Shown: piece by piece, positions 1 to 64,000 of the stretch
How positions within the stretch are numbered: the stretch's first letter is position 1
Layout: each line of letters begins with the position of its first letter
Assembly (NCBI GenBank): GCA_945863605.1
Contig: CAMAZP010000009.1
Location: forward strand, 1-64,000
Length of the DNA: 64,000 bases
Reading direction: 5' to 3'
DNA from: Chitinophaga pinensis
GTDB taxonomy: Bacteria; Bacteroidota; Bacteroidia; Flavobacteriales_D; Crocinitomicaceae
Program-made: the position numbers and the translations under genes
The notes under the pieces: generated by a model
Databases searched by the model: none
What the model was told of the DNA's origin: nothing
What the model saw: only the letters and a program-made list of their open reading frames with translations

Positions 1-644
1 TCTCCTCCACCTCCAGAACAACCCGCTCCACCACCACCTGAAGCAACAATAATTCTATTTGATAAATTATTTCCTCCGAATCTAACATCAGATGCACCAC
101 CACCACCACCCGAACAACCAATTGGCCCAGCATTCCCGCCTCCATTCCAACCACCTCCTGAATTCACATTACATCCAAGACCAGCTCCGCCGACGTAAAT
201 CAAAATTTGCTGTCCTGCATTCAAATTAATGGTACCTGTCGCGTATGCTCCACGTCCTCTATGGTTGTTACAATCTGACCCGCCCCACGCACCCCAACAT
301 TGAATTGTATAGGTTCCAGTGATTGGGGCAGTGAATGTTTGGACATTCGAATTAAGATAAAATTGTTGAGAACTAGTTGAAGTAGAATTATTTATCGTTT
401 GAAGATAAAAAGTGGTTGTTGAATTAATTTGTGTTGTCGTGAATGGATTGCCTGTTCCGATAAGATTAGTGCCATTCGAATTAGCATACCAATTGAAAAT
501 ACCGTTACTTCCTGACGCTTGTAAAATGGCAGTGCCTGGTGCACAAAGTGTAATATCAGAAACGATTGGCGTCGGTGCAGGGCATTGACCATTTAATAAA
601 AAATGGAAAAATAAAAAACATATAACAATTATAAATCTATTCAT
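1..644 (-). CDS. Secreted Ig-like/glycine-rich protein (partial, C-terminus outside window)
   Basis: The ORF track misses this gene because it has no stop codon inside the window. Reading the minus strand from ATG at 644 gives an open frame of 214 codons. It starts with a signal peptide (MNRFIIVICFLFFHFLLNGQ), followed by an Ig-like segment at about residues 22-95 of the kind found in CHU_C/SprB-type adhesins. From about residue 130 there is a glycine-rich domain with GGGGGA and GGGGAG runs and several cysteines. It is probably exported to the cell surface. Whether it ends in a T9SS sorting domain cannot be seen. The 66-residue ORF at 392-592 is an out-of-frame shadow of it. Confidence 0.75.
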   Translation of the reverse strand, partial: MNRFIIVICFLFFHFLLNGQCPAPTPIVSDITLCAPGTAILQASGSNGIFNWYANSNGTNLIGTGNPFTTTQINSTTTFYLQTINNSTSTSSQQFYLNSNVQTFTAPITGTYTIQCWGAWGGSDCNNHRGRGAYATGTINLNAGQQILIYVGGAGLGCNVNSGGGWNGGGNAGPIGCSGGGGGASDVRFGGNNLSNRIIVASGGGGAGCSGGGG

Positions 645-814
645 AAGTATGATCTACAAAATTAAATACTTCAGAACAATTCAATATTAAATAATTTATA
701 CAATTCAATTAAGATTATGTTTATTTTTGATATTAAAACTGCTGAAATTACACTTTAACTAGCTGTCTGAAAGTAGTGGAATTACAATTATTAGTTTTGT
801 TTCCAATAGCCAAT

Positions 815-2104
815 TTACTCATACAACAAATACTTAATTCGAGTAACTTTGAAATTGTCAATTCCATCCTTCCAAGTGGCGCGTATTTCTTCTTCACTCC
901 AACATTCGTGTAATTGGTCGCGAAGGATTGAATTTCCTGCTAAACGATTAAAAAATACGTTTTGATTGATGAAAATTCCTGAATCTGCTAGCAATTTATT
1001 GGCATTGATCAAATATTCTAAATTGATTTTTGTTAAACGCGTCGGAGCATTCGATAAATCGTAACCGTTGCATTTTTTGTTTAACTGCGTCGAGGTTTTC
1101 GCCCCCGGCATCGGAATTGGTGTGAATTCAAAAGCAGTTTGAGGAAATTTTGGATGTCCGTATAGCTCAAATGGTCGTTCAGTGCCGCGTCCTAAACTAA
1201 CGGTTGTTCCTTCAAATAAACACAAACTTGGATACAGCGCAATTGCACGATCCGTTTTTAAGTTGGGTGAAGGTGCAATTGGCAGTGAGTAACTCGTTTG
1301 ATGGGTGTAATTTTTACAAGGTAAGACACTTAAGTCGCATTTCACGCCATTCTCCAACCAATTCTCACCATTAATCATCATCGCATATTCGCCAATCGTC
1401 ATTCCGTAAATAATTGGTACAGGATGCATTCCAACAAATGAAGTAAATTCTTTTTCTAGAACGGGACCATCCATGTAATGCGCATTTGGATTAGGCCGAT
1501 CAAGTACAATGACTTTTTTTCCATTCTCAGCAGCAGCTTCCATTACATAGTGCAAAGTAGAAATGAAGGTGTAAAATCGCACACCAACGTCTTGAATATC
1601 AAATACAATTATATCCACATCTTTCAGTTGGTCAACGCTAGGTTTTTTGTTGTTTCCATAAAGCGAAACCAAGGGCAATCCTGTTTTTGAATCGACCGAA
1701 TGATTGATTTTTTCACCAGCATCAGCTTCGCCACGAAATCCATGTTCAGGAGCGAAAACTTTTACAACTTCTATCTTTAAAGCAAGTAAAGTATCAACCA
1801 AATGAACATTATTTAAAACCGAAGTTTGATTGGCAACTACAGCAACTCTTTTTCCTTTTAACGAGTCAAGAATTAAATCAATGCGCTCAATTCCTAATAT
1901 CGGTTTGGTTTTCGTGACAACATTCATTTCTTTCTTTAACCTCAAAGAATCTTCCGAAATCACACTTGTTTGACCAAAATTGATAGTTGTTTTATCTGGA
2001 TTGCCACATGAAATAAGTAAAAACACCAAAAATAGGTGTAAGCCAAAAAGCTTTCCGTAACTTTGAAGGCTAAAAAAAGAACTATTGTCTTTTGAATTTT
2101 TCAT
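815..2104 (-). CDS. NamZ-like exo-beta-N-acetylmuramidase (DUF1343) lipoprotein
   Basis: DUF1343 family; characterised members (NamZ) release MurNAc from the non-reducing ends of peptidoglycan fragments. Family motifs seen are VAVVANQTS, FAPEHGFRG, DVGVRFYTF and DRPNPN. The N-terminus has a lipoprotein signal ending LLISCGN, so it is probably anchored in the periplasm or outer membrane. The track's start at 2176 would add about 24 residues unlike a signal peptide; I prefer ATG at 2104 (MKNSKD), giving 429 aa. This start lies 20 nt inside the 5' end of the divergent permease gene, so the two genes overlap head to head. A muropeptide recycling role follows from the family; the exact substrate is inferred. 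Confidence 0.85.
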   Translation of the reverse strand: MKNSKDNSSFFSLQSYGKLFGLHLFLVFLLISCGNPDKTTINFGQTSVISEDSLRLKKEMNVVTKTKPILGIERIDLILDSLKGKRVAVVANQTSVLNNVHLVDTLLALKIEVVKVFAPEHGFRGEADAGEKINHSVDSKTGLPLVSLYGNNKKPSVDQLKDVDIIVFDIQDVGVRFYTFISTLHYVMEAAAENGKKVIVLDRPNPNAHYMDGPVLEKEFTSFVGMHPVPIIYGMTIGEYAMMINGENWLENGVKCDLSVLPCKNYTHQTSYSLPIAPSPNLKTDRAIALYPSLCLFEGTTVSLGRGTERPFELYGHPKFPQTAFEFTPIPMPGAKTSTQLNKKCNGYDLSNAPTRLTKINLEYLINANKLLADSGIFINQNVFFNRLAGNSILRDQLHECWSEEEIRATWKDGIDNFKVTRIKYLLYE

Positions 2105-3764
2105 ATCGCAACGCATGATTCGTAATCGGGAACAAGGTACTAAAGTTTCCAAACCGATAATTCGTATATCTGTCATAAGTATTTCACTTGCAATTGTTGT
2201 TAATTTAATTACTGTTGCAATTGTTACTGGTTTTCAGAACGAAATTCGTACCAAGATTACAAGTTTCAATGCGCCTTTATTCATTTCAAAAGCTGGAACA
2301 GTTGGTTTTTATGACTGTGAACCCATTTATAAAAACGGATTAAATCGCTACGATATTGCCAAAATCAATGGTTTAGCTGCAATAAATAACGTTTCTTATA
2401 AACCTGCGTTACTTCAATCGGACAAATTTCAAGACAAAATTAAACTTGCTTCCGGAAAAGATTCTTTGATTTCGAGACAAGAAATTGCTGGAATAATTAT
2501 GAAAGGAGTCGAGCAAAATTACAATTGGGATTTCATCAAAAGTAATTTAACGCAGGGTCGAATTCCTAATTTTAAAGCCTCTCAAGTTTCCAACGAAATC
2601 CTTATTTCTGAGAAGATATGTCAACAGTTGAATTTCAAATTGAACGAAGAAATTGCTGCTTTTTATGTGAAAAACCAACCGGTTCAACGACGTTATAAGA
2701 TTGTTGGGATTTTTAAAACTGGATTGGAAGAATACGATAAAAAGATACTTTTCTGCGACCTTCGAGAAGTACAAAAAATGAATGATTATGGTATTTCTTC
2801 ATCGATTGAAATAGCTGATACTTTATCTACAAATGGTTCGCTCATCGTAAAAGCTTCTATTTCTGGCTCAATGGAAAATCTTCAGTTTGATTGGGGAAAT
2901 GGAAGAGATATGTATAGTGGTTTTTATTTGAACACGATTAAAGACACTTCTATTCGCTTGATTGTTTATCAAATGGATTACAATTTGAACACGGCAAAAG
3001 CAATGGATACCGCGTATTTGAAAATTAAAACAACACGTAACTTTCCTGCTCAAGCGTTATTGAAAAACGAAGACAGAACGCTTCAAAAAGCAGTAATTAA
3101 TACCAACTTAATTGAATTGACTGACGGTACAACAAAAGTGAAAATTGAATCAAAAGAAGGTGCTGGCAATTATCAAGATTTTATCGCTGGAATGGAAGTG
3201 CATATTTCAAATTGGAAAGATTTAGAAAAAGTAGAAGAAGCATTGAAATCAAAATTGGAAATGCACCCAACTAGTCAAGGGGAATTATTACAAGTTTCCA
3301 GCATTTTGGAAAACGAAGGAGATTTGTTTACTTGGTTAAGTTTTCTTGATTATAACGTTATGATTATCTTATTCTTAATGTTGATTATCGGAATTATTAA
3401 TGTAGGTTCAGCAATGCTTGTTTTAATCGTAATGCGCACAAATTTTATTGGAATGTTAAAAGCAATGGGTGCAACGAATTGGAGCATTCGAAAAGTCTTT
3501 TTGTACCAAGCTTCTTATTTAATTTTGAAAGGTTTGATGTATGGAAATATTATTGGAGTTAGTTTATGTATAATTCAAGCTCAATTTGGTTTGTTTTCAC
3601 TTGATCCTGCCGTTTATTATTTAGATAAAGTTCCAGTGGAATTAACACTTTTTAATTGGTTGGGAATTAACTTACTAACATTTTTTGTTTGTCTTACTGC
3701 TTTGTTGTTGCCAAGTTATGTGGTAACACGTATTAGTCCTTCAAAAGCAATTCGATTCAATTAA
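2085..3764 (+). CDS. FtsX/LolC-type ABC transporter permease with large insert
   Basis: Inner-membrane permease of the FtsX/MacB/LolCE superfamily, probably involved in lipoprotein release or envelope transport. One N-terminal membrane segment (about 25-50), a periplasmic MacB-like domain, then three C-terminal segments (about 420-450, 475-500, 520-550), ending SPSKAIRFN as is usual for the family. The only plausible start is TTG at 2085: the in-frame stop lies at 2064-2066, no ATG follows before the conserved FEFFISQRMI opening, and an A/G-rich stretch precedes it. At 559 aa it is about 150 residues longer than typical bacteroidete relatives (about 400); the extra material sits at about 240-370 in the periplasmic domain. 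No ATPase gene is adjacent. Confidence 0.82.
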   Translation: MSFEFFISQRMIRNREQGTKVSKPIIRISVISISLAIVVNLITVAIVTGFQNEIRTKITSFNAPLFISKAGTVGFYDCEPIYKNGLNRYDIAKINGLAAINNVSYKPALLQSDKFQDKIKLASGKDSLISRQEIAGIIMKGVEQNYNWDFIKSNLTQGRIPNFKASQVSNEILISEKICQQLNFKLNEEIAAFYVKNQPVQRRYKIVGIFKTGLEEYDKKILFCDLREVQKMNDYGISSSIEIADTLSTNGSLIVKASISGSMENLQFDWGNGRDMYSGFYLNTIKDTSIRLIVYQMDYNLNTAKAMDTAYLKIKTTRNFPAQALLKNEDRTLQKAVINTNLIELTDGTTKVKIESKEGAGNYQDFIAGMEVHISNWKDLEKVEEALKSKLEMHPTSQGELLQVSSILENEGDLFTWLSFLDYNVMIILFLMLIIGIINVGSAMLVLIVMRTNFIGMLKAMGATNWSIRKVFLYQASYLILKGLMYGNIIGVSLCIIQAQFGLFSLDPAVYYLDKVPVELTLFNWLGINLLTFFVCLTALLLPSYVVTRISPSKAIRFN

Positions 3765-3765
3765 A

Positions 3766-4293
3766 ATGCAGTTCAAAGTCGGAGATATCGTTTCACTATT
3801 GCATCAAACGGGTAAATACACCATTCTCGCAATAAATCATACGCAAATAACAATTGAGGACGAACATGGATTTGACCAAAAAATTGATGTAAAACACTTG
3901 GTTCCACAACGTCCAATTACAGTTTCTGAAGTTCTAATTTTTGATAAAGATTCGAGTCCGAATTCTAAAGTATTTCCATTAAAAACGAAGAATGAATATT
4001 TTGAAATTGATTTACATATTGAAGCATTGATTTCAAAAGATGCAGGATTGTCTGCGCATGATAAATTCATGTTACAAATTAAATCTTTCCAAGCGTTTAC
4101 GAATTTAATGATCGACAAACGACAGAAAAAATTCCGTATCATTCACGGTGCAGGCGAAGGTAAATTGAAAAATGAAATTCGTTCAATGCTCTCTGCTAGA
4201 AATGGTTTCACTATGCACGACGACCAATATTCGTTTGGTAGAGTTGGCGCATCAATCATTGAAATCAAGCTATCGGTTGCTGCTAAATTTTAA
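3766..4293 (+). CDS. Smr/MutS2-like domain protein (DUF2027-like)
   Basis: 175 aa, beginning one base after the permease stop, so probably cotranscribed. The N-terminus (about 1-50) is a small beta-rich domain (FKVGDIV...). The C-terminal half is an Smr domain: the DLHIEAL motif near residue 84 and the HGAGEG loop near 126 match the nuclease-type Smr signature (DxH and HGxG). Smr domains cut or bind branched nucleic acids or RNA. The cellular role of these small bacteroidete Smr proteins is not established and I do not assign one. Confidence 0.8.
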   Translation: MQFKVGDIVSLLHQTGKYTILAINHTQITIEDEHGFDQKIDVKHLVPQRPITVSEVLIFDKDSSPNSKVFPLKTKNEYFEIDLHIEALISKDAGLSAHDKFMLQIKSFQAFTNLMIDKRQKKFRIIHGAGEGKLKNEIRSMLSARNGFTMHDDQYSFGRVGASIIEIKLSVAAKF

Positions 4294-4299
4294 ATTTAA

Positions 4300-5067
4300 T
4301 TATTTTCGTTTTACTTTTTCAAGTTGCTTTACAAATTCTTTAAGAATCAATAAATTTTCAGGTTGTTGTTTGTAATACCGTTCTGGATGCCATTGCACTC
4401 CTAAAATCCAACGTTTATCTAGCCCTTCCTTCCATTCTATTGCTTCGATAATTCCGTCAGGACTTGTTGCGCTGATTCTTAAATTTTTTCCTAGTAAAGA
4501 AACGGTTTGATGGTGCCAACTATTTACATTCGTTTGTCCAATACCAAGAATTTTATATAAATCAGAATTTGAATTAACTTCAATAGAATGAATTACATCA
4601 TTTAATTCTTTTGGGTCGCGATGATATATGAATATACTATCATTACTACAAAAAGTTGGGATATCAACACATAACTGACCTCCAAAATAAATATTCATTA
4701 ATTGCATTCCACGACAAATTCCTAGAATTGGAAGTGAATCAAACATTGCATTATTTAAAAGTAATAATTCAATTTTATCTCTTTCAGTTTCAGTTTTACA
4801 AAATGTTTCTAAAGAATCTTGTAAATAATGTTTTGGGTGAATGTCTAATCCTCCGCTTAATAACAAACCTGAACATTTTTTAATGTTTGAATTCCAATCC
4901 TTTTTATCAACTTTCATAAAGTCGATTAATTCAAAATTTGTATTAATATCTTTAAAATAGTTTTCTATATTTTTATTCATCTTTGCAGTTGCAATGTAGA
5001 TTTTATCAGTTTGTCCAAAAAAATTGATACAAACAATTAAGAAAGAAATTAAAATAAGATTTTTCAT
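4300..5067 (-). CDS. Exported class I glutamine amidotransferase-like protein (peptidase C26)
   Basis: 255 aa, related to gamma-glutamyl-gamma-aminobutyrate hydrolases (PuuD type). The core motifs are present: LLSGGLDIHP, the nucleophile in LGICRG (Cys at about 123) and GVQWHPE carrying the catalytic His. It begins with a hydrophobic segment, MKNLILISFLIVCINFFGQ, that looks like a cleavable signal peptide. Most family members are cytoplasmic, so export is notable. It overlaps the recR stop by 4 nt (ATGA type), so the two are probably translationally coupled. The substrate is unknown; a gamma-glutamyl compound or peptide is inferred from the family. Confidence 0.8.
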   Translation of the reverse strand: MKNLILISFLIVCINFFGQTDKIYIATAKMNKNIENYFKDINTNFELIDFMKVDKKDWNSNIKKCSGLLLSGGLDIHPKHYLQDSLETFCKTETERDKIELLLLNNAMFDSLPILGICRGMQLMNIYFGGQLCVDIPTFCSNDSIFIYHRDPKELNDVIHSIEVNSNSDLYKILGIGQTNVNSWHHQTVSLLGKNLRISATSPDGIIEAIEWKEGLDKRWILGVQWHPERYYKQQPENLLILKEFVKQLEKVKRK

Positions 5068-5678
5068 TTATTTGAGAGTTGAAAAGGTTGTCGATGTTGA
5101 ATTGAACGTCCTAATGTAACTTCGTCTGCATATTGTAATTCTGATCCTACTGAAATTCCTCTCGATAATGTTGTTATCAAAATTTCATATGATTGTAATT
5201 TTTTGAATAAATAGAAGTTTGTGGTATCGCCCTCCATTGTTGGACTTAATGCAAAAATAACTTCTACAATTTCATTAGAAGTTGCTTTCTGAACAAGCTT
5301 TTCAATATTTAAATCAGCAGGACCAATTCCGTCCATTGGAGAAATAAGTCCACCTAATACGTGGTATATGCCTTTAAATGTGGATGTTGATTCAATAGCC
5401 ATAACGTCTCGAATATCTTCAACAACACAGATTATTTTTTGATCGCGAGAAGGATTTGTACAAATCGAACAAATTGGTTCATCAGAAATATTCCCACAAC
5501 TTAAGCAATTATTAAGGTTGCTTTTTAGCTCTAATATAGCTTTGGTAAAATCGACGATTTCTATTTCAGATCTTTTTAATAAGTTCAAAGCCAAACGTAA
5601 AGCTGTTTTTTTTCCAATTCCGGGTAATGAAGCAATTTGCTCTGTCGCATTTTCAAGAAATTTAGAAGGAATTTGCAT
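5064..5678 (-). CDS. recR: Recombination protein RecR
   Basis: 204 aa, the usual length. RecR acts with RecO/RecF to load RecA on gapped DNA. N-terminal helix-hairpin-helix (SLPGIGKKTA, about 17-26), C4 zinc finger with Cys58, Cys61, Cys70 and Cys73, Toprim domain from about 81 (VVEDIRDV), and the C-terminal ISVGSELQYAD segment. First gene of a two-gene unit with the exported amidotransferase; that pairing has no obvious functional logic. Confidence 0.96.
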   Translation of the reverse strand: MQIPSKFLENATEQIASLPGIGKKTALRLALNLLKRSEIEIVDFTKAILELKSNLNNCLSCGNISDEPICSICTNPSRDQKIICVVEDIRDVMAIESTSTFKGIYHVLGGLISPMDGIGPADLNIEKLVQKATSNEIVEVIFALSPTMEGDTTNFYLFKKLQSYEILITTLSRGISVGSELQYADEVTLGRSIQHRQPFQLSNK

Positions 5679-5797
5679 TTATTCGTTTTCTTGTCAAAAG
5701 TAAGGAAAACTTTCACTTTCTAAATTTTTGAAATAGAAAGTTGTGATCGAATATTTAGCTCAATAACTTATAAAAGTTTTAGAATGATTGTTTTTCT

Positions 5798-5805
5798 TAA
5801 TTTTG
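5798..5805 (+). promoter_or_regulatory. -7 box (TAATTTTG) for smpB
   Basis: Matches the Bacteroidota sigma -7 consensus TAnnTTTG and ends only 4 nt before the smpB ATG, implying a leaderless or near-leaderless mRNA. A weak -33 candidate (TTTT, 5777-5780) sits 17 nt upstream. Confidence 0.5.
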
Positions 5806-5809
5806 TATT

Positions 5810-6262
5810 ATGTCAGTCAAAGAATTAAATATTCGAAACAAAAAAGCAAAATTTGAATACCATTTAGAAGATCAATTCACCGCTGGAATTCAACTATCAG
5901 GAACTGAAATTAAAAGTATTCGCAGTGGCAAAGCAAGTATCCTTGAAGCATATTGTATTTGCGAAAATAGGGAAGTTTGGATTCGTAATATGCACATCAA
6001 TGAATATGTTAATGGTTCGTTTTATAATCATAAACCAAAAGCAGATCGTAAATTATTATTAAATAAAAAAGAAATAATTTCAATCGAAAAATTTTTAAAA
6101 ATCAAGGGGAATACGCTTGTACCAATAAAACTTTTTTTATCAGATAAAGGTTGGGTGAAAGTAGAATTTGCATGTGCTACCGGTAAAAAACTCCACGATA
6201 AACGCCAAGATTTAAAGGAGAAAGACGATCGGCGAGAAATGGAGAGAGCGATGAAGAAGTAA
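5810..6262 (+). CDS. smpB: SsrA-binding protein SmpB
   Basis: 150 aa, full length. SmpB binds tmRNA and brings it to stalled ribosomes for trans-translation. Family motifs: GTEIKSIRSGKASI (about 30-43), WIRNMHI, and the basic C-terminal tail KLHDKRQDLKEKDDRRE that enters the ribosomal decoding centre. The tmRNA gene (ssrA) is not in this window. Transcribed alone, divergent from recR. Confidence 0.97.
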   Translation: MSVKELNIRNKKAKFEYHLEDQFTAGIQLSGTEIKSIRSGKASILEAYCICENREVWIRNMHINEYVNGSFYNHKPKADRKLLLNKKEIISIEKFLKIKGNTLVPIKLFLSDKGWVKVEFACATGKKLHDKRQDLKEKDDRREMERAMKK

Positions 6263-6397
6263 ACTCATTTCTTTGACATATTTTTTTCACTCAATTTTAT
6301 GAAATTATTATTTTGTTGATATTATTTCAATAAAATCACAAATTATTCCAATCAATTCAATCAAAAATAAATACATTTACCCCACAAATTTTCAACT

Positions 6398-7609
6398 ATG
6401 AATTTACACGAATATCAAGGAAAATCTATTTTAAAAAGCTACGGCGTTGCAATTCAAGAAGGAGTTGTCGTTGATAGAGTAGAGGATGCTGTTGAAGCAG
6501 CAAAAAAATTAACAGAGCAAACTGGTACTAGCTGGTATGTTATAAAGGCTCAAATTCATGCAGGTGGTCGTGGAAAAGGTACTGTTGAAGAAACTGGTTC
6601 TCATGGTGTTGTTCTTGCAAAAGGAATTGATCAAGTTGAAGAGAAAGTAAAAGGTATCTTGGGAGGTCATTTGACTACGCTTCAAACAAACGGTAAGGGT
6701 AAGCTAGTTAGCAAAGTACTAATAGCTCAAGATGTTTATTATCCTGGTCCATCAGAAGTAAAAGAATTTTACATGTCTGTTTTATTGGATCGTGAAAAAG
6801 GGAAAAATGTAATCGTTTATTCTACTGAAGGAGGTATGGACATAGAACATGTTGCAGAACATACCCCTGAAAGAATACACAGAGAATTTGTTGACCCACG
6901 TGTTGGTTTACAAGGTTTTCAAACACGTAAAATTGCTTTTAACCTAGGTTTGTCAGGTGAAGCATTTAAACAGATGACAAAGTTTGTTGCAAACTTATAT
7001 AAAGCATATGAAGGTATTGATGCATCTATGTTTGAAATCAATCCATTGTTTAAAACATCAGATGATAAAATTATTGCAGTTGATGCCAAAGTTACTTTAG
7101 ATGGAAACGGTTTATTTCGTCATCCTGATTATGCATTAATGCGAGATAAAACAGAAGAGGATCCTACAGAAGTTGAGGCAGACGAAGCAGGATTGAATTT
7201 TGTGAAGCTTGACGGAAATGTTGGATGTATGGTTAATGGTGCAGGTCTTGCTATGGCAACAATGGATATCATCAAATTATCAGGTGGTAATCCTGCTAAT
7301 TTCTTAGACGTTGGAGGAACGGCAAACGCAGAGCGTGTTGAAAAAGCTTTTGGAATCATTTTGAAAGATCCAAATGTAAAAGCAATTTTAATCAATATTT
7401 TTGGTGGTATCGTTCGCTGTGACCGTGTAGCTCAAGGTGTTGTTGATGCATACAAAAATATGGGTTCAATTCCGGTTCCTATCATAGTTCGTCTGCAAGG
7501 AACAAATGCAGTAGAAGCAAAAAAATTAATCGATGATTCAGGATTAAATGTTCATTCAGCAGTTCTTTTACAAGAAGCAGCTGATTTAGTAAAGCAAGTT
7601 TTAGCTTAA
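6398..7609 (+). CDS. sucC: Succinyl-CoA synthetase subunit beta
   Basis: 403 aa. Citric-acid-cycle enzyme that interconverts succinyl-CoA and succinate with nucleotide triphosphate synthesis. Opens with the family signature [12 protein letters not shown]-grasp domain follows ([13 protein letters not shown], about 50-62), with [11 protein letters not shown] and [11 protein letters not shown] in the C-terminal ligase domain. The alpha subunit (sucD) is not adjacent, so the enzyme is encoded at two loci. Followed by a clear terminator. Confidence 0.96.
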
Positions 7610-7628
7610 ATTAAGTGGTATGATATCT

Positions 7629-7660
7629 AAAGCCATCGCTTTAAGCGGTGGCTTTTTTGT
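7629..7660 (+). terminator. Intrinsic terminator after sucC
   Basis: Hairpin AAAGCCAtCGCT/AGCGgTGGCTTT with a short loop, followed by TTTTTT, 20 nt after the sucC stop. Confidence 0.85.
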
Positions 7661-7968
7661 TTATATCTTATGCAGAAATGAATTTTAGGTAGTATTTACA
7701 ATAATTTCAATAGTTCACTTAGTTTATTTAAATCAATTTATAAATAAATGATTGATTTAGTATTTTTATCATTGAATTAATTTTACTCTTTTAAAATAAT
7801 TCTGAACTAAAACAGAAATTAATTTACAAAATATTAATATATCTTTTTCCCAAAAATACATCCCTTTTTTTTGAAATCAAATGGTTTTTCACTCATTTCA
7901 ACATTGTTTGTTTATTAATAGTCAAAAAAGATAGTAAGAAACCTAGTGAATCGAATTATCTTTGTGCC
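7661..7968. other. AT-rich intergenic region upstream of guaA
   Basis: About 300 nt without a coding frame. It holds an 8-bp inverted repeat (AAATCAAT at 7730-7737, ATTGATTT at 7751-7758) and, at its end, the guaA -7 box. I see no riboswitch-like conserved core and no tRNA. Confidence 0.5.
7957..7964 (+). promoter_or_regulatory. -7 box (TATCTTTG) for guaA
   Basis: Exact match to TAnnTTTG, 4 nt before the guaA ATG at 7969. No convincing -33 box at the expected distance. Confidence 0.5.
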
Positions 7969-9501
7969 ATGCATGAAATGATTTTAGTTTTAGATTTCGG
8001 TTCTCAATATACGCAATTGATTGCCAGAAGAATACGTGAACAAAACGTATATTGTGAAATTCATCCTTGGAACAAAATTCCTGAATTAACACCCAACATT
8101 AAAGGTGTAATTCTGTCAGGTAGTCCATTTTCAGTGAGAGATGAAGCCTCTCCACATCCAGATTTGTCAGCGATTAAAGGAAAAATGCCATTGCTGGGAA
8201 TTTGTTTTGGTGCGCAATATCTTTCACATCATTTCGGAGGTGAAGTGTTGCCTTCCAATACGCGTGAGTATGGTAGAGCGCATTTGACTTTCGTGGATGA
8301 AAACAATATTTTAACTCAAGGAATGACTTTCGGTTCGCAAGTTTGGATGTCACACGGCGATACCATTAAAAAGATTCCAAGTAACTATAAAATTATTGCA
8401 AGTACGCACGATGTAGAAGTGGCTGGATATGAAATTCAAGGGGAAACAACCTTCGGAATTCAATTCCATCCTGAAGTTTACCACTCAACAGAAGGAGCTA
8501 CTTTATTGAGAAATTTCGTTCGTACTATTTGTGGCTGTAAAGGCGATTGGACTCCTGATTCATTTGTGGATGAAACAACTAAAAAGTTAAAAGCTCAATT
8601 AGGTGACGACAAAGTGATTTTAGGTTTGTCAGGCGGAGTTGATTCATCAGTTGCTGCGGTATTGTTGCATAAAGCAATTGGTTCAAATTTGCATTGCATT
8701 TTCGTTGACAATGGCTTGTTGCGCAAAAATGAATTCAGTTCTGTTTTGGAATCTTACCAAGGAATGGGCTTGAATGTGAAAGGTGTGGACGCATCGGATA
8801 AATTCTATGAAGCTTTGAAAGGATTAACAGATCCTGAATTGAAACGTAAAGCAATCGGTAAAGTGTTTGTGGACGTTTTCGATGAAGAATCAAAAAAAGT
8901 GGAAGGTGCAAAATGGCTTGGTCAAGGGACGATTTATCCCGATGTGATTGAGTCTGTTTCTGCAACAGGTGGACCTTCACAGACGATAAAATCGCATCAC
9001 AATGTGGGAGGTTTGCCTGACTATATGAAATTACAAGTAGTGGAGCCTTTGCGATTATTGTTCAAAGACGAAGTGCGAAGAATCGGACGTTCATTGGAGA
9101 TCGATCAACGCATTTTGGGAAGACATCCTTTTCCTGGGCCAGGCTTAGGAATTCGTATCTTAGGTGAAGTTACTGCCGAAAAGGTACGTATTTTGCAAGA
9201 GGTAGATGCATTATTTATTGACGGTTTGAAAGAAGATAAATTATACGATGAAGTTTGGCAAGCTGGAGCGATTTTCCTTCCTATTCAATCTGTTGGTGTA
9301 ATGGGCGATGAGCGAACGTATGAGAATGCAGTTGCTTTACGAGCTGTTACTTCAACCGATGGAATGACTGCTGATTGGTGTCATTTACCGTATGAATTTT
9401 TGTCAAAAATATCCAATCGTATTATCAATCAAGTGCGAGGCATTAATCGTGTTACTTATGATATTAGCTCTAAACCACCTGCAACAATCGAATGGGAATA
9501 A
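7969..9501 (+). CDS. guaA: GMP synthase (glutamine-hydrolysing)
   Basis: 510 aa. Converts XMP to GMP using glutamine and ATP in cytosolic purine synthesis. N-terminal class I amidotransferase domain with Cys79 (LGICFGAQY) and [11 protein letters not shown]; central ATP pyrophosphatase with the P-loop [10 protein letters not shown] (about 217-226); C-terminal dimerisation domain ending KPPATIEWE, typical of GuaA. The stop overlaps the next start by one base (TAATG), giving a likely guaA-LysM-hemF unit. Confidence 0.97.
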
Positions 9502-11258
9502 TGAAAGTTAAAAATGTTTTTTTCTTGTTTTTCTTTTTCTTGCTGAGTTTACAACAATTTGCTGCACAGCAATATGCACTAATCACTCAGAAAGAAGGCA
9601 AAAAATACTACAATCACACCGTTGTTGATGGTAATAGTATTTTTGGTTTACAGCAAATGTACAATTGTCCGGTTGAAGATATTTTGGAGGCTAATCCTGG
9701 AATTGAACGCGGTTTGAACGATGGTCAATTGGTGCTAATTCCAGCAAATGAAAAGATAATTTTACATACAGTTCAAAAACAAGAAACACTTTATAAAATC
9801 TCTAGAATGTATGCCGTTCATGTTGACACTATTATTTCAAAAAATCCAGGTTGTGAAAATGGTTTAAAGGTTGGTCAACGCTTGAAATTGGAAAATGCAG
9901 TGCCGCTAATTCAAGTTGATTTATTGAGTGTAAGTGTAGAAGAAAACACACGCGAAGTTCCAAAACCAAGCGAAGAAGTGAAATCAAAATTTATCATTTC
10001 ATTTAAAGATTCTATCATCAGCCACTTGGTTTTGCCAACGGAAACGATTCACTCAATTTCGAAACGCTTTATGATTCCAGTGGAGACTTTGAGAAGTCTC
10101 AATAACTTGAATTCCAATAAATTACAAACTGGACAAAGCATAAAAATTCCGCTTAAAAAAGAGAAAATTGAAAAAGTAAAAATACGTGAGGTTCCAATTA
10201 AAAATCGAACTACGAAGGACTCTTTATTGGTGTTTGAGAAAAAAGAAATGTACAATGTTGCATTGTTTTTGCCTTTTAATTTAGATTCTACAGCTAGTTT
10301 CAATAAATCGGTTGTAAACGCAGCTTTTGATTATTATATGGGCGCAAGTTTGGCAATTGATTCGCTTCGTCGAATGGGTTTACGTGCCAGTTTCTACGTA
10401 TATGATTATCAAGCAAAAAACGAAACGATTCAACAGCAATTGGCAAAACCAGAATTTAAAGATATGGATTTGATTTTTGCACCTCTTCAATTAGCAGAAG
10501 CTGAAATCGTTGCAGATTGGGGAAGAAAAAATAAAGTAAGAGTGGTTTTGAGCGTGAATATGCCTCCAAAATTGTTAGAGTCAAATCGCTATGTTTATGC
10601 ATTGAATCCAGATAACGAAATTCTTATTCGGAATTTAGCGTATCATATTTATCAAAAACACGACAATCAACAAATTGTTTTAATCAAAGGAACGAAACCC
10701 GATGAAGATTGGATGAATCAAGTATTCATGAATTATTTCAAAGAGTTTCCTACGAAAAATTCACGTCCACGAGTGATAGAAGCAGATTGGGCCAATTTAA
10801 AAAATTTCGAAAGTTTAAGTGCACAAACAATGTTTATTTTCTTATCAACGGACAAGGATAAAGTGCTGAAATTATTGGATAAATACAAAGAAAATCAAAC
10901 GGTTAGTCTTTTTGGTTTAAAAGAATGGGCGGATTGGAAAGAAGTGAATGGTATTATAATGAATAAGTACGAATTTACATATGCCTCACCAACTCATTTT
11001 GATTTGCGCGACCCACAAGTGATTAATTTTCACAAACTTTACAGACGTTCTTACAATGCCGACTTAACCAAAACTGCTTGTCAAGGTTTCGATGCAGTAC
11101 TGAATGTTTGTTCGACTTTCTTCCTTGATATTGAAATGAAAAAAGGATTAATCAATTCATATCAATTAAACCAAATTGGAAAAGGAAATGGTATTCAAAA
11201 TGAAGGAGGTTTTGTTTTGAAATTCCAAGATTTTGAACCAAAAGTTGACAATCAATGA
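9501..11258 (+). CDS. Secreted LysM-repeat protein with periplasmic-binding-like domain
   Basis: I prefer ATG at 9501 (MKVKNVFF, 585 aa) over the track's 9492, because it starts directly with a signal peptide and overlaps the guaA stop by one base. Three LysM modules bind peptidoglycan glycan: about 35-75 (GNSIFGLQQMYN), 85-130 (QKQETLYKISRMY) and 170-215 (TETIHSISKRF, KLQTGQSIKIP). The rest (about 250-585) resembles a type I periplasmic binding fold. This architecture recurs in Bacteroidota; an envelope-sensing or wall-anchoring role is inferred. Its link to guaA and hemF is positional only. Confidence 0.82.
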   Translation: MKVKNVFFLFFFFLLSLQQFAAQQYALITQKEGKKYYNHTVVDGNSIFGLQQMYNCPVEDILEANPGIERGLNDGQLVLIPANEKIILHTVQKQETLYKISRMYAVHVDTIISKNPGCENGLKVGQRLKLENAVPLIQVDLLSVSVEENTREVPKPSEEVKSKFIISFKDSIISHLVLPTETIHSISKRFMIPVETLRSLNNLNSNKLQTGQSIKIPLKKEKIEKVKIREVPIKNRTTKDSLLVFEKKEMYNVALFLPFNLDSTASFNKSVVNAAFDYYMGASLAIDSLRRMGLRASFYVYDYQAKNETIQQQLAKPEFKDMDLIFAPLQLAEAEIVADWGRKNKVRVVLSVNMPPKLLESNRYVYALNPDNEILIRNLAYHIYQKHDNQQIVLIKGTKPDEDWMNQVFMNYFKEFPTKNSRPRVIEADWANLKNFESLSAQTMFIFLSTDKDKVLKLLDKYKENQTVSLFGLKEWADWKEVNGIIMNKYEFTYASPTHFDLRDPQVINFHKLYRRSYNADLTKTACQGFDAVLNVCSTFFLDIEMKKGLINSYQLNQIGKGNGIQNEGGFVLKFQDFEPKVDNQ

Positions 11259-12148
11259 CAAGTGAGTACATAAAATCAGAGTTCAGAAAATTGCAATTGC
11301 ACATTTCTGATGCGCTAGAGAAAATTGACGGTTTAGCCCTTTTTAATGAAGACGCTTGGACGAGAGAAGAGGGTGGAGGAGGATTCACGCGAACTATTTC
11401 AAACGGAAATATTTTGGAAAAAGGAGGGGTTGCATTTTCTGCAGTTGAAGGCCCAGTAAGCGAAACAATGACAAAACAATTAGGAATGGAAGGCAATGAT
11501 TTTTTTGCTTCAGGTGTTTCGATTGTATTACACCCTTTTCATCCGCGTCATCCTATCATTCATATGAATGTGCGTTATTTTGAATTAGATAATGGAACTT
11601 ATTGGTTTGGTGGAGGTATTGATCTTACACCACATTACATCAATAAAGAAGCAGCTAAACTATTTCATCTGAGCTTGAAAAAATTGTGTGATTCTTACCA
11701 CAATGAATTTTATACCAAATTTAAACCTTGGGCAGATACCTATTTTCATTTGCCACACCGTGGAGAATCTCGTGGAATTGGAGGAATTTTCTTCGATCAT
11801 TTAGATGAAAAGTTTGGTATAGAGAAATCTAAAATATTTGAGTTTTGTATTGAATTAGGTAAATTATTTCCAATTCTGTATGGCCAACAAATTGATTTTA
11901 CCAAGTTATCACAAGCAACAGAAGCAGAATTAGCTTGGCAAGCTTCCAGACGTTCGCGATATGTGGAATTCAATTTATTGCACGACCGAGGTACCAAATT
12001 CGGAATTTATTCAGGTGGAAGAACAGAATCCATTTTAATGAGTATGCCTCCAATGGCAAAATGGGATTATAATGTACAACCAAGTCTAAATTCAGAGGAA
12101 GCAAAATCTTTAGAGCTATTAAAAGAGGTAGTTGATTGGCTTATTTAA
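11255..12148 (+). CDS. hemF: Oxygen-dependent coproporphyrinogen III oxidase
   Basis: 297 aa. Converts coproporphyrinogen III to protoporphyrinogen IX with O2 in haem synthesis. Diagnostic motifs: HPRHPIIHMNVRY, the active-site YWFGGGIDLTPHY, FHLPHRGESRGIGGIFFD and RSRYVEFNLLHDRGT. It overlaps the LysM gene by 4 nt (ATGA). Indicates an aerobic lifestyle. Confidence 0.97.
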   Translation: MTSEYIKSEFRKLQLHISDALEKIDGLALFNEDAWTREEGGGGFTRTISNGNILEKGGVAFSAVEGPVSETMTKQLGMEGNDFFASGVSIVLHPFHPRHPIIHMNVRYFELDNGTYWFGGGIDLTPHYINKEAAKLFHLSLKKLCDSYHNEFYTKFKPWADTYFHLPHRGESRGIGGIFFDHLDEKFGIEKSKIFEFCIELGKLFPILYGQQIDFTKLSQATEAELAWQASRRSRYVEFNLLHDRGTKFGIYSGGRTESILMSMPPMAKWDYNVQPSLNSEEAKSLELLKEVVDWLI

Positions 12149-12251
12149 TTATGTTTTAATTATCATTTACTGTGGATTAACTCATATTAAATAAAGTCAA
12201 AAACTTCAAACTGCCATATTTTTATAAGTTTAAAACAATTATTAGATATTA

Positions 12252-12259
12252 TATGTTTG
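12252..12259 (+). promoter_or_regulatory. -7 box (TATGTTTG) for the HNH gene
   Basis: Matches TAnnTTTG, 6 nt before the ATG at 12266. Confidence 0.45.
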
Positions 12260-12265
12260 TAAATC

Positions 12266-12859
12266 ATGGAAGTATGGAAAAGTATTCCAGGTTTTTCAGA
12301 CTATGAAGTCTCTGATTCTGGATTAATTCGTTCAAAAGATAGAATTAAAATATATAAGAATGGTCGTACTATTCACTACACAATGAAATTAAAATTATTG
12401 CGAGTACATACTGATAATGGATTTTTAATGACAGATCTAATCGATGACAAAGGGGTTCGTAAAACAGTTTATCCTCACAAAGCAGTTGCACAAGCATTCA
12501 TTGAAAATAAATTTACACGCAAAAAAAAAGTTGTTATTCACATTGATGGAAATTATAATAACAATAATGTTTCGAACTTAAAATGGTCAACATATAGTGA
12601 ATCAATTTTGATTGGCTTTCGTCAAGGAAAAAGAGATAACAGTGATTTATGGATTAAGAGAAGATTGAAATATGGACCAAAAGGAGGAAATACATCTATC
12701 GGTCGACCTGATCCATTAAATTTTACTCAAAAGAAGAGGATTGTTTATTTACGAAATGAGAAAGGAATGACACTAAATCAATTAGCTGAAAAATATAATT
12801 GTAGTGTTTCACACATACATAAAACAGTTAAAAATTGGGATGCAACTATTGAGTCCTAA
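12266..12859 (+). CDS. NUMOD4/HNH endonuclease-like protein with C-terminal HTH
   Basis: 197 aa. Residues 1-50 match NUMOD4 (EVWKSIPGF, YEVSDSGLIRS), a DNA-binding module common in homing endonucleases. An HNH-like nuclease core follows: His71 (HKAVAQAF), HIDGN at 92-96 and NLKWS at 104-108. The C-terminus (about 155-190) is a helix-turn-helix (TLNQLAEKYNCSVSHIHKTV), as in resolvases or transposon regulators. No intron or intein surrounds it, so it is a free-standing homing-type or accessory nuclease. One of the two adjacent histidines usual before IDG is replaced by Ile (VIHIDG), so catalysis is not assured. Its stop overlaps the convergent neighbour by 4 nt. Confidence 0.8.
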   Translation: MEVWKSIPGFSDYEVSDSGLIRSKDRIKIYKNGRTIHYTMKLKLLRVHTDNGFLMTDLIDDKGVRKTVYPHKAVAQAFIENKFTRKKKVVIHIDGNYNNNNVSNLKWSTYSESILIGFRQGKRDNSDLWIKRRLKYGPKGGNTSIGRPDPLNFTQKKRIVYLRNEKGMTLNQLAEKYNCSVSHIHKTVKNWDATIES

Positions 12860-14184
12860 ATCAACTTATTTTTTCTAAAAATTCTTTTAACTGGTATCTG
12901 TAAACTACCATAGCTTTCATAAGTTGTTAGTGAATCAATATTAAAAACATAACGAGTACCTTCTTTAGTCCATATAATTTGATTTCTTGTACTTTCTACT
13001 TTTTTGGGAGCTTTTTTTCCTGAATAAAATTGATAACTTGTTTTGTTAATGGTAGCATACAACAATGGTGAAAATAAAAACCGATAATTATTCTCCTCAT
13101 GTCTAAGGATGCCTTTATTAATTAATTTATTGATGAAAACTGGTGCATCTAAAGTAGATGAAATATAGATAGAATAACCTGGAACTAGAATTTCTCTTGT
13201 TTTTTCAACTTCTGCTGTATTAAAATCTTCATCTAATTCTGTTTCAATATAGGTTTCTTGAACCGTTTGCATACCACCTTCCATAAATGATAAATCGCCA
13301 TTCCAAGCTTTTAAGAAATCAACAAAAGGGAATCCAAAACGCTTCCCAATCTTTGATAATTCAATATAAAGTTTATCTTCTGGATGTTTCCTTAATTCGG
13401 AAATCTCCAAATGTAATTCTATTGATTTAGTAGCATTTTCGATATTTTTATATCCTTCACCAATTTCTTTTTTCTTTATATAAAAAGGAGTTTCTTTTCG
13501 AAAATAACTTTTTAAATTGAAGCTCAAAGAATCGCTATCGTGTGCAAACATAGCTGTTTTAATTCCCATATTTTTAAGTCGATTCCAGTTCGAATAAATC
13601 ACTAAATACTCACTTTTAAACTGTTTTTTACTTAAAAATGTTTTCCAAGATTTATTAATTCCTAAATATTTCGCTTTTGTAACTTGATCGAAATAGGTTT
13701 TATAATCAGATCCTTTGTAAAAGAAAAGATAATTTCGACCATAGTGAATATACATTTTTTCTTGTTTGTATCTAAAAATTTGATGTTCATTGATGGTAGT
13801 ATCATCTATCGAAATAAATTTTCGTAAGCGTTCAATTCCTTGATTTATTTTAGATGAATCACTTACTTCAATCAAACAACCCCAATCTCCGCTTTCATTT
13901 CCAAATAAATAAACTTGTTTTTGAAGGTTTAAACCGTACATTTTTCCTTGCCCTAAAAGAAATTCATAGGAGGTAAAATCTCGAAAAGGAATTTTATGGT
14001 AGTACATCATTCCACTAGTTTCGCGTGCCAAATCCAAAACATTTGCTTTTCCTATGAAATCTGCACTTGGAAGTCGATCAATCAATCGGGGAGGAGTGGG
14101 TTTTTGAAATAAAAAGGGTTTTAAGTACAAAAATGCACCTAAAGCAGATGCAAGTATAACGATGGTGATTGTTTTGCGAATCAA
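12856..14184 (-). CDS. Membrane-anchored protein of unknown function (possibly DUF4836-like)
   Basis: 442 aa. N-terminal membrane segment (about 5-25), then a soluble, probably periplasmic domain without catalytic motifs I recognise. The opening of the soluble part (DRLPSADFIGKANVLDLARE) resembles that of the next gene (IPKDAVTVFSINNINLFQK), so the two are probably distant paralogues; both recall DUF4836-type proteins, but I cannot confirm that without a profile search. Last gene of a three-gene cluster, 7 nt after its upstream neighbour. Confidence 0.6.
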   Translation of the reverse strand: MIRKTITIVILASALGAFLYLKPFLFQKPTPPRLIDRLPSADFIGKANVLDLARETSGMMYYHKIPFRDFTSYEFLLGQGKMYGLNLQKQVYLFGNESGDWGCLIEVSDSSKINQGIERLRKFISIDDTTINEHQIFRYKQEKMYIHYGRNYLFFYKGSDYKTYFDQVTKAKYLGINKSWKTFLSKKQFKSEYLVIYSNWNRLKNMGIKTAMFAHDSDSLSFNLKSYFRKETPFYIKKKEIGEGYKNIENATKSIELHLEISELRKHPEDKLYIELSKIGKRFGFPFVDFLKAWNGDLSFMEGGMQTVQETYIETELDEDFNTAEVEKTREILVPGYSIYISSTLDAPVFINKLINKGILRHEENNYRFLFSPLLYATINKTSYQFYSGKKAPKKVESTRNQIIWTKEGTRYVFNIDSLTTYESYGSLQIPVKRIFRKNKLI

Positions 14185-14191
14185 AGCTATA

Positions 14192-16051
14192 TTATTTTGT
14201 AACGATGTAAATAGAATTTATTAAATCCAAGAGGTGTTTGCCAGAAGTATCATCTCCTTGAAACGTATATTCAATTTTGAAGTCTGTTTTCTTAACAGAT
14301 GTTTTACTAGAAATCAATTCAAGACTTCCAGATTTCCCTTTCAAAGTTTGGATAATTTCATTTTGACGATCGTTTAAAACGTCCATTGGAAAACGATTGA
14401 TAGTTTCTGCAACATTGATATTAGCATACATGAATCCACTTTTCTTCGCTTTTTTCCCTGCTTTGCGATTTAGTTTTTCTTTTCCATACCCATCAGCATG
14501 ATTTACAGCTAAATCTTCATCGTTAGTAAGAATAAATAAACCGTTTCTGTTAATCATGTATAGCGGAGCAGCATCGAAAATTGCGTTTTCAAACACCCAA
14601 TATTTTCCTTTGTTTTGAATTTTTGAAGTCAATCTTCCGAAATGTTTTAAAATTTTCTCAGGAATATCCGTTCTATCGATTGTTATTCCATAGGTGAAAA
14701 TTGGCATATCTTCCTCGGCTTCAGCAACTCGTTCACCATATTCAAATGTTTCTTCATCATAGAAGAATTCAATTTTCTTTGTTTTGATTTTTTTAAAACC
14801 ATTAAATGACCCAAACATGCTTCCTTTATAGGTTCCGAAAAGTGCATCTTTATTTATAAATTCATTCAATAATTCAATGGTTAAAACATTCATTGCTATT
14901 TGAGCATTTTTTTCTTCACTAAGAATTGGCATGATGATTTCATATGCTTTTTCGTAAGCTTTTCGCATATTTACGTTGTATGAAAAATAACCAGAACTAT
15001 TATTAGGGATGTATTTCAAACAATTTTTATCGAATTTAGAATCGTTCATTTCTTTATAAATTGCACCTAAACCCGTCCCATATTCAGCTGTAATGTCAAA
15101 TTGTACAACTTGTTCCTTTAAATAGATATCCCCTAAAATTACGTTTCCAGCATACAATTCTTGGATGTCTTTATACAAACTTGGCAATACTGTTTGAAAA
15201 TACCAAAGGCCATTTGCTTTATCTATATTTCTTGCATTATCCATGTAGAAAACGCCTTCTGAATTGTGCGTCAATTGATTAGCAAATCGACTATCGAAAG
15301 AAGGTAAATTGATGTTTTGTACCAATAGTTCATTTAAAATTATTTCTAATTGTGCTTGTTGTAAAACTAACTGAACGCTATCTCTTAATTCATAATAGTT
15401 TTTTACATTTGGATTTTCCGACGCATCTGGAAATAATTCTGTTTCTTCCAAATTAATATCTTCCTCTTCCCCAAAAACTTTTTCCTCTAAAATCGAAGTT
15501 TCTTCAAAGTCATCCTCGAAATAATCAAAAGGACTTTCGTTTCCACGAGCGTACCAAATTGAATCGGTCATTTCAGAAATGTAATCCATTGTTGGTTCTA
15601 CGCGAATTAATAATGCACTGTTTTCGCGAATGATTAAATTATTAAAAAATGAACCATAAACCTTTGTGCTTTCAGAGCTCATTTTATCAATCAAATCGAA
15701 ATCATCAAAAACAGTGAATAATTTTTGTTGATCTTTTACACCAAATGTGAAACCTGAAATTTCAGATTTTTTTGCTTTTCCATAAAAAACATTCAACTTT
15801 TGATCGAAATCTAGCCCAGAATCTTTTAATGTGCTGCCACTTGTTGAACCATCGAAAAGTTCTTGGTGCACTTCATACATGAAATCGTAACTGATAAGTT
15901 CGTCGAGGGAAATTTTTTGAAAAAGATTTATGTTATTGATACTGAATACGGTAACTGCATCTTTTGGGATGAGATTTTCAGATTTTTGAGCTTTTACACT
16001 TAAAAAACTTAGTAAAAATCCAGAAAATAAAAGTTGTTTTTTGAAGGACAT
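14192..16051 (-). CDS. Secreted protein of unknown function (possibly DUF4836-like)
   Basis: 619 aa. Signal peptide MSFKKQLLFSGFLLSFLSVKAQ, mature part starting at IPKDAVTVFSINN. A strongly acidic stretch (about 170-215, rich in E and D) interrupts the domain. No enzyme signature and no T9SS tail seen. It lies between a related membrane protein (7 nt downstream) and a small lipoprotein (37 nt upstream), suggesting an operon for one envelope function. Confidence 0.6.
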   Translation of the reverse strand: MSFKKQLLFSGFLLSFLSVKAQKSENLIPKDAVTVFSINNINLFQKISLDELISYDFMYEVHQELFDGSTSGSTLKDSGLDFDQKLNVFYGKAKKSEISGFTFGVKDQQKLFTVFDDFDLIDKMSSESTKVYGSFFNNLIIRENSALLIRVEPTMDYISEMTDSIWYARGNESPFDYFEDDFEETSILEEKVFGEEEDINLEETELFPDASENPNVKNYYELRDSVQLVLQQAQLEIILNELLVQNINLPSFDSRFANQLTHNSEGVFYMDNARNIDKANGLWYFQTVLPSLYKDIQELYAGNVILGDIYLKEQVVQFDITAEYGTGLGAIYKEMNDSKFDKNCLKYIPNNSSGYFSYNVNMRKAYEKAYEIIMPILSEEKNAQIAMNVLTIELLNEFINKDALFGTYKGSMFGSFNGFKKIKTKKIEFFYDEETFEYGERVAEAEEDMPIFTYGITIDRTDIPEKILKHFGRLTSKIQNKGKYWVFENAIFDAAPLYMINRNGLFILTNDEDLAVNHADGYGKEKLNRKAGKKAKKSGFMYANINVAETINRFPMDVLNDRQNEIIQTLKGKSGSLELISSKTSVKKTDFKIEYTFQGDDTSGKHLLDLINSIYIVTK

Positions 16052-16088
16052 CGATGTATGAATATTTTGCGAAATTACGAAAATATTC

Positions 16089-16766
16089 CTAGTTTTTGGT
16101 TGAATTTAAATAGATTACATTTTCTAAAATGTCGGGATTTTCCTTCAGTCGGTATGCGTCAGTTTTGATCATAACAGCGAGTTTGTTTTTTGACAACTCA
16201 GCCAATGGGTTAACAATTTTTTCAACTGCTTTATCAAACCGAGAAATACAAGTATATGAACCCATTTTCAATAGCTCTACATCATTTTGATTTAATTTCC
16301 TCAATTTGTTAAATGCAATTGTTGGAATTGTACGTGTTAATTTATTTCCATCCCAGGTTATCCAAATTTGATTTATATCAGAAGTATTTTTTTCTTTTGT
16401 CATACTACTGATTGTCGTTTTAATTCCTTCTTGTAGCAAAAGTACATTTGTGAAATCGCACGAAAATTTTAAAACAAAATCAGTGTAATTTTCTTCTATT
16501 TTCACATTCGAAATCCCATTTTGAGCATCTAAAGTTTTTATAAATTGCTGAACTTTTTCTTTTATATCCTCAATTTTAGGAACCTTTTGACCATCTAAAC
16601 TATCTAAAGAAAGAATTGAATTAACTTTTATTTTATTGGAACTCAGATTGATATTGTAGCGAAAAGTTCCTGAACCATCAGCGTGTATTGTCAAGTCGTC
16701 TAAGATTTCTATACAAGAATTTAAACTAAAAATAAGTATGAATAGAAATAGTAAGTTATTTTTCAC
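16089..16766 (-). CDS. Small lipoprotein of unknown function
   Basis: 225 aa. Lipoprotein signal MKNNLLFLFILIFSLNSC with the modified Cys at 18. The mature part opens LTIHADGSGTFRYNINLS and is mostly beta and charged helix. I do not recognise the family. First gene of the three-gene envelope cluster. Confidence 0.6.
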   Translation of the reverse strand: MKNNLLFLFILIFSLNSCIEILDDLTIHADGSGTFRYNINLSSNKIKVNSILSLDSLDGQKVPKIEDIKEKVQQFIKTLDAQNGISNVKIEENYTDFVLKFSCDFTNVLLLQEGIKTTISSMTKEKNTSDINQIWITWDGNKLTRTIPTIAFNKLRKLNQNDVELLKMGSYTCISRFDKAVEKIVNPLAELSKNKLAVMIKTDAYRLKENPDILENVIYLNSTKN

Positions 16767-16825
16767 GTTTAATGTTTAAAATCAGACTTTGGTTACAATT
16801 TAAGTGCCAAAGGTAATAGCTAAAT

Positions 16826-17533
16826 TCAAAATAAAAAACCTTGAATAAAATCTTCTTGATAGAATACTTGTACTTCTTTTCTATTTGGCTGTTTTGAATT
16901 AATTATTCGCTTGTCAATCAAGTGTGCATCAATTTCATTTTCAGGCAATAAATTTATGTTTTGTAAGTCGATAGCTGTTCCAGAAAGCCAAGATTCAATA
17001 GATGCTTCATCAAGTAAGAAGGGCATTCTTTTTTTAGAATTATGAATTTCAGCCAAAAATGGATTTGCTTCACACGTAATAATAGAAAAGGTTTTCAACT
17101 TTTTTTGTGTAGCTGGCTGAATCCATTCACTGTATAGTCCTGCCATTGAGAAAAGTTCTTGTGATTTTGGAAATACAAAAAATGGAAGTTTATCTTTTCC
17201 CTTGTGTTGCCATTCGAAATAACCAGTAGATGGAATAATGCAACGTTGTTGGTGAATCAATCCCTTGAAGGAAGGAGTTGTATCGATAGTTTCAATTCGT
17301 GCATTAGGAGTTTTTGCAGCGATTTCGGAAAAGTTTTCTCCTTTAAACCAATTAGGAACCAATCCCCAATTCATTAATTCTATCTCGGGTTTTTGTGTGA
17401 TAATTCGCCACTCGGGAAAACTAAAAGCGGAAGCATAGAATAGGGGAGTGTCTGGAAATTGAAAAGGAATTTCTTTCTTGTATTTTTTTGCTAAATCGAT
17501 ATTTTTTGAAGTAGAGGAATTACTGTAACACAT
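16826..17533 (-). CDS. SRAP-domain protein (HMCES/YedK type)
   Basis: 235 aa. SOS-response-associated peptidase family; members crosslink covalently through Cys2 to abasic sites in single-stranded DNA. The start MCYSNS places Cys at position 2 as required. Other conserved elements: the WGLVPNWFK motif, NARIET, the RCIIPSTGYFEW block (catalytic Glu) and the HNSKKRMPFLL block with the catalytic His. Transcribed as a short gene downstream of the CDF transporter (15 nt). Confidence 0.93.
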   Translation of the reverse strand: MCYSNSSTSKNIDLAKKYKKEIPFQFPDTPLFYASAFSFPEWRIITQKPEIELMNWGLVPNWFKGENFSEIAAKTPNARIETIDTTPSFKGLIHQQRCIIPSTGYFEWQHKGKDKLPFFVFPKSQELFSMAGLYSEWIQPATQKKLKTFSIITCEANPFLAEIHNSKKRMPFLLDEASIESWLSGTAIDLQNINLLPENEIDAHLIDKRIINSKQPNRKEVQVFYQEDFIQGFLF

Positions 17534-17548
17534 TTATAATCAGATTTT

Positions 17549-18427
17549 TTAAGACAATCTTTTCGGTTCAATATGTATCAAAACATCAGCAATTTCAGGA
17601 AGTTGTACCATTAAAAAATCCTTCAGGCGGTGAGAAATTTCATGCCCTTCAAAAACGCTTAACTTACCATCCACTTCTACATGCAAATCAACGATGTAAA
17701 CCATTCCTGTTTTTCGAACCAAGCATTTTTCAGTATCCAAAACGCCATCAACTTTTGTAGCTTCCTTGCGAATTTGAACAATTAAAACATCGTGTAAATG
17801 TTCGTCCATAATTTCCCCAAGTGCAGGTCTGAAAATCAAAAATGCATTGTAAACGATGAAAACAGAGGCTACTAAAGCTGCCCAATCGTCTGCTTTTTCA
17901 TAGCCTTTTCCGAAAAATAAAGCGATGCTTATTCCAATAAATGCCATTACAGATGAAATTGCGTCACTTCGGTGGTGCCATGCGTCGGCGTGTAAAGAAC
18001 TGGATTTGGTTTCTATACTTTTTTGTTTCACATAACGGTAGGAGAATTCTTTAATTATAATAATCATACCAAGTACATACAAAGTGAAAACTTCAGGTTT
18101 TTCTTGTGGTTGTTGTAAATTTCGAATGCTTTCAACGGCGATTATTGTAGCGGAAATCAATAGAAATCCAACTACCGCAAAAGTCACTAATGCTTCCGCT
18201 TTTCCATGACCGTACGGATGATTTTCATCTGCAGGTTTTGACGAATAATTTAATCCAAAAAGTACAAGTAAGCTTGCAAAAACATCTGTTGTTGATTCAA
18301 TAGCATCTGCAATCATTGCGTCTGATTGTCCTAAAACACCAGTGAATCCTTTTGCAACCGCTAGCCCAGCATTTGAAATAAGACTGAGAAAAGCAGTTTT
18401 TTGAGCAGATTTTTTAATTGAATTCAT
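17549..18427 (-). CDS. Cation diffusion facilitator transporter
   Basis: 292 aa. Inner-membrane divalent metal exporter (Zn/Fe/Mn family). Six transmembrane segments, with metal-site motifs DAIESTTDVFAS (segment 2) and ADAWHHRSDAISS (segment 5), then a cytoplasmic C-terminal domain (about 205-292). HPYGHGKAE in the first loop is typical. Metal specificity cannot be told. Confidence 0.92.
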   Translation of the reverse strand: MNSIKKSAQKTAFLSLISNAGLAVAKGFTGVLGQSDAMIADAIESTTDVFASLLVLFGLNYSSKPADENHPYGHGKAEALVTFAVVGFLLISATIIAVESIRNLQQPQEKPEVFTLYVLGMIIIIKEFSYRYVKQKSIETKSSSLHADAWHHRSDAISSVMAFIGISIALFFGKGYEKADDWAALVASVFIVYNAFLIFRPALGEIMDEHLHDVLIVQIRKEATKVDGVLDTEKCLVRKTGMVYIVDLHVEVDGKLSVFEGHEISHRLKDFLMVQLPEIADVLIHIEPKRLS

Positions 18428-18498
18428 TTTGTTGACAAAGAGAAATTGTTCCTTGTTAGGTTATAAATTGTGATTAAATCAATCTCAACTGAATGTAT

Positions 18499-19764
18499 TT
18501 AAAGGTTTACATCAATTTCTTCGTAGATTAAATAGGGTATTTCCAAGTAATTCAACTCTTTTTTCCATTCTTGCGAATTTGGATTTTCAGTGTTAAATAA
18601 ATTAATTCCAATTAACTTGATTTGTTTTTCTTTACAAAGTTGTTCGCGTAAAGCTCTCTTAGAAGAAATATCACTTTTAATTTTTGCTATTTTTTCAGTC
18701 GAATTTAAGCTTTTAAAGGTATCCAATTCAAGAAAATAATTCCAGGCTTTTTTAGAAATTAGTTGGGTTAAGTTTTCAATGATTCGACTTCCTTTTAGCG
18801 GGTCTTGAACTTTATCAAAATAACTTTCTTCTTTTAATAAATTGGAAATATTTGCAGCCATACGATACGCAAATTCCGAACTTCCTTCTATTGCATATTG
18901 ATCATAAGGATGTACTACAATACTATCAGCGCCACCAGCTGCAGCAGACATTGTTTCGGTTGTTTGACGCAACAAATTCGTATGTTGATCTTTTAATGAT
19001 TTATTTGACCAACCAACGTGCGCAACAATTTCTACTGAATTATCAAAATTATAGGCAGTTGTAATTTGGTTCCATAAATAACGTAAAGCTCTAACTTTTG
19101 CGATTTCTAAAAAATAATTACTACCAATTCCAACTGACAAAGAAAGTTGACTTGGATTAAATCCACGATTAACTAACTCATGTGCTGTTGATAAAACAAC
19201 GCCAATTTCTTGCCAAGCACATGCACCAATTTGTTGACATTCAAACCCATTAATACCAAGGACACGATTTACGGTAAGATGTTTTAACTCCGCTTCAAAT
19301 TCATTAAAATGATTGGCTAATGGATCGATTTCAAAAGAAAAATAGTGAATTTTTGATGTAAAATTGGTAGTTAAAAATGATATCAACTGTTCAACACTTT
19401 GAAAAGCTAAACGAGTATGAATATACTCAACTAAAATTTCTTTTAGTAAAAGTTCCCAATCGATATTATTTGAATTGAACTTAAAAATTAATTCGTTATA
19501 ACCTTGATTTAAGCAATTTAATGCAAGTTTGTTAGCTGATTTTTCATCATTGACTTCAATAAATGCACTCGCTTTCCAATCATTTGTAGGATTGCTACTC
19601 GCTGAATTAAAATCCTGAGAGGCTGGAGATGTAATATCCAAAGAAATCTCTTCAATATTATCTGTAAATTCAATTTTTGAAGATTCGACTTTTAATTCTT
19701 TTACGATTTGATTTTTCCAAACTTCGTTGCTTGCTTCGGAAAAATCGAATAGAATACCATTCAT
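18499..19764 (-). CDS. mutA: Methylmalonyl-CoA mutase small (beta) subunit
   Basis: 421 aa. Non-catalytic subunit of the heterodimeric B12-dependent mutase that interconverts methylmalonyl-CoA and succinyl-CoA. TIM-barrel-like sequence with FNPSQLSLSVGIGSNYFLEIAKVRALR and AAGGADSIVVHPYDQ, characteristic of the family. No cobalamin-binding domain, as expected for the short beta subunits of flavobacteria. The large subunit gene is not in the window. Confidence 0.88.
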   Translation of the reverse strand: MNGILFDFSEASNEVWKNQIVKELKVESSKIEFTDNIEEISLDITSPASQDFNSASSNPTNDWKASAFIEVNDEKSANKLALNCLNQGYNELIFKFNSNNIDWELLLKEILVEYIHTRLAFQSVEQLISFLTTNFTSKIHYFSFEIDPLANHFNEFEAELKHLTVNRVLGINGFECQQIGACAWQEIGVVLSTAHELVNRGFNPSQLSLSVGIGSNYFLEIAKVRALRYLWNQITTAYNFDNSVEIVAHVGWSNKSLKDQHTNLLRQTTETMSAAAGGADSIVVHPYDQYAIEGSSEFAYRMAANISNLLKEESYFDKVQDPLKGSRIIENLTQLISKKAWNYFLELDTFKSLNSTEKIAKIKSDISSKRALREQLCKEKQIKLIGINLFNTENPNSQEWKKELNYLEIPYLIYEEIDVNL

Positions 19765-19935
19765 TGTACATTGTTTGATTTTTCAAAGATACAATAGTTG
19801 TACTAAAAGCCTTGAATTTATAATTAAAACTAAATTGTTTAATATAGTTTTTTATTGCTTGATTATGCTTTTATACTATTTGATAAAAATTATGTCTTTA
19901 AAAATGGATAAAAGTGCTATTCAAATAAATTCTCT

Positions 19936-19943
19936 TAATTTTG
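19936..19943 (+). promoter_or_regulatory. -7 box (TAATTTTG) for tatA-purE
   Basis: Matches TAnnTTTG, 3 nt before the ATG at 19947. No clear -33 element. Confidence 0.45.
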
Positions 19944-19946
19944 AGC

Positions 19947-20408
19947 ATGTTTTATTTACCATTATTCTTAAACGATATCGGAGGTTCCGAGATTTTACTT
20001 ATTATGATGGTCGTTTTGATGTTTTTCGGATCTAAAAGTATTCCTGGAATTGCTAAAACATTAGGAAGGACATTATATGAGTTTCGAAATGCGACCTCTG
20101 AATTACAAAATGAAATTAAAAAGTCAGGATTTGATATTAAAAATGAGCTTAAAATTGATAATATCTTAAAAGATACTACTGAACCTATAATAAAACCAAT
20201 GGATCAGGTATTTACAGATATTGAAAATACAGTTCATTATGGAGCAACAACTCAAGATTCAGTTTCATTATCGGAAAAATCAATAGCTGAAAATACTGTT
20301 GAAGAAACCTTAGAATCATCTGAAAAACAAATAGATAATGCTATTACTAATGCATCATCAGTTGCTGATGTTGAAGATTCTAACACAAAAAAAACAAACG
20401 AACAATGA
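19947..20408 (+). CDS. tatA: Twin-arginine translocase subunit TatA/B
   Basis: About 153 aa from ATG at 19947; the track's TTG at 19941 falls next to the -7 box. One N-terminal membrane helix ([29 protein letters not shown]) with the FG hinge, then an amphipathic helix ([12 protein letters not shown]), and an extended acidic tail of about 100 residues. The tail makes it longer than typical TatA (60-90) and closer to TatB, but the head resembles TatA/E. Overlaps purE by 4 nt. Confidence 0.88.
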
Positions 20409-20890
20409 TTCAAGTAGGAATAATTATGGGGAGCGCATCAGATTTTCCAATTATGAATGCGGCCAAAGAATTTTTAGATGAAATGGGAATAGGTTCAGAG
20501 GTTAAAATTGTCTCTGCTCATCGAACTCCAGAATTAATGGTTGAATACGCAAAATCTGCTATTAATCGAGGTCTAAAAGTTATTATCGCAGGGGCTGGTG
20601 GAGCTGCTCATCTTCCTGGAATGACAGCATCAATGACAACTTTACCCGTAATAGGCGTTCCCATTAAATCATCGAATTCTATTGACGGTTGGGATTCAAT
20701 ACTGAGTATTTTGCAAATGCCTAATGGTATACCGGTAGCAACAGTTGCTTTAAACGGTGCAAAAAATGCTGGAATTTTAGCAGCAAGAATTATTGGAAGT
20801 TTTGATAAAGAAATTCAACAAAAATTAGATGCATACGCTATTTCAATGAAAGAAGCTGTTTTGGAAAGTCAGATTAAGATTGAAGAATGA
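20405..20890 (+). CDS. purE: N5-carboxyaminoimidazole ribonucleotide mutase
   Basis: 161 aa. Class I PurE of purine synthesis, converting N5-CAIR to CAIR. Motifs [16 protein letters not shown] with the catalytic His, and [17 protein letters not shown] are all present. Start overlaps the tatA stop (ATGA). The partner purK is not adjacent. Confidence 0.96.
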
Positions 20891-21067
20891 TTTAATGAGG
20901 AACGAGGGAATGAGGAAATGACTTTAGGATGTAAGGAAATTAAGACTTTAGGATTTTATGAGGAATGAAGGATTTAGTTTAATAGTTGCCTTCGAGAGCC
21001 TCAGACAATAATTAAATTATTGTTATGGAATTTAATTCTATACTTTTAATCCAAAAACTATCGGCAT
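20891..21067. repeat. Intergenic region with short direct repeats and a perfect palindrome
   Basis: Purine-rich low-complexity sequence with two copies of GACTTTAGGAT (20920-20930, 20944-20954) and three of TGAGGAA. It ends with a 19-nt perfect palindrome (ACAATAATTAAATTATTGT, 21005-21023) between convergent genes; without a strong T-run on either side it is only a possible terminator or protein site. Confidence 0.5.
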
Positions 21068-21757
21068 TTAGTTACTGGTTGAAAGTGTTCCTTGATTTCT
21101 TGCTTCTTCTATTAAAATATCTCTTAATAGCTTTCCTGTTTGATTAACATTTGTACGTTTATCAAAAAAAGTCATTTTATCACCTCCATTCATTAAATAG
21201 TCCGAAGTAATAATCCAAAAATGAGTAGGATTTTTTGGGCTACTAGTAATCGATAATTTCCCTTCTTTTAGTGTCAAATTAGCCATTGGTTCACCACCTG
21301 TTTTATTCAGAAATGATTCAATTTCAGGTAAAATACCAATCGGTAATTCAACCCAAACGACTGTATTGTCGAATGGCATCACTTTATAGATATCACCCAA
21401 AGTCACATTTCCTTTACCAATACTGGAGCGAATTCCACCTGTGTTAAGTAAACAAACCACTGGCTGTGTTAATCGAACGTTTTTAGTTTGATTCACGAAT
21501 AGAGCATTCGCAACCCAATTCATTAAATTAGAGGATGGTCGTTGAACAATAAAATCAACATCAGCAGCTGCTAGTACTTCATTCATTCTTTTATCAAGTG
21601 AATCTTTAAATGGTGTTATGAAATTATTTACAGCGTTATCATTAGTAATTTCATTACTAACAGGTTCTTTTGATTGATTTGTGTTTATCACCAAATGCGA
21701 AGAGCAAGCCCAAAGGCCTGCTCCTGCAAAAATCAATATGCTATTTTTTAGTTTCAT
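21068..21757 (-). CDS. 5'-nucleotidase C-terminal domain lipoprotein
   Basis: 229 aa with lipoprotein signal GLWACSS. Matches the C-terminal (substrate-specificity) domain of 5'-nucleotidases: NTGGIRSSIGKG, GDIYKVMPFDNTVVWVELPG-like block, and YLMNGGDKMTFF near the end. The catalytic metallophosphoesterase domain is absent here. In many bacteroidetes the two domains are split between neighbouring genes, but no partner lies adjacent; the next gene is a nuclease that overlaps this one by 4 nt. Probably periplasmic; removing phosphate from nucleotides would need a partner encoded elsewhere. Confidence 0.85.
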   Translation of the reverse strand: MKLKNSILIFAGAGLWACSSHLVINTNQSKEPVSNEITNDNAVNNFITPFKDSLDKRMNEVLAAADVDFIVQRPSSNLMNWVANALFVNQTKNVRLTQPVVCLLNTGGIRSSIGKGNVTLGDIYKVMPFDNTVVWVELPIGILPEIESFLNKTGGEPMANLTLKEGKLSITSSPKNPTHFWIITSDYLMNGGDKMTFFDKRTNVNQTGKLLRDILIEEARNQGTLSTSN

Positions 21758-24021
21758 TCAATAATAAATTGTTGTTGAACTTGACCATAAATTGTGTCTA
21801 CAGTTAGAAAATATACTCCTGAATTAAAATCAGATACATTTAATTCCAATACTGGTAAGTCAATATTTGACTTTTTAGTAATTACTCTTCCTGTCATATC
21901 TGTAACTAAATAAGCTGTAATGCTAACACCATTTACTTGAGCAAATACTTTGTTGTTCGATGGCACTGGGAATACTGAAAAATTACTTTTTAACATTTCT
22001 GGTAAATCCACTAAACAAGCATTGTATGTCATATTTGAGAAATTAACGTGACATACAAAATCAGCTGAATCAATATAAGGGTTTCTGTTTGCTTGTGTTG
22101 AAAAAATAAATTCTTGACGAGCAATTTCGTAATTGTCTACAGGATCAGATTCGTGCCATTGTTTTAAAATGTCTTGCGATTGGTTTGATGGGATTTGCCA
22201 ATTATTTCCAGCTATTCCGTTATAACAAGTTGCCATATACATAATTGCACGTGCTGCATTTCCTTTTTGGCTTGCTCTAGGTTCAAAAACTAGTTGGTTT
22301 GAATTGTTGTAGCCAACTTTACAATCCAAATATGAAAATACTATATTTCCTGTAATAATATCTAAAGGTAAATTACTTCTTGGTGTATTCGCACTTTGCA
22401 AATTTGTTGGATATAAATTGTGTTGATCTGAATATTCATTTTTCTCAGGATTATCAGCTGGAAATGTTGGCATCCAAGAATGTGAGTAAGTGTGCTCTCT
22501 TGAATATCCAGTTGCAGTCCAATCAAAAGGATCATTAAATATTTTACGTTCACCAGAGTAAGCGCAGGTAACATACGATTGTCCGTTCGTTGTATCTCTT
22601 ACTTCAAATTGATTCATTACTGTTGATTTGTAATTGAAATATGAAACAAATGTGTGTGGGTTAATTAATGCTGATAGTGTAGTTAAAAAGTTCGGACTAG
22701 AAGAATTTATACCATTATAATAATTTCCAATATTCAATCCCGTACTTGAAACATTTCCAGTTGCTGGCGAAGTTGTCAAATAATTCTCAAAACCTGCTGT
22801 TCCGTTGAAAGCATAAACAGCAAAATGATAATTTTGATTTGCAACAACACCTCTTGGTGTAAATCCAGTTCCATTTCCAACATAAGCAACTCTTGCATCA
22901 CCAACAACATCACCTCTTTTGTAGTTTGTACCATCTATTGGTGCACCTGTAATTGCTGAACCCTTTTTCCAAAGAACAATGTACTTTTCAGCTCCTGTTC
23001 CTGCTGTGTATTGACCACCAATAGTGTAAGCTTTTACTAATGGAAAAGTTAAGTTTGTTGGGTTAGCTGTTGGTTGAGTTGCTAAATTATCTGTTCCAAC
23101 AGCTGAAAGGTTTATGATGTACGGATTTTCATCTGAATCATCATTTGCAATTGTTAAAATAGCTGATCTAGAACCAGTTCCTAGCGGTGCGAATGATAAA
23201 GTAAATGTTTGATTTCCAGATGCAGGAATTGAGGAAGTTGAAAGAGTGGTAGAAAAGTCAGCTGCATTTGTTCCAGTTAATGTTGTACCAGAAACAGTTA
23301 ATGCTTGAATTCCTGAATTTTCAATTACAATAGAAGTTGAAGCAGTATTTCCAACAACATAAGTTCCATTATTGAAAACAGTTGTTCCATTTAATTTTAC
23401 ATTGATTTCTTTAGATGGAGCAACATAAGCAAAAATATCGTTTAGGTTTCTTGGAACTAATTGATAGTTTGTATTGAATTGTCCAACTAAAGCAATAATT
23501 GTTTGAGGACCTGTTGGAATTGCAGTTCCATCAATATTAGTTGAACCATTAATACGAACATCCATAGTTGTAACACCATCCGTAATTTGTACAGTTGAGT
23601 TACCAGTTGCAAAAGAACCAGTAGTTGTGAATGTTACATTATCAACTCGAACTAATTGAGCTTCCAATGATTCGTTAATCGCAGCCAATGGAACAATTAA
23701 AGGTGTAGGTAAAGTTGCTGGACCGTGATTTGTAAAACTTGTAGTTGGTGAAATCTCTAAAAGTCCACTAAAATCGAATAAAACACCCGTTGCAGTAATT
23801 GAATCACCACGTTGAACAGAATTTAAATTACTTCCATATGCTGGTATTGCTGCGGTGCCATCTTGAATATAACGAATTGTTCCTAGTTCAGACCCGTTAG
23901 TAACGACACCAGTAACTGTAACAGTTTGACCGATACCTAAATTACGGACATCCGCGATGGTTTGAGTTGTTGCAAAAAAACTTGCAAAAGCTACGAAACC
24001 AGTTAAAATTGATTTTCTCAT
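21754..24021 (-). CDS. Secreted multidomain endonuclease I with T9SS sorting domain
   Basis: 755 aa. Signal peptide to about 20; OB-fold-like nucleic-acid-binding region (about 22-195, with TVTGVVTNGSELG and GDSITATGVLFDFSG); a choice-of-anchor-D Ig-like domain (about 210-310, SIVIENSG, FAPLGTGSRSA); a fibronectin-III-like segment (about 315-420); an endonuclease I domain (about 430-665) with the catalytic block SREHTYSHSWMP and the QHNLYPT and NAARAIMYMATCY blocks; and a C-terminal T9SS type A domain (FPVPSNN..., SGVYFLTV). Predicted to degrade DNA or RNA at the cell surface or outside. Coupled by 4-nt overlap to the 5'-nucleotidase gene and 9 nt after the TonB receptor. Confidence 0.9.
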   Translation of the reverse strand: MRKSILTGFVAFASFFATTQTIADVRNLGIGQTVTVTGVVTNGSELGTIRYIQDGTAAIPAYGSNLNSVQRGDSITATGVLFDFSGLLEISPTTSFTNHGPATLPTPLIVPLAAINESLEAQLVRVDNVTFTTTGSFATGNSTVQITDGVTTMDVRINGSTNIDGTAIPTGPQTIIALVGQFNTNYQLVPRNLNDIFAYVAPSKEINVKLNGTTVFNNGTYVVGNTASTSIVIENSGIQALTVSGTTLTGTNAADFSTTLSTSSIPASGNQTFTLSFAPLGTGSRSAILTIANDDSDENPYIINLSAVGTDNLATQPTANPTNLTFPLVKAYTIGGQYTAGTGAEKYIVLWKKGSAITGAPIDGTNYKRGDVVGDARVAYVGNGTGFTPRGVVANQNYHFAVYAFNGTAGFENYLTTSPATGNVSSTGLNIGNYYNGINSSSPNFLTTLSALINPHTFVSYFNYKSTVMNQFEVRDTTNGQSYVTCAYSGERKIFNDPFDWTATGYSREHTYSHSWMPTFPADNPEKNEYSDQHNLYPTNLQSANTPRSNLPLDIITGNIVFSYLDCKVGYNNSNQLVFEPRASQKGNAARAIMYMATCYNGIAGNNWQIPSNQSQDILKQWHESDPVDNYEIARQEFIFSTQANRNPYIDSADFVCHVNFSNMTYNACLVDLPEMLKSNFSVFPVPSNNKVFAQVNGVSITAYLVTDMTGRVITKKSNIDLPVLELNVSDFNSGVYFLTVDTIYGQVQQQFIIE

Positions 24022-24030
24022 AGTTAAAAT

Positions 24031-26781
24031 TTAAAATTGTATTCCAAGTGAAACATTAAATCTGAAGCCACCTCCAAACATTACATTTGCTGATTGAGCA
24101 TCGAAGTTATCGAAAGTTCCATTTTGATTGTTGGTCGCATCGGAAATATAAGTGGCATTTAATAAATTGGTAATCGAACCGCTAGCAATAAATGCTACTG
24201 TTTTAAGTGGGTATCTATAACCTGCAAATAAATTAACTAAAGAATAAGCAGGCATTTTCCATGACTCTCGTCCTCCATTTGCTCCTTTTAGTGAGAATGG
24301 GTCAAAGTTTGCATAATAACGGTCGAAATATTGTGTTTGAATCTTGAAATACAAATTTTTGATCGGCTCATATCTTAATGAAGCAGCCAATGCTGTTTGT
24401 GCTGCATCACCTACATGAACCCCTTTTGCATCAAATGTAAAGGATGTATCATATTCAGGAACTGTAACTGTTTTCGATGAATTCCAAAACCAATCACCAT
24501 AAGAGAACATTAACTCAGCAGAAAGTTTATCATTTATTTTATATGCAAAATCAATTTCTCCACCTAAGTGAATGGCATCCATACCGTTAATGTTAATACG
24601 AATTACGTCTTCTGGATCTTGTGGATTTGGAACTTGAACACCATAAGGAATAGGTTTATTTTTCCAATTTGTAGCATAAGCATTTACGTTTACTCCGAAT
24701 TTTTTACTTGCAAAGTTGTAACCACCTTCAAGTGCTAAAATTTGCTCATTTGAAATTATGCCAAAAAACTCATTAGAATTATTGTCAATTACATTAGAAA
24801 ATTGTGGTGTTCTATTCAAAAAACCTAAATTAATGTAGGCAGTTGCGTCTTTGTGTACATTGTAGCTAAATCCTGATTTAAAAGTAAAACCAGGGATATA
24901 TTTCCAATCAGTAGCATAATCTTCTAGTCCTTCTGAAGATGCATTGTAAGTTTGTCCATTATAAGTAATTGTGTCAGTTGCTCCGATTCTCAAAACAGTA
25001 TCTTCCAATTCTAATACCTTCTTTTGGAAATAATCAACTCCTTTGTAACCATTTACAATTCCCGATAAATTTATGAAATATGCAAATTTATCACTTGTAT
25101 ATTCTATTTGACCGAAAGCACCCGTCCATTGTACGATTCCTTTTCTGTCGGCATTAAACGTGTTTTTCGCAATTTTATCGCCAACACGCATCATAGCAGT
25201 TGCAGAATTATTATTTGAAGTACTTACAAAATAATCACCTCCTAATAAATCCTTCACTTCTTGATAATGTCTTCCTTCGTAATAACGAACATCTAGGCCT
25301 CCAGAAAATTCTAAAGATTTTGAATAGGTGTAATTAAATTGTCCTAAATAACCTGACCAAAAATGATTATTGATACTTGCCAACAAAATTTGACTTGATT
25401 GTATTTCTGTTGGACTATATATTGTGTTTATATTAGGAGTTCCAAATAAAGAACTCACTTTGTTTTCTTGTTCAATTAAATCCCAATTAATTAGACCTGT
25501 TGAATCTCTTAAAATAGCACCTGAATTTAACATACTTGTTCCTCCACCTCGTCCAATTGACACATAAAGTAAGTTTGAGATTGCAAACTTTTCATTTACT
25601 TTCCAAAAATCTTTTAAAGTAATTTGTGGTTTAGAATAGAAATTTAAGCGTTCATTTACTATTTCTTTTTCACCATTTTCATTCGTTCTATATCCCCAAT
25701 GTTGATTAAAACGTATTCCCATATCCCTAAAAATTGTAGTTGAATCAATCGGCACATTTAATTCTCTCGCTTTGTCAGCATCAAAATATTGAATTGCTTG
25801 ATTAAATGATCGTTGACCGTGTTTTTGTGGTGCTGCAAATGCAGAAATGGTTAAAAGGTGATTTTTAATTTTTTTAGATACTTTACCATAACCAAAGAAA
25901 CCTTGACTTGGTGTGCCATAAACCCAACCATCTGCTTGCTTGTATGAACCAGAAACTGTAAAACCCCATCCACTTTTTGTCATACCTGAATTGTATGCAA
26001 ATGTTGAACGAAGCATATTTCCTGTTCCATATTCTTGTTTAAATGAACCTCCTTTTTTACTACCAATTCCTGAAGTAATTATGTTGATAGTTCCACCTAT
26101 TGACGGCATTGCTATTTTTGTAGCACCAAGTCCACGCTGCACCTGCATTTGTGAAGTAATAGCATCCAATCCAAACCAATTTGACCAATAAACAGCACCA
26201 TTTTCCATGTCATTTACTGGGACCCCATCAATCATAACCCCCACATTACGTTGATCGAAACCACGAACACTAATTCTAGCATCTCCATCTCCACCACCAG
26301 TTTGTGTGGCATAAACACCTGCTGTTCCGTTTAAAAGCATTGGTAAATCTCTTGACGCAAGTTCTTCAGTGATTTTTTGTAAAGAAATTTTAGTTACTGC
26401 AACCGGTACATTTCCCTCTTTTACAAGGTTTCCGATTACTTTAACCTCTTCCAATTCTTGACTTCCTCCGAGAACAATATCTTGTTTAACAAGTGGTTTG
26501 TCAATTTTCAAATTCATTTGAATCGTATCAAAAGACAAAATTGTAACCATCATAGAATAAGAACCATAAGGTAAGTTTGGTAGTTCATAATTACCTTCTG
26601 TGTTGGTTACAGCTCTTTTGGGAGTGGAATTATTTTTAGCTGTAAGTGTAATTTTTGCACCTACCACAGGTTGTTTTGTAACATTATCAACTATGGAACC
26701 ACTCAATTTACCACTTGATTGTGCCAAGCTTAAAATTGATAATAGGGAAAAAAAAGAAACAATTAGAATCTTCATAATCAT
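24031..26781 (-). CDS. TonB-dependent outer-membrane receptor
   Basis: 916 aa (ATG ATT ATG; a start 6 nt later is equally possible). Signal peptide to about 22, carboxypeptidase-regulatory-like domain (about 24-105, GSIVDNVTKQPVVGAKITL), plug domain (about 130-235, ISVRGFDQRNVGVMIDGVPVND, MQVQRGLG) and a 22-strand barrel. Energised uptake of a ligand across the outer membrane. No SusD partner is present. Its operon partners are an LTD protein and a secreted nuclease, so a DNA-derived ligand is inferred; the carbohydrate-type SusCD role is not supported. Confidence 0.92.
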   Translation of the reverse strand: MIMKILIVSFFSLLSILSLAQSSGKLSGSIVDNVTKQPVVGAKITLTAKNNSTPKRAVTNTEGNYELPNLPYGSYSMMVTILSFDTIQMNLKIDKPLVKQDIVLGGSQELEEVKVIGNLVKEGNVPVAVTKISLQKITEELASRDLPMLLNGTAGVYATQTGGGDGDARISVRGFDQRNVGVMIDGVPVNDMENGAVYWSNWFGLDAITSQMQVQRGLGATKIAMPSIGGTINIITSGIGSKKGGSFKQEYGTGNMLRSTFAYNSGMTKSGWGFTVSGSYKQADGWVYGTPSQGFFGYGKVSKKIKNHLLTISAFAAPQKHGQRSFNQAIQYFDADKARELNVPIDSTTIFRDMGIRFNQHWGYRTNENGEKEIVNERLNFYSKPQITLKDFWKVNEKFAISNLLYVSIGRGGGTSMLNSGAILRDSTGLINWDLIEQENKVSSLFGTPNINTIYSPTEIQSSQILLASINNHFWSGYLGQFNYTYSKSLEFSGGLDVRYYEGRHYQEVKDLLGGDYFVSTSNNNSATAMMRVGDKIAKNTFNADRKGIVQWTGAFGQIEYTSDKFAYFINLSGIVNGYKGVDYFQKKVLELEDTVLRIGATDTITYNGQTYNASSEGLEDYATDWKYIPGFTFKSGFSYNVHKDATAYINLGFLNRTPQFSNVIDNNSNEFFGIISNEQILALEGGYNFASKKFGVNVNAYATNWKNKPIPYGVQVPNPQDPEDVIRININGMDAIHLGGEIDFAYKINDKLSAELMFSYGDWFWNSSKTVTVPEYDTSFTFDAKGVHVGDAAQTALAASLRYEPIKNLYFKIQTQYFDRYYANFDPFSLKGANGGRESWKMPAYSLVNLFAGYRYPLKTVAFIASGSITNLLNATYISDATNNQNGTFDNFDAQSANVMFGGGFRFNVSLGIQF

Positions 26782-26793
26782 GAGATAAACATT

Positions 26794-26818
26794 AAAAAAG
26801 GTCGATTGCTCGACCCTT
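26794..26818 (-). terminator. Intrinsic terminator or attenuator with GNRA loop, between LTD and TonB receptor genes
   Basis: On the minus strand the RNA reads AAGGGUCGA-GCAA-UCGACCUUUUUU: a 9-bp stem (one G-U) capped by a GCAA tetraloop and followed by a U-run. It lies after the LTD stop and ends about 13 nt before the receptor ATG. Confidence 0.8.
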
Positions 26819-26836
26819 CCTTTACTAATTTATAGA

Positions 26837-27901
26837 TTATTTTATGATAACTTTTCTTAATTGTTGCTCACCATTTAGACTGATGATTTTCAAGAAATAA
26901 ACTCCTCTTAAATCGTTTAAGTCTAGTGTAATCAATTGTTTGTTAGTTATGTTTGATACAGTATTAACAATTTGACCTAAAGAATTCACTAATTGAATTG
27001 ATTTTAAATTTCCATTATTGCGAATATTCACAATACCGTTGCTTGGATTTGGATATACAATTAAAGAATTTGAATTAAGTTCATCAACTGATGCAGGATT
27101 ACAAGCACAATCGTGAGTTCCTAATGAGAACCAATTTCCATCTAATATTGGATTTCCACTTGTTCCGAATAATGTATCGCCATTAGCATCTAATCGAACA
27201 ATTACAGCTGGAATTGTATCGTATTCGGATAATGGGTCAAAGAAAGAAGGGTTTGCAGTTACACCTTTTTTAACAGTCGCTTTACGTATCATTGAATGAT
27301 CTTTAGTAACTAAAACACCTAAACCAGTACTGTAGGGAAATTGAGTTGACCAAGCGCCATCGTTTCCAGATGCTGAACCTGTTTCATTTGCAGGGTTTTC
27401 ACCAATTTTACCGAATACATCAATAATTTGAAATCCAGTAACATTTGCTGCGTTAATTAAGGTTGTTGGTTGAGCTGGAAGCGTACCTTTTGCTAACATT
27501 ACAGCATCATTACCATTCCAGTAAAATGAACTTGATAGATCATAGTCTGGAGCAAAGAAACCATCAGCTCTAACTTCTAATGAATCCCAAATTGGAGCTT
27601 CTTGGCCCTCTCCATTTGGATCTCTTTTGTCTAAAACGGCAACAAAAACTCCGTGAGCAGGAACAATTCCAGAAAGCTGAACTGAATTTGCAACAGTCGC
27701 AGTTGTTGAACCATTCGAATAACGAGCCACAAAATAACCTGATAGGTTAATAGGAGTAGAAGTTGGATTATAAATTTCTAAAGCTTTATTATTTCCCCAT
27801 CCTTCAACATACTCAGATATGAATAATTGAGAACAATCAATAACTTGAGAAAATCCAAGCGTACTTGTTAAAAGACCAATACTTAGTAATAGTTTTTTCA
27901 T
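26837..27901 (-). CDS. Secreted lamin-tail-domain protein with T9SS sorting domain
   Basis: 354 aa. Signal peptide MKKLLLSIGLLTSTLGFSQ, then a lamin tail domain (LTD, about 22-200) recognised by LFISEYVEGWGNNKALEIYNP and INLSGYFVARYSNG. C-terminus is a T9SS type A domain (VYPNPSNGIVNIRN, GVYFLKI). LTDs occur in many bacterial secreted nucleases and surface proteins and are thought to bind DNA or substrates. First gene of the nuclease/receptor locus, followed by an intrinsic terminator. Confidence 0.88.
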   Translation of the reverse strand: MKKLLLSIGLLTSTLGFSQVIDCSQLFISEYVEGWGNNKALEIYNPTSTPINLSGYFVARYSNGSTTATVANSVQLSGIVPAHGVFVAVLDKRDPNGEGQEAPIWDSLEVRADGFFAPDYDLSSSFYWNGNDAVMLAKGTLPAQPTTLINAANVTGFQIIDVFGKIGENPANETGSASGNDGAWSTQFPYSTGLGVLVTKDHSMIRKATVKKGVTANPSFFDPLSEYDTIPAVIVRLDANGDTLFGTSGNPILDGNWFSLGTHDCACNPASVDELNSNSLIVYPNPSNGIVNIRNNGNLKSIQLVNSLGQIVNTVSNITNKQLITLDLNDLRGVYFLKIISLNGEQQLRKVIIK

Positions 27902-28179
27902 TTTATTATTTTTTACGATTTATAAACAAATTTGTAAGAAGTGAACATGCAAATTCTAAATTCAAATTTAACATTGTTTCATTTTTAAGTTATCGATTTT
28001 ATATGGTTTCAGCTGATAGCTTCAAGGATATCATATAAATCATTGCAAAATTAAAGTTTTTTTTAGAGTTTAACATTATGATTTTGTTAACATGTCAGTT
28101 TATTTTTTTGCCGTATTCATCATTTCTCTTTTGATGGTAAAAAGTTATACTTAATTTCGAGTTTTAAAACAAAATTATT
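27902..28179. other. Divergent promoter region between LTD locus and DPP-like gene
   Basis: 278 nt. A minus-strand -7 box candidate TAAATTTG (27963-27970) would give the LTD gene a leader of about 60 nt; no convincing -33. An 8-bp inverted repeat (TTTATATG 27998-28005, CATATAAA 28032-28039) flanks a short AGCTGATAGCT motif and could be an operator. Confidence 0.35.
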
Positions 28180-30342
28180 ATGAATAGAATTAATTTCATT
28201 TTATTGTTTCTCTTTATCTCCTTTTTCGCATTAAATCAGGAACTTACAATAGAAAAGATTTGGAAAAAGTATGAATTCTACTCAAAAAGCGTCGAAGGTT
28301 TTAAATCGATGAAAGATGGTGAAACATATACAAGACCATTAGATGATAGGTCGATTAAAAAATATAGTATTACCGATGCAACTGATCAAGGGAAAAGATT
28401 AGTTGATGGTAAAGATTTATTATTCAATGGGAAAGAAGTGGTTTATGACGACTATGAATTCAATGCAGATGAATCAAAAATTTTGTTTTTAACTGAAACA
28501 AAATCTGTTTACAGAAGAAGTTTTAAAGCTGTTTATTTTCTTTATGATATTGCTACAAAGAAACTTCAACCTTTAGATACAGAACATCAACCGCAAACAC
28601 TGGCTGAATATTCACCCGATGGAACAATGGTTTCTTACATTCATGGTAATGATTTATTTGTGAAAAATATTAAATCAGGATCAGTAACTAAATTGACGAA
28701 AGATGGAAAAAAGAATAAAATTATTAATGGTACAACGGATTGGGTATATGAAGAAGAATTTTCGATCACAAAGGCATATGCATGGTCAGCTGATAGCAAA
28801 ATGATTGCATTCTTAAAATTTAATGAACGAGAAGTCCCTGAATTTTCAATGGCAATATACGGTGATTTGTATCCAGAGCAATACAAATTCAAGTATCCAA
28901 AAGCGGGAGAAGTAAACAGTAAAGTTACAGCGCACATTGTTAAAGTAAAAGATGCTTCAATTAAACAAATAACATTAGGTGAATATGAATACATTCCTCG
29001 CTTAAATTGGTCTAAAACTTCAAATAAACTAATCTTACAAACTTTAAATCGTCATCAAAGTCATTTGAAATATCACTTAATTGATTTCACTACTAAAAAA
29101 CCAACTCAACAGGTCATTTTTGAGGAGAAATCAGAAACTTATGTTGAAATAGATAATAATTTGTTAATATTAAATGATGGTAAATCAATTTTGAGAACTT
29201 CTGAAATTGATGGTTACAATCACATTTATCTACTTGAATTTGATGGAAAGACAACCCAGATTACAAAAGGGAATTGGGATGTAATTGAATTTTTAGGAAT
29301 TGACGCTTCCAATAAAACAATTTACTATAGTTCGGCAGAGCCTTCTTCTATCAACAAGGCGATTTATTCTATTCAAATTGATGGTTCAAATAAAAAACTG
29401 ATAAGTTCAACTAAAGGCTACAACGATGCTGAATTCACAGAGGGAATGAATTATTGTGTTTTATCACATTCAGACGGAAACACGCCTCCAACTCATTCGC
29501 TTTACAAAAATGATGGAACAAAATTGAGAGATTTAGAATCGAATGAAGAACTTAAAAACAGAATTAAAAGCTATAATTTTCCTCAAAAAGAGTTTTTAAC
29601 TTTTAATGCAAATGGAGTTAAACTAAATGGTTGGATCCTAAAGCCTGCTAATTTTGATGCGACAAAAAAATATCCTGTTTATTTCAATGTTTATGGTGGA
29701 CCAGGACATAACGAAGTATTAGATGCATGGGATGGAAACGATTATATTTATCATCAATTGTTGGCGCAAAAAGGTTATATCGTTGTAACAGTTGACCCAA
29801 GAGGAACGATGTACCAAGGAGCAAAATTCAAAAAATCAACTTATTTACAACTTGGTAAACTGGAGATTGAAGACATCATCAATACCGCAAAAGAAATTCA
29901 AAAATTAGAATACGTTGACCCTGCAAGAATTGGAATTATGGGTTGGAGTTACGGTGGATTTATGGCTTCATTGGCAATCACAAAAGGCGCAGATGTTTTC
30001 AAAATGGCAATTGCGGTGGCACCTGTGACCAATTGGAGATATTACGACAACATTTACACAGAGCGTTTTATGCGCACACCGAAGGAAAATGAAGATGGTT
30101 ACGATCGCAATTCTCCTATCAATTTTGTCGACCAATTGAAAGGAAAGTACTTTTTAATTCACGGTTCTGCGGACGATAATGTGCATTACCAAAATTCAAT
30201 GGAAATGATTTCTGCATTGGTTAAAGCCAACAAACAATTTGACTTATTCATCTATCCCAACAAAAATCACGGAATTTATGGTGGCAACACACGTAATCAC
30301 TTGTTTCAAATGATGTTGGATTATGTTTTGGAGAATTTATAA
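28180..30342 (+). CDS. Dipeptidyl-peptidase IV-like S9 peptidase
   Basis: 720 aa. Signal peptide to about 20, DPP4-type beta-propeller (about 80-440), and an alpha/beta-hydrolase domain (about 480-720) with the catalytic triad: Ser at about 590 (GWSYGG), Asp in HGSADDNVH and His in NKNHGIYG. Two glutamates of DPP-IV that hold the substrate N-terminus may be the pair in WVYEEEF. Removes N-terminal dipeptides, probably in the periplasm. Stands alone. Confidence 0.92.
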   Translation: MNRINFILLFLFISFFALNQELTIEKIWKKYEFYSKSVEGFKSMKDGETYTRPLDDRSIKKYSITDATDQGKRLVDGKDLLFNGKEVVYDDYEFNADESKILFLTETKSVYRRSFKAVYFLYDIATKKLQPLDTEHQPQTLAEYSPDGTMVSYIHGNDLFVKNIKSGSVTKLTKDGKKNKIINGTTDWVYEEEFSITKAYAWSADSKMIAFLKFNEREVPEFSMAIYGDLYPEQYKFKYPKAGEVNSKVTAHIVKVKDASIKQITLGEYEYIPRLNWSKTSNKLILQTLNRHQSHLKYHLIDFTTKKPTQQVIFEEKSETYVEIDNNLLILNDGKSILRTSEIDGYNHIYLLEFDGKTTQITKGNWDVIEFLGIDASNKTIYYSSAEPSSINKAIYSIQIDGSNKKLISSTKGYNDAEFTEGMNYCVLSHSDGNTPPTHSLYKNDGTKLRDLESNEELKNRIKSYNFPQKEFLTFNANGVKLNGWILKPANFDATKKYPVYFNVYGGPGHNEVLDAWDGNDYIYHQLLAQKGYIVVTVDPRGTMYQGAKFKKSTYLQLGKLEIEDIINTAKEIQKLEYVDPARIGIMGWSYGGFMASLAITKGADVFKMAIAVAPVTNWRYYDNIYTERFMRTPKENEDGYDRNSPINFVDQLKGKYFLIHGSADDNVHYQNSMEMISALVKANKQFDLFIYPNKNHGIYGGNTRNHLFQMMLDYVLENL

Positions 30343-30489
30343 GGTTTCACTAAAAATATAATTGAATTTTGTGTTTCAATTTTCAAAGATTAATCTCCTT
30401 TTTCTTTCTCAAATATATTTAATTCGATTAATGTTTAACACCTTTCCTTTAGCAACAAGAAATTGAACAATCAAATTAATTTATTACTC

Positions 30490-30519
30490 GCGGAATCTAC
30501 CAAAAACAAGAGATTCCGC
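30490..30519. terminator. Possible bidirectional hairpin between convergent genes
   Basis: Perfect 9-bp inverted repeat GCGGAATCT/AGATTCCGC with 12-nt loop, between the 3' ends of the DPP-like gene and ettA. Only a loose T-run follows on the plus strand. Confidence 0.45.
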
Positions 30520-30595
30520 AACTAATAATTTTTATAAAAAATAGTATATTATATTGATTTACAAATATTTAATACTAAAATTAACTAAGCTGAAC

Positions 30596-32278
30596 TTATA
30601 CAATTTTTCTGTAACGAATGCGTTTTGGAGCACTATCACCTAAACGTTTTTTACGGTTCTCTTCGTATTCTGAATAAGAGCCTTCAAACCAATAAACCTC
30701 AGAGTCTCCTTCGAATGCCAAAATGTGCGTACAAATTCTATCCAAGAACCAACGGTCGTGGGAAATAACTACCGCACAACCTGCAAAATTCTCGATTCCT
30801 TCTTCCAATGCTCTTAACGTATTAACGTCGATATCATTCGTTGGCTCATCTAATAACAACACGTTTGCCTCCGTTTTTAAAGTCATTGCCAAGTGCAAAC
30901 GATTGCGCTCACCTCCTGATAAAATACCTACTTTCTTATTTTGATCGGAACCATTGAAATTAAACTTCGATAAATATGCTCGTGAATTGATCTTTTGATT
31001 ACCAACTTCTACGAATTCTAAACCGTTTGAAACAACATCAAATACCGTTTTATCTGGATGAATGTCTTTGTGCGTTTGATCGACGTAACCAATTTTCACT
31101 GTTTCACCCACTTGGAATTCACCTCCGTCAGGTTGCAATTCATCCATAATCATTTTGAAAATGGTTGTTTTACCAGCACCATTCGGCCCAATAATACCAA
31201 CGATTCCTGCTGGTGGCAATTTGAAATTCAAATCACCGTACAATAATTTATCTCCAAATCCTTTCGCAACGTTCACCGCTTCAATTACATTCATACCTAA
31301 ACGTGGTCCGTTTGGAATTGGAATTTCCAATCTTGCTTCTTTGTCTTTCGTATCTTCGGACAACATTTTGTCGTAGTTCTGTAAACGTGCCTTGCTTTTC
31401 GCTTGACGTGCTTTAGGATTCATTCGTACCCATTCCAACTCGCGCGCCAACATTTTCTGACGTTTAGATTCCGATTTCTCTTCATCTTTCAAGCGGTTTC
31501 CTTTTTGCTCCAACCAAGATGAATAATTTCCTTTCCACGGAATGCCTTCTCCTCTATCCAATTCTAAAATCCAACCTGCCACATTATCCAAGAAATAACG
31601 GTCGTGGGTTACGGCAATCACCGTTCCTTGGTATTGTTGTAAATGTTGCTCCAACCAGTCAATCGACTCTGCATCCAAGTGGTTGGTAGGCTCATCGAGC
31701 AATAAAATATCAGGATTTTGCAACAGCAACCTACACAATGCTACACGGCGTTTTTCACCTCCAGAAAGCGTTTCGATTTTTTGATCGTCTGGCGGACAAC
31801 GCAAGGCATCCATTGCACGCTCTAATTTTGTATCTAATTCCCAAGCATCCAACGCATCGATTCGGTCTTGAACTTCTCCTTGACGTGCAATCAATTTATC
31901 CATTTTGTCAGGGTCGTTCAAAATTTCTTCATCCATAAAAGACGCATTGATTTCTTCGTATTCACGTAAAACATCCACTGTTTCTTGTGCGCCTTCCATC
32001 ACCACTTCTTTCACTGTTTTGTTCGGATCTAATTCTGGTTCCTGTGGCAAATACCCTACAGAATATCCCGGAGAAAATACGACATCACCTTGATATGCTT
32101 GGTCTAAACCTGCAATAATTTTCATTACTGTTGACTTTCCCGAACCGTTCAAACCGATGATTCCAATTTTTGCTCCGTAAAAGAAAGAGAGGTAAATGTT
32201 CTTAATGATTTGTTTTCCTTGTGGCGTTGTTTTGGAAACCCCAACCATTGAAAATATTATTTTTTTATCGTCAGCCAT
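30596..32278 (-). CDS. ettA: Energy-dependent translational throttle protein EttA (ABC-F)
   Basis: 560 aa. ABC-F ATPase that acts at the ribosomal E site and couples translation to energy state. Two ABC domains: Walker A GLNGSGKS (about 42-49) with signature LSGGEKRR, and GPNGAGKT (about 355-362) with LSGGERNR; DEPTNHLD and DEPTNDID. The ATPases are joined by a charged linker with an arm as in EttA. Ends YRKIV. Confidence 0.93.
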   Translation of the reverse strand: MADDKKIIFSMVGVSKTTPQGKQIIKNIYLSFFYGAKIGIIGLNGSGKSTVMKIIAGLDQAYQGDVVFSPGYSVGYLPQEPELDPNKTVKEVVMEGAQETVDVLREYEEINASFMDEEILNDPDKMDKLIARQGEVQDRIDALDAWELDTKLERAMDALRCPPDDQKIETLSGGEKRRVALCRLLLQNPDILLLDEPTNHLDAESIDWLEQHLQQYQGTVIAVTHDRYFLDNVAGWILELDRGEGIPWKGNYSSWLEQKGNRLKDEEKSESKRQKMLARELEWVRMNPKARQAKSKARLQNYDKMLSEDTKDKEARLEIPIPNGPRLGMNVIEAVNVAKGFGDKLLYGDLNFKLPPAGIVGIIGPNGAGKTTIFKMIMDELQPDGGEFQVGETVKIGYVDQTHKDIHPDKTVFDVVSNGLEFVEVGNQKINSRAYLSKFNFNGSDQNKKVGILSGGERNRLHLAMTLKTEANVLLLDEPTNDIDVNTLRALEEGIENFAGCAVVISHDRWFLDRICTHILAFEGDSEVYWFEGSYSEYEENRKKRLGDSAPKRIRYRKIV

Positions 32279-32298
32279 TTGTTTGATTTTAGTATTTG

Positions 32299-32328
32299 CA
32301 AATTTACCAAGAAGTTGAGGATAGACAA
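32299..32328 (-). promoter_or_regulatory. Promoter for ettA
   Basis: Minus strand: TTG (-33 type, 32326-32328), 19-nt spacer, TAAATTTG (-7 box, 32299-32306). The leader is about 15 nt. Confidence 0.5.
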
Positions 32329-32405
32329 TGCTTTACTAAACATTAACACTAATTAAAAGTAGATTTCTCATAATTATTTATTTAGAAACATCAGATTCGA
32401 TTCAT

Positions 32406-32413
32406 TACCTTTG
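32406..32413 (+). promoter_or_regulatory. -7 box (TACCTTTG) for DEAD-box helicase gene
   Basis: Exact TAnnTTTG; ATG follows at 32461, giving a leader of about 40 nt. Confidence 0.5.
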
Positions 32414-32460
32414 TTAAAATGACACAAGTTGGTCGTTTATTTATAGAATAGCATTACCCC

Positions 32461-33690
32461 ATGAAATTTAAAGATTACAACCTTTCTCAGTCAATTGTCA
32501 AACAGCTTGATTTAATGGGGTTTAACCGTCCAACAGACATTCAGTTTAGAGCAATAAAACATATTTTAGACGGGGAAGATGTCATGGCGGTGGCACAAAC
32601 TGGTACTGGTAAAACTGCCGCTTTCGTTATTCCAATGTTGAATCGTTTATTAGTGAAACCACGTGGAAAATATTCAGGTATTCGTGCATTAATTTTGGTT
32701 CCAACTCGTGAATTGTGTAAACAAATCGCACAAGTAGTTGAAGAAATTGGAGCTCAAACGCATCTACGTGCTTTGGGTTTATACGGTGGAGTAGAGCAGG
32801 AAAAGCAAATAAAATCTTTGAAAGATGGTTTAGATGTTTTGGTTGCCACTCCAGGTAGAATGTTTGACCTTATTTCTCAAGGATTTGTGGATATTTCGCA
32901 ATTGGAAATATTTGTATTGGATGAAGCAGATTTGATGTTGGATTTAGGTTTTAATAAAGACATTCAAGATGTTATCCGCAAAATTCCTAAGCAACGACAG
33001 ACTTTGTTTTTTACAGCTACGATTTCAAAGAAAATAAAATCTTTGGCTTACGATGTGGTTCGCGATGCTATTCGTATTCAAATTTCACCACAAAATCCTG
33101 TTTCTAAGAATGTGGATCATGCTGTTTGTCTAGTTGAAATGGACGATAAACGTTTTTTCTTAGAGAATTTATTGAAAGAATTCCCGGAGTATAAATTTAT
33201 CGTTTTTGTTCGCACGAAAGTCAGAGCAGAACGCGTGGTTGCAGCAATGGAACGCGTTGATATTAAGTCTGAAGCATTGCACGGTGGCATCGAACAACAG
33301 GAGCGTTTTGCAATACTAGACCGTTTTAGAAGTGCTGAAAATAAAGTTTTGATTACAACAGATGTTGCATGCCGTGGAATTGATATACCTAATATGGATT
33401 ACGTTGTGAATTATGATTTACCTGAAAACCCTGAGAATTATGTGCATCGTTGTGGGCGAACAGGTCGTGGTAATAGTAAAGGGCAAGCAATGTCTTTTTG
33501 TAGCAAGGAGGAAGTTCCGTTTTTGGAAGCAATTGAAGTTTACACGGGCGAAGAAGTAGAACGATATTCGATTTCAGAAAGTGATTATCAAGCAATTCTT
33601 AGCGATTCAGATGTTGATTTATTTAAAAATGGGGATTATGATTGGCAGAAATTAATTGCGAAAAACGAAAATCCAGAAGCGTGGGATTAG
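32461..33690 (+). CDS. DEAD-box ATP-dependent RNA helicase
   Basis: 409 aa. Q motif (GFNRPTDIQ), Walker A AQTGTGKT (about 46-53), PTREL, VLDEAD, TATIS (SAT position, changed to TAT) and HRCGRTGRG. Two RecA-like domains with only a short C-terminal tail, ending NPEAWD. Unwinds RNA in ribosome assembly or mRNA decay; the precise target is unknown. A second, RhlE-like helicase is at 44.8-46.1 kb. Confidence 0.93.
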   Translation: MKFKDYNLSQSIVKQLDLMGFNRPTDIQFRAIKHILDGEDVMAVAQTGTGKTAAFVIPMLNRLLVKPRGKYSGIRALILVPTRELCKQIAQVVEEIGAQTHLRALGLYGGVEQEKQIKSLKDGLDVLVATPGRMFDLISQGFVDISQLEIFVLDEADLMLDLGFNKDIQDVIRKIPKQRQTLFFTATISKKIKSLAYDVVRDAIRIQISPQNPVSKNVDHAVCLVEMDDKRFFLENLLKEFPEYKFIVFVRTKVRAERVVAAMERVDIKSEALHGGIEQQERFAILDRFRSAENKVLITTDVACRGIDIPNMDYVVNYDLPENPENYVHRCGRTGRGNSKGQAMSFCSKEEVPFLEAIEVYTGEEVERYSISESDYQAILSDSDVDLFKNGDYDWQKLIAKNENPEAWD

Positions 33691-33739
33691 TTTTGCATTT
33701 TGAATAGAATTAAATAGCGAAATTTAGAATAAGATTAAT

Positions 33740-34327
33740 CTATCTATTACTAAAATTATCAATTTTGTTTTCTAAACTGTTTTGTTTAATCATAATAGTA
33801 AAAAGTACAGCATCGTAGGAAAAATGAGCTGCAATACAAAACCAAATTCCAAAAAAATTAAAACCCAAAGATATCAAGAAAATAAAAGGCAGAATAATTA
33901 ATCCATAAATTGAAAATTTCCAATTCCATGGATTTAAATAGCCATGTAGCGCAACAAAAAAAATGGAAGTTAAAAGCCAACCTAAATAGGGTTGAATTCC
34001 AGATCTAAAAAGAAATTCTTCACCAAGTCCGGCACAAAGAGATAAGAAAATACCGTGATGAAATTTTAAATTCATAGATCCAATAATTTTATCAATTTTC
34101 ATTGGAACAGTATCGAAAAATGGTGCTTGCATTAATAAGTATGCAAAAAAACCATAAATGAATCCGAATTCCAAACCTAGTCCAATGGGTAAAATTTCTA
34201 AGTTTTTTACTTCAAAGAAATCGATTAAAGAAACACCATCAATCATATAGCGTGTAAGATATCCAGGAATTGGAAAGAATAATAAAGTAAACCAACCAAG
34301 AAGTAAAATTTTTCTACGAAGTAACAT
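33740..34327 (-). CDS. CPBP-family intramembrane protease
   Basis: 195 aa, multi-pass membrane protein. CPBP/Abi motifs: GEEFLFRSG (EExxxR, motif 1), FFVALHG (motif 2) and AAHFSYDAV (motif 3). Related enzymes cleave CAAX-type or other membrane substrates; some are bacteriocin immunity proteins. The target here is unknown. Confidence 0.85.
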   Translation of the reverse strand: MLLRRKILLLGWFTLLFFPIPGYLTRYMIDGVSLIDFFEVKNLEILPIGLGLEFGFIYGFFAYLLMQAPFFDTVPMKIDKIIGSMNLKFHHGIFLSLCAGLGEEFLFRSGIQPYLGWLLTSIFFVALHGYLNPWNWKFSIYGLIILPFIFLISLGFNFFGIWFCIAAHFSYDAVLFTIMIKQNSLENKIDNFSNR

Positions 34328-34449
34328 TATTATTGATGAATTTTTGCTTGATTGATTTTAATTAGTTATTTTAGCTGAAATTTTTAAACCTAAAGGCCTA
34401 TAGTTCAAATTTACTTTTAATTGTTGATTTTCGACAGAATTTGTAAATT

Positions 34450-35049
34450 ATGTTTTTAACAAACGAGAACGATTGTAGCTTGATTCAATTGTACATTGCT
34501 GGTAATGAGAAAGCATTCGAAGTTTTATTGCTTCGTCATAAAGATCGTATTTTTAGATTTATCAAACATAAAGTCAAAGACTTTGATTTAGCAAATGACC
34601 TTTTTCAAGAAACATTTGTTAAAATTATTAATACTTTGAAATTGGGAAATTATAATGAGGAAGGAAAGTTTTTACCTTGGTCTTTACGAATAGCTCATAA
34701 TTTAATAATAGACTTTTATCGCCGTCAAAGTAAGGTTCGAATCATTTCAGAGAGCAATTCTTTAGATGAGGAATATTCTGTTTTTTACAAAATAGCTGCA
34801 AATGAGAAGAACTATTTACAACAAATTACTTACGATGAATTAGAATCTCAAATGGTTAATTTGGTAACTTATTTACCAAAACCACAAAGAGAAATGATAG
34901 AAATGCGCATATTTCAAGATATGTCTTTTAAAGAAATTGCTGAATTGGAAAATATTAGTATTAATACGGCTTTAGGAAGAATGAGATATGCTTTAATAAA
35001 TATTCGTAAATTAATAGAGAAGCATAATATTGTAACTGAAATAGCTTAA
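34450..35049 (+). CDS. ECF-type RNA polymerase sigma factor
   Basis: 199 aa. Region 2 (about 25-95: DLANDLFQETFVKII, WSLRIAHNLIIDFYRR) and region 4 (about 130-185: LPKPQREMIEMRIFQDMSFKEIAELENISINTALGRMRYAL). Region 3 is missing, as in ECF sigmas. No anti-sigma gene is adjacent: the next gene is convergent, 4 nt away. Regulon unknown. Confidence 0.93.
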   Translation: MFLTNENDCSLIQLYIAGNEKAFEVLLLRHKDRIFRFIKHKVKDFDLANDLFQETFVKIINTLKLGNYNEEGKFLPWSLRIAHNLIIDFYRRQSKVRIISESNSLDEEYSVFYKIAANEKNYLQQITYDELESQMVNLVTYLPKPQREMIEMRIFQDMSFKEIAELENISINTALGRMRYALINIRKLIEKHNIVTEIA

Positions 35050-35053
35050 TTTA

Positions 35054-35815
35054 TTACTGCGCCACAAAGCGATAGCGAATATATCCATCTTGCTTTGATG
35101 AACCAGCATTGAATTTTGACATTCCAGCATATTTCAGTGCTTGATCCCGCATACACGTAGTTGCATTTTCACAACGGATTTCGTCAATAGTGGTGCTGAT
35201 TACTTTTCCTAAATTATCTACTGAAATTAAAACAACCACTGTTCCAGCAGAGCCATAACCACAAGTATAACCTGGATTTCTAACAAACCAATTATTATTT
35301 TCGTAGGCAGTTCTTCCTTTTAAACTGAAATCAACCATCACATTTCCAGCAAATTGATTGGATTTTGAAGTTTGAGTTGAGGGATTGGGTTTGCTATTCG
35401 CAGCAGCTGTAATTTTCTTTTTTTGTTCCTCCGCTTCTCTTTTGATTTTTTCGCGTTCCTTTTCTCCTCCAGCTTCTTTAAATAATTGCTTTTCAAAATC
35501 TTTAGCTGTTTGTTCTGGATTACCACTAGCTTGATCTTGCGACCAGTTTTTGTCTGATTTTTTTCGTGTATCGTTGTTGTCACGTACCACATTTGTTATT
35601 TCACCATTCAAATTGGAGGGTGGCACTTGAATTTGATCTTTTGATAATTCAATTTCTTCAGGTTCTTCGATTCGTGAGTATTTTTCGAAAGGTTCAATGT
35701 AAACTGTTTCTTTGTAGGAAGAAATTTGGAAGTACATAAAAAGAAATACATAAACCGACAAAGCAATGATAATTGCAATGAAAAAGTGATCAGGTCGGTT
35801 TAAAATTCCTTTCAT
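35054..35815 (-). CDS. TonB-like membrane-anchored protein with four C-terminal cysteines
   Basis: 253 aa. One N-terminal membrane segment (about 12-30), a charged helical linker (about 90-140, rich in E/K/A) and a C-terminal TonB/TolA-like domain (GTVVVLISVDNLGKVIS..., ending RYRFVAQ). Four cysteines in that domain (CGYG, RCENATTC) could form disulfides. No exbBD genes nearby. It overlaps the WG-repeat gene by 4 nt, so a joint envelope role is likely; energy transduction to a receptor is inferred from the fold only. Confidence 0.72.
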   Translation of the reverse strand: MKGILNRPDHFFIAIIIALSVYVFLFMYFQISSYKETVYIEPFEKYSRIEEPEEIELSKDQIQVPPSNLNGEITNVVRDNNDTRKKSDKNWSQDQASGNPEQTAKDFEKQLFKEAGGEKEREKIKREAEEQKKKITAAANSKPNPSTQTSKSNQFAGNVMVDFSLKGRTAYENNNWFVRNPGYTCGYGSAGTVVVLISVDNLGKVISTTIDEIRCENATTCMRDQALKYAGMSKFNAGSSKQDGYIRYRFVAQ

Positions 35816-37920
35816 TTAGATTGTTTAAGATACAACTTAGAACGCAAAAAGTAATAAGCTGTTTCATTTTCTTTGATTAAAGATAAGCAATCTCCATCAA
35901 AAACTTTTATTAAATCAAATTCCAATGGAATAATCAATTCACCTTTCTTAGAATACAAACCATATTTTTTACCATTAGAAACTAAGATGTAATCATTCTC
36001 GAATACTTTAACAATTGAAAATGAAATTGGAATCGTCATTCTAAATCCTTGATCCATAAATCCTAGCAACCCATTTTTTTCAACGATAAATCCGGTATAA
36101 CCAATAGTTTCAATGTTGTCAAACTCATACGGAAGAATCGAACGTCCTTTCCAATCAACAATTCCCCATTTCTGATCTTTAATCGCAGGAATAGCAACAA
36201 GTGGTCTTCCTAACGCATCAAATGTGGGTTTTAAATATTCTTTTCCTGTCGTGTCGATTAATCCATATTTTCCTTTTTTTCGAAAAACACTAATTCCTTT
36301 GTAAAAAAGTGCTACCTCAAAAGCGTTTGGAAAATATTCCATTGGCGTTTCAAAAAGCGTTTTTCCTTGGTCGTTGAGATAAAAAATAGATGTCCCTTGC
36401 TTTACGATTAGTTGTTTTTCAACGGCATTAAATTTTGAAAACTCATCGTAAACAGCACGTGTTAATTTTAAATTATTTAAAGTTATTAATCCTTTTTTTC
36501 CACCTAAACCATATTCAATCAAAGTGTCATTTAGAAAGCGAATAGATTCATACTGTGGAGGAATTAACCACTCACAATTTGTATTTAAAACTCCAAATCC
36601 ATCTATCGTTTTTCCTACCGAAATTCCTTTTTTAAACTCTTGAATTTCCTCAAAAATCGCTCTAGTTTTAGGTGAAAAATTAATGTCTGAAATGTAATAA
36701 TTTGAATCACTTTTTTCTTTAATTGCCAATAAGCCTTTACCAAGAGCTATAATATCATTATTTACAATCGGCACAACTTCTCGACCTGAACGATCGATAA
36801 GTCCAACACTATCCCCCTTAAAAACAATACCTCTAGCATCTACAAATTCCAGTATTTCATCAAATACAAAATCAACTACTACTTGATTTTTTTTATTTAT
36901 TAAACCAAATTTATCATTTTTTGAAGCAACTGCTAATCCGTCCTGAAATATCCCTAAATATTCATATTGAGGTGTAATTGTTGTTTTACCCTCCTTGTCA
37001 AAGTAACCGTAAAGTCCATTTTGAACGAACGGATAAAAGGTAGCATTTAATAATTTTAAGTCTTCTTCAATTTCGTTTAAGAAAGGATAATCAGGGTATT
37101 TTTCTTTGAATTCAGTGAATTTTTTTTCCGAATATTCTTTCATAAATAGCTTGTAAACCATTCGCCAAGCTTCTTCGGTGTTTCTGTTTTTTGGGTATTT
37201 CTTCGCGAAATTTTGATACGAAACGAGCGATTTATCAATTGTGCTTAATTCAAAAAGTCGATTTTCAGCATCTTCAGCGTGTGAGTTGCTGGCGCAACAC
37301 TTCAAAAAAGCTTCGTAATCCTCAATTTTTCCTTTACGTGAGAATTCTAAATATTGATATTCTTCAAAATTGAATTTGGCATTTTCTTTTAAATACGAGT
37401 TTGGATATTTACTTAAAAATTCTGCAAATGCTTGTGATGTTTTGACTTGTTCTGCGCTTGCGTAAGCAATAGAATCTCTTAGCTGAATAGCTTTAGGAAT
37501 TATAGTGGACCATTCATTAGCTGCAATAAATTGAACAAAGAGGTCTTCGCTTGGATTATTCAAATACTGATTGAAAATAGCAGTACTTACCATTTGTTTT
37601 AAATCTTGAATAGCAAGCGAATCAAAATCAAATTTTTCTTTTAATTTCACTTTTTTCTTTGCTTTTATTGTTGAAAAAGTAGCTTCAGCTTGAAGCACTA
37701 AACGATAAGCACTATCTAGATTTTGCCAATCATTCGTTAAATACAATTTCGTTAACCCAAACGAGGCAATTGATTTATGCTTTTTAAGTGATTTTTGAAA
37801 ATTTTCGTAAGCATTGAAATAGTTCTTTTTTTCTAGTTCCTGAAATCCTTTTTTAATTTTTGAGGCATTGACAGGAAAAGTAAAAATCAAAAGCAGAGTA
37901 ATCGCAAGAAAACGAGTCAT
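35812..37920 (-). CDS. WG-repeat protein with helical N-terminal region
   Basis: 702 aa. Signal peptide to about 19, a TPR-like helical region (about 25-280), then tandem WG repeats (about 290-690) with the pattern GLYGYFDKEGK, DKFGLINKKNQVV, GKYGLIDTTGKE, QKWGIVDWKGRS and KKYGLYSKKGELI. WG repeats form beta-propeller-like surfaces of unknown ligand. Lies between nadE (17 nt upstream) and the TonB-like gene. Confidence 0.85.
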   Translation of the reverse strand: MTRFLAITLLLIFTFPVNASKIKKGFQELEKKNYFNAYENFQKSLKKHKSIASFGLTKLYLTNDWQNLDSAYRLVLQAEATFSTIKAKKKVKLKEKFDFDSLAIQDLKQMVSTAIFNQYLNNPSEDLFVQFIAANEWSTIIPKAIQLRDSIAYASAEQVKTSQAFAEFLSKYPNSYLKENAKFNFEEYQYLEFSRKGKIEDYEAFLKCCASNSHAEDAENRLFELSTIDKSLVSYQNFAKKYPKNRNTEEAWRMVYKLFMKEYSEKKFTEFKEKYPDYPFLNEIEEDLKLLNATFYPFVQNGLYGYFDKEGKTTITPQYEYLGIFQDGLAVASKNDKFGLINKKNQVVVDFVFDEILEFVDARGIVFKGDSVGLIDRSGREVVPIVNNDIIALGKGLLAIKEKSDSNYYISDINFSPKTRAIFEEIQEFKKGISVGKTIDGFGVLNTNCEWLIPPQYESIRFLNDTLIEYGLGGKKGLITLNNLKLTRAVYDEFSKFNAVEKQLIVKQGTSIFYLNDQGKTLFETPMEYFPNAFEVALFYKGISVFRKKGKYGLIDTTGKEYLKPTFDALGRPLVAIPAIKDQKWGIVDWKGRSILPYEFDNIETIGYTGFIVEKNGLLGFMDQGFRMTIPISFSIVKVFENDYILVSNGKKYGLYSKKGELIIPLEFDLIKVFDGDCLSLIKENETAYYFLRSKLYLKQSK

Positions 37921-37937
37921 TTTTATTGAAAATTATA

Positions 37938-38723
37938 TCAAAGGCTTAAAAGATTTTCTTTCAATTCTTCTGGTATTTCACAAACTGGAATTGGATCCAT
38001 TTTATGTTTGTTAGCATTGTGATAAGACCTGTAGATTTTTAATACTTCTTTTTGTCTACTAGAAAGTTCGTATTCATCACCTTTATAATCCATCGCCCAT
38101 TCCAATTCGGGATAAGTCGCCCCAATTTGATCTTCGTCACTTCTTCCGTCCGGCCAAAGTCCATCTGTAGGTTTAGCAATTAAAATATCATTAATAACGT
38201 CAACATCTTTAGCAACTTTAAAAACCTGTGTTTTCGTTAAATCTGCTATTGGACTTAAATCAACACCACCATCGCCATATTTTGTGTAAAAACCAATTCC
38301 AAAATCTTCAATTTTATTTCCGGTTCCCGCCACCAAACATCCTTGAACTTGAGCGATTGCGTACAAAGTAGTCATTCGGATGCGCGCTCTCGAATTTGCC
38401 ATTGCCAATAAATAGTTATCGGTTTCAAATGGCATTTTCGAACTGAAACTTTGAAAAACTGAAGTTAAATCAATTTCAAGAGCTTCCACATTTTCAAATC
38501 GACTTTTTAAATTTTCGATATGTTTTTGGGCTCTTTGGTATTCAACAGAAGTTTGTAAAATTGGCATATTGACCAATATTACTTTTCTCCCTGTTAAAGC
38601 ACATAAAGTTGATGTCAACGCTGAATCAACGCCTCCTGATATTCCAATAACAAAACCTTTAGTATTTGATTTTTTGGAATAAGAATTAAGCCAATCAACA
38701 ATAAAAGAACTAACTTCTTTCAA
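37938..38723 (-). CDS. nadE: NH3-dependent NAD+ synthetase
   Basis: 261 aa. Final step of NAD synthesis. P-loop GISGGVDSALTS (about 28-39) and the GTGNKIEDFGIGFYTKYGDGGVDLSPIADL block. No glutaminase domain, hence ammonia-dependent. In flavobacteria nadE is often next to gldB/gldC; here it is 10 nt downstream of the PorT-like gene and divergent from gldB. Confidence 0.95.
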   Translation of the reverse strand: MKEVSSFIVDWLNSYSKKSNTKGFVIGISGGVDSALTSTLCALTGRKVILVNMPILQTSVEYQRAQKHIENLKSRFENVEALEIDLTSVFQSFSSKMPFETDNYLLAMANSRARIRMTTLYAIAQVQGCLVAGTGNKIEDFGIGFYTKYGDGGVDLSPIADLTKTQVFKVAKDVDVINDILIAKPTDGLWPDGRSDEDQIGATYPELEWAMDYKGDEYELSSRQKEVLKIYRSYHNANKHKMDPIPVCEIPEELKENLLSL

Positions 38724-38733
38724 TTATTAAAAA

Positions 38734-39534
38734 TTAAAACAATAAAGAAATTCTGATAAGAATTTGACTCATCGTAGATTTGTTAGAAAAATAAATTGTT
38801 TCTAAAGTTGAATTATCTACTGTTGACAATGTTTGTTTGTTTTCTTTTCTATCTAAGTATTGAGGCGTAATACCATAGTAATAACCACCTTCAAGCATTA
38901 AACAAGTAGACCCAACAAAATTCCATTCAGCACCGGCAGAAAGTCCAATGGAACCTTGATAGAAAAATGCTTCACCTTGCGCTTTCATATTATTGTTTTC
39001 AATCATTTCAGTTGTACCTAACACATTTTGACCATAATCATTAAATTTGTTAGCAACCATAAAGCTATTACGAATCCCAAATTTTCCAAAATATCTAAAA
39101 TCCCCAATGAATTCAGTTCTGAAAAGGAGCATTAAGGGAACCGATACATATGTTGATTTTTGATTTCTGTCTGTTAGAGAGAATAATGTTCCACCACTCT
39201 GTTCATTTTGTAGAATTTCAGTGTCAGTATATCTGTAAAAAGTGGGTACGTTGGTTGAATATTTTGTAGTTGCAAAATCAAAATCTAATCCAGTAGCAAT
39301 ACCAAGATTTTTAGAACTTTTGAATGCGCTGTGCATTACTATGCCGATACTAAAGTTACCACCTAGGCCATTAGCTTCCATACGAGTCGTACCCATAGTT
39401 AATAAATTCATCCCAAGATTACTAGTCAAACCTGCTTGAACTCTTTTATCAGCTGCTGATTGTCCGAATACTAATCCTGATGCCAATAAGAATGCTCCAA
39501 GGAATTTAATTTTGTTAGTAAATATACTTTTCAT
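38734..39534 (-). CDS. PorT-family outer-membrane beta-barrel protein
   Basis: 266 aa. Signal peptide to about 25 (VFGQSA), then alternating amphipathic strands ending with a terminal aromatic-rich strand (ILIRISLLF), typical of small eight-strand barrels. No specific function is visible. First gene of the minus operon with nadE, WG-repeat and TonB-like genes. Confidence 0.75.
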   Translation of the reverse strand: MKSIFTNKIKFLGAFLLASGLVFGQSAADKRVQAGLTSNLGMNLLTMGTTRMEANGLGGNFSIGIVMHSAFKSSKNLGIATGLDFDFATTKYSTNVPTFYRYTDTEILQNEQSGGTLFSLTDRNQKSTYVSVPLMLLFRTEFIGDFRYFGKFGIRNSFMVANKFNDYGQNVLGTTEMIENNNMKAQGEAFFYQGSIGLSAGAEWNFVGSTCLMLEGGYYYGITPQYLDRKENKQTLSTVDNSTLETIYFSNKSTMSQILIRISLLF

Positions 39535-39553
39535 AAGATTTGGTTTTAATGTT

Positions 39554-39572
39554 TAAATTTGAAACAAAAATA
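39554..39572. promoter_or_regulatory. Divergent -7 boxes for gldB and the PorT-like gene
   Basis: The 54-nt gap holds TAAATTTG on plus (39554-39561) and TATTTTTG on minus (39565-39572), both matching TAnnTTTG, back to back. Clear -33 boxes are not visible. The two promoters would exclude each other. Confidence 0.4.
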
Positions 39573-39588
39573 AAGAATAATCCTTTAA

Positions 39589-40590
39589 ATGCGTTTATTA
39601 AAATTATTTCATTTAGTTATATTGCTTCAGATTTTACAAAGTTGTTCTTCTGATCCATATGACGTAGACACCACGAAAGTAAAATTAAAGTTAGATTTTA
39701 TAAATCTTGATTCGATTGTTAATTTTTCAAACAATCAAAAACTGATTGTATACAGAGTAGATTTGATTAAAACACATCGCGAAATTTTAGATTTTTCTTT
39801 TGGCTATTGTTTAGGAATTCCACTACAACCTGATACAACTTTTTTACGCAAAGTCAATGAATTTAAAAAGGATAAATACATTCAACGACTAGAGAAAGCA
39901 ATTCAAAAGTTACCTAAACAACAATTCAAATCAGAATTAACAGATGCTTTTAAACGTTTGAAATTCCATTTTCCTTCTTCAAAAATACCATCCTCTGTTT
40001 TCTTCGTGAATTCGCTTTTTTCTGCAAGTGTATTCTGTACAGAAAAGGAAATCGCAATTGGTATGGAACGTTATTTAGGTGCAAACGCTAGTGTTATTAA
40101 AGAATTGCCATCACAACAATTTTATGAATGGATTAAAATTGGAATGGAACCGCGCTACTTAACACGTGATGCTCTTGCAGCTTGGTTGATGACTAATTAT
40201 TTGGAAGAAACAAACGAGAATTATGCAGCTGAAATGATTCGTTGGGGTAAAATTCTATTTCTTTGTAAAGTTTTGTTACCTGAAGAAAAGGAAGAGATTA
40301 TTTTGAGATATACAGCATCGCAATTAGAATGGGCGATTGCAAGTGAAAAAGCCGTTTGGAGTTATTTGGTTGACAAAGAATTACTTTTTAAAACAGACGA
40401 AGAAACGAGAATTAATTTACTCAAAGAAGGTCCTTACTCAATAGGTTTACCAAAAGAAAGTCCAGATAGAATTGGACAATATATGGGTTATAAAATTGTT
40501 AAGCAATACATGGACGAGGAAGAAATTAGTCTTGAAAAATTGGTGGCAATGCCGTATAATGAATTACTCCAGAAATATAAAGTGAAATAA
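39589..40590 (+). CDS. gldB: Gliding motility lipoprotein GldB
   Basis: 333 aa. Lipoprotein signal LLQILQSCSS with the modified Cys at about 19. The body matches the GldB family (hydrolase-like; GTPLQPDTTF-like block, MTNYLEETNENYAAEMIRWGKILFL and ESPDRIGQYMGYKIVKQYM). GldB is essential for gliding and T9SS function in Flavobacterium johnsoniae (from general knowledge). Followed 3 nt later by gldC. Confidence 0.9.
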   Translation: MRLLKLFHLVILLQILQSCSSDPYDVDTTKVKLKLDFINLDSIVNFSNNQKLIVYRVDLIKTHREILDFSFGYCLGIPLQPDTTFLRKVNEFKKDKYIQRLEKAIQKLPKQQFKSELTDAFKRLKFHFPSSKIPSSVFFVNSLFSASVFCTEKEIAIGMERYLGANASVIKELPSQQFYEWIKIGMEPRYLTRDALAAWLMTNYLEETNENYAAEMIRWGKILFLCKVLLPEEKEEIILRYTASQLEWAIASEKAVWSYLVDKELLFKTDEETRINLLKEGPYSIGLPKESPDRIGQYMGYKIVKQYMDEEEISLEKLVAMPYNELLQKYKVK

Positions 40591-40593
40591 AAA

Positions 40594-40941
40594 ATGGAAG
40601 AAAAAATTTCAAAGAAATCAGAGATAAATATAAGTGTTGGATTAAATGAAAATAATTTGCCGCTTGCAATGCATTGGACAGCATCAGATGGAGGTATTGA
40701 TAAAGCTCCTGCAAGTGCATTCATTCTTTCTATTTGGGATCCGAAAGAAAAAAACACGCTAAAAGTTGATTTGTGGACTAAAGATATGACGGTTGATGAG
40801 ATGAAGCAATTTTTTCACCAATCCTTGCTTACAATGGCAGATACTTTTGAAAAAGCTACTGGTGAAACTTTAATTTGCGAAGATTTAAGAGATTATTGCT
40901 ATCATTTCGCTGATAAAATGAATATTTTACCAGAAAAATGA
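40594..40941 (+). CDS. gldC: Gliding motility protein GldC
   Basis: 115 aa, no signal peptide. Matches GldC throughout: ISVGLNENNLPLAMHWTASD, TKDMTVDEMKQFF and CEDLRDYCYHFADKM. Cytoplasmic partner in gliding; exact role unknown. Overlaps the DUF2797 gene by 4 nt. Confidence 0.93.
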   Translation: MEEKISKKSEINISVGLNENNLPLAMHWTASDGGIDKAPASAFILSIWDPKEKNTLKVDLWTKDMTVDEMKQFFHQSLLTMADTFEKATGETLICEDLRDYCYHFADKMNILPEK

Positions 40942-41735
40942 AGTTAGTTTTACAAAAAATGGATTCCAAATTGGAGTCAACTATCCAGTATTCTTTGCGA
41001 ACTCCTGATAATTCAATAGCAATGAATGAATTAATTGGGAAAGAGATTTCGCTACTGTGGAATGGTGTTATTTACTGTAGTAAATGCGCCAAAGTAACTA
41101 AGAAATCGTTTGGTGAAGGCTTTTGTTTTACTTGTTTTTCGAGTGCTGCGGAAGCTAGTCCATGTATATTACATCCCGAATTATGTGAAGCACATTTAGG
41201 AAAAGGCCGCGATTTAGAATATGAAGAACGCAATCACAATCAACCTCATTTCGTTTATTTGGCAGCAACTGATAAAGTTAAAGTTGGTGTAACGCGCGCC
41301 ACACAAATCCCAACACGATGGATTGATCAAGGTGCAAGTTCGAGTATTATTCTCGCTAAGACACCCAATAGATTTTTAGCAGGTTGCATTGAAGTAGCTT
41401 TGAAGGACTTCTTTACGGACAAAACAAATTGGCAGAACATGTTGCGTAATTTTCAAGATGAATCGATTGATTTGGAAGAAGAAAAATGGCAAGTCCACGA
41501 TGAATTACCATCAGATTTGACACAGTATTGGATTGAAAATGATGAAATAACAAACTTGAATTATCCCGTTTTGGAATATCCAGAGAAAGTTTCATCTATG
41601 AGTTTTGATAAAACACCCCAAATTCAAGGAAAGTTAACGGGAATAAGAGGTCAATATCTTATTTTTGATACTAAAAATGTATTAAATATTCGACGCCACA
41701 CAGGCTACGAAATCGAAATAAATGAAGGTAATTAG
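40938..41735 (+). CDS. DUF2797 protein
   Basis: 265 aa. Zinc-finger-like CSKCAKVTKKSFGEGFCFTC (about 48-67), CILHPELCEAHLG, then a domain with VYLAATDKVKVGVTRATQIPTRWIDQGA that resembles GIY-YIG nucleases (the GV[TS]R motif). Family widely conserved in bacteroidetes, function unestablished. Overlaps the GtrA gene by 14 nt and gldC by 4. Confidence 0.85.
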   Translation: MKLVLQKMDSKLESTIQYSLRTPDNSIAMNELIGKEISLLWNGVIYCSKCAKVTKKSFGEGFCFTCFSSAAEASPCILHPELCEAHLGKGRDLEYEERNHNQPHFVYLAATDKVKVGVTRATQIPTRWIDQGASSSIILAKTPNRFLAGCIEVALKDFFTDKTNWQNMLRNFQDESIDLEEEKWQVHDELPSDLTQYWIENDEITNLNYPVLEYPEKVSSMSFDKTPQIQGKLTGIRGQYLIFDTKNVLNIRRHTGYEIEINEGN

Positions 41736-42198
41736 TACAATTCACGGTATTTTAGATTTTTTCTATCCGCTAGTAAAACGGCTTTTTGACAAAACAACTT
41801 ATTATTATGCGGTTTGTGGAGTTGGGAATTTAGTTCTAAGTTGGATATTGTTCTACGTGTTTTATCAATTTGTTTTTAAGAAACAATTACTTTACATAGC
41901 AGTAATTGACTTCACTTTTTCAGCCTACACCTTAACTGCATTTACTTGTTTTCTTATCACTTTCGTAATTGGTTTCCTATTGATGAAATATATTGTTTTC
42001 ACAGGAAGTGGGCTAAAAGGAAGGGTTCAATTATTTAGATATGGATTAAGTGCGTTGATTTCAGGAATGGTCAGTTGGGGATTATTGAAAATATTTATTG
42101 AAGTTTTTGATTTTTTTCCTTCTATTGCAAATATTCTCGCTTCTTGTTTGGTGGTCATCGTAAGTTATTTATTGCAACGAAAGTTTACATTCAAGTAA
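41722..42198 (+). CDS. GtrA-like membrane protein
   Basis: 158 aa, four membrane segments (about 28-50, 65-85, 105-125, 130-150) and the terminal YLLQRKFTF motif that marks GtrA. GtrA family members help flip glycosyl lipids for surface polysaccharide modification. The 14-nt overlap with DUF2797 suggests translational coupling. Confidence 0.85.
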   Translation: MKVISTIHGILDFFYPLVKRLFDKTTYYYAVCGVGNLVLSWILFYVFYQFVFKKQLLYIAVIDFTFSAYTLTAFTCFLITFVIGFLLMKYIVFTGSGLKGRVQLFRYGLSALISGMVSWGLLKIFIEVFDFFPSIANILASCLVVIVSYLLQRKFTFK

Positions 42199-42247
42199 TA
42201 GTATCATGCATTTACCTACTTTTGCTTTGTAACAAAAATAATATCTT

Positions 42248-42715
42248 ATGAAATTATCTCTTATTTTTTTAGCTGTATTAAGCTTAATTGTATTCAGCAA
42301 CATGACAATTGCTCAAATTTCTTTGGTTGATTTGGATTGTAGTTCAATCGAAGGTTTTCCTGTTTTAACAAAAGCTCCTGAAGGGGTTAAAGGTGTTGAA
42401 CAATATGGGTCAGTTAAAATTTCGAACGGTGCAAAATTTCAAATGGAGTTGAACTCAGTTTATGATTTTTCTATTGCTGCTGCCAAAAAAGAAATTGAGG
42501 CAAATGACATTAATAAACTTAAAAAATATATTATTGATGAACCTAATGGAATTATTTACCAAACAGAGGTAATGGGACAAATTCAATATCATTTCATATA
42601 TTTCCTAATCGGAGAAGAGGAGTCTTTTTACTTTCAAAATGTAAAGGGTCCAACTTATGATTTAGAGTCTATTAACGTGATGTATGAAGCTGCTAAAACT
42701 AGTAAAATCAAGTAG
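42248..42715 (+). CDS. Secreted protein of unknown function
   Basis: 155 aa with a signal peptide to about 23 (NMTIAQ). The mature part has no motif I recognise. A TACTTTTG box precedes it (near 42220) and a terminator follows, so it is a single-gene unit. Confidence 0.6.
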   Translation: MKLSLIFLAVLSLIVFSNMTIAQISLVDLDCSSIEGFPVLTKAPEGVKGVEQYGSVKISNGAKFQMELNSVYDFSIAAAKKEIEANDINKLKKYIIDEPNGIIYQTEVMGQIQYHFIYFLIGEEESFYFQNVKGPTYDLESINVMYEAAKTSKIK

Positions 42716-42734
42716 AAAGTAATTAACTAAGTTT

Positions 42735-42766
42735 AACCGATATTCTCAGGAGTGTCGGTTTTTTTA
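42735..42766 (+). terminator. Intrinsic terminator
   Basis: AACCGATA/TGTCGGTT stem (8 bp, one G-T) with 10-nt loop and a T-run, 20 nt after the stop of the secreted-protein gene. Confidence 0.8.
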
Positions 42767-42786
42767 TTTTTGAATAATCAATGCTA

Positions 42787-42837
42787 CAAAAAAAAATCTA
42801 CCTTTTCATTTTTTTTTTAAAGTTGAAAAGGTAGATT
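42787..42837 (-). terminator. Intrinsic terminator for the phosphatase gene
   Basis: Perfect 14-bp inverted repeat (AATCTACCTTTTCA, 42795-42808; its complement 42824-42837) followed on the minus strand by a run of T. It serves the convergent PhoD-like gene. Confidence 0.82.
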
Positions 42838-42873
42838 ATATTTTGAAAGATATGGAAGCAACTATTAGATAAA

Positions 42874-44715
42874 TTACAATTTAACCATTCTAACTAGTTT
42901 ATTGCTTTTATCATCAGTAATTTGAATTTGATAAATTCCAGCATTTAAGTTTTCACCATCGATTTTGAGATAATTCAGCCCATTCTGAGTTTGGTAATTT
43001 TTAGTTTGTAATAGTTTTCCATCTTGATTAAAAACTTTTACTGTTATTTTCCCTTGTTTAGATGCATTATATTGAACAGTAATTTCCTTTTCAAATGGAT
43101 TAGGATAAGCTCCTACCCAAATTAATGAGTTATCGATATTTGATACACTTATTGTAGGATCAATCATTGGTGCTAAATTACAATTAGAATGATTTCTTGA
43201 AGATTCTGTGCTTGAACTATTTAGGAATCTTTCACCAGAATTTACGTGGAATTTGTTTCCTAGACTTACATTAGTAGAAGGAGTTGTTATTGAATTACAA
43301 AACCAATAGTCACCTTGTACGCGTTGTTGATTGATATCTAAAACTAAATATCCTTTTTTTGTCAAATCAGACCATTTTATGTGTGGATTAGCTGCTGTTA
43401 TTAATGCAGTTGGAATACCAAGTGGTGAACTTGAGCTAGTTACACTAGTTATTACATATTCAACACCTGCGCTACCTGCCCCGGTCGAAGAATTATAACC
43501 TGTATGTGGTAAATCATTTGCCCAAGAAGTATGTATATCTCCAGTCAATACGACTATATTTTCTATGTTATTATCTAAAATATGATTATATAATTTAGTT
43601 CTTTCTGCAGGATATCCATCCCATTGATCTGTGTTTAAAACCGCACCAAATGCAGTTAAAGGAGCCATCATAACTTGTTGACCAAGGATATTCCATTGAG
43701 CAGTACTATTTTCAAGTTCCGTTGCCAACCAATTGTATTGTTCATTTCCCAAAATAGTTCTGTTTGGATTGCTTGTTTCTGGGTCAGTTGCTCCAACTTG
43801 TTCTTCTCGACCTTCAAGTCGTGTATCTAACATATATAAGTTAATTAAATTTCCGTAAGTGATTTTTCGATATAGTCTTGTTGAATCTTCGCTTTGTTCA
43901 CGTACGGGCATCCACTCGAAATATGCTTGCTTACCACTTGATTTTCTGGCAGACCATGATCCTTCTGCTCCTTCTGTATGGTTTTCTGCACCATTCATCC
44001 ACGAATTATTTGCTGTTTCATGATCGTCCCAAACGGATATAAATGCATATTGTTGGTGAACATTTCTTAAATCTTTATCTAATCGATAATGAGAATATCG
44101 TGTTCTGTAATCGGTTAACGTAACAATTTCATTTGCAGGTTCAACAATTCTTCCATCAACTCCAGGTGCAGCAACGTATTCATATATATAATCACCTAGG
44201 TGTAAAACAGCGTCGATATCATTTCTTTCAACAATGGAAGCATATGAATTAAAATAACCATTTTCGTAATCTGAACAAGAAACAACTGCAAAACGCACAC
44301 TATCAGCATTTGTAGATGGAGCAGTTTTCATTCTTCCAACCAATGAGTTAGTACCTTCATAAGTAAAGTCATAATAATAACAGGTTTTTGGACTCAAGCC
44401 AGTAACATCAACCTTAACAGTAAAATCTCTCAATGATGAAGTTGATGCAGTTCCTATTGAAACGATGTTATTCATATTTACATCACTTGCAACTCTCCAA
44501 CTGACAAGTATAGCTTCTCCTGGTTGAACTGTTGTTGAAGGAGTTACTCTTGTCCAAATTATTACACGGTCAGAAAGTGGATCACCAGAAGCTACGCCGT
44601 GATAAAAAGGAGCTAATTGTGGTATTAATCCACTTCGAACATTGTATTCATTTTGACTAAAAAATGACTGAAATCCTACTAAAAATAAGGAAATAAAGAG
44701 TAAATTATTTTTCAT
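42874..44715 (-). CDS. PhoD-like phosphatase with T9SS sorting domain
   Basis: 613 aa. Signal peptide to about 21, PhoD-type N-terminal domain (HGVASGDPLSDRVIIWTR, about 39-57), metallophosphatase core with VVSCSDYENG, LHLGDYIYEY, SVWDDHETANN and VLTGDIHTSW (Ca/Fe ligands), and a C-terminal T9SS domain (AYPNPFEKEITVQ, NAGIYQIQI). Releases phosphate from phosphodiesters or monoesters outside the cell. It could be regulated by phosphate starvation, but no Pho-box-like repeats are obvious. Confidence 0.92.
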   Translation of the reverse strand: MKNNLLFISLFLVGFQSFFSQNEYNVRSGLIPQLAPFYHGVASGDPLSDRVIIWTRVTPSTTVQPGEAILVSWRVASDVNMNNIVSIGTASTSSLRDFTVKVDVTGLSPKTCYYYDFTYEGTNSLVGRMKTAPSTNADSVRFAVVSCSDYENGYFNSYASIVERNDIDAVLHLGDYIYEYVAAPGVDGRIVEPANEIVTLTDYRTRYSHYRLDKDLRNVHQQYAFISVWDDHETANNSWMNGAENHTEGAEGSWSARKSSGKQAYFEWMPVREQSEDSTRLYRKITYGNLINLYMLDTRLEGREEQVGATDPETSNPNRTILGNEQYNWLATELENSTAQWNILGQQVMMAPLTAFGAVLNTDQWDGYPAERTKLYNHILDNNIENIVVLTGDIHTSWANDLPHTGYNSSTGAGSAGVEYVITSVTSSSSPLGIPTALITAANPHIKWSDLTKKGYLVLDINQQRVQGDYWFCNSITTPSTNVSLGNKFHVNSGERFLNSSSTESSRNHSNCNLAPMIDPTISVSNIDNSLIWVGAYPNPFEKEITVQYNASKQGKITVKVFNQDGKLLQTKNYQTQNGLNYLKIDGENLNAGIYQIQITDDKSNKLVRMVKL

Positions 44716-44848
44716 ATCAATCCATTATATTTTAACACAAATTAAGTGTTTTTATTTCCTGTAATTAGAATTTTAAAATGAATATTTAATTAAGTTAATG
44801 TATATTTAATCTTAATAAAATTGGATTTTTAAAGATTTTCAACTGTTA

Positions 44849-46066
44849 TTATGAATTTGTTTTCTTTTTTCGTTGTTGAGATGTTGGTTTTGGACGTGAA
44901 AAAACACGTTTTTCTATCTCATCAATTTTACCTGTCGAAGGAAATGGATGATTGCTCACCACAGGTACCGTCATTCCAATCACTTTTTGAATGTCTTTTA
45001 GGTACGCTTTTTCTTCTGTGTTACAAAACGAAATAGATTTTCCAGAAGCTCCTGCACGACCTGTTCTACCAATACGGTGAACATAGGTTTCAGGGATATT
45101 TGGAATGTCGTAATTGATCACATACGCTAATGAATCGATATCAATTCCACGAGCTGCTATGTCGGTTGCAACTAACACACGTGAGATTCTTTCTTTGAAA
45201 TTTTTCAGTGCGTTTTGACGTGCGTTTTGTGATTTATTTCCGTGAATTGCTTCTGCCTTGATGTCATTTTTCAAAAGGATTTTCACCAATTTATCAGCGC
45301 CATGTTTTGTTCTTGTGAAAACCAAAGCGGTTTCAATATTTTGTTCTTCTAAAACGTGCAAAATCAAATCCTTTTTTTGGTCGGTGTCCACAAAATACAT
45401 TTCTTGTTGTATCGTTTCTGCAGTTGAAGAAACGGGACTTACTTCCACATGACTTGGGTTTGTTAAAATTGAATTTGCTAAGGAAGTGATTTCTTTAGGC
45501 ATCGTTGCTGAGAAGAACAATGTTTGACGTTTTTCAGGAATGATTTTGATGATTTTTTTAACGTCGTGAATAAACCCCATGTCTAACATGCGATCAGCTT
45601 CGTCCAAGACAAATATCTCCAATGTTTTTAAACTGATAAATCCTTGTTGAATCAAATCTAGTAAACGTCCAGGTGTAGCAATTAAAATATCAATTCCAGC
45701 TTTTAAACGATTTACTTGTGAATGTTGACTTACACCACCAAAAATAACCGCACTTTGTTGTTTCAAATTCTGACCGTAATCCTTAAAACTTTCGTGAATT
45801 TGAATTGCCAATTCCCTTGTAGGTGTGACTATTAAAGTACGAATTACTCGTCTGCCGTTTGTTGGTTTCGTATTTTCTAAACGTTGTAAAATTGGAATAG
45901 CAAAAGCCGCTGTTTTCCCCGTTCCAGTTTGGGCGCATCCCATAATGTCTTTTCCTGCTAATACAATTGGAATTGCTTGTTCTTGGATTGGAGTAGGTTG
46001 TGTATAACCTTGGGTGTCAAGAGCGTTTAAAATCGGCTCTAAAAGATTTAGTTCTTTAAATGTCAT
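44849..46066 (-). CDS. RhlE-like DEAD-box RNA helicase
   Basis: 405 aa. Q motif GYTQPTPIQEQAI, AQTGTGKT, PTREL, VLDEADRMLDMGF, FSATMP and HRIGRTGRAG all present; the C-terminal tail is short, lysine/arginine-rich (SQQRKKKTNS). The DRMLDMGF form is typical of RhlE. The start follows an exact TACCTTTG box at 46126-46133. Confidence 0.93.
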   Translation of the reverse strand: MTFKELNLLEPILNALDTQGYTQPTPIQEQAIPIVLAGKDIMGCAQTGTGKTAAFAIPILQRLENTKPTNGRRVIRTLIVTPTRELAIQIHESFKDYGQNLKQQSAVIFGGVSQHSQVNRLKAGIDILIATPGRLLDLIQQGFISLKTLEIFVLDEADRMLDMGFIHDVKKIIKIIPEKRQTLFFSATMPKEITSLANSILTNPSHVEVSPVSSTAETIQQEMYFVDTDQKKDLILHVLEEQNIETALVFTRTKHGADKLVKILLKNDIKAEAIHGNKSQNARQNALKNFKERISRVLVATDIAARGIDIDSLAYVINYDIPNIPETYVHRIGRTGRAGASGKSISFCNTEEKAYLKDIQKVIGMTVPVVSNHPFPSTGKIDEIEKRVFSRPKPTSQQRKKKTNS

Positions 46067-46125
46067 AAAATGGATTCCATTCTAAGCTTAACAAAATAAA
46101 TTAAATGAAAGACCTAGAATTTGTG

Positions 46126-46133
46126 CAAAGGTA
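46126..46133 (-). promoter_or_regulatory. -7 box (TACCTTTG) for the rhlE-like gene
   Basis: Exact TAnnTTTG on the minus strand (CAAAGGTA on plus), giving a leader of about 50 nt. Confidence 0.5.
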
Positions 46134-46274
46134 CACTTTATAAATTGGTTTGTTAAAATTTATTTGCTTCTCAAAATATATAAACTATGTAATTAATTGT
46201 TAATCAATGCTTTTATAAGACTTAAGAGAGTTGAGATTTTGATTTTTTTAATCTCTAAAAATAAAATTTTCACG

Positions 46275-46310
46275 TAAAAAAAAAAAAGACCAATCAAAGA
46301 TCAGCCTTTT
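46275..46310 (-). terminator. Intrinsic terminator after lpdA
   Basis: Minus-strand RNA: AAAAGGCUGAUC-UUU-GAUUGGUC then a long U-run. The 8-bp stem uses three G-U pairs, so it folds on the minus transcript but would carry mismatches on plus. Confidence 0.7.
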
Positions 46311-46333
46311 AATTTTATATCGAAAAATCTAAA

Positions 46334-47737
46334 CTAAACGTGCAACGCTCTATTTTCTGTTGCTGCTAACGCTGCCTCTTTTACACCTTCTGAATAAGTC
46401 GGGTGTGGGTGACAGATTCGTGCCATATCTTCTGCTGATGCTCTAAATTCCATTGCTGTAACTGCTTCCATGATCAAATCTGCTGCACGTGCTGCAATCA
46501 TGTGAACACCTAAAACTTCATCCGTCGTTTTATCGGCTAATATTTTGATAAATCCACCTGTATCCATACTTGCACGTGCTCTTCCTAAAGCTTTAATTGG
46601 GAAATTTCCAACTTTGTATTCAATTCCATCAGCTTTCAATTCTTCTTCTGTTTTACCAACTGCAGCAACTTCAGGCCATGTGTAAACTACTCCTGGAACC
46701 AAATTGTAATTCAAATGTGGTTTTTGTCCTGCTAATAATTCTGCAACATAAACACCTTCTTCTTCTGCTTTGTGTGCCAACATTGCTCCACGAACAACAT
46801 CGCCAATTGCGTAGATAGTTGGAACAGCCGTTTGTAAATGATCGTTCACTTCAATTTGTCCACGATTGTTTGCTGTCAAACCAACATTTTCTAAACCTAA
46901 ACCAGCTGTGTATGCTTTTCTACCAACAGCAACCAAGCAATAATCTGCTTCAAAAGTCACTTCTTCCCCTTTTTTGTTCAAAGCAGTTAATACAACGGAT
47001 TTACCTTTATTTTCCACCTTTTGAACACGGTGTTCTAATTGGAATTTAAAACCTTCTTTTTTCAAAATTTTAGCGAATTCTTTTCCAATTGACGCATCCA
47101 TCGTTGGAAGAATCGTTGATGCAAATTCGATTACTTCAATTTCAGTTCCTAAACGACCATAAACTGAACCAAGTTCTAAACCAATAACTCCAGCTCCAAT
47201 CACAATCATTTTCTTTGGAATTTCCTGTAAACTTAAAGCTTCAGTAGAGGTGATGATGCGTTTTTTATCAGGTTCCATTCCTGGGAAGAAATTTGGTTTT
47301 GAACCAGTTGCAATGATGATATTTTTTCCTGTAAGGTTATTTGAAGTTCCGTCAGCAGCAGTAACTTTTACAGTGTTTTTATCAACGAATGAACCAATTC
47401 CAGTATGAACCTCAATTTTATTTTTGTCCATCAAGAATTGTACACCCGCACACGTTTGACTCACAACATCATTTTTGCGCTGAATCATTTGCTTGATGTT
47501 CGCTTTTAGACCTTTTAGTTCAATTCCGTGTTCACCGAAATTATGTGTTGCATTGTGAAAATGCTCGGAAGAGTCCAATAGCGCTTTTGAAGGAATACAA
47601 CCTACATTTAAGCAAGTACCACCTAAAGTGTTGTATTTTTCAATAATAGCAGTTTTCATTCCCAATTGGGCACAGCGAATAGCAGCCACATATCCTCCAG
47701 GGCCAGAACCAATGATAATTACGTCGTATGAACTCAT
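46334..47737 (-). CDS. lpdA: Dihydrolipoyl dehydrogenase
   Basis: 467 aa from ATG at 47737 (MSSYDVIIIG); the track's start at 47776 adds 13 residues before the family start. FAD site GSGPGGYVAAI, redox disulfide GGTCLNVGCIPSK (about Cys41/Cys46), NAD site IGAGVIGLELG, and C-terminal HPHPTYSEGVKEAAL with the catalytic His. E3 component of 2-oxoacid dehydrogenases. A TAACTTTG box (47755-47762) sits about 18 nt upstream. Confidence 0.95.
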   Translation of the reverse strand: MSSYDVIIIGSGPGGYVAAIRCAQLGMKTAIIEKYNTLGGTCLNVGCIPSKALLDSSEHFHNATHNFGEHGIELKGLKANIKQMIQRKNDVVSQTCAGVQFLMDKNKIEVHTGIGSFVDKNTVKVTAADGTSNNLTGKNIIIATGSKPNFFPGMEPDKKRIITSTEALSLQEIPKKMIVIGAGVIGLELGSVYGRLGTEIEVIEFASTILPTMDASIGKEFAKILKKEGFKFQLEHRVQKVENKGKSVVLTALNKKGEEVTFEADYCLVAVGRKAYTAGLGLENVGLTANNRGQIEVNDHLQTAVPTIYAIGDVVRGAMLAHKAEEEGVYVAELLAGQKPHLNYNLVPGVVYTWPEVAAVGKTEEELKADGIEYKVGNFPIKALGRARASMDTGGFIKILADKTTDEVLGVHMIAARAADLIMEAVTAMEFRASAEDMARICHPHPTYSEGVKEAALAATENRALHV

Positions 47738-47754
47738 TTGAATCGAATTTTTGG

Positions 47755-47762
47755 CAAAGTTA
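47755..47762 (-). promoter_or_regulatory. -7 box (TAACTTTG) for lpdA
   Basis: Matches TAnnTTTG on the minus strand. No -33 at a good distance. Confidence 0.4.
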
Positions 47763-47866
47763 TAACATCTAAGCAAACGAAATTCGATTCGTGACGAAAA
47801 GTTGAATATGTGGTTTAATTTTAAAAAGCATAGATTCTGTTTTCATAAATTTAATAAACAATTTCC

Positions 47867-47874
47867 TACTTTTG
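47867..47874 (+). promoter_or_regulatory. -7 box (TACTTTTG) for purT
   Basis: Exact TAnnTTTG ending 3 nt before the purT ATG at 47878, implying a leaderless mRNA. Confidence 0.5.
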
Positions 47875-47877
47875 TCT

Positions 47878-49038
47878 ATGAGAAAAAAAATCCTTCTTTT
47901 AGGCTCTGGTGAACTTGGAAAAGAGTTCGTAATTGCATGTCAGCGTTTGGGTCAATACATAATTGCAGTAGATAGTTACGAAGGTGCCCCAGCAATGCAA
48001 GTGGCACACGAGTTTGAAGTTATCAATATGTTAGACGGCGATGCTTTGGACCGAATTGTTGCGAAACACCAACCCGATTTGATTGTACCTGAAATAGAAG
48101 CCATTCGCACCGAACGTTTTTACGATTATGAAGCGCAAGGAATACAAGTTGTTCCAAGTGCCAAAGCAGCGAATTTCACAATGAATCGTAAGGCAATTCG
48201 CGATCTTGCAGCTATTGAAGTAGGAGTGAGGACTGCCACTTATCGCTATGCAACAACTTATGAAGAGTTGAAAGCTGGTGTTGAAGTTACTGGAATTCCG
48301 TGCGTGGTGAAACCATTGATGTCGAGCTCTGGTAAAGGACAATCAGTAATCAAAACAGAGGCAGATATTCAAAAAGCGTGGGACTATGCAATGGAAGGTT
48401 CACGTGGCGATTTGAAAGAAGTGATTGTGGAAGGTTTTATCGATTTTGATTATGAAATCACCATGTTGACAGTGACACAAAAAGAGGGTCCAACTTTATT
48501 TTGTCCACCAATTGGACATAGACAAGAACGCGGCGATTACCAAGAAAGTTGGCAACCGATGCCGATGCATCCAGCACATTTAGCTGAGGCACAAGAAATG
48601 GCAGCAAAAGTAACTGCGGCTTTGGGCGGAGCTGGAATTTGGGGTGTAGAATTTTTCATCACGAAAGAAGGAGCGTATTTCTCCGAATTGTCTCCACGTC
48701 CACACGATACAGGAATGGTGACGTTGGCAGGAACACAAAATTTCTCTGAGTTTGAACTGCATGCAAGAGCTGTACTAGGATTATCAATTCCAGAAGTGAC
48801 ACTTTTAAGAAATGGAGCAAGCGCTGTCGTTTTAGCAACTTCTGAATCGAACAATCAACCTGAATTTGAAGGATTGAACGAAGCTGCAAAAGTTCCAAAC
48901 ACAGACTTTAAACTTTTCGGAAAACCTACGACTCGTCCGTATCGCAGAATGGCAGTTGCGTTGGCTTATGGCACAGAAAATGTTACGGAACTTGTTGAAA
49001 TTGCAAAAGAAGTTGCTAATAAGATTTCGGTTAAGTAA
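47878..49038 (+). CDS. purT: Formate-dependent phosphoribosylglycinamide formyltransferase 2
   Basis: 386 aa from ATG at 47878 (the track's TTG at 47872 lies in the promoter box). ATP-grasp enzyme that formylates GAR with formate and ATP in purine synthesis. Motifs: [51 protein letters not shown] and [14 protein letters not shown]. Confidence 0.96.
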
Positions 49039-49059
49039 TCATATAGTTTTCATTTCTGC

Positions 49060-49250
49060 AAAAAGATTCCTCACCTTGTTCGGAAGGACTTTTGGGTTGG
49101 GTAAATTAGCGAAAATGCGAAGCATTTTCGCAATTCCCTCTAATGAAAGGGTCCTTCCGAGCGGAGTGAGGAATCTTTTTAAAAAGGAGCAAAACAACTC
49201 AACAATCAAATGTTGTCATTGGCAACGGGGTGAGGAATCTTTATAAAAAG
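49060..49250. repeat. Nested palindromic repeat element plus a half copy
   Basis: Outer arms 49060-49089 and 49151-49180 are inverted copies, 25 of 30 bases matching (AAAAAGATTCCTCAC... / ...GTGAGGAATCTTTTT). Between them is a perfect 10-bp hairpin with GAA loop (GCGAAAATGC/GCATTTTCGC, 49109-49131). A third, unpaired arm (GGGGTGAGGAATCTTT) lies at about 49227-49243. I recall similar GATTCCTCAC...GTGAGGAATC repeats between genes of other Bacteroidota, but could not check. Non-coding; the 96-residue ORF here is a shadow. Confidence 0.8.
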
Positions 49251-49402
49251 AGGAACAATATTCACTTCTCAAAAATTGTTATTGATAATGAAGTGAGACT
49301 AATTGAGCAGCAAAGTAGTTAAAACCTATAGGAGTGTACAGTTAATAGAAATGGGTAGACATTCCTAAAATTAAATTTAAATTTGACAAAATAATTATCA
49401 CA
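49251..49402. other. Intergenic region upstream of M61 peptidase
   Basis: No gene seen. A TAAATTTG -7 box (49378-49385) precedes the ATG at 49403 by 17 nt. Confidence 0.4.
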
Positions 49403-51181
49403 ATGAAACTAACCCTTCTTTTCGCCATCAGCTTCTTGACTTTTCAGTTAAGCGCTCAAACTATCGCTTACCAATTGCGCATGCCGAAACCACAAAACCA
49501 CTATTTCGAAGTGGAAATGACACTTTCAGATTTTAAAGAAAAAGAACTAAACTTGAAATTGCCCGTTTGGGCACCAGGTTCGTATTTGGTTCGTGAGTTT
49601 TCAAAAAACTTAAACCTTGTGAAAGCTTTCGACGAAAATGGAAAAGAAATCCAGGTGGTGAAAAAAACGAAAAACACGTGGACAGTAAATTCTAATGGAG
49701 AGAAAAAAATAAAAGTGAAGTATGAAGTTTATTCTTTTGAATTATCTGTTCGAACTTCGTTTTTGGATTTAACACACGGATTTGTAAGTGGCTCAGGTGT
49801 TTTTATGTATGTGGATGGTTACAAAGACAAAAGCGGACTGTTAGAAATCGTGAAGCACCCAACTTTTAGCACCATTACAACCGCACTTCCAAAGGCTAAA
49901 ATGTCAATCGCAAAAGATGGTTCTGAAAGTTTTGAGTTTTCAAATTATGACCAATTGGTAGATTGTCCGATTGAAATTGGAAACCAAGTAGTATTTGATT
50001 TTACTGCTGCTGGAGTTAAACACACAGTAGCAATGTATGGCGAAGGAAACTATGACGTTCCAACTTTGAAAAAAGATATGGCAAAAGTGGTTCAAGCTGC
50101 AACAGACGTTTTTGGGGTAAATCCAAATAAGGAGTATGTTTTTATTATTCACAATGTGGTCGATGGTCAAGGCGGTTTAGAACACACCAATTCCTCAACC
50201 TTAAGTGTTAATCGCTGGACGTATCAAGATGCGGAATACACTGGTTTTCTATCACTTGTGGCACACGAATATTTCCATTTATGGAATGTGAAACGCGTTC
50301 GTCCGATTGAATTAGGACCTTTCGATTACGACCAAGAAAATTACACAAGCCTACTTTGGGTGATGGAAGGATTCACTTCTTACTACGAAAAATTGATTCT
50401 TGTGAGAGCAGGATTTATGAGCAAAGAAGATTTCTTAAACAAATTACAAGGTTCAATCAATTACGTTGAAGGTTCGGTTGGTACACGTGTTCAGCCAGTT
50501 GCGCATGCTAGTTTTGACGCTTGGATTAAAGCTTATCGCCCAACAGAAAACAGTGCCAATACTTCAATGACTTATTACTCACGAGGTTCTGTAATCGCTT
50601 CTATTATCGACATTTTAATCATTGATAATTCCAAAGGAAAACAATGTTTGGATCATTTCTTTCAACATTTGTATAAAAAGTATTTTATCGAAATGAATCG
50701 TGGTTTTTCTGAAATTGAGTTCAAAACGGAATTAGAGAAATTTGTTGGCAAAAACCTAGATGAATTCTACAAAAAGTACATTGACGGAACAGATATTTTG
50801 CCTTATGCGGAAGTTTTTGATAAAGTTGGAATTTCAGTAGTTGACAATACGAGCTTTAAGCCTTCTTTCGGTGCAACAGTGCGTGAAGAAGGAGGAAAAG
50901 TAATGGTAAAAAACGTGCGTTCAGGTTCTAGCGCAGAAGAAGCAGGAATCAGCGTTGGAGATGAAATTGTGGGTTGTAATTCCTACCGAGTAGATCAGGC
51001 GATGCTAGAAGCAATGATGAGTGGATTAGGAACTGCCGAAACAGCTGACTTGTTAATTGCGCGCGAAGAAAAACTATTGGCTGTAAAAGTTCGAATGACC
51101 AATTTCAGAAAACCAAACTTTCAACTCGTAAAACAATCCAACGAAAAACCTACTGCCAATTTTATGTATTGGTTGAGGTAG
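49403..51181 (+). CDS. M61-family metallopeptidase with PDZ domain
   Basis: 592 aa. Signal peptide to about 19 (LSAQ). M61 glycyl-aminopeptidase-like: N-terminal beta domain, zinc motif VAHEYFHLWNVKRVRP (HExxH) and the third ligand in WVMEGFTSYYE. C-terminal PDZ domain (about 480-560, RSGSSAEEAGISVGDEIVG). Releases N-terminal glycine or alanine in characterised relatives; secreted or periplasmic here. Confidence 0.92.
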   Translation: MKLTLLFAISFLTFQLSAQTIAYQLRMPKPQNHYFEVEMTLSDFKEKELNLKLPVWAPGSYLVREFSKNLNLVKAFDENGKEIQVVKKTKNTWTVNSNGEKKIKVKYEVYSFELSVRTSFLDLTHGFVSGSGVFMYVDGYKDKSGLLEIVKHPTFSTITTALPKAKMSIAKDGSESFEFSNYDQLVDCPIEIGNQVVFDFTAAGVKHTVAMYGEGNYDVPTLKKDMAKVVQAATDVFGVNPNKEYVFIIHNVVDGQGGLEHTNSSTLSVNRWTYQDAEYTGFLSLVAHEYFHLWNVKRVRPIELGPFDYDQENYTSLLWVMEGFTSYYEKLILVRAGFMSKEDFLNKLQGSINYVEGSVGTRVQPVAHASFDAWIKAYRPTENSANTSMTYYSRGSVIASIIDILIIDNSKGKQCLDHFFQHLYKKYFIEMNRGFSEIEFKTELEKFVGKNLDEFYKKYIDGTDILPYAEVFDKVGISVVDNTSFKPSFGATVREEGGKVMVKNVRSGSSAEEAGISVGDEIVGCNSYRVDQAMLEAMMSGLGTAETADLLIAREEKLLAVKVRMTNFRKPNFQLVKQSNEKPTANFMYWLR

Positions 51182-51448
51182 ATTTTATTGAAATTTGGGC
51201 GTTCTCCAGACGAAAATGTTTTAGAAAGAAAAACATTTTGTCTGGGTCGGGCTTTCCGCTATATCTCCGACTTACTCGCTCTCACAATTACTTTTCTTCT
51301 TATTCAATGCTCTCTCCGCCGCGACAGACTCCGCTCTAATTCTCCGCTCTCATTTTGCTTAGTCGGAGGATGCCGCTGCTATCCCTAACGCGAGCGAGTG
51401 GCTTGGGTTTTGAATCTTGGTTAAATGCTTTAGACTTGTATATTTAAA
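51182..51448. repeat. Structured non-coding element between M61 and T9SS genes
   Basis: Starts TTTGGGCGTT (51194-51203). A strong hairpin follows: CCAGAC-G-AAAATGTTTT (51206-51222) pairs with AAAACATTTTGTCTGG (51230-51245), 16 bp with one bulged G and a 7-nt loop. Then GGGTCGGGCTTTCCGCTATATC (51244-51265); an 8-bp long-range pair CTCCGACT (51265-51272) with AGTCGGAG (51361-51368); and GGATGCCGCTGCTATCCC...AACGC (to 51391), where GCGTT (51199-51203) can close with AACGC (51387-51391). Higher GC than its surroundings. I recall similar GGGCGTT...ATCCCTAACGC boxes between genes of other flavobacteria, unverified. Confidence 0.7.
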
Positions 51449-51708
51449 ATGAATTTTTATCTTTGGTTTACGATGTTCAACAAAGTTCCTATTTTTCATT
51501 TTCAAAACCAATCAGATTTAATCAATTGTAATTCGTTATTCGGTTGTAATCGGATTTATGTCTGTAAATCAATAATTTGTAGAAATATGAATTTAAAAAT
51601 TATGGTGGAAGTTGATGCAGTTCGTAGATTTAGATGTTATGGGCAAGTTATTTGGACAAGACAGGAGAAATCGTACCTTTGTAAATCGACATTAAGAAAA
51701 TAAAAATT
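51449..51708. other. Leader region upstream of the T9SS module
   Basis: No credible gene; the 84-codon ORF here has no family features. It contains the promoter described separately. Confidence 0.5.
51651..51681 (+). promoter_or_regulatory. Promoter with both Bacteroidota boxes
   Basis: TTTG (51651-51654), 19-nt spacer, TACCTTTG (51674-51681): full match to the Bacteroidota primary-sigma consensus TTTG-N17-23-TAnnTTTG. The ATG at 51709 follows about 20 nt after the expected start site. Confidence 0.75.
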
Positions 51709-52485
51709 ATGAGAATCATTACAATCACATCTATAGTGCTGCTAACCATCAGCCAGCTTAGAGCACAATCCTTTTTAGGACAAAGTGTTCCTGATGTAAC
51801 AGAGACAGACTGTAATAATAATACCGAACGAATTTACGATGTTTTGGCTACCGGAAAACCAATTTTGATTTTCAAAACAGATATGATTTGCAGTAATACA
51901 ATTGGTTTTGGGACAACGGTTAGACAGTATGCTGACTTATATCAAGCACAATACAGAACTTGGGTTTGTGCAGATTTTATGGATGCTTCCAATTATTCGG
52001 AGCAATGTACTTTCATGCAACAATATCAACAGCAAACGGGTTTAAACGCAAACTCCGCATTTTGTTTTATCGATACAACGTCAGTAGGTGCATACGATCC
52101 AGCAACGCGTTCTTCAATACCAAAATGTTTTCAAGGATATGTCGTGATTGGCTTGGATTCGACCATTATATATGTTGGAGGCGATGTTAATACTGCGGTT
52201 AGTGCTGCGTTGAATGCCTCCCAAACGACAGGTGTTCAACAAAACGATGGGAACGATTATTCAATTAACCTATTCCCCAATCCTGTAACTTCCATACTTC
52301 AAATAGAAACAGATTTAGAAATTCAAAACATCCATATATATAACCAAGTCGGCCAATTGGTACTTCAATCTCAATTGAAGGATACAAAAACTATAGATTT
52401 AACTGCATTAAATAAAGGGGTTTATTTCATTAATGTAGAAAACAAAGATGGCTTATTCTCAAGCAGAAAGTTTTTAAAGCTGTAA
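51709..52485 (+). CDS. Secreted thioredoxin-fold-like protein with T9SS sorting domain
   Basis: 258 aa. Signal peptide to about 20 (LRAQS). Residues 22-170 look like a TlpA/thioredoxin-type fold (GQSVPDVTETD, GKPILIFKTDMICSNTIGFG), but in place of CxxC there is a single Cys61 (CSNT). Five further cysteines follow or precede it. C-terminus is a T9SS domain (LFPNPVTSILQIET, NKGVYFINV). Fold assignment is by pattern only. First gene of a three-gene module. Confidence 0.7.
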   Translation: MRIITITSIVLLTISQLRAQSFLGQSVPDVTETDCNNNTERIYDVLATGKPILIFKTDMICSNTIGFGTTVRQYADLYQAQYRTWVCADFMDASNYSEQCTFMQQYQQQTGLNANSAFCFIDTTSVGAYDPATRSSIPKCFQGYVVIGLDSTIIYVGGDVNTAVSAALNASQTTGVQQNDGNDYSINLFPNPVTSILQIETDLEIQNIHIYNQVGQLVLQSQLKDTKTIDLTALNKGVYFINVENKDGLFSSRKFLKL

Positions 52486-52501
52486 TAATGAAATAAAATA
52501 C

Positions 52502-52903
52502 ATGTGCTCAAAAAGATATTTATCGATTGCTTTGTTGTTTTGTTTTTTAACCCCTCTTTTTTTAAAAGTGGGCATCTTAACCAACTACATAATTCAATAT
52601 AAATTCTACGTTGAAGTACTTTGTGTTAACAAAAACAAACCAGAACTTAAATGTAATGGAAAGTGCCATTTAGCCAAGGAATTAAAAACTGTTGACGAAG
52701 AGCCTGTAAAACCAGAGTTACCTCAAAAATATAAAGATAAAACAGAAGATATTTTCCTTATTCATGACTTCTTCAATCTTATTTCCTCTGAATTAACTAA
52801 CAATATTAACAGTTATTCAAATTATAACCCACCTTTTCTAAGTTTTCGTTTTAAGGAAAATATCTTTCAACCGCCAGAGCCGATTGGTCATATATCTGTC
52901 TAA
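52502..52903 (+). CDS. Small membrane-anchored CNGKCHL-motif protein
   Basis: 133 aa. N-terminal hydrophobic segment (about 7-30), then ELKCNGKCHLAKEL: Cys41, Cys51 and Cys55 with an adjacent His57. The rest is charged and Pro-rich (EEPVKPELPQK). I recall related small proteins with the CNGKC motif near metal-related genes in other bacteroidetes; metal or haem binding is an inference. Starts 16 nt after the thioredoxin-like gene. Confidence 0.65.
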   Translation: MCSKRYLSIALLFCFLTPLFLKVGILTNYIIQYKFYVEVLCVNKNKPELKCNGKCHLAKELKTVDEEPVKPELPQKYKDKTEDIFLIHDFFNLISSELTNNINSYSNYNPPFLSFRFKENIFQPPEPIGHISV

Positions 52904-52980
52904 TCGGTTCCTTGGCTTATTCGCTTTGAGCAGGTGACCATTTATTTTTCAAAGCGATATCACAGAAACAAATTTTAAAA

Positions 52981-54948
52981 ATGAAAAAAACAACTTCAAT
53001 CCTGTTGATGGTGATGCTCATCAACTCAATTAACCTATTTAGTCAAACTCCATCCGCACTTCCTGTAGCTTTTTCCTGGGGTCAAAGTGCAGGCGGAACA
53101 GATTGGGACAACAACTTCCGAACTGTAGTTGATAGTGCCGGAAATGTATATAGCTTTGGTTTTACATACAGCCCTATTTTCAACTACACAACGGATAATT
53201 CGATTAACGATGATATTTCAGCTAACACAGGATCGTCTGTTTATCTTATCAAATACTCGCCTTCAGGCAATTTAATTTGGAAACGAATCTATAATGCCAG
53301 TGCTTCAGACGAAAGGCTTGATTTGACATTAAAAAACAATACGTTAGTATGGTCGGCTGGTTTTTCGGGAACTCAAACCTTTGGTGACTCAACTTTTACA
53401 TCTGCCAATTCGGGAGCTGCCTATTCGGTTGTTTTTGTTAGTCTTGACTTAGACGGCAATTTTAATTGGGCAAATCAATTAAATGTTGATTTAGCCGAAT
53501 ATGCCTCTATTGATATGGCCTTTGATGGAAACATGAATGTATATTTCACCACAGCATTTGAAGGCAGTATATCAACTGTTTCAGGAAACTACGCATCTGC
53601 CGGAATAGCTGGAGATATCTTGTATGGTAAGATTAATTCATCAGGTAATTTCGCTTGGATAAACCGAATTGGAAATAATGAAGATGACAAAAGCGGGAAT
53701 ATCATTTTGGATAATAATGGAGATATTTTGTTATCGGGAAGATTCACAACTACAGTAACGATTGGAACCAACAACTTAAGCAGCCCTGTTGGATACGATT
53801 GGTTTTTAACTAAACTTAATCCAACAAACGGTACAGCTATTTGGGCGATTAGTGAAGGTGGATTAGGAAGTGAAGACCGTATTTCTGCTCTTGGTGTCAA
53901 CCCTTGGAACGAAATTATAATTACAGGCCGCTATGCGAGTTCCTTTTCGTTTGGCACACAATCCATATCATCTGTTGGCAATGATGATATTTTTGTTGCG
54001 AAATACGCGAGCAATGGTTCTTTCCTTTGGGTGAAAACATTTGGAACTACGGGAGAAAATGACTGGACTTCCAATAATATTGGAATTGATGACGCAGGAA
54101 CAATTTGGGTAGAGTCCTCAGTTGGGGGAGACAATAATGGACAGAATTACCCGGTCTTTTATGGTTCTCCTAACGATTCATTGAACTTGTCTGGAAACCA
54201 GGATTTTGTTTTTTGCCGATATAGCAATTCCGGTGATTTACTATCTATTAATGCTTTTGGGACAGAAACTTATGAGTTTTCACAGGATTACTTTTTTGAC
54301 AAACAAACAGGCAAATCATATATTGCTGGTCATCATACAGCCGATACAACCATTTTTAATCAGGATACACTATTGGTTCGTGGTGGTTTTGCTGATGGAT
54401 TTACGGCTGTTGTAAATCCAAATATTTACGCAAGAAATGACCTTCATACAGTATCAACAACGGCACAACAAATGATTATGGTATTGATGAATGATATTTA
54501 CCCAACTGCTCCTGTTTTAACAATTGTTCAAGGACCAACACATGGGAGTGCATTTGTAATGGGCGGTAATCACATTGCCTATACTGCAACTGGAAACTCC
54601 AGCGGTAATGACACCATCCGATATAGAATTTGTGAAAGCAATGAATGTGATGAAGCCCTGTTAATTGTAGCAAATAATTTTGCTACCTCTATAGCCGAAT
54701 TGAGTAACATAAATTACATTTTATTGTATCCAAATCCAACATCTGCTATTTTGAACATTTCAAATTTAGAAGAAACGGGAAGTAAAATTATTGTTTCAAA
54801 TGCCTTAGGGCAGGTTGTTTTCACCACAGAAAACGCAAGCAACCTGAAAACAATTGATGTTTCAAGTTGGACAACTGGATTATATAATATTATCGTTATG
54901 TCAACTGACCAAAAAACTATAGGGAGATCTATGTTTATCAAAGAATAA
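52981..54948 (+). CDS. Large secreted repeat protein with T9SS sorting domain
   Basis: 655 aa. Signal peptide to about 21. Residues 25-490 carry SBBP-like beta-propeller repeats: GQSAGGTDWDNNFRTVVDSAGNVYSFG, LIKYSPSGNLIWKR, NPTNGTAIWAISEGG, VAKYASNGSFLWVKTFG. A small cadherin/Ig-like domain follows (about 495-570, VLMNDIYPTAP...) and a T9SS domain ends the protein (LYPNPTSAILNIS, TGLYNIIVMS). Surface or secreted; ligand unknown. Last gene of the module. Confidence 0.85.
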   Translation: MKKTTSILLMVMLINSINLFSQTPSALPVAFSWGQSAGGTDWDNNFRTVVDSAGNVYSFGFTYSPIFNYTTDNSINDDISANTGSSVYLIKYSPSGNLIWKRIYNASASDERLDLTLKNNTLVWSAGFSGTQTFGDSTFTSANSGAAYSVVFVSLDLDGNFNWANQLNVDLAEYASIDMAFDGNMNVYFTTAFEGSISTVSGNYASAGIAGDILYGKINSSGNFAWINRIGNNEDDKSGNIILDNNGDILLSGRFTTTVTIGTNNLSSPVGYDWFLTKLNPTNGTAIWAISEGGLGSEDRISALGVNPWNEIIITGRYASSFSFGTQSISSVGNDDIFVAKYASNGSFLWVKTFGTTGENDWTSNNIGIDDAGTIWVESSVGGDNNGQNYPVFYGSPNDSLNLSGNQDFVFCRYSNSGDLLSINAFGTETYEFSQDYFFDKQTGKSYIAGHHTADTTIFNQDTLLVRGGFADGFTAVVNPNIYARNDLHTVSTTAQQMIMVLMNDIYPTAPVLTIVQGPTHGSAFVMGGNHIAYTATGNSSGNDTIRYRICESNECDEALLIVANNFATSIAELSNINYILLYPNPTSAILNISNLEETGSKIIVSNALGQVVFTTENASNLKTIDVSSWTTGLYNIIVMSTDQKTIGRSMFIKE

Positions 54949-54951
54949 CCA

Positions 54952-55084
54952 GCCCATAACAGCACATTTGCGGATATGGCGGGTTTAGTGGTAAAAGAAA
55001 CATTCTGCTTCTAATAAACATTTAAGGTAAAATGAAAAATACTGCTACTAAATCCGCCACATCGCAAATTTGTTCCCCGTTAAT
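54952..55084. repeat. Imperfect inverted repeat with integron attC-like layout
   Basis: Left arm about 54956-54992 (CATAACAGCACATTTGCGG...GGCGGGTTTAGTGG) and right arm about 55041-55084 (CTACTAAATCCGCC...CGCAAATTTGTTCCCCGTTA) are inverted copies: TTTGCG, GGCGG and TTTAGT blocks match. The ends TAAC...GTTA recall attC sites, but they do not fit RYYYAAC/GTTRRRY exactly. It lies between the T9SS module and a toxin-antitoxin pair. Confidence 0.6.
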
Positions 55085-55159
55085 TGAGTTGTCTTTTGAA
55101 ATCTTATTGTTTGTTAAAAATTCTTTTTTGTTCGATATATTAACCAATCAATTAAAGTG

Positions 55160-55193
55160 TTTCATAAGTAATACGTATATTTGAAATAAACAC
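55160..55193 (+). promoter_or_regulatory. Promoter for the toxin-antitoxin pair
   Basis: TTTC (55160-55163), 22-nt spacer, TATATTTG (55186-55193, exact TAnnTTTG). ATG at 55201 follows directly. Confidence 0.5.
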
Positions 55194-55200
55194 ACGTTTT

Positions 55201-55446
55201 ATGACTAGCAAATTAACACTGACTGTTGAAAAATCGGTTATTGAAAAAGCAAAATCTTATGCGAAGAAAACAGGGAGAAGTTTGTCTGAACTAATTGAGA
55301 AGTACTTAGATACCATCACTAGTGAAGAAAATGATGATAAAGAGCTTTCTCCAAAGATGAAAAAAATAGTTGGAGCAGTTACTCTGCCCAATGATTTTGA
55401 TGAAGAAAAAGAACTTAGTTCTTATTTCGAAAAAAAGCACTTATGA
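55201..55446 (+). CDS. Antitoxin of DUF6364/RHH type
   Basis: 81 aa. KLTLTVEKSVIEKAKSYAKKTGRSLSELIEKYL is a ribbon-helix-helix DNA-binding domain; the acidic C-terminal half should bind the toxin. Overlaps the PIN gene by 4 nt. It is expected to repress its own promoter. Confidence 0.87.
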   Translation: MTSKLTLTVEKSVIEKAKSYAKKTGRSLSELIEKYLDTITSEENDDKELSPKMKKIVGAVTLPNDFDEEKELSSYFEKKHL

Positions 55447-55856
55447 AAAAAGTTTTTGTTGACACTAATATATTAGTAGATTTAATTGCTGACAGAAAAC
55501 CGTTTAGCAAGTTTGCAATAGAACTTTTTTCAAAAGCAGAGTCAGGAAATGTAAGTCTATATACTTCTTCACATTCGATTGCAACAACTCATTACTTGTT
55601 GAAAAAGTACTTAAGTGAGAAAGAATTACGAGAAGTTTTATTGAATCTTCTTGATTTCATTAACATCATTGCTATAGACATTGATGTTCTTAAAAAAGGA
55701 CTCAAATCCAAACATAAAGATTTTGAGGATGCCTTGCAAATAATAAGTGCCTATTCAATTGAAAAAATTGATTGCATTGTAACTCGTAATTTAAAAGACT
55801 TTAAAGATTCGGAAATTCCTGTCTTGAGTCCAGATGAAATCATTGAACAATTATAA
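55443..55856 (+). CDS. PIN-domain ribonuclease toxin (VapC-like)
   Basis: 137 aa. PIN fold with acidic metal ligands: Asp7 (VFVDTNILVD), a glutamate in ELFSKAE, Asp in KDFEDALQ, and IVTRNLKDF near the end. Expected to cut RNA (tRNA or rRNA in characterised VapC). ATGA overlap with the antitoxin confirms the pair. Confidence 0.88.
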   Translation: MKKVFVDTNILVDLIADRKPFSKFAIELFSKAESGNVSLYTSSHSIATTHYLLKKYLSEKELREVLLNLLDFINIIAIDIDVLKKGLKSKHKDFEDALQIISAYSIEKIDCIVTRNLKDFKDSEIPVLSPDEIIEQL

Positions 55857-55884
55857 TATTAGCTTTAAAATCAACTATTTTTTT

Positions 55885-56523
55885 ATGAAAACACTGATTT
55901 GTATTTTTTTGTCCTTTATCTCCTTCTCTCAAGGCACCTATCAATTAGCCGTTCTAAAATACAATGGGGGAGGAGACTACTACGCCAATCCAACAGCTTT
56001 ACCGAATTTAATTTCGTTTTGTAATCAAAATTTAGGGACAAATATATCCAAAGAAGTTCCTTATGTGGAAGTTGGTAGCAAGGACATTTTTCTCTACCCT
56101 ATGCTTCACATGACAGGTCACGGAAACGTTGTTTTTTCGAAAGCAGAATGTGAGAATTTGCGCAATTATTTACTTGCTGGAGGTTTTTTACACATTGACG
56201 ACAACTACGGAATGGATGAATTTATTAGAGTGGAATTAAAGAAAGTTTTCCCGAATAATAAACTCGTTGAAATTCCAAGTGATCACCCCATTTTTAACCA
56301 AAAGTTCAAGTTTAATGGCTTGCCAAAAATTCACGAACACGATAATAAGCGCCCTCAAGCATTTGGAATTATTGAAAAAGGAAGATTATTGTGTTTATAC
56401 ACCTACGAAACCGATTTAAGTGATGGATGGGAAGACCCACAAGTTCACAACGACACACCTGAAAAAAGAAAACAAGCACTACAAATGGGAGCGAATATTT
56501 TAATGTATGCTTTTATGAAATAA
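55885..56523 (+). CDS. DUF4159 protein (exported)
   Basis: 212 aa from ATG at 55885, just after the PIN gene; the track's earlier start (55834) overlaps the toxin. Signal peptide MKTLICIFLSFISFSQG. DUF4159 blocks: LKYNGGGDYYANPTALPNLI, LHMTGHGNVVFS, LLAGGFLHIDDNYGMDEF and the HPIF motif. ThuA/gatase-like fold predicted. Function unknown. Confidence 0.85.
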   Translation: MKTLICIFLSFISFSQGTYQLAVLKYNGGGDYYANPTALPNLISFCNQNLGTNISKEVPYVEVGSKDIFLYPMLHMTGHGNVVFSKAECENLRNYLLAGGFLHIDDNYGMDEFIRVELKKVFPNNKLVEIPSDHPIFNQKFKFNGLPKIHEHDNKRPQAFGIIEKGRLLCLYTYETDLSDGWEDPQVHNDTPEKRKQALQMGANILMYAFMK

Positions 56524-56576
56524 ATTTATATGCAAACATTTCAATAATTTTATGAAGCATGAAAATAAATTGATTG

Positions 56577-57308
56577 ATGGAAAAATGGTTGGAACGCACT
56601 GAACTTCTACTGAATGAAAAAAAGTTACTTCGCTTAAAAAAATCACATGTTTTAATAGTGGGTCTTGGAGGAGTAGGATCATTTGCAGGTGAATTTATCG
56701 CTCGAGCAGGTGTAGGGAAAATGACTATAATTGATGGTGATGTTTTCGATACAACAAATAAAAATCGCCAATTGACAGCACTTGATTCGACCATTGGAAT
56801 CAACAAAGCAAAAGTTTTAGGTGCTCGTATAAAAGACATTAATCCTTTAATTGAATTGAATATTTTGGAAGAATTTGTGCAACCAGAACGAGTATGGGCC
56901 TTGATGGAGGAATTTAAGCCAGATTATGTGATGGATTGTATTGATTCTGTGACTCCAAAGTTGGAATGGATTAAAGTGTGCAAACGCAAAAAAATCAAAA
57001 TAATAAGTCATTTGGGAGCAGGAGGGAAGATCGATCCATCTAAAGTGCAAGTAGCGAAATTGGAACATGCACACAATTGCAAATTAGGAGCGCATATTAA
57101 AAAACGTTTACGTGGCGAAAACATTACCTTAAAAGGAGTGAAAGCCGTTTTTTCTTCTGAAATACAAGATAAATCGTCACTCAAAATGACCAATGGCTTG
57201 AATTTCAAAAAATCATTTTATGGCACAATTAGTTACATGCCAGCACTTTTTGGTTTAATGGGTGCTGCTGAAGTCATTCGGTATTTAACAGATGAAATGG
57301 AAACTTAA
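56577..57308 (+). CDS. tcdA: tRNA threonylcarbamoyladenosine dehydratase
   Basis: 243 aa from ATG at 56577. ThiF/MoeB fold: GLGGVGSFAGEFIARAG nucleotide site (about 30-46), DGDVFDTTNKNRQ, and MDCIDSVTPKLEWIK. TcdA makes cyclic t6A at position 37 of ANN-reading tRNAs. E. coli CsdL is the same family; the ending FGLMGAAEVIRYL is typical. Confidence 0.9.
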   Translation: MEKWLERTELLLNEKKLLRLKKSHVLIVGLGGVGSFAGEFIARAGVGKMTIIDGDVFDTTNKNRQLTALDSTIGINKAKVLGARIKDINPLIELNILEEFVQPERVWALMEEFKPDYVMDCIDSVTPKLEWIKVCKRKKIKIISHLGAGGKIDPSKVQVAKLEHAHNCKLGAHIKKRLRGENITLKGVKAVFSSEIQDKSSLKMTNGLNFKKSFYGTISYMPALFGLMGAAEVIRYLTDEMET

Positions 57309-57310
57309 AT

Positions 57311-57356
57311 AAAGGAACAACATGTTACAGTTTTTGACTAATGTTGTTCCTTTTTT
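57311..57356 (+). terminator. Intrinsic terminator after tcdA
   Basis: Perfect 13-bp inverted repeat (AAAGGAACAACAT / ATGTTGTTCCTTT) with 17-nt loop and a T-run, directly after the stop. Confidence 0.88.
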
Positions 57357-57484
57357 ATAATTAGTAGATTTTTATTAAAACTATTGCAAAAGAAGCAATT
57401 AAATGTTCAGTTAATAAATATTTTACAAGCTCTTTAGACTCTTAAACTTTCTTCAGATAGATGATAATATTTACCAATTTTTAA

Positions 57485-58921
57485 TTATTGACCTTGACCT
57501 AGAGAATAAGCAGCAACTCCGTCAAACTCGTATAGATTTTCAGTTTTGATGGTGTCAATTTCTTCTCTTACGGCATTACTTAATAACTGAATAATTTCCT
57601 CTTTTCCGATTGATACTCCTTCAACTGGGTGGAATCTACAACGCCAATGATCCGTACAAAAAGTTTCTGAAAATCCTTCTGGCCAAACTTTGATTCCACG
57701 ATTCGTAATCATTTTCAACTTCATATCTGAAGGAGCAATTCGTTTTACTTTATCTGCCAGTTCGTCTGGATTTGAACCACTCCAATGAACAAAAATATCA
57801 ACACCAACTAATTTTTTAGCTTTTGTAGCTTGTCTGATATATTTAGGCATATTTATAGCAGCAGTGTTAGCATAGGAAACAGCTTTTAAAATTTCTGGTT
57901 TTTGACCCAGGTTAGCAATTACAGCGTCTGCAAATTCTGAAGTGCTTACTTGTTTTTTACTATTTCCTTCTTTGTAAATATCGTAAGTATGTGTTCCATC
58001 TTCAAGCGTTTTTAACCATGCATTTTGAACTTTTTCAGCAACGTTAGATTGTCCAATGTGATTCAACATCATTATTGCGCCTTGTAACAATCCAGAAGGA
58101 TTTGCTACGTTTTGACCAGCACGACGTGGGGCTGAACCGTGAATTGCTTCAAACATAGAGCACTCATCTCCAATATTTGCCGAACCAGCAAGTCCAACAG
58201 ATCCTGTAATTTGAGCAGCAACATCACTAAGTACATCACCATATAAATTAGGCATAACGATCACATCAAACGCTTCAGGTGTATCTGCCATTTTTGCAGC
58301 ACCGATATCAATAATCCAATGCTCGTTTTCTATTTCAGGGTATTCTTTTGCAATTTCATCAAACACTTTATGAAACAATCCATCTGTTTGTTTCATGATA
58401 TTATCCTTGGTGAAACAAGTTACTTTTTTGCGGTTGTATTGTTTGGCATATTCGAAAGCGTAACGGACAATTTTCTCACATCCAGGACGGCTGATCAACT
58501 TTAAGCATTGAACAACTTCATCCGTTTGTTGATGCTCAATTCCAGCATATAAATCTTCTTCATTCTCACGAACAATAACAATGTCCATAACTGGATGCTT
58601 TGTCGCAATAAAAGGATGTAAACTTAAGCATGGTCTTACGTTTGAGTATAATCCTAAAAACTTACGAGTTGTAACATTTAAACTTTTATACCCTCCGCCT
58701 TGTGTTGTTGTTATTGGTGCTTTAAGAAAAACTTTATTTCTTCTAATAACATCCCATGATTCTGAGGCAATTCCTGAGGTATTACCTGAAAGGTACACTT
58801 TTTCCCCAACTTGAATTTCTTCTATTTCAATTTCTGCACCAGCTGCCAGAATAATTTTTAACGTTGCATCCATTATTTCTGGACCAATTCCATCTCCTTT
58901 TGCTACTGTAATTTTTTTCAT
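57485..58921 (-). CDS. icd: NADP-dependent isocitrate dehydrogenase (Thermus-like long form)
   Basis: About 478 aa. Beta-decarboxylating family: VAKGDGIGPEIMDATLKI start, substrate site TTTQGGGYKSLNVTTRKFLGLYSN, IVRENEEDLYAG, MPNLYGDVLSDVAAQITGS and HGSAPRRAGQNVANPS. An extra C-terminal domain of about 130 residues places it with the long NADP enzymes. Start at 58921 (MKKITVAKG) or 58927 are both possible. Confidence 0.93.
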   Translation of the reverse strand: MKKITVAKGDGIGPEIMDATLKIILAAGAEIEIEEIQVGEKVYLSGNTSGIASESWDVIRRNKVFLKAPITTTQGGGYKSLNVTTRKFLGLYSNVRPCLSLHPFIATKHPVMDIVIVRENEEDLYAGIEHQQTDEVVQCLKLISRPGCEKIVRYAFEYAKQYNRKKVTCFTKDNIMKQTDGLFHKVFDEIAKEYPEIENEHWIIDIGAAKMADTPEAFDVIVMPNLYGDVLSDVAAQITGSVGLAGSANIGDECSMFEAIHGSAPRRAGQNVANPSGLLQGAIMMLNHIGQSNVAEKVQNAWLKTLEDGTHTYDIYKEGNSKKQVSTSEFADAVIANLGQKPEILKAVSYANTAAINMPKYIRQATKAKKLVGVDIFVHWSGSNPDELADKVKRIAPSDMKLKMITNRGIKVWPEGFSETFCTDHWRCRFHPVEGVSIGKEEIIQLLSNAVREEIDTIKTENLYEFDGVAAYSLGQGQ

Positions 58922-59023
58922 ATTCATCTAATTTTAGACAAATTTGAAAATAACATATCAATAATAGATATTTATATTTTTTAGAAAGAATATATAAAAA
59001 ATTTATAATAAAGAATTAAAAAA

Positions 59024-59668
59024 TTAATTATTGTAAAGTTGTTTGTGAGATCCATCACAAGAGGGCATTCTTTTGGAAAGACCACAAATACAATCGTTAA
59101 TACCTTTTTTGTTTAAAATTCGTTCGGTGTAGCTGTCTATTCGACTGTAACGAGTTGCTGATTGCTTTGCAGCAGTAAAAAACAGATTATAGGCACGTTG
59201 ACGTCCTGGAGTTAAGGATTCAAATGCTTGTTTAAGCATTGGGTTTTCTTCAAATCGTTGAATTAATTCTGGAATCAAAGATTCGGCATTAGGATCTCTA
59301 GGTGCGATTTTCAGTCCAGCTTTTTCAACTTCAATAGCTTCAAAAATATAGGCTTTAATAATTGGTTCAGCGGCAATAATTTCTTCTAGTGACTTAAATC
59401 GAAGAAATCGACCACTTTGTGAGTTTTCACCTGGTTTTACGAGTAAATTTTCTGTATCAGATAACAAGGCTCCTTTGAAGAAATTAATAGCGCAACTTTC
59501 TTTAAAATTGGCTAAGATGACTAAATTCGATTTATTAAACATGTAACAAGGTTGACCCCATTTCAATGTTTCAATCAATTGACAATCAAGCATAATGTTT
59601 CGAAGGGCAGTCAATTCTGCTTTCCATTTATCTGTTTTTTCTAAAAATGCATCGACGCTAGGATTCAT
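59024..59668 (-). CDS. YdeI/DUF1801-type protein with C-terminal CDGSH motif
   Basis: 214 aa. DUF1801 domain (about 15-115, LKWGQPCYMFNKSNLVILANFK) followed by a YdeI/OmdA-type helical region (about 125-185, SLTPGRQRAYNLFFTAAKQSATRYSRIDS). The tail CICGLSKRMPSCDGSH (Cys193, Cys195, Cys204, His208) exactly fits the CDGSH iron-sulfur pattern C-x-C-x2-S-x3-P-x-C-D-G-S-H. A labile 2Fe-2S cluster, usually formed by a dimer, is inferred. Function unknown; iron-sulfur or redox sensing is possible. Confidence 0.82.
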   Translation of the reverse strand: MNPSVDAFLEKTDKWKAELTALRNIMLDCQLIETLKWGQPCYMFNKSNLVILANFKESCAINFFKGALLSDTENLLVKPGENSQSGRFLRFKSLEEIIAAEPIIKAYIFEAIEVEKAGLKIAPRDPNAESLIPELIQRFEENPMLKQAFESLTPGRQRAYNLFFTAAKQSATRYSRIDSYTERILNKKGINDCICGLSKRMPSCDGSHKQLYNN

Positions 59669-59697
59669 ATAGAAATTTTAAAATTATGACTATAAAT

Positions 59698-60657
59698 TCA
59701 GGAAAGTTTCATCAAGTAATTACTAACATAGTCAGCTATTCCCTCTTCTAGCGAATGAAAATGTTTGACGTAACCTGTAGCTTTTAATTTGCTCATATCC
59801 GCTTCTGTGAAATACTGATATTTATCGCGGATATCTAAAGGAGTATCAATAAAACTAATTTTAGGTTTTAAATCCAATGCTTTGAAAGTTAAAGTCGCTA
59901 AATCAAGGAAAGTTCGAGCTTTTCCAGAGCCTAAATTGTAAATTCCAGAACTTGGCTTGTGCTGCATTAAAAATTCGCAAACGCTTGCTACATCTTTTAC
60001 ATACACAAAATCACGTAATTGACCGCCGTCCGCGTAATTTGGGTTGTGTGAACGGAACAGTTTCATGTCTCCATTCAATTTGATTTGATTGAAAGTGTGG
60101 AAAATAACGCTCGCCATACGACTTTTGTGGTATTCGTTCGGTCCGTAAACGTTGAAGAATTTCAAGCCTGCCCAGAAGGGTGGAGTAGTGCTTTGTTTTA
60201 AAACCCACTTGTCAAAATCATTTTTAGATTCACCATAAGGATTTAAAGGTTTTAAGTTATTAACTACTTCATGATCATCTTTATATCCAAATTCACCTAA
60301 ACCATAAGTTGCAGCGGAACTTGCATAAACCAAAGGAATTTTTTTCTCTGTGCACACTTTCCAAATGGCTTGTGAATAGTATAAATTTAAGGTATTGAAA
60401 AGATCCACATTCATTTCTGTGGTATCGGTACGCGCTCCTAAATGAAAAACGAAATCAATTTTTTCATCCGTTGATTCTAACCAATCGACGAAAATAGAAC
60501 GTTCAATTTTGTGAGCAAACTTTAAATCAGCTGTTGTGTAAGCTTTTTGAGTAAACGAAAAGTCATCAACAAGAACTAAATCGTTGAATCCTAAATCATT
60601 GAATCGTTGAGCAACTATACTTGCTATAAATCCAGCTGCACCAGTTATTGCAATCAT
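59698..60657 (-). CDS. hldD: ADP-L-glycero-D-manno-heptose 6-epimerase
   Basis: 319 aa. Short-chain dehydrogenase fold, NADP site GAAGFIAS (about 5-12), catalytic YGESK (about 140), and the HldD-specific block NVYGPNEYHKSRMASVIFHTFNQI and GGQLRDFVYVKDV. Makes ADP-L-glycero-heptose for LPS inner core. Starts 1 nt after the kinase stop. Confidence 0.94.
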   Translation of the reverse strand: MIAITGAAGFIASIVAQRFNDLGFNDLVLVDDFSFTQKAYTTADLKFAHKIERSIFVDWLESTDEKIDFVFHLGARTDTTEMNVDLFNTLNLYYSQAIWKVCTEKKIPLVYASSAATYGLGEFGYKDDHEVVNNLKPLNPYGESKNDFDKWVLKQSTTPPFWAGLKFFNVYGPNEYHKSRMASVIFHTFNQIKLNGDMKLFRSHNPNYADGGQLRDFVYVKDVASVCEFLMQHKPSSGIYNLGSGKARTFLDLATLTFKALDLKPKISFIDTPLDIRDKYQYFTEADMSKLKATGYVKHFHSLEEGIADYVSNYLMKLS

Positions 60658-60658
60658 T

Positions 60659-61273
60659 CTAGAATAAACCGTTAATTTCTGCGTCGATAGAGTTGATGAT
60701 TTTTCCTAAATCTTCTTGATTCTCAGGAAAACGATTATTGTCAATGTCAATTATTAGTATTTTTCCTTTATCGTAAGTAGATATCCATGCCTCATAACGC
60801 TCGTTCAAACGCTTCAAGTAATCCAAACGAATGCTTTCTTCGTAATCGCGACCTCTTTGTTGAATTTGATTCACTAAAGTAGGAACGGAAGCTCTCAAAT
60901 AAATCAATAAATCTGGAGCAGAAACAAATGAATCCATTAGGTTGAAAAGTGAGAAATAATTTTCAAAATCTCTTGTAGTCATCAAGCCCATTGAATGTAA
61001 ATTCGGAGCAAAAATAAAAGCATCTTCATAAATCGTACGATCTTGAATGACAGTATGTTTAGTTTCCTTTATTTCCTGTATTTGTGTAAATCTACTATTT
61101 AAGTAATATACTTGTAAATTAAATGACCAACGTTGCATATCATGGTAGAAATCATTTAAATATGGGTTGTGGTCAACGTCTTCAAAATGTGTTTCCCAAC
61201 CATAATGTTTTGATAAAAGATTGGTTAAAGTTGTCTTTCCTGAACCAATATTTCCGGCAACGGCAATGTGCAT
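60659..61273 (-). CDS. Deoxynucleoside kinase
   Basis: 204 aa. P-loop GNIGSGKT (about 7-14), FEDVDHNPYLNDFY, and QDRTIYEDAFIF (DRS/ERS-like motif). Phosphorylates deoxynucleosides in the salvage pathway; dAdo/dGuo kinase is the usual bacteroidete form. It could salvage nucleosides released by the nuclease locus, but that link is inference only. Confidence 0.9.
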   Translation of the reverse strand: MHIAVAGNIGSGKTTLTNLLSKHYGWETHFEDVDHNPYLNDFYHDMQRWSFNLQVYYLNSRFTQIQEIKETKHTVIQDRTIYEDAFIFAPNLHSMGLMTTRDFENYFSLFNLMDSFVSAPDLLIYLRASVPTLVNQIQQRGRDYEESIRLDYLKRLNERYEAWISTYDKGKILIIDIDNNRFPENQEDLGKIINSIDAEINGLF

Positions 61274-61322
61274 AGTCTTAAATTTAAACTGCTAAAATAC
61301 GATAAAAGTCTGAAATGAAGGT

Positions 61323-62141
61323 TTAATTATTGATGCTAATCAGCTTAAATTTTGATATTTTTTTTCCTCCACTAAAATAAAAATCTTTACCATTAACCTG
61401 AAAATTTTGAAATTCAGATAAGGTTTTACTATTTAGTTTATGATTTTCATTGTTAATAATACTCGTGAAAGTCAATGTTTGATTGTTCAATCCAATTATA
61501 GTATCACTAAAAAATGAAAAACTGGATGCTGTTATATTGAAACTATTGCTCCAATTTAGCATTAAATCAAATTCATAAATTTGTTCTGTATCGTATAAGT
61601 ATAGTTTGTTTTGATGTTCTAACATTCCGATTAATTCTGATTTAATTGAGGCTATTCCTGCGAAGTTCTCCACTTTCTGAATGATTTTATCTTGGATGAG
61701 GTCGATTAGCAAAATACTAGAGTTTAATTGGTCATATATCCAAACTAAATTAGGACGATTGGAAACTGCAATAAATTTCGCAAAACTTATATCGTATTGG
61801 TCCATATATTTACACTTACCATTGATTGTTAATGTATTGTCAAGGAGGCAGATACTCTGCTGTTCAGCTGAAAAAAGAACAATTTTCATTGAGTTTATTG
61901 CCGAAATCTGTGAGATTTCTCCCAACGACTTTATACTTTGAGTAAAAGTTTGTTTTCCTGTTGAATCAATTTTCTTAATGGTATTTCCTTGCTGAACAAT
62001 TAGATTACCGATGTTATCAATTGCCCAATTATTAATTTCTTCTTTAAAATTAAAATCTTTAATTAATTCTAAATCAATTGTTTGTGACCAACATAAATTG
62101 GATAACAAAGTAATAAAAAGTAAGAATTTTAATTTTCGCAT
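61323..62141 (-). CDS. Exported protein of unknown function, possible beta-propeller
   Basis: 272 aa. Signal peptide MRKLKFLLFITLLSNLCWSQ, then repetitive beta-strand sequence (IDNIGNLIVQQGNTIKKID, RPNLVWIYDQLNSSILLIDL, NKLYLYDTEQIYEFDL), which suggests a propeller. No catalytic motif seen. Located between the GH3 gene (17 nt upstream) and the kinase. Confidence 0.65.
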   Translation of the reverse strand: MRKLKFLLFITLLSNLCWSQTIDLELIKDFNFKEEINNWAIDNIGNLIVQQGNTIKKIDSTGKQTFTQSIKSLGEISQISAINSMKIVLFSAEQQSICLLDNTLTINGKCKYMDQYDISFAKFIAVSNRPNLVWIYDQLNSSILLIDLIQDKIIQKVENFAGIASIKSELIGMLEHQNKLYLYDTEQIYEFDLMLNWSNSFNITASSFSFFSDTIIGLNNQTLTFTSIINNENHKLNSKTLSEFQNFQVNGKDFYFSGGKKISKFKLISINN

Positions 62142-62158
62142 AACTTGATTTCATGAAG

Positions 62159-63667
62159 TTAAGAAATCATTTGCATAATTTGTTCTAAAATAGTTCGATT
62201 ATTCATTAAACGTGGAACTTTGTGTTGGCCACCGAGTTTTCCAATGTTTTTGAGCCACATTTGAAAAGTACCAGTTGGAACAAAATGAAAGCAAGGAAAA
62301 TCGATGTTTAAACTTTCAAATCGTTTGGCATCGTAATCGGCATTTGCTTTTTTTAATTCTAAATCCAAAGTTGTTTTAAATTTTTCAATATCCGTAGGTT
62401 CTTCCTCAAATTCTATAATCCATTCGTGACAGCCAGTTGAATTTGCAATATTGAACTTAGGCGCAACAGTAAAATCTCTTATCGAACATTGAAGCGCTCG
62501 ACAGGTTGCTGTAATTGCGGACTCAGCATGTTCAACGATTAATTTTTCACCAAAAGCATTGATGAAATGTGTAATTCTGCCAGTTACAATAAAACGGTAG
62601 GGTTTGATATGGGTAAAGCGTATGGTGTCTCCAATTATATATCGCCACAATCCTGAAGATGTAGAGATAGCAAGTGCGTATTCTTCGTTTGCTTTTACTT
62701 CGGCAAGGGTTAGAACTTTTTGAGATTCCAGTCCATTAAATTCAGTCATTGGTATAAACTCATAAAACACTTGAGAATCTGTTAAAAGCAATAAATCTTT
62801 TGTTTCTAATTGGTCTTGTAAACCAAAATATCCTTCAGATGAATTATAGGATTCCACATAATTTATAGGCGAACCAATTATTTTATTAAAAGTCATAGTA
62901 TAGGGTGCGAAATTCATTCCACCATGAATGTATAACTCTAGATTTGGCCAAACTTCAATGATCGTTTTTTTACCAGAAATTTCCAATACTTTTTTCAGTA
63001 GGAGTGAGGTCCAACTTGGAACACCAGCAATGATGCAGATATTTTCTTCAATTACAGCAAGCGCCATTTTCTCTAGTTTATCTTCCCAATTACTTAAAAG
63101 TGCTATTTCTTTTTTTGGAGATCGGCGCAGTTCTGTCCACCAAGGTAAATTATTGATAATTATTGCGGATAAATCACCGATAAAAATTCCTTCGCTGTTT
63201 GTAATGACTTCGCCGCTGCCACCAATAATTAAATGTTTGGCATTGTAAAGTTTACGATTGGGAAGATTCGTATAATACTGCGCTAATAAGTCTTTTCCGC
63301 CAGCATAATGATTTTCAAAAAGTGAATCTTTGGTGATTGGTAAAATTTTAATTCTGTCAGCGGTTGTTCCAGATGATTTTGCAAACCAAGAAGTTTTCTC
63401 TGGCCAAAGTAAATTTTCTTCGCCTTTAATTGTTCTATCAATCCAAGGTTTTAAAGTTCCATAATCTTGCAGCGGAACTATTTTTTGAAATTGTTGAATT
63501 GTGAATGAATTGTGAATTTGATAATACTTTCCAAATTCAGTGTTTTCCAAATGATTTAATAAAAAGCTAAAAACCTTTTTTTGGGATTCTAAAGGGGAAT
63601 CACGATAAGTATCAATACGAATTTGACGTTTCCTGATAAACCAGGAAAAAACAGTGTTGAATGGCAT
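62159..63667 (-). CDS. GH3-family protein
   Basis: 502 aa. GH3 (auxin-responsive promoter family) acyl-adenylate enzymes; plant members join amino acids to hormones. Seen: SSGTTADRIKILP (ATP site), YNSSEGYFGLQ, GLWRYIIGDTIRF and the FGEKLIVEHAESAI block. Bacterial members are common in bacteroidetes, with unknown acyl and amine substrates. Confidence 0.9.
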   Translation of the reverse strand: MPFNTVFSWFIRKRQIRIDTYRDSPLESQKKVFSFLLNHLENTEFGKYYQIHNSFTIQQFQKIVPLQDYGTLKPWIDRTIKGEENLLWPEKTSWFAKSSGTTADRIKILPITKDSLFENHYAGGKDLLAQYYTNLPNRKLYNAKHLIIGGSGEVITNSEGIFIGDLSAIIINNLPWWTELRRSPKKEIALLSNWEDKLEKMALAVIEENICIIAGVPSWTSLLLKKVLEISGKKTIIEVWPNLELYIHGGMNFAPYTMTFNKIIGSPINYVESYNSSEGYFGLQDQLETKDLLLLTDSQVFYEFIPMTEFNGLESQKVLTLAEVKANEEYALAISTSSGLWRYIIGDTIRFTHIKPYRFIVTGRITHFINAFGEKLIVEHAESAITATCRALQCSIRDFTVAPKFNIANSTGCHEWIIEFEEEPTDIEKFKTTLDLELKKANADYDAKRFESLNIDFPCFHFVPTGTFQMWLKNIGKLGGQHKVPRLMNNRTILEQIMQMIS

Positions 63668-63709
63668 TTGTTGTAATATTGAAGAAGGGAAATAATTTTC
63701 AAATGAAAA

Positions 63710-63808
63710 TTAACCCCAAATCAAAATACTAACTATTATTGAGAGAACAATAATTGTGTAAATCGTACCTAATGCAGCTGTTGATTCTTCAAAGAAATTG
63801 TCAGACAT
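63710..63808 (-). CDS. 32-residue membrane microprotein
   Basis: Too short for the ORF track. ATG at 63808 to TAA at 63710 encodes 32 aa: a polar start (MSDNFFEESTAALG) and one membrane segment (TIYTIIVLSIIVSILIWG). An exact TATCTTTG -7 box lies 14 nt upstream (63823-63830), and a terminator for the gene before it lies further upstream, so it is probably transcribed on its own. Family and function unknown. Confidence 0.6.
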   Translation of the reverse strand: MSDNFFEESTAALGTIYTIIVLSIIVSILIWG

Positions 63809-63822
63809 AATTTAATTTTTCC

Positions 63823-63830
63823 CAAAGATA
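63823..63830 (-). promoter_or_regulatory. -7 box (TATCTTTG) for the microprotein
   Basis: Exact TAnnTTTG on the minus strand (CAAAGATA on plus), about 14 nt upstream of the ATG at 63808. Confidence 0.5.
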
Positions 63831-63861
63831 TAAATTGTTTGGTTTTGAAAAGTAATTAAAC

Positions 63862-63899
63862 TAAAAAATCCCGAAAATTCATTTGAACAATCGGGATTT
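63862..63899 (-). terminator. Intrinsic terminator
   Basis: Perfect 9-bp stem AAATCCCGA (63866-63874) with TCGGGATTT (63891-63899), followed on minus by TTTTT. It ends the Bax inhibitor-like gene. Confidence 0.82.
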
Positions 63900-63916
63900 A
63901 ATAATTTTAAAATAGG

Positions 63917-64000
63917 TTAATCTCTTGAACCTAATATTCTTAGAAGTGAAAGAAATAAATTCACAAAAAGAATATAAAGTTGCAATCCACCAATTAAGGA
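63917..64000 (-). CDS. Bax inhibitor-1/YccA-like membrane protein (partial, C-terminal end only)
   Basis: 27 residues and a stop are inside the window: SLIGGLQLYILFVNLFLSLL and then RILGSRD. This matches the last membrane helix and end of Bax1-I/YccA/YbhL proteins (family ending close to LYLDFINLFLMLLRL). The ORF track lacks it because the gene runs off the edge. Multi-pass inner-membrane protein, likely linked to FtsH or calcium leak in characterised relatives. Confidence 0.75.
   Translation of the reverse strand, partial: SLIGGLQLYILFVNLFLSLLRILGSRD

Follow-up and report, generated by a model that had tools for sequence, protein, structure and literature searches.

We identified a discrete 195-nt element in the 64,000-nt window (the whole stretch of DNA analysed here), beginning 15 nt past the stop codon of a gene for an M61 glycyl aminopeptidase and lying upstream of a gene for a secreted protein (Table 1). 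It comprises three stems: P1, which is short and closes the unit; P2, a 16-bp hairpin; and P3, which is long and mismatched, with positions 51249-51274 pairing with 51360-51385. The original prediction, made from the letters alone, had placed here three sequence boxes, a 16-bp hairpin and two long-range pairings in a stretch of raised GC content, and each of these was found: all three boxes are present, the hairpin forms with one bulge, the long-range pairings correspond to P1 and P3, and the GC content reaches 47%, compared with 33% across the window, with only 0.4% of 198-nt stretches as rich in GC. Single-sequence folding energy is modest and lends weak support to the structure, with z-scores relative to shuffled sequences of -2.4 for single-stranded DNA, -0.9 for the minus-strand RNA and -1.5 for the plus-strand RNA; we therefore dropped it as proof of structure, and the case for the element rests on its relatives.

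Table 1. Features of the element and its neighbouring genes (positions in the window).
Feature	Position	Strand	Basis or remark
Upstream gene, M61 glycyl aminopeptidase with PDZ domain	49403-51181	+	Pfam
5' flank, TTT	51194-51196	+	Fits the TTW context preceding other copies; outside the element proper
Complete element, GGGCGTT...CCCTAACGC, 195 nt	51197-51391	+	Independent model R1; borders as in the other elements collected
P1 5' arm, GCGTT	51199-51203	+	Pairs with 51387-51391
P2 hairpin 5' arm, CCAGACGAAAATGTTTT	51206-51222	+	Fold prediction
P2 hairpin 3' arm, AAAACATTTTGTCTGG	51230-51245	+	Pairs with 51206-51222, one bulge
Rfam RF01705 (Flavo-1) match	51241-51400	-	32.6 bits (gathering 42), E = 7.9e-5, long apical-loop insertion
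Box 2, GGTCGGGCTTTCCGCTATATC, lower P3 5' side	51245-51265	+	Rfam alignment
Upper P3 5' arm, TCCGACTTA	51266-51274	+	Pairs with 51360-51367
P3 loop insert, about 85 nt	51275-51359	+	Loops of the decayed C5 and C13 copies of this genome are similar
Upper P3 3' arm, TAGTCGGA	51360-51367	+	Sequence
Box 3, GGATGCCGCTGCTATCCC, lower P3 3' side	51368-51385	+	Box 3 pattern search
P1 3' arm, AACGC	51387-51391	+	Pairs with 51199-51203
Downstream gene, secreted protein with Por_Secre_tail (T9SS) domain	51709-52485	+	Pfam

A link to the Flavo-1 motif had been suggested, and an Infernal search against Rfam bears it out. While a scan of the window at the gathering threshold gave no match, relaxed settings returned RF01705 as the best Rfam match for the element, below the gathering cut-off, with the model covered over its full length (1-76) and its sense strand corresponding to the minus strand here. 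The Flavo-1 alignment places the conserved P3 stem and the AGCGG boxes on one strand of the window copy. Moreover, Flavo-1 was detected at gathering level in 12 of 13 related loci scanned (the exception being L043), namely in the orthologue L253, which lies beside the same M61 gene in the sister species G396 and scores 46.8 bits, and in 11 of the 12 further elements. The lineage of the window element thus scores above the Flavo-1 cut-off, whereas the window copy alone does not.

The Rfam family, first described by Weinberg et al. 2010 (PMC2864571), shares with the elements studied here the P3 stem pairs and their mismatch pattern, the AGCGG boxes and the phylum; it differs in covering P3 alone (76 nt) and in being named an sRNA. 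Scanning genome contigs by pattern and aligning the resulting stretches (at least 120) by their boxes, we defined a larger unit of 74 to 252 nt, consisting of GGGCGTT, a variable P2 of about 2 to 16 bp, GGTCGGGCTWTCCGCTNNATC, a variable upper P3 and GGATNCCGCTNCWATCCCTAACGC, with box 2 nearly invariant at most positions in the elements collected. This extended unit adds P1, a variable P2 and defined ends to Flavo-1, and the window copy additionally carries a long P3 insertion. Among the stretches listed, most come from Flavobacteriaceae and some from Bacteroidales, Cytophagales and Pedobacter. A covariance model (R1) built from 20 other elements, with the window excluded, returned exactly 51197-51391 in cmsearch (E = 4.6e-11), and the copy recovered has the layout GGGCGTT-P2-box2-P3-box3-TAACGC together with the P1 pairing. 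The window element is a slightly unusual member of a known, unexplained family, Flavo-1. In the openly accessible literature searched, we found no description of the extended unit and none that terms Flavo-1 a repeat.

Each of the three stems shows compensatory changes among relatives. P1 is largely invariant, and its variants are fully compensated (GCGTG/CACGC, GCGTC/GACGC, GTGTT/AACAC, GCGCG/CGCGC and GGCTC/GAGCC); in P2, the CCAGAC/GTCTGG of the window copy is matched by CTCAGAC/GTCTGAG and CTCTGAC/GTCAGAG in congeners. A W-W pair between boxes 2 and 3, within P3, forms in 97% of 149 elements, compared with 48% when partners are shuffled (AT 70, TA 65, GC 7), and it is at this strongly covarying pair that the window copy has a T.T mismatch (51254-51380). 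In the upper part of P3, pairing reaches 84% between an element's own two arms and 67% between swapped arms (160 elements). Nearly every copy has the same mismatches in lower P3, and between these mismatches lie pairs that covary. Furthermore, elements from a single genomic site, downstream of trpB (n = 16), gave a covariation score of 0.250 against 0.109 +/- 0.012 for shuffled rows, a value reached in 0/500 shuffles, in an alignment that leans towards the structure because its rows were trimmed to structural blocks; the score falls once partners are slid. The original prediction had staked its folded unit of about 200 nt on further copies in related genomes and on compensatory changes in the stems, and both were found, along with the exact recovery of the unit by a model that excluded it.

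The copies are numerous and unevenly distributed. Allowing at most one mismatch, the box 3 pattern gave 1336 matches in 301 Flavobacteriaceae genomes, compared with 1 for the reversed control; it occurs in 166 of these genomes, is missing from 45%, and ranges from 0 to 389 copies per genome, with the maximum in an Aquimarina (G060). The genome of the window itself holds four recognisable relatives, which are the window copy, one on C14 that is classical (79 bits) and two more on C13 and C5; intact boxes, box 3 among them, are seen only in the first of these. Loop contents differ between most copies; the loops of C5 and C13 are alike to the long loop of the window copy, with a loop-only blastn E of 2e-4 to C5 and a weaker match to C13. 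At the end of C5 (L004), a strong palindromic repeat, TAACG...GTTGCCTTGTGTTGCCCCGCACATGCGGGG...CACGCTGTTAGTGGC, possibly attC-like, adjoins the decayed copy shortly before the contig end. In 2.9 million viral contigs the pattern was found 8 times, just 7 of them with recognisable elements, and blastn against phage and plasmid collections found no element; this scarcity sets the family apart from most transposons, in collections where Bacteroidota are probably under-sampled.

The ends of the element are sharp, with TTW before and R (A or G) after. Over 150 elements, T occupies position -3 in 87% and position -2 in 80%, and T or A occupies position -1 in 97%; no target-site duplication of 3-8 nt was found in 149 elements. 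Thirty pairs of elements differ by at most 3 bases despite unrelated flanks, including one identical 88-mer. A mutual-information analysis of base-pairing between target and element, as by a guide, gave no strong signal, and among loci with unpaired boxes, mostly diverged or degenerate copies, none carried a gene within P3 as an autonomous copy would. Suggestive runs on one contig hinted at a replication-strand bias, as lagging-strand insertion would leave, but the listed positions, as judged against the GC-skew switch, show no consistent bias, and we dropped this explanation.

Same-site comparisons give a view of how individual copies behave. At the trpB 3' junction in Flavobacterium, the element or a remnant is present in 25 of 30 species and absent in 5, these species being those that match one filled query most closely, so that the fraction is not a genus-wide estimate; three of the five empty junctions retain the next gene seen in filled species. 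The distance from the trpB stop codon takes several values, which can reflect repeated insertion or local indels, and whole P3 arms are sometimes swapped at this site (for example CTTTTTT/AAAAAAG for CCCGATT/AATCGGG). That compensated stems persist after trpB suggests a use for some copies, or at the least their retention; being kept with compensatory change at a single site also points to selection acting copy by copy, for which a repeat that is purely selfish would have no need. At the M61 locus, among the genus relatives examined, the element occurs only in the window's genome and in G396, and no clean empty site could be read, because in most of these relatives a different gene directly follows M61 and the neighbourhood is rearranged.

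The gene past the trpB element varies between species (L382-L411; transporter-, gamma-glutamylcyclotransferase-, carbon-nitrogen hydrolase- or trpA-like, from translations judged by eye), so that the element may sit at a junction prone to rearrangement. After trpB in L383, L385 and L386, a second small palindrome (CCCGATARCTATCGGGA-like) is nested inside box 2.

Our best reading is of a repeat that was once, or still is, mobile and that is sometimes retained after the 3' end of a gene across species, as after trpB. Specifically, we assign the element to an extended Flavo-1 family of palindromic DNA repeats dispersed between genes, in which a single strand would fold into a Y whose predicted parts are the closing stem P1, the variable hairpin P2 and the mismatched stem P3, and whose copies spread and were in some cases kept; we give this a probability of roughly 0.6. 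Spread is supported by presence and absence at the same junction, by near-identical copies at unrelated sites and by the occurrence of both orientations. A dispersed repeat had been among the possibilities raised at the outset, and copy number, ends and intergenic placement in both orientations make it the better description of how the element behaves. Mechanistically, a folded single strand (or cruciform) may be inserted by a trans-acting enzyme, which would read the conserved unpaired bases of lower P3 together with the stem geometry; copies landing near the 3' end of a gene may either be tolerated or serve a purpose as a hairpin where the mRNA ends, and could persist through speciation. A wider proposal, which we advance tentatively and at less than even odds, is that Flavo-1 forms the core of phylum-wide mobile Y-folding DNA repeats and is not primarily an sRNA, with insertion between TTW and R without target duplication, an enzyme other than the known REP transposases, and stabilisation of some copies after gene 3' ends. 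The Flavo-1 structure is hereby extended from one stem to three and given defined ends, and the DNA-repeat reading argued here changes the annotation of Flavo-1 matches in Bacteroidota and poses the question of which enzyme copies Flavo-1.

Gene context bears on the alternatives that assign the element a role in transcripts. Almost all elements are intergenic (158/164, 96%), and by crude ORF calls, which also underlie the distances and gap frequencies that follow, they are placed symmetrically with respect to genes, 44 being codirectional, 38 opposite, 30 convergent and 24 divergent. Median distances are 55 nt to gene 3' ends and 129 nt to 5' ends (164 elements), so that the elements lie closer to the former, and 22% fall in convergent gaps, compared with 14% for the background. 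Together with the compensated copies after trpB, these figures favour a 3'-end element maintained by the host after a single spread and now under selection, as a stabiliser of mRNA, a bidirectional terminator or an insulator, yet the absence of such copies from the same junction in some relatives and the range of 0 to 389 copies per genome speak against it, and we regard it as unlikely though deserving of serious weight. In its canonical intrinsic form a terminator is excluded, since no T run follows the hairpin on either strand, both strands ending ...AACGC(CC) before A-rich DNA. The original prediction had also considered a conserved RNA, and in Rfam Flavo-1 is classed in this way, as a structured RNA (an sRNA or cis-regulatory) that would here be read from the minus strand. 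The conserved, covarying secondary structure fits this view, as do P3 mismatches that on the minus strand are mainly G.A/A.G and well tolerated in RNA, and a review names Flavo-1 as an abundant sRNA family, without a function (PMC9029176). Against it, the two strands have similar numbers of potential G.U wobbles (84 and 71), favouring folding at the DNA level over a strand-specific sRNA, orientation to genes shows no preference, RNA-seq in F. psychrophilum found Flavo-1 matches indifferently sense, antisense and outside transcripts (PMC9723704), and both the copy-number range and the 45% of genomes lacking the pattern are at odds with it. The RNA interpretation is thus unsupported, and we consider it improbable.

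The remaining alternatives concern the origin of the covariation and the identity of the mobiliser. Quasi-palindrome correction by template switching during replication could produce part of the stem covariation as a mutational by-product rather than as evidence of function, as the wholesale replacement of P3 arms at the trpB site might indicate; such correction would erase the lower-P3 mismatches that nearly all copies keep, and, leaving these unexplained, it seems to us a quite improbable account. As for the mobiliser, the element resembles REP and REPIN sequences, which are moved by RAYT (Y1) transposases, in being short, palindromic, intergenic and multicopy, with no target-site duplication and a short T-rich 5' context, and in Bacteroidetes the RAYT genes of subclass 2.6 carry copies of 'atypical secondary structures' (PMC6006769). 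There is also a weak motif likeness (CCGATAGCGCGG vs GATAGCAGCGG), and the presence of either gene type is weakly associated with that of the element (p ~0.01, ignoring phylogeny and genome size). In contrast to REPINs, the element has no GT[AG]G foot (its ends are GGGCGTT and AACGC), it has three stems instead of one hairpin, and its copy number is unassociated with RAYT genes in the 301 genomes: PF01797 does not track it, and a subclass-2.6-like RAYT profile gave a Mann-Whitney p of 0.11, with an odds ratio of 1.2 (p 0.82) for genomes with at least 10 copies. Neither query finds a match in genomes carrying 65, 46 and 37 copies, the window's own genome has none to PF01797, and at eight RAYT loci inspected the flanking palindromes differ from the element. 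Mobilisation by a RAYT, possibly of subclass 2.6, is thus unsupported by co-occurrence and by flanking repeats, and we judge it very unlikely. The palindromes flanking these flavobacterial RAYT genes (L172, L173, L174, L178-L180, L184, L188) are the genes' own, and some, such as CCCGATAGCGCGGATTTGCAATCCG and GCTGGCGCTAGT...ACTAGTGGCGG, are weakly like a Flavo-1 arm.

Other known systems resemble the element in part. Like ERIC, for which no dedicated enzyme is known, RU-type repeats and MITEs, it is an intergenic dispersed repeat of about 100-200 nt found in either orientation; its sequence is unrelated to theirs, and it differs in its conserved mismatch pattern and three-way junction. DDE-type MITEs further differ in their target-site duplications, of which none of 3-8 nt was found in 149 elements despite a short terminal pairing. 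The element also resembles integron attC sites, in which a single strand adopts a stem whose mismatches are conserved and whose tip varies. Its terminal boxes, however, point inward (GTT...AAC), the opposite of the attC arrangement (RYYYAAC...GTTRRRY), and the elements are scattered singly, whereas attC sites occur in cassette arrays.

In a Bacteroidales MAG (G065), many of the copies matched by box 3 end in CCCTCACGC or CCCTAATGC and not in CCCTAACGC, which suggests P1 subfamilies; the matching box 1 partners come only from viral contigs that share these ends. Elsewhere in the window, positions 55201-55856 encode a DUF6364 protein and an overlapping PIN-domain protein, which by their Pfam matches look like a toxin-antitoxin pair.
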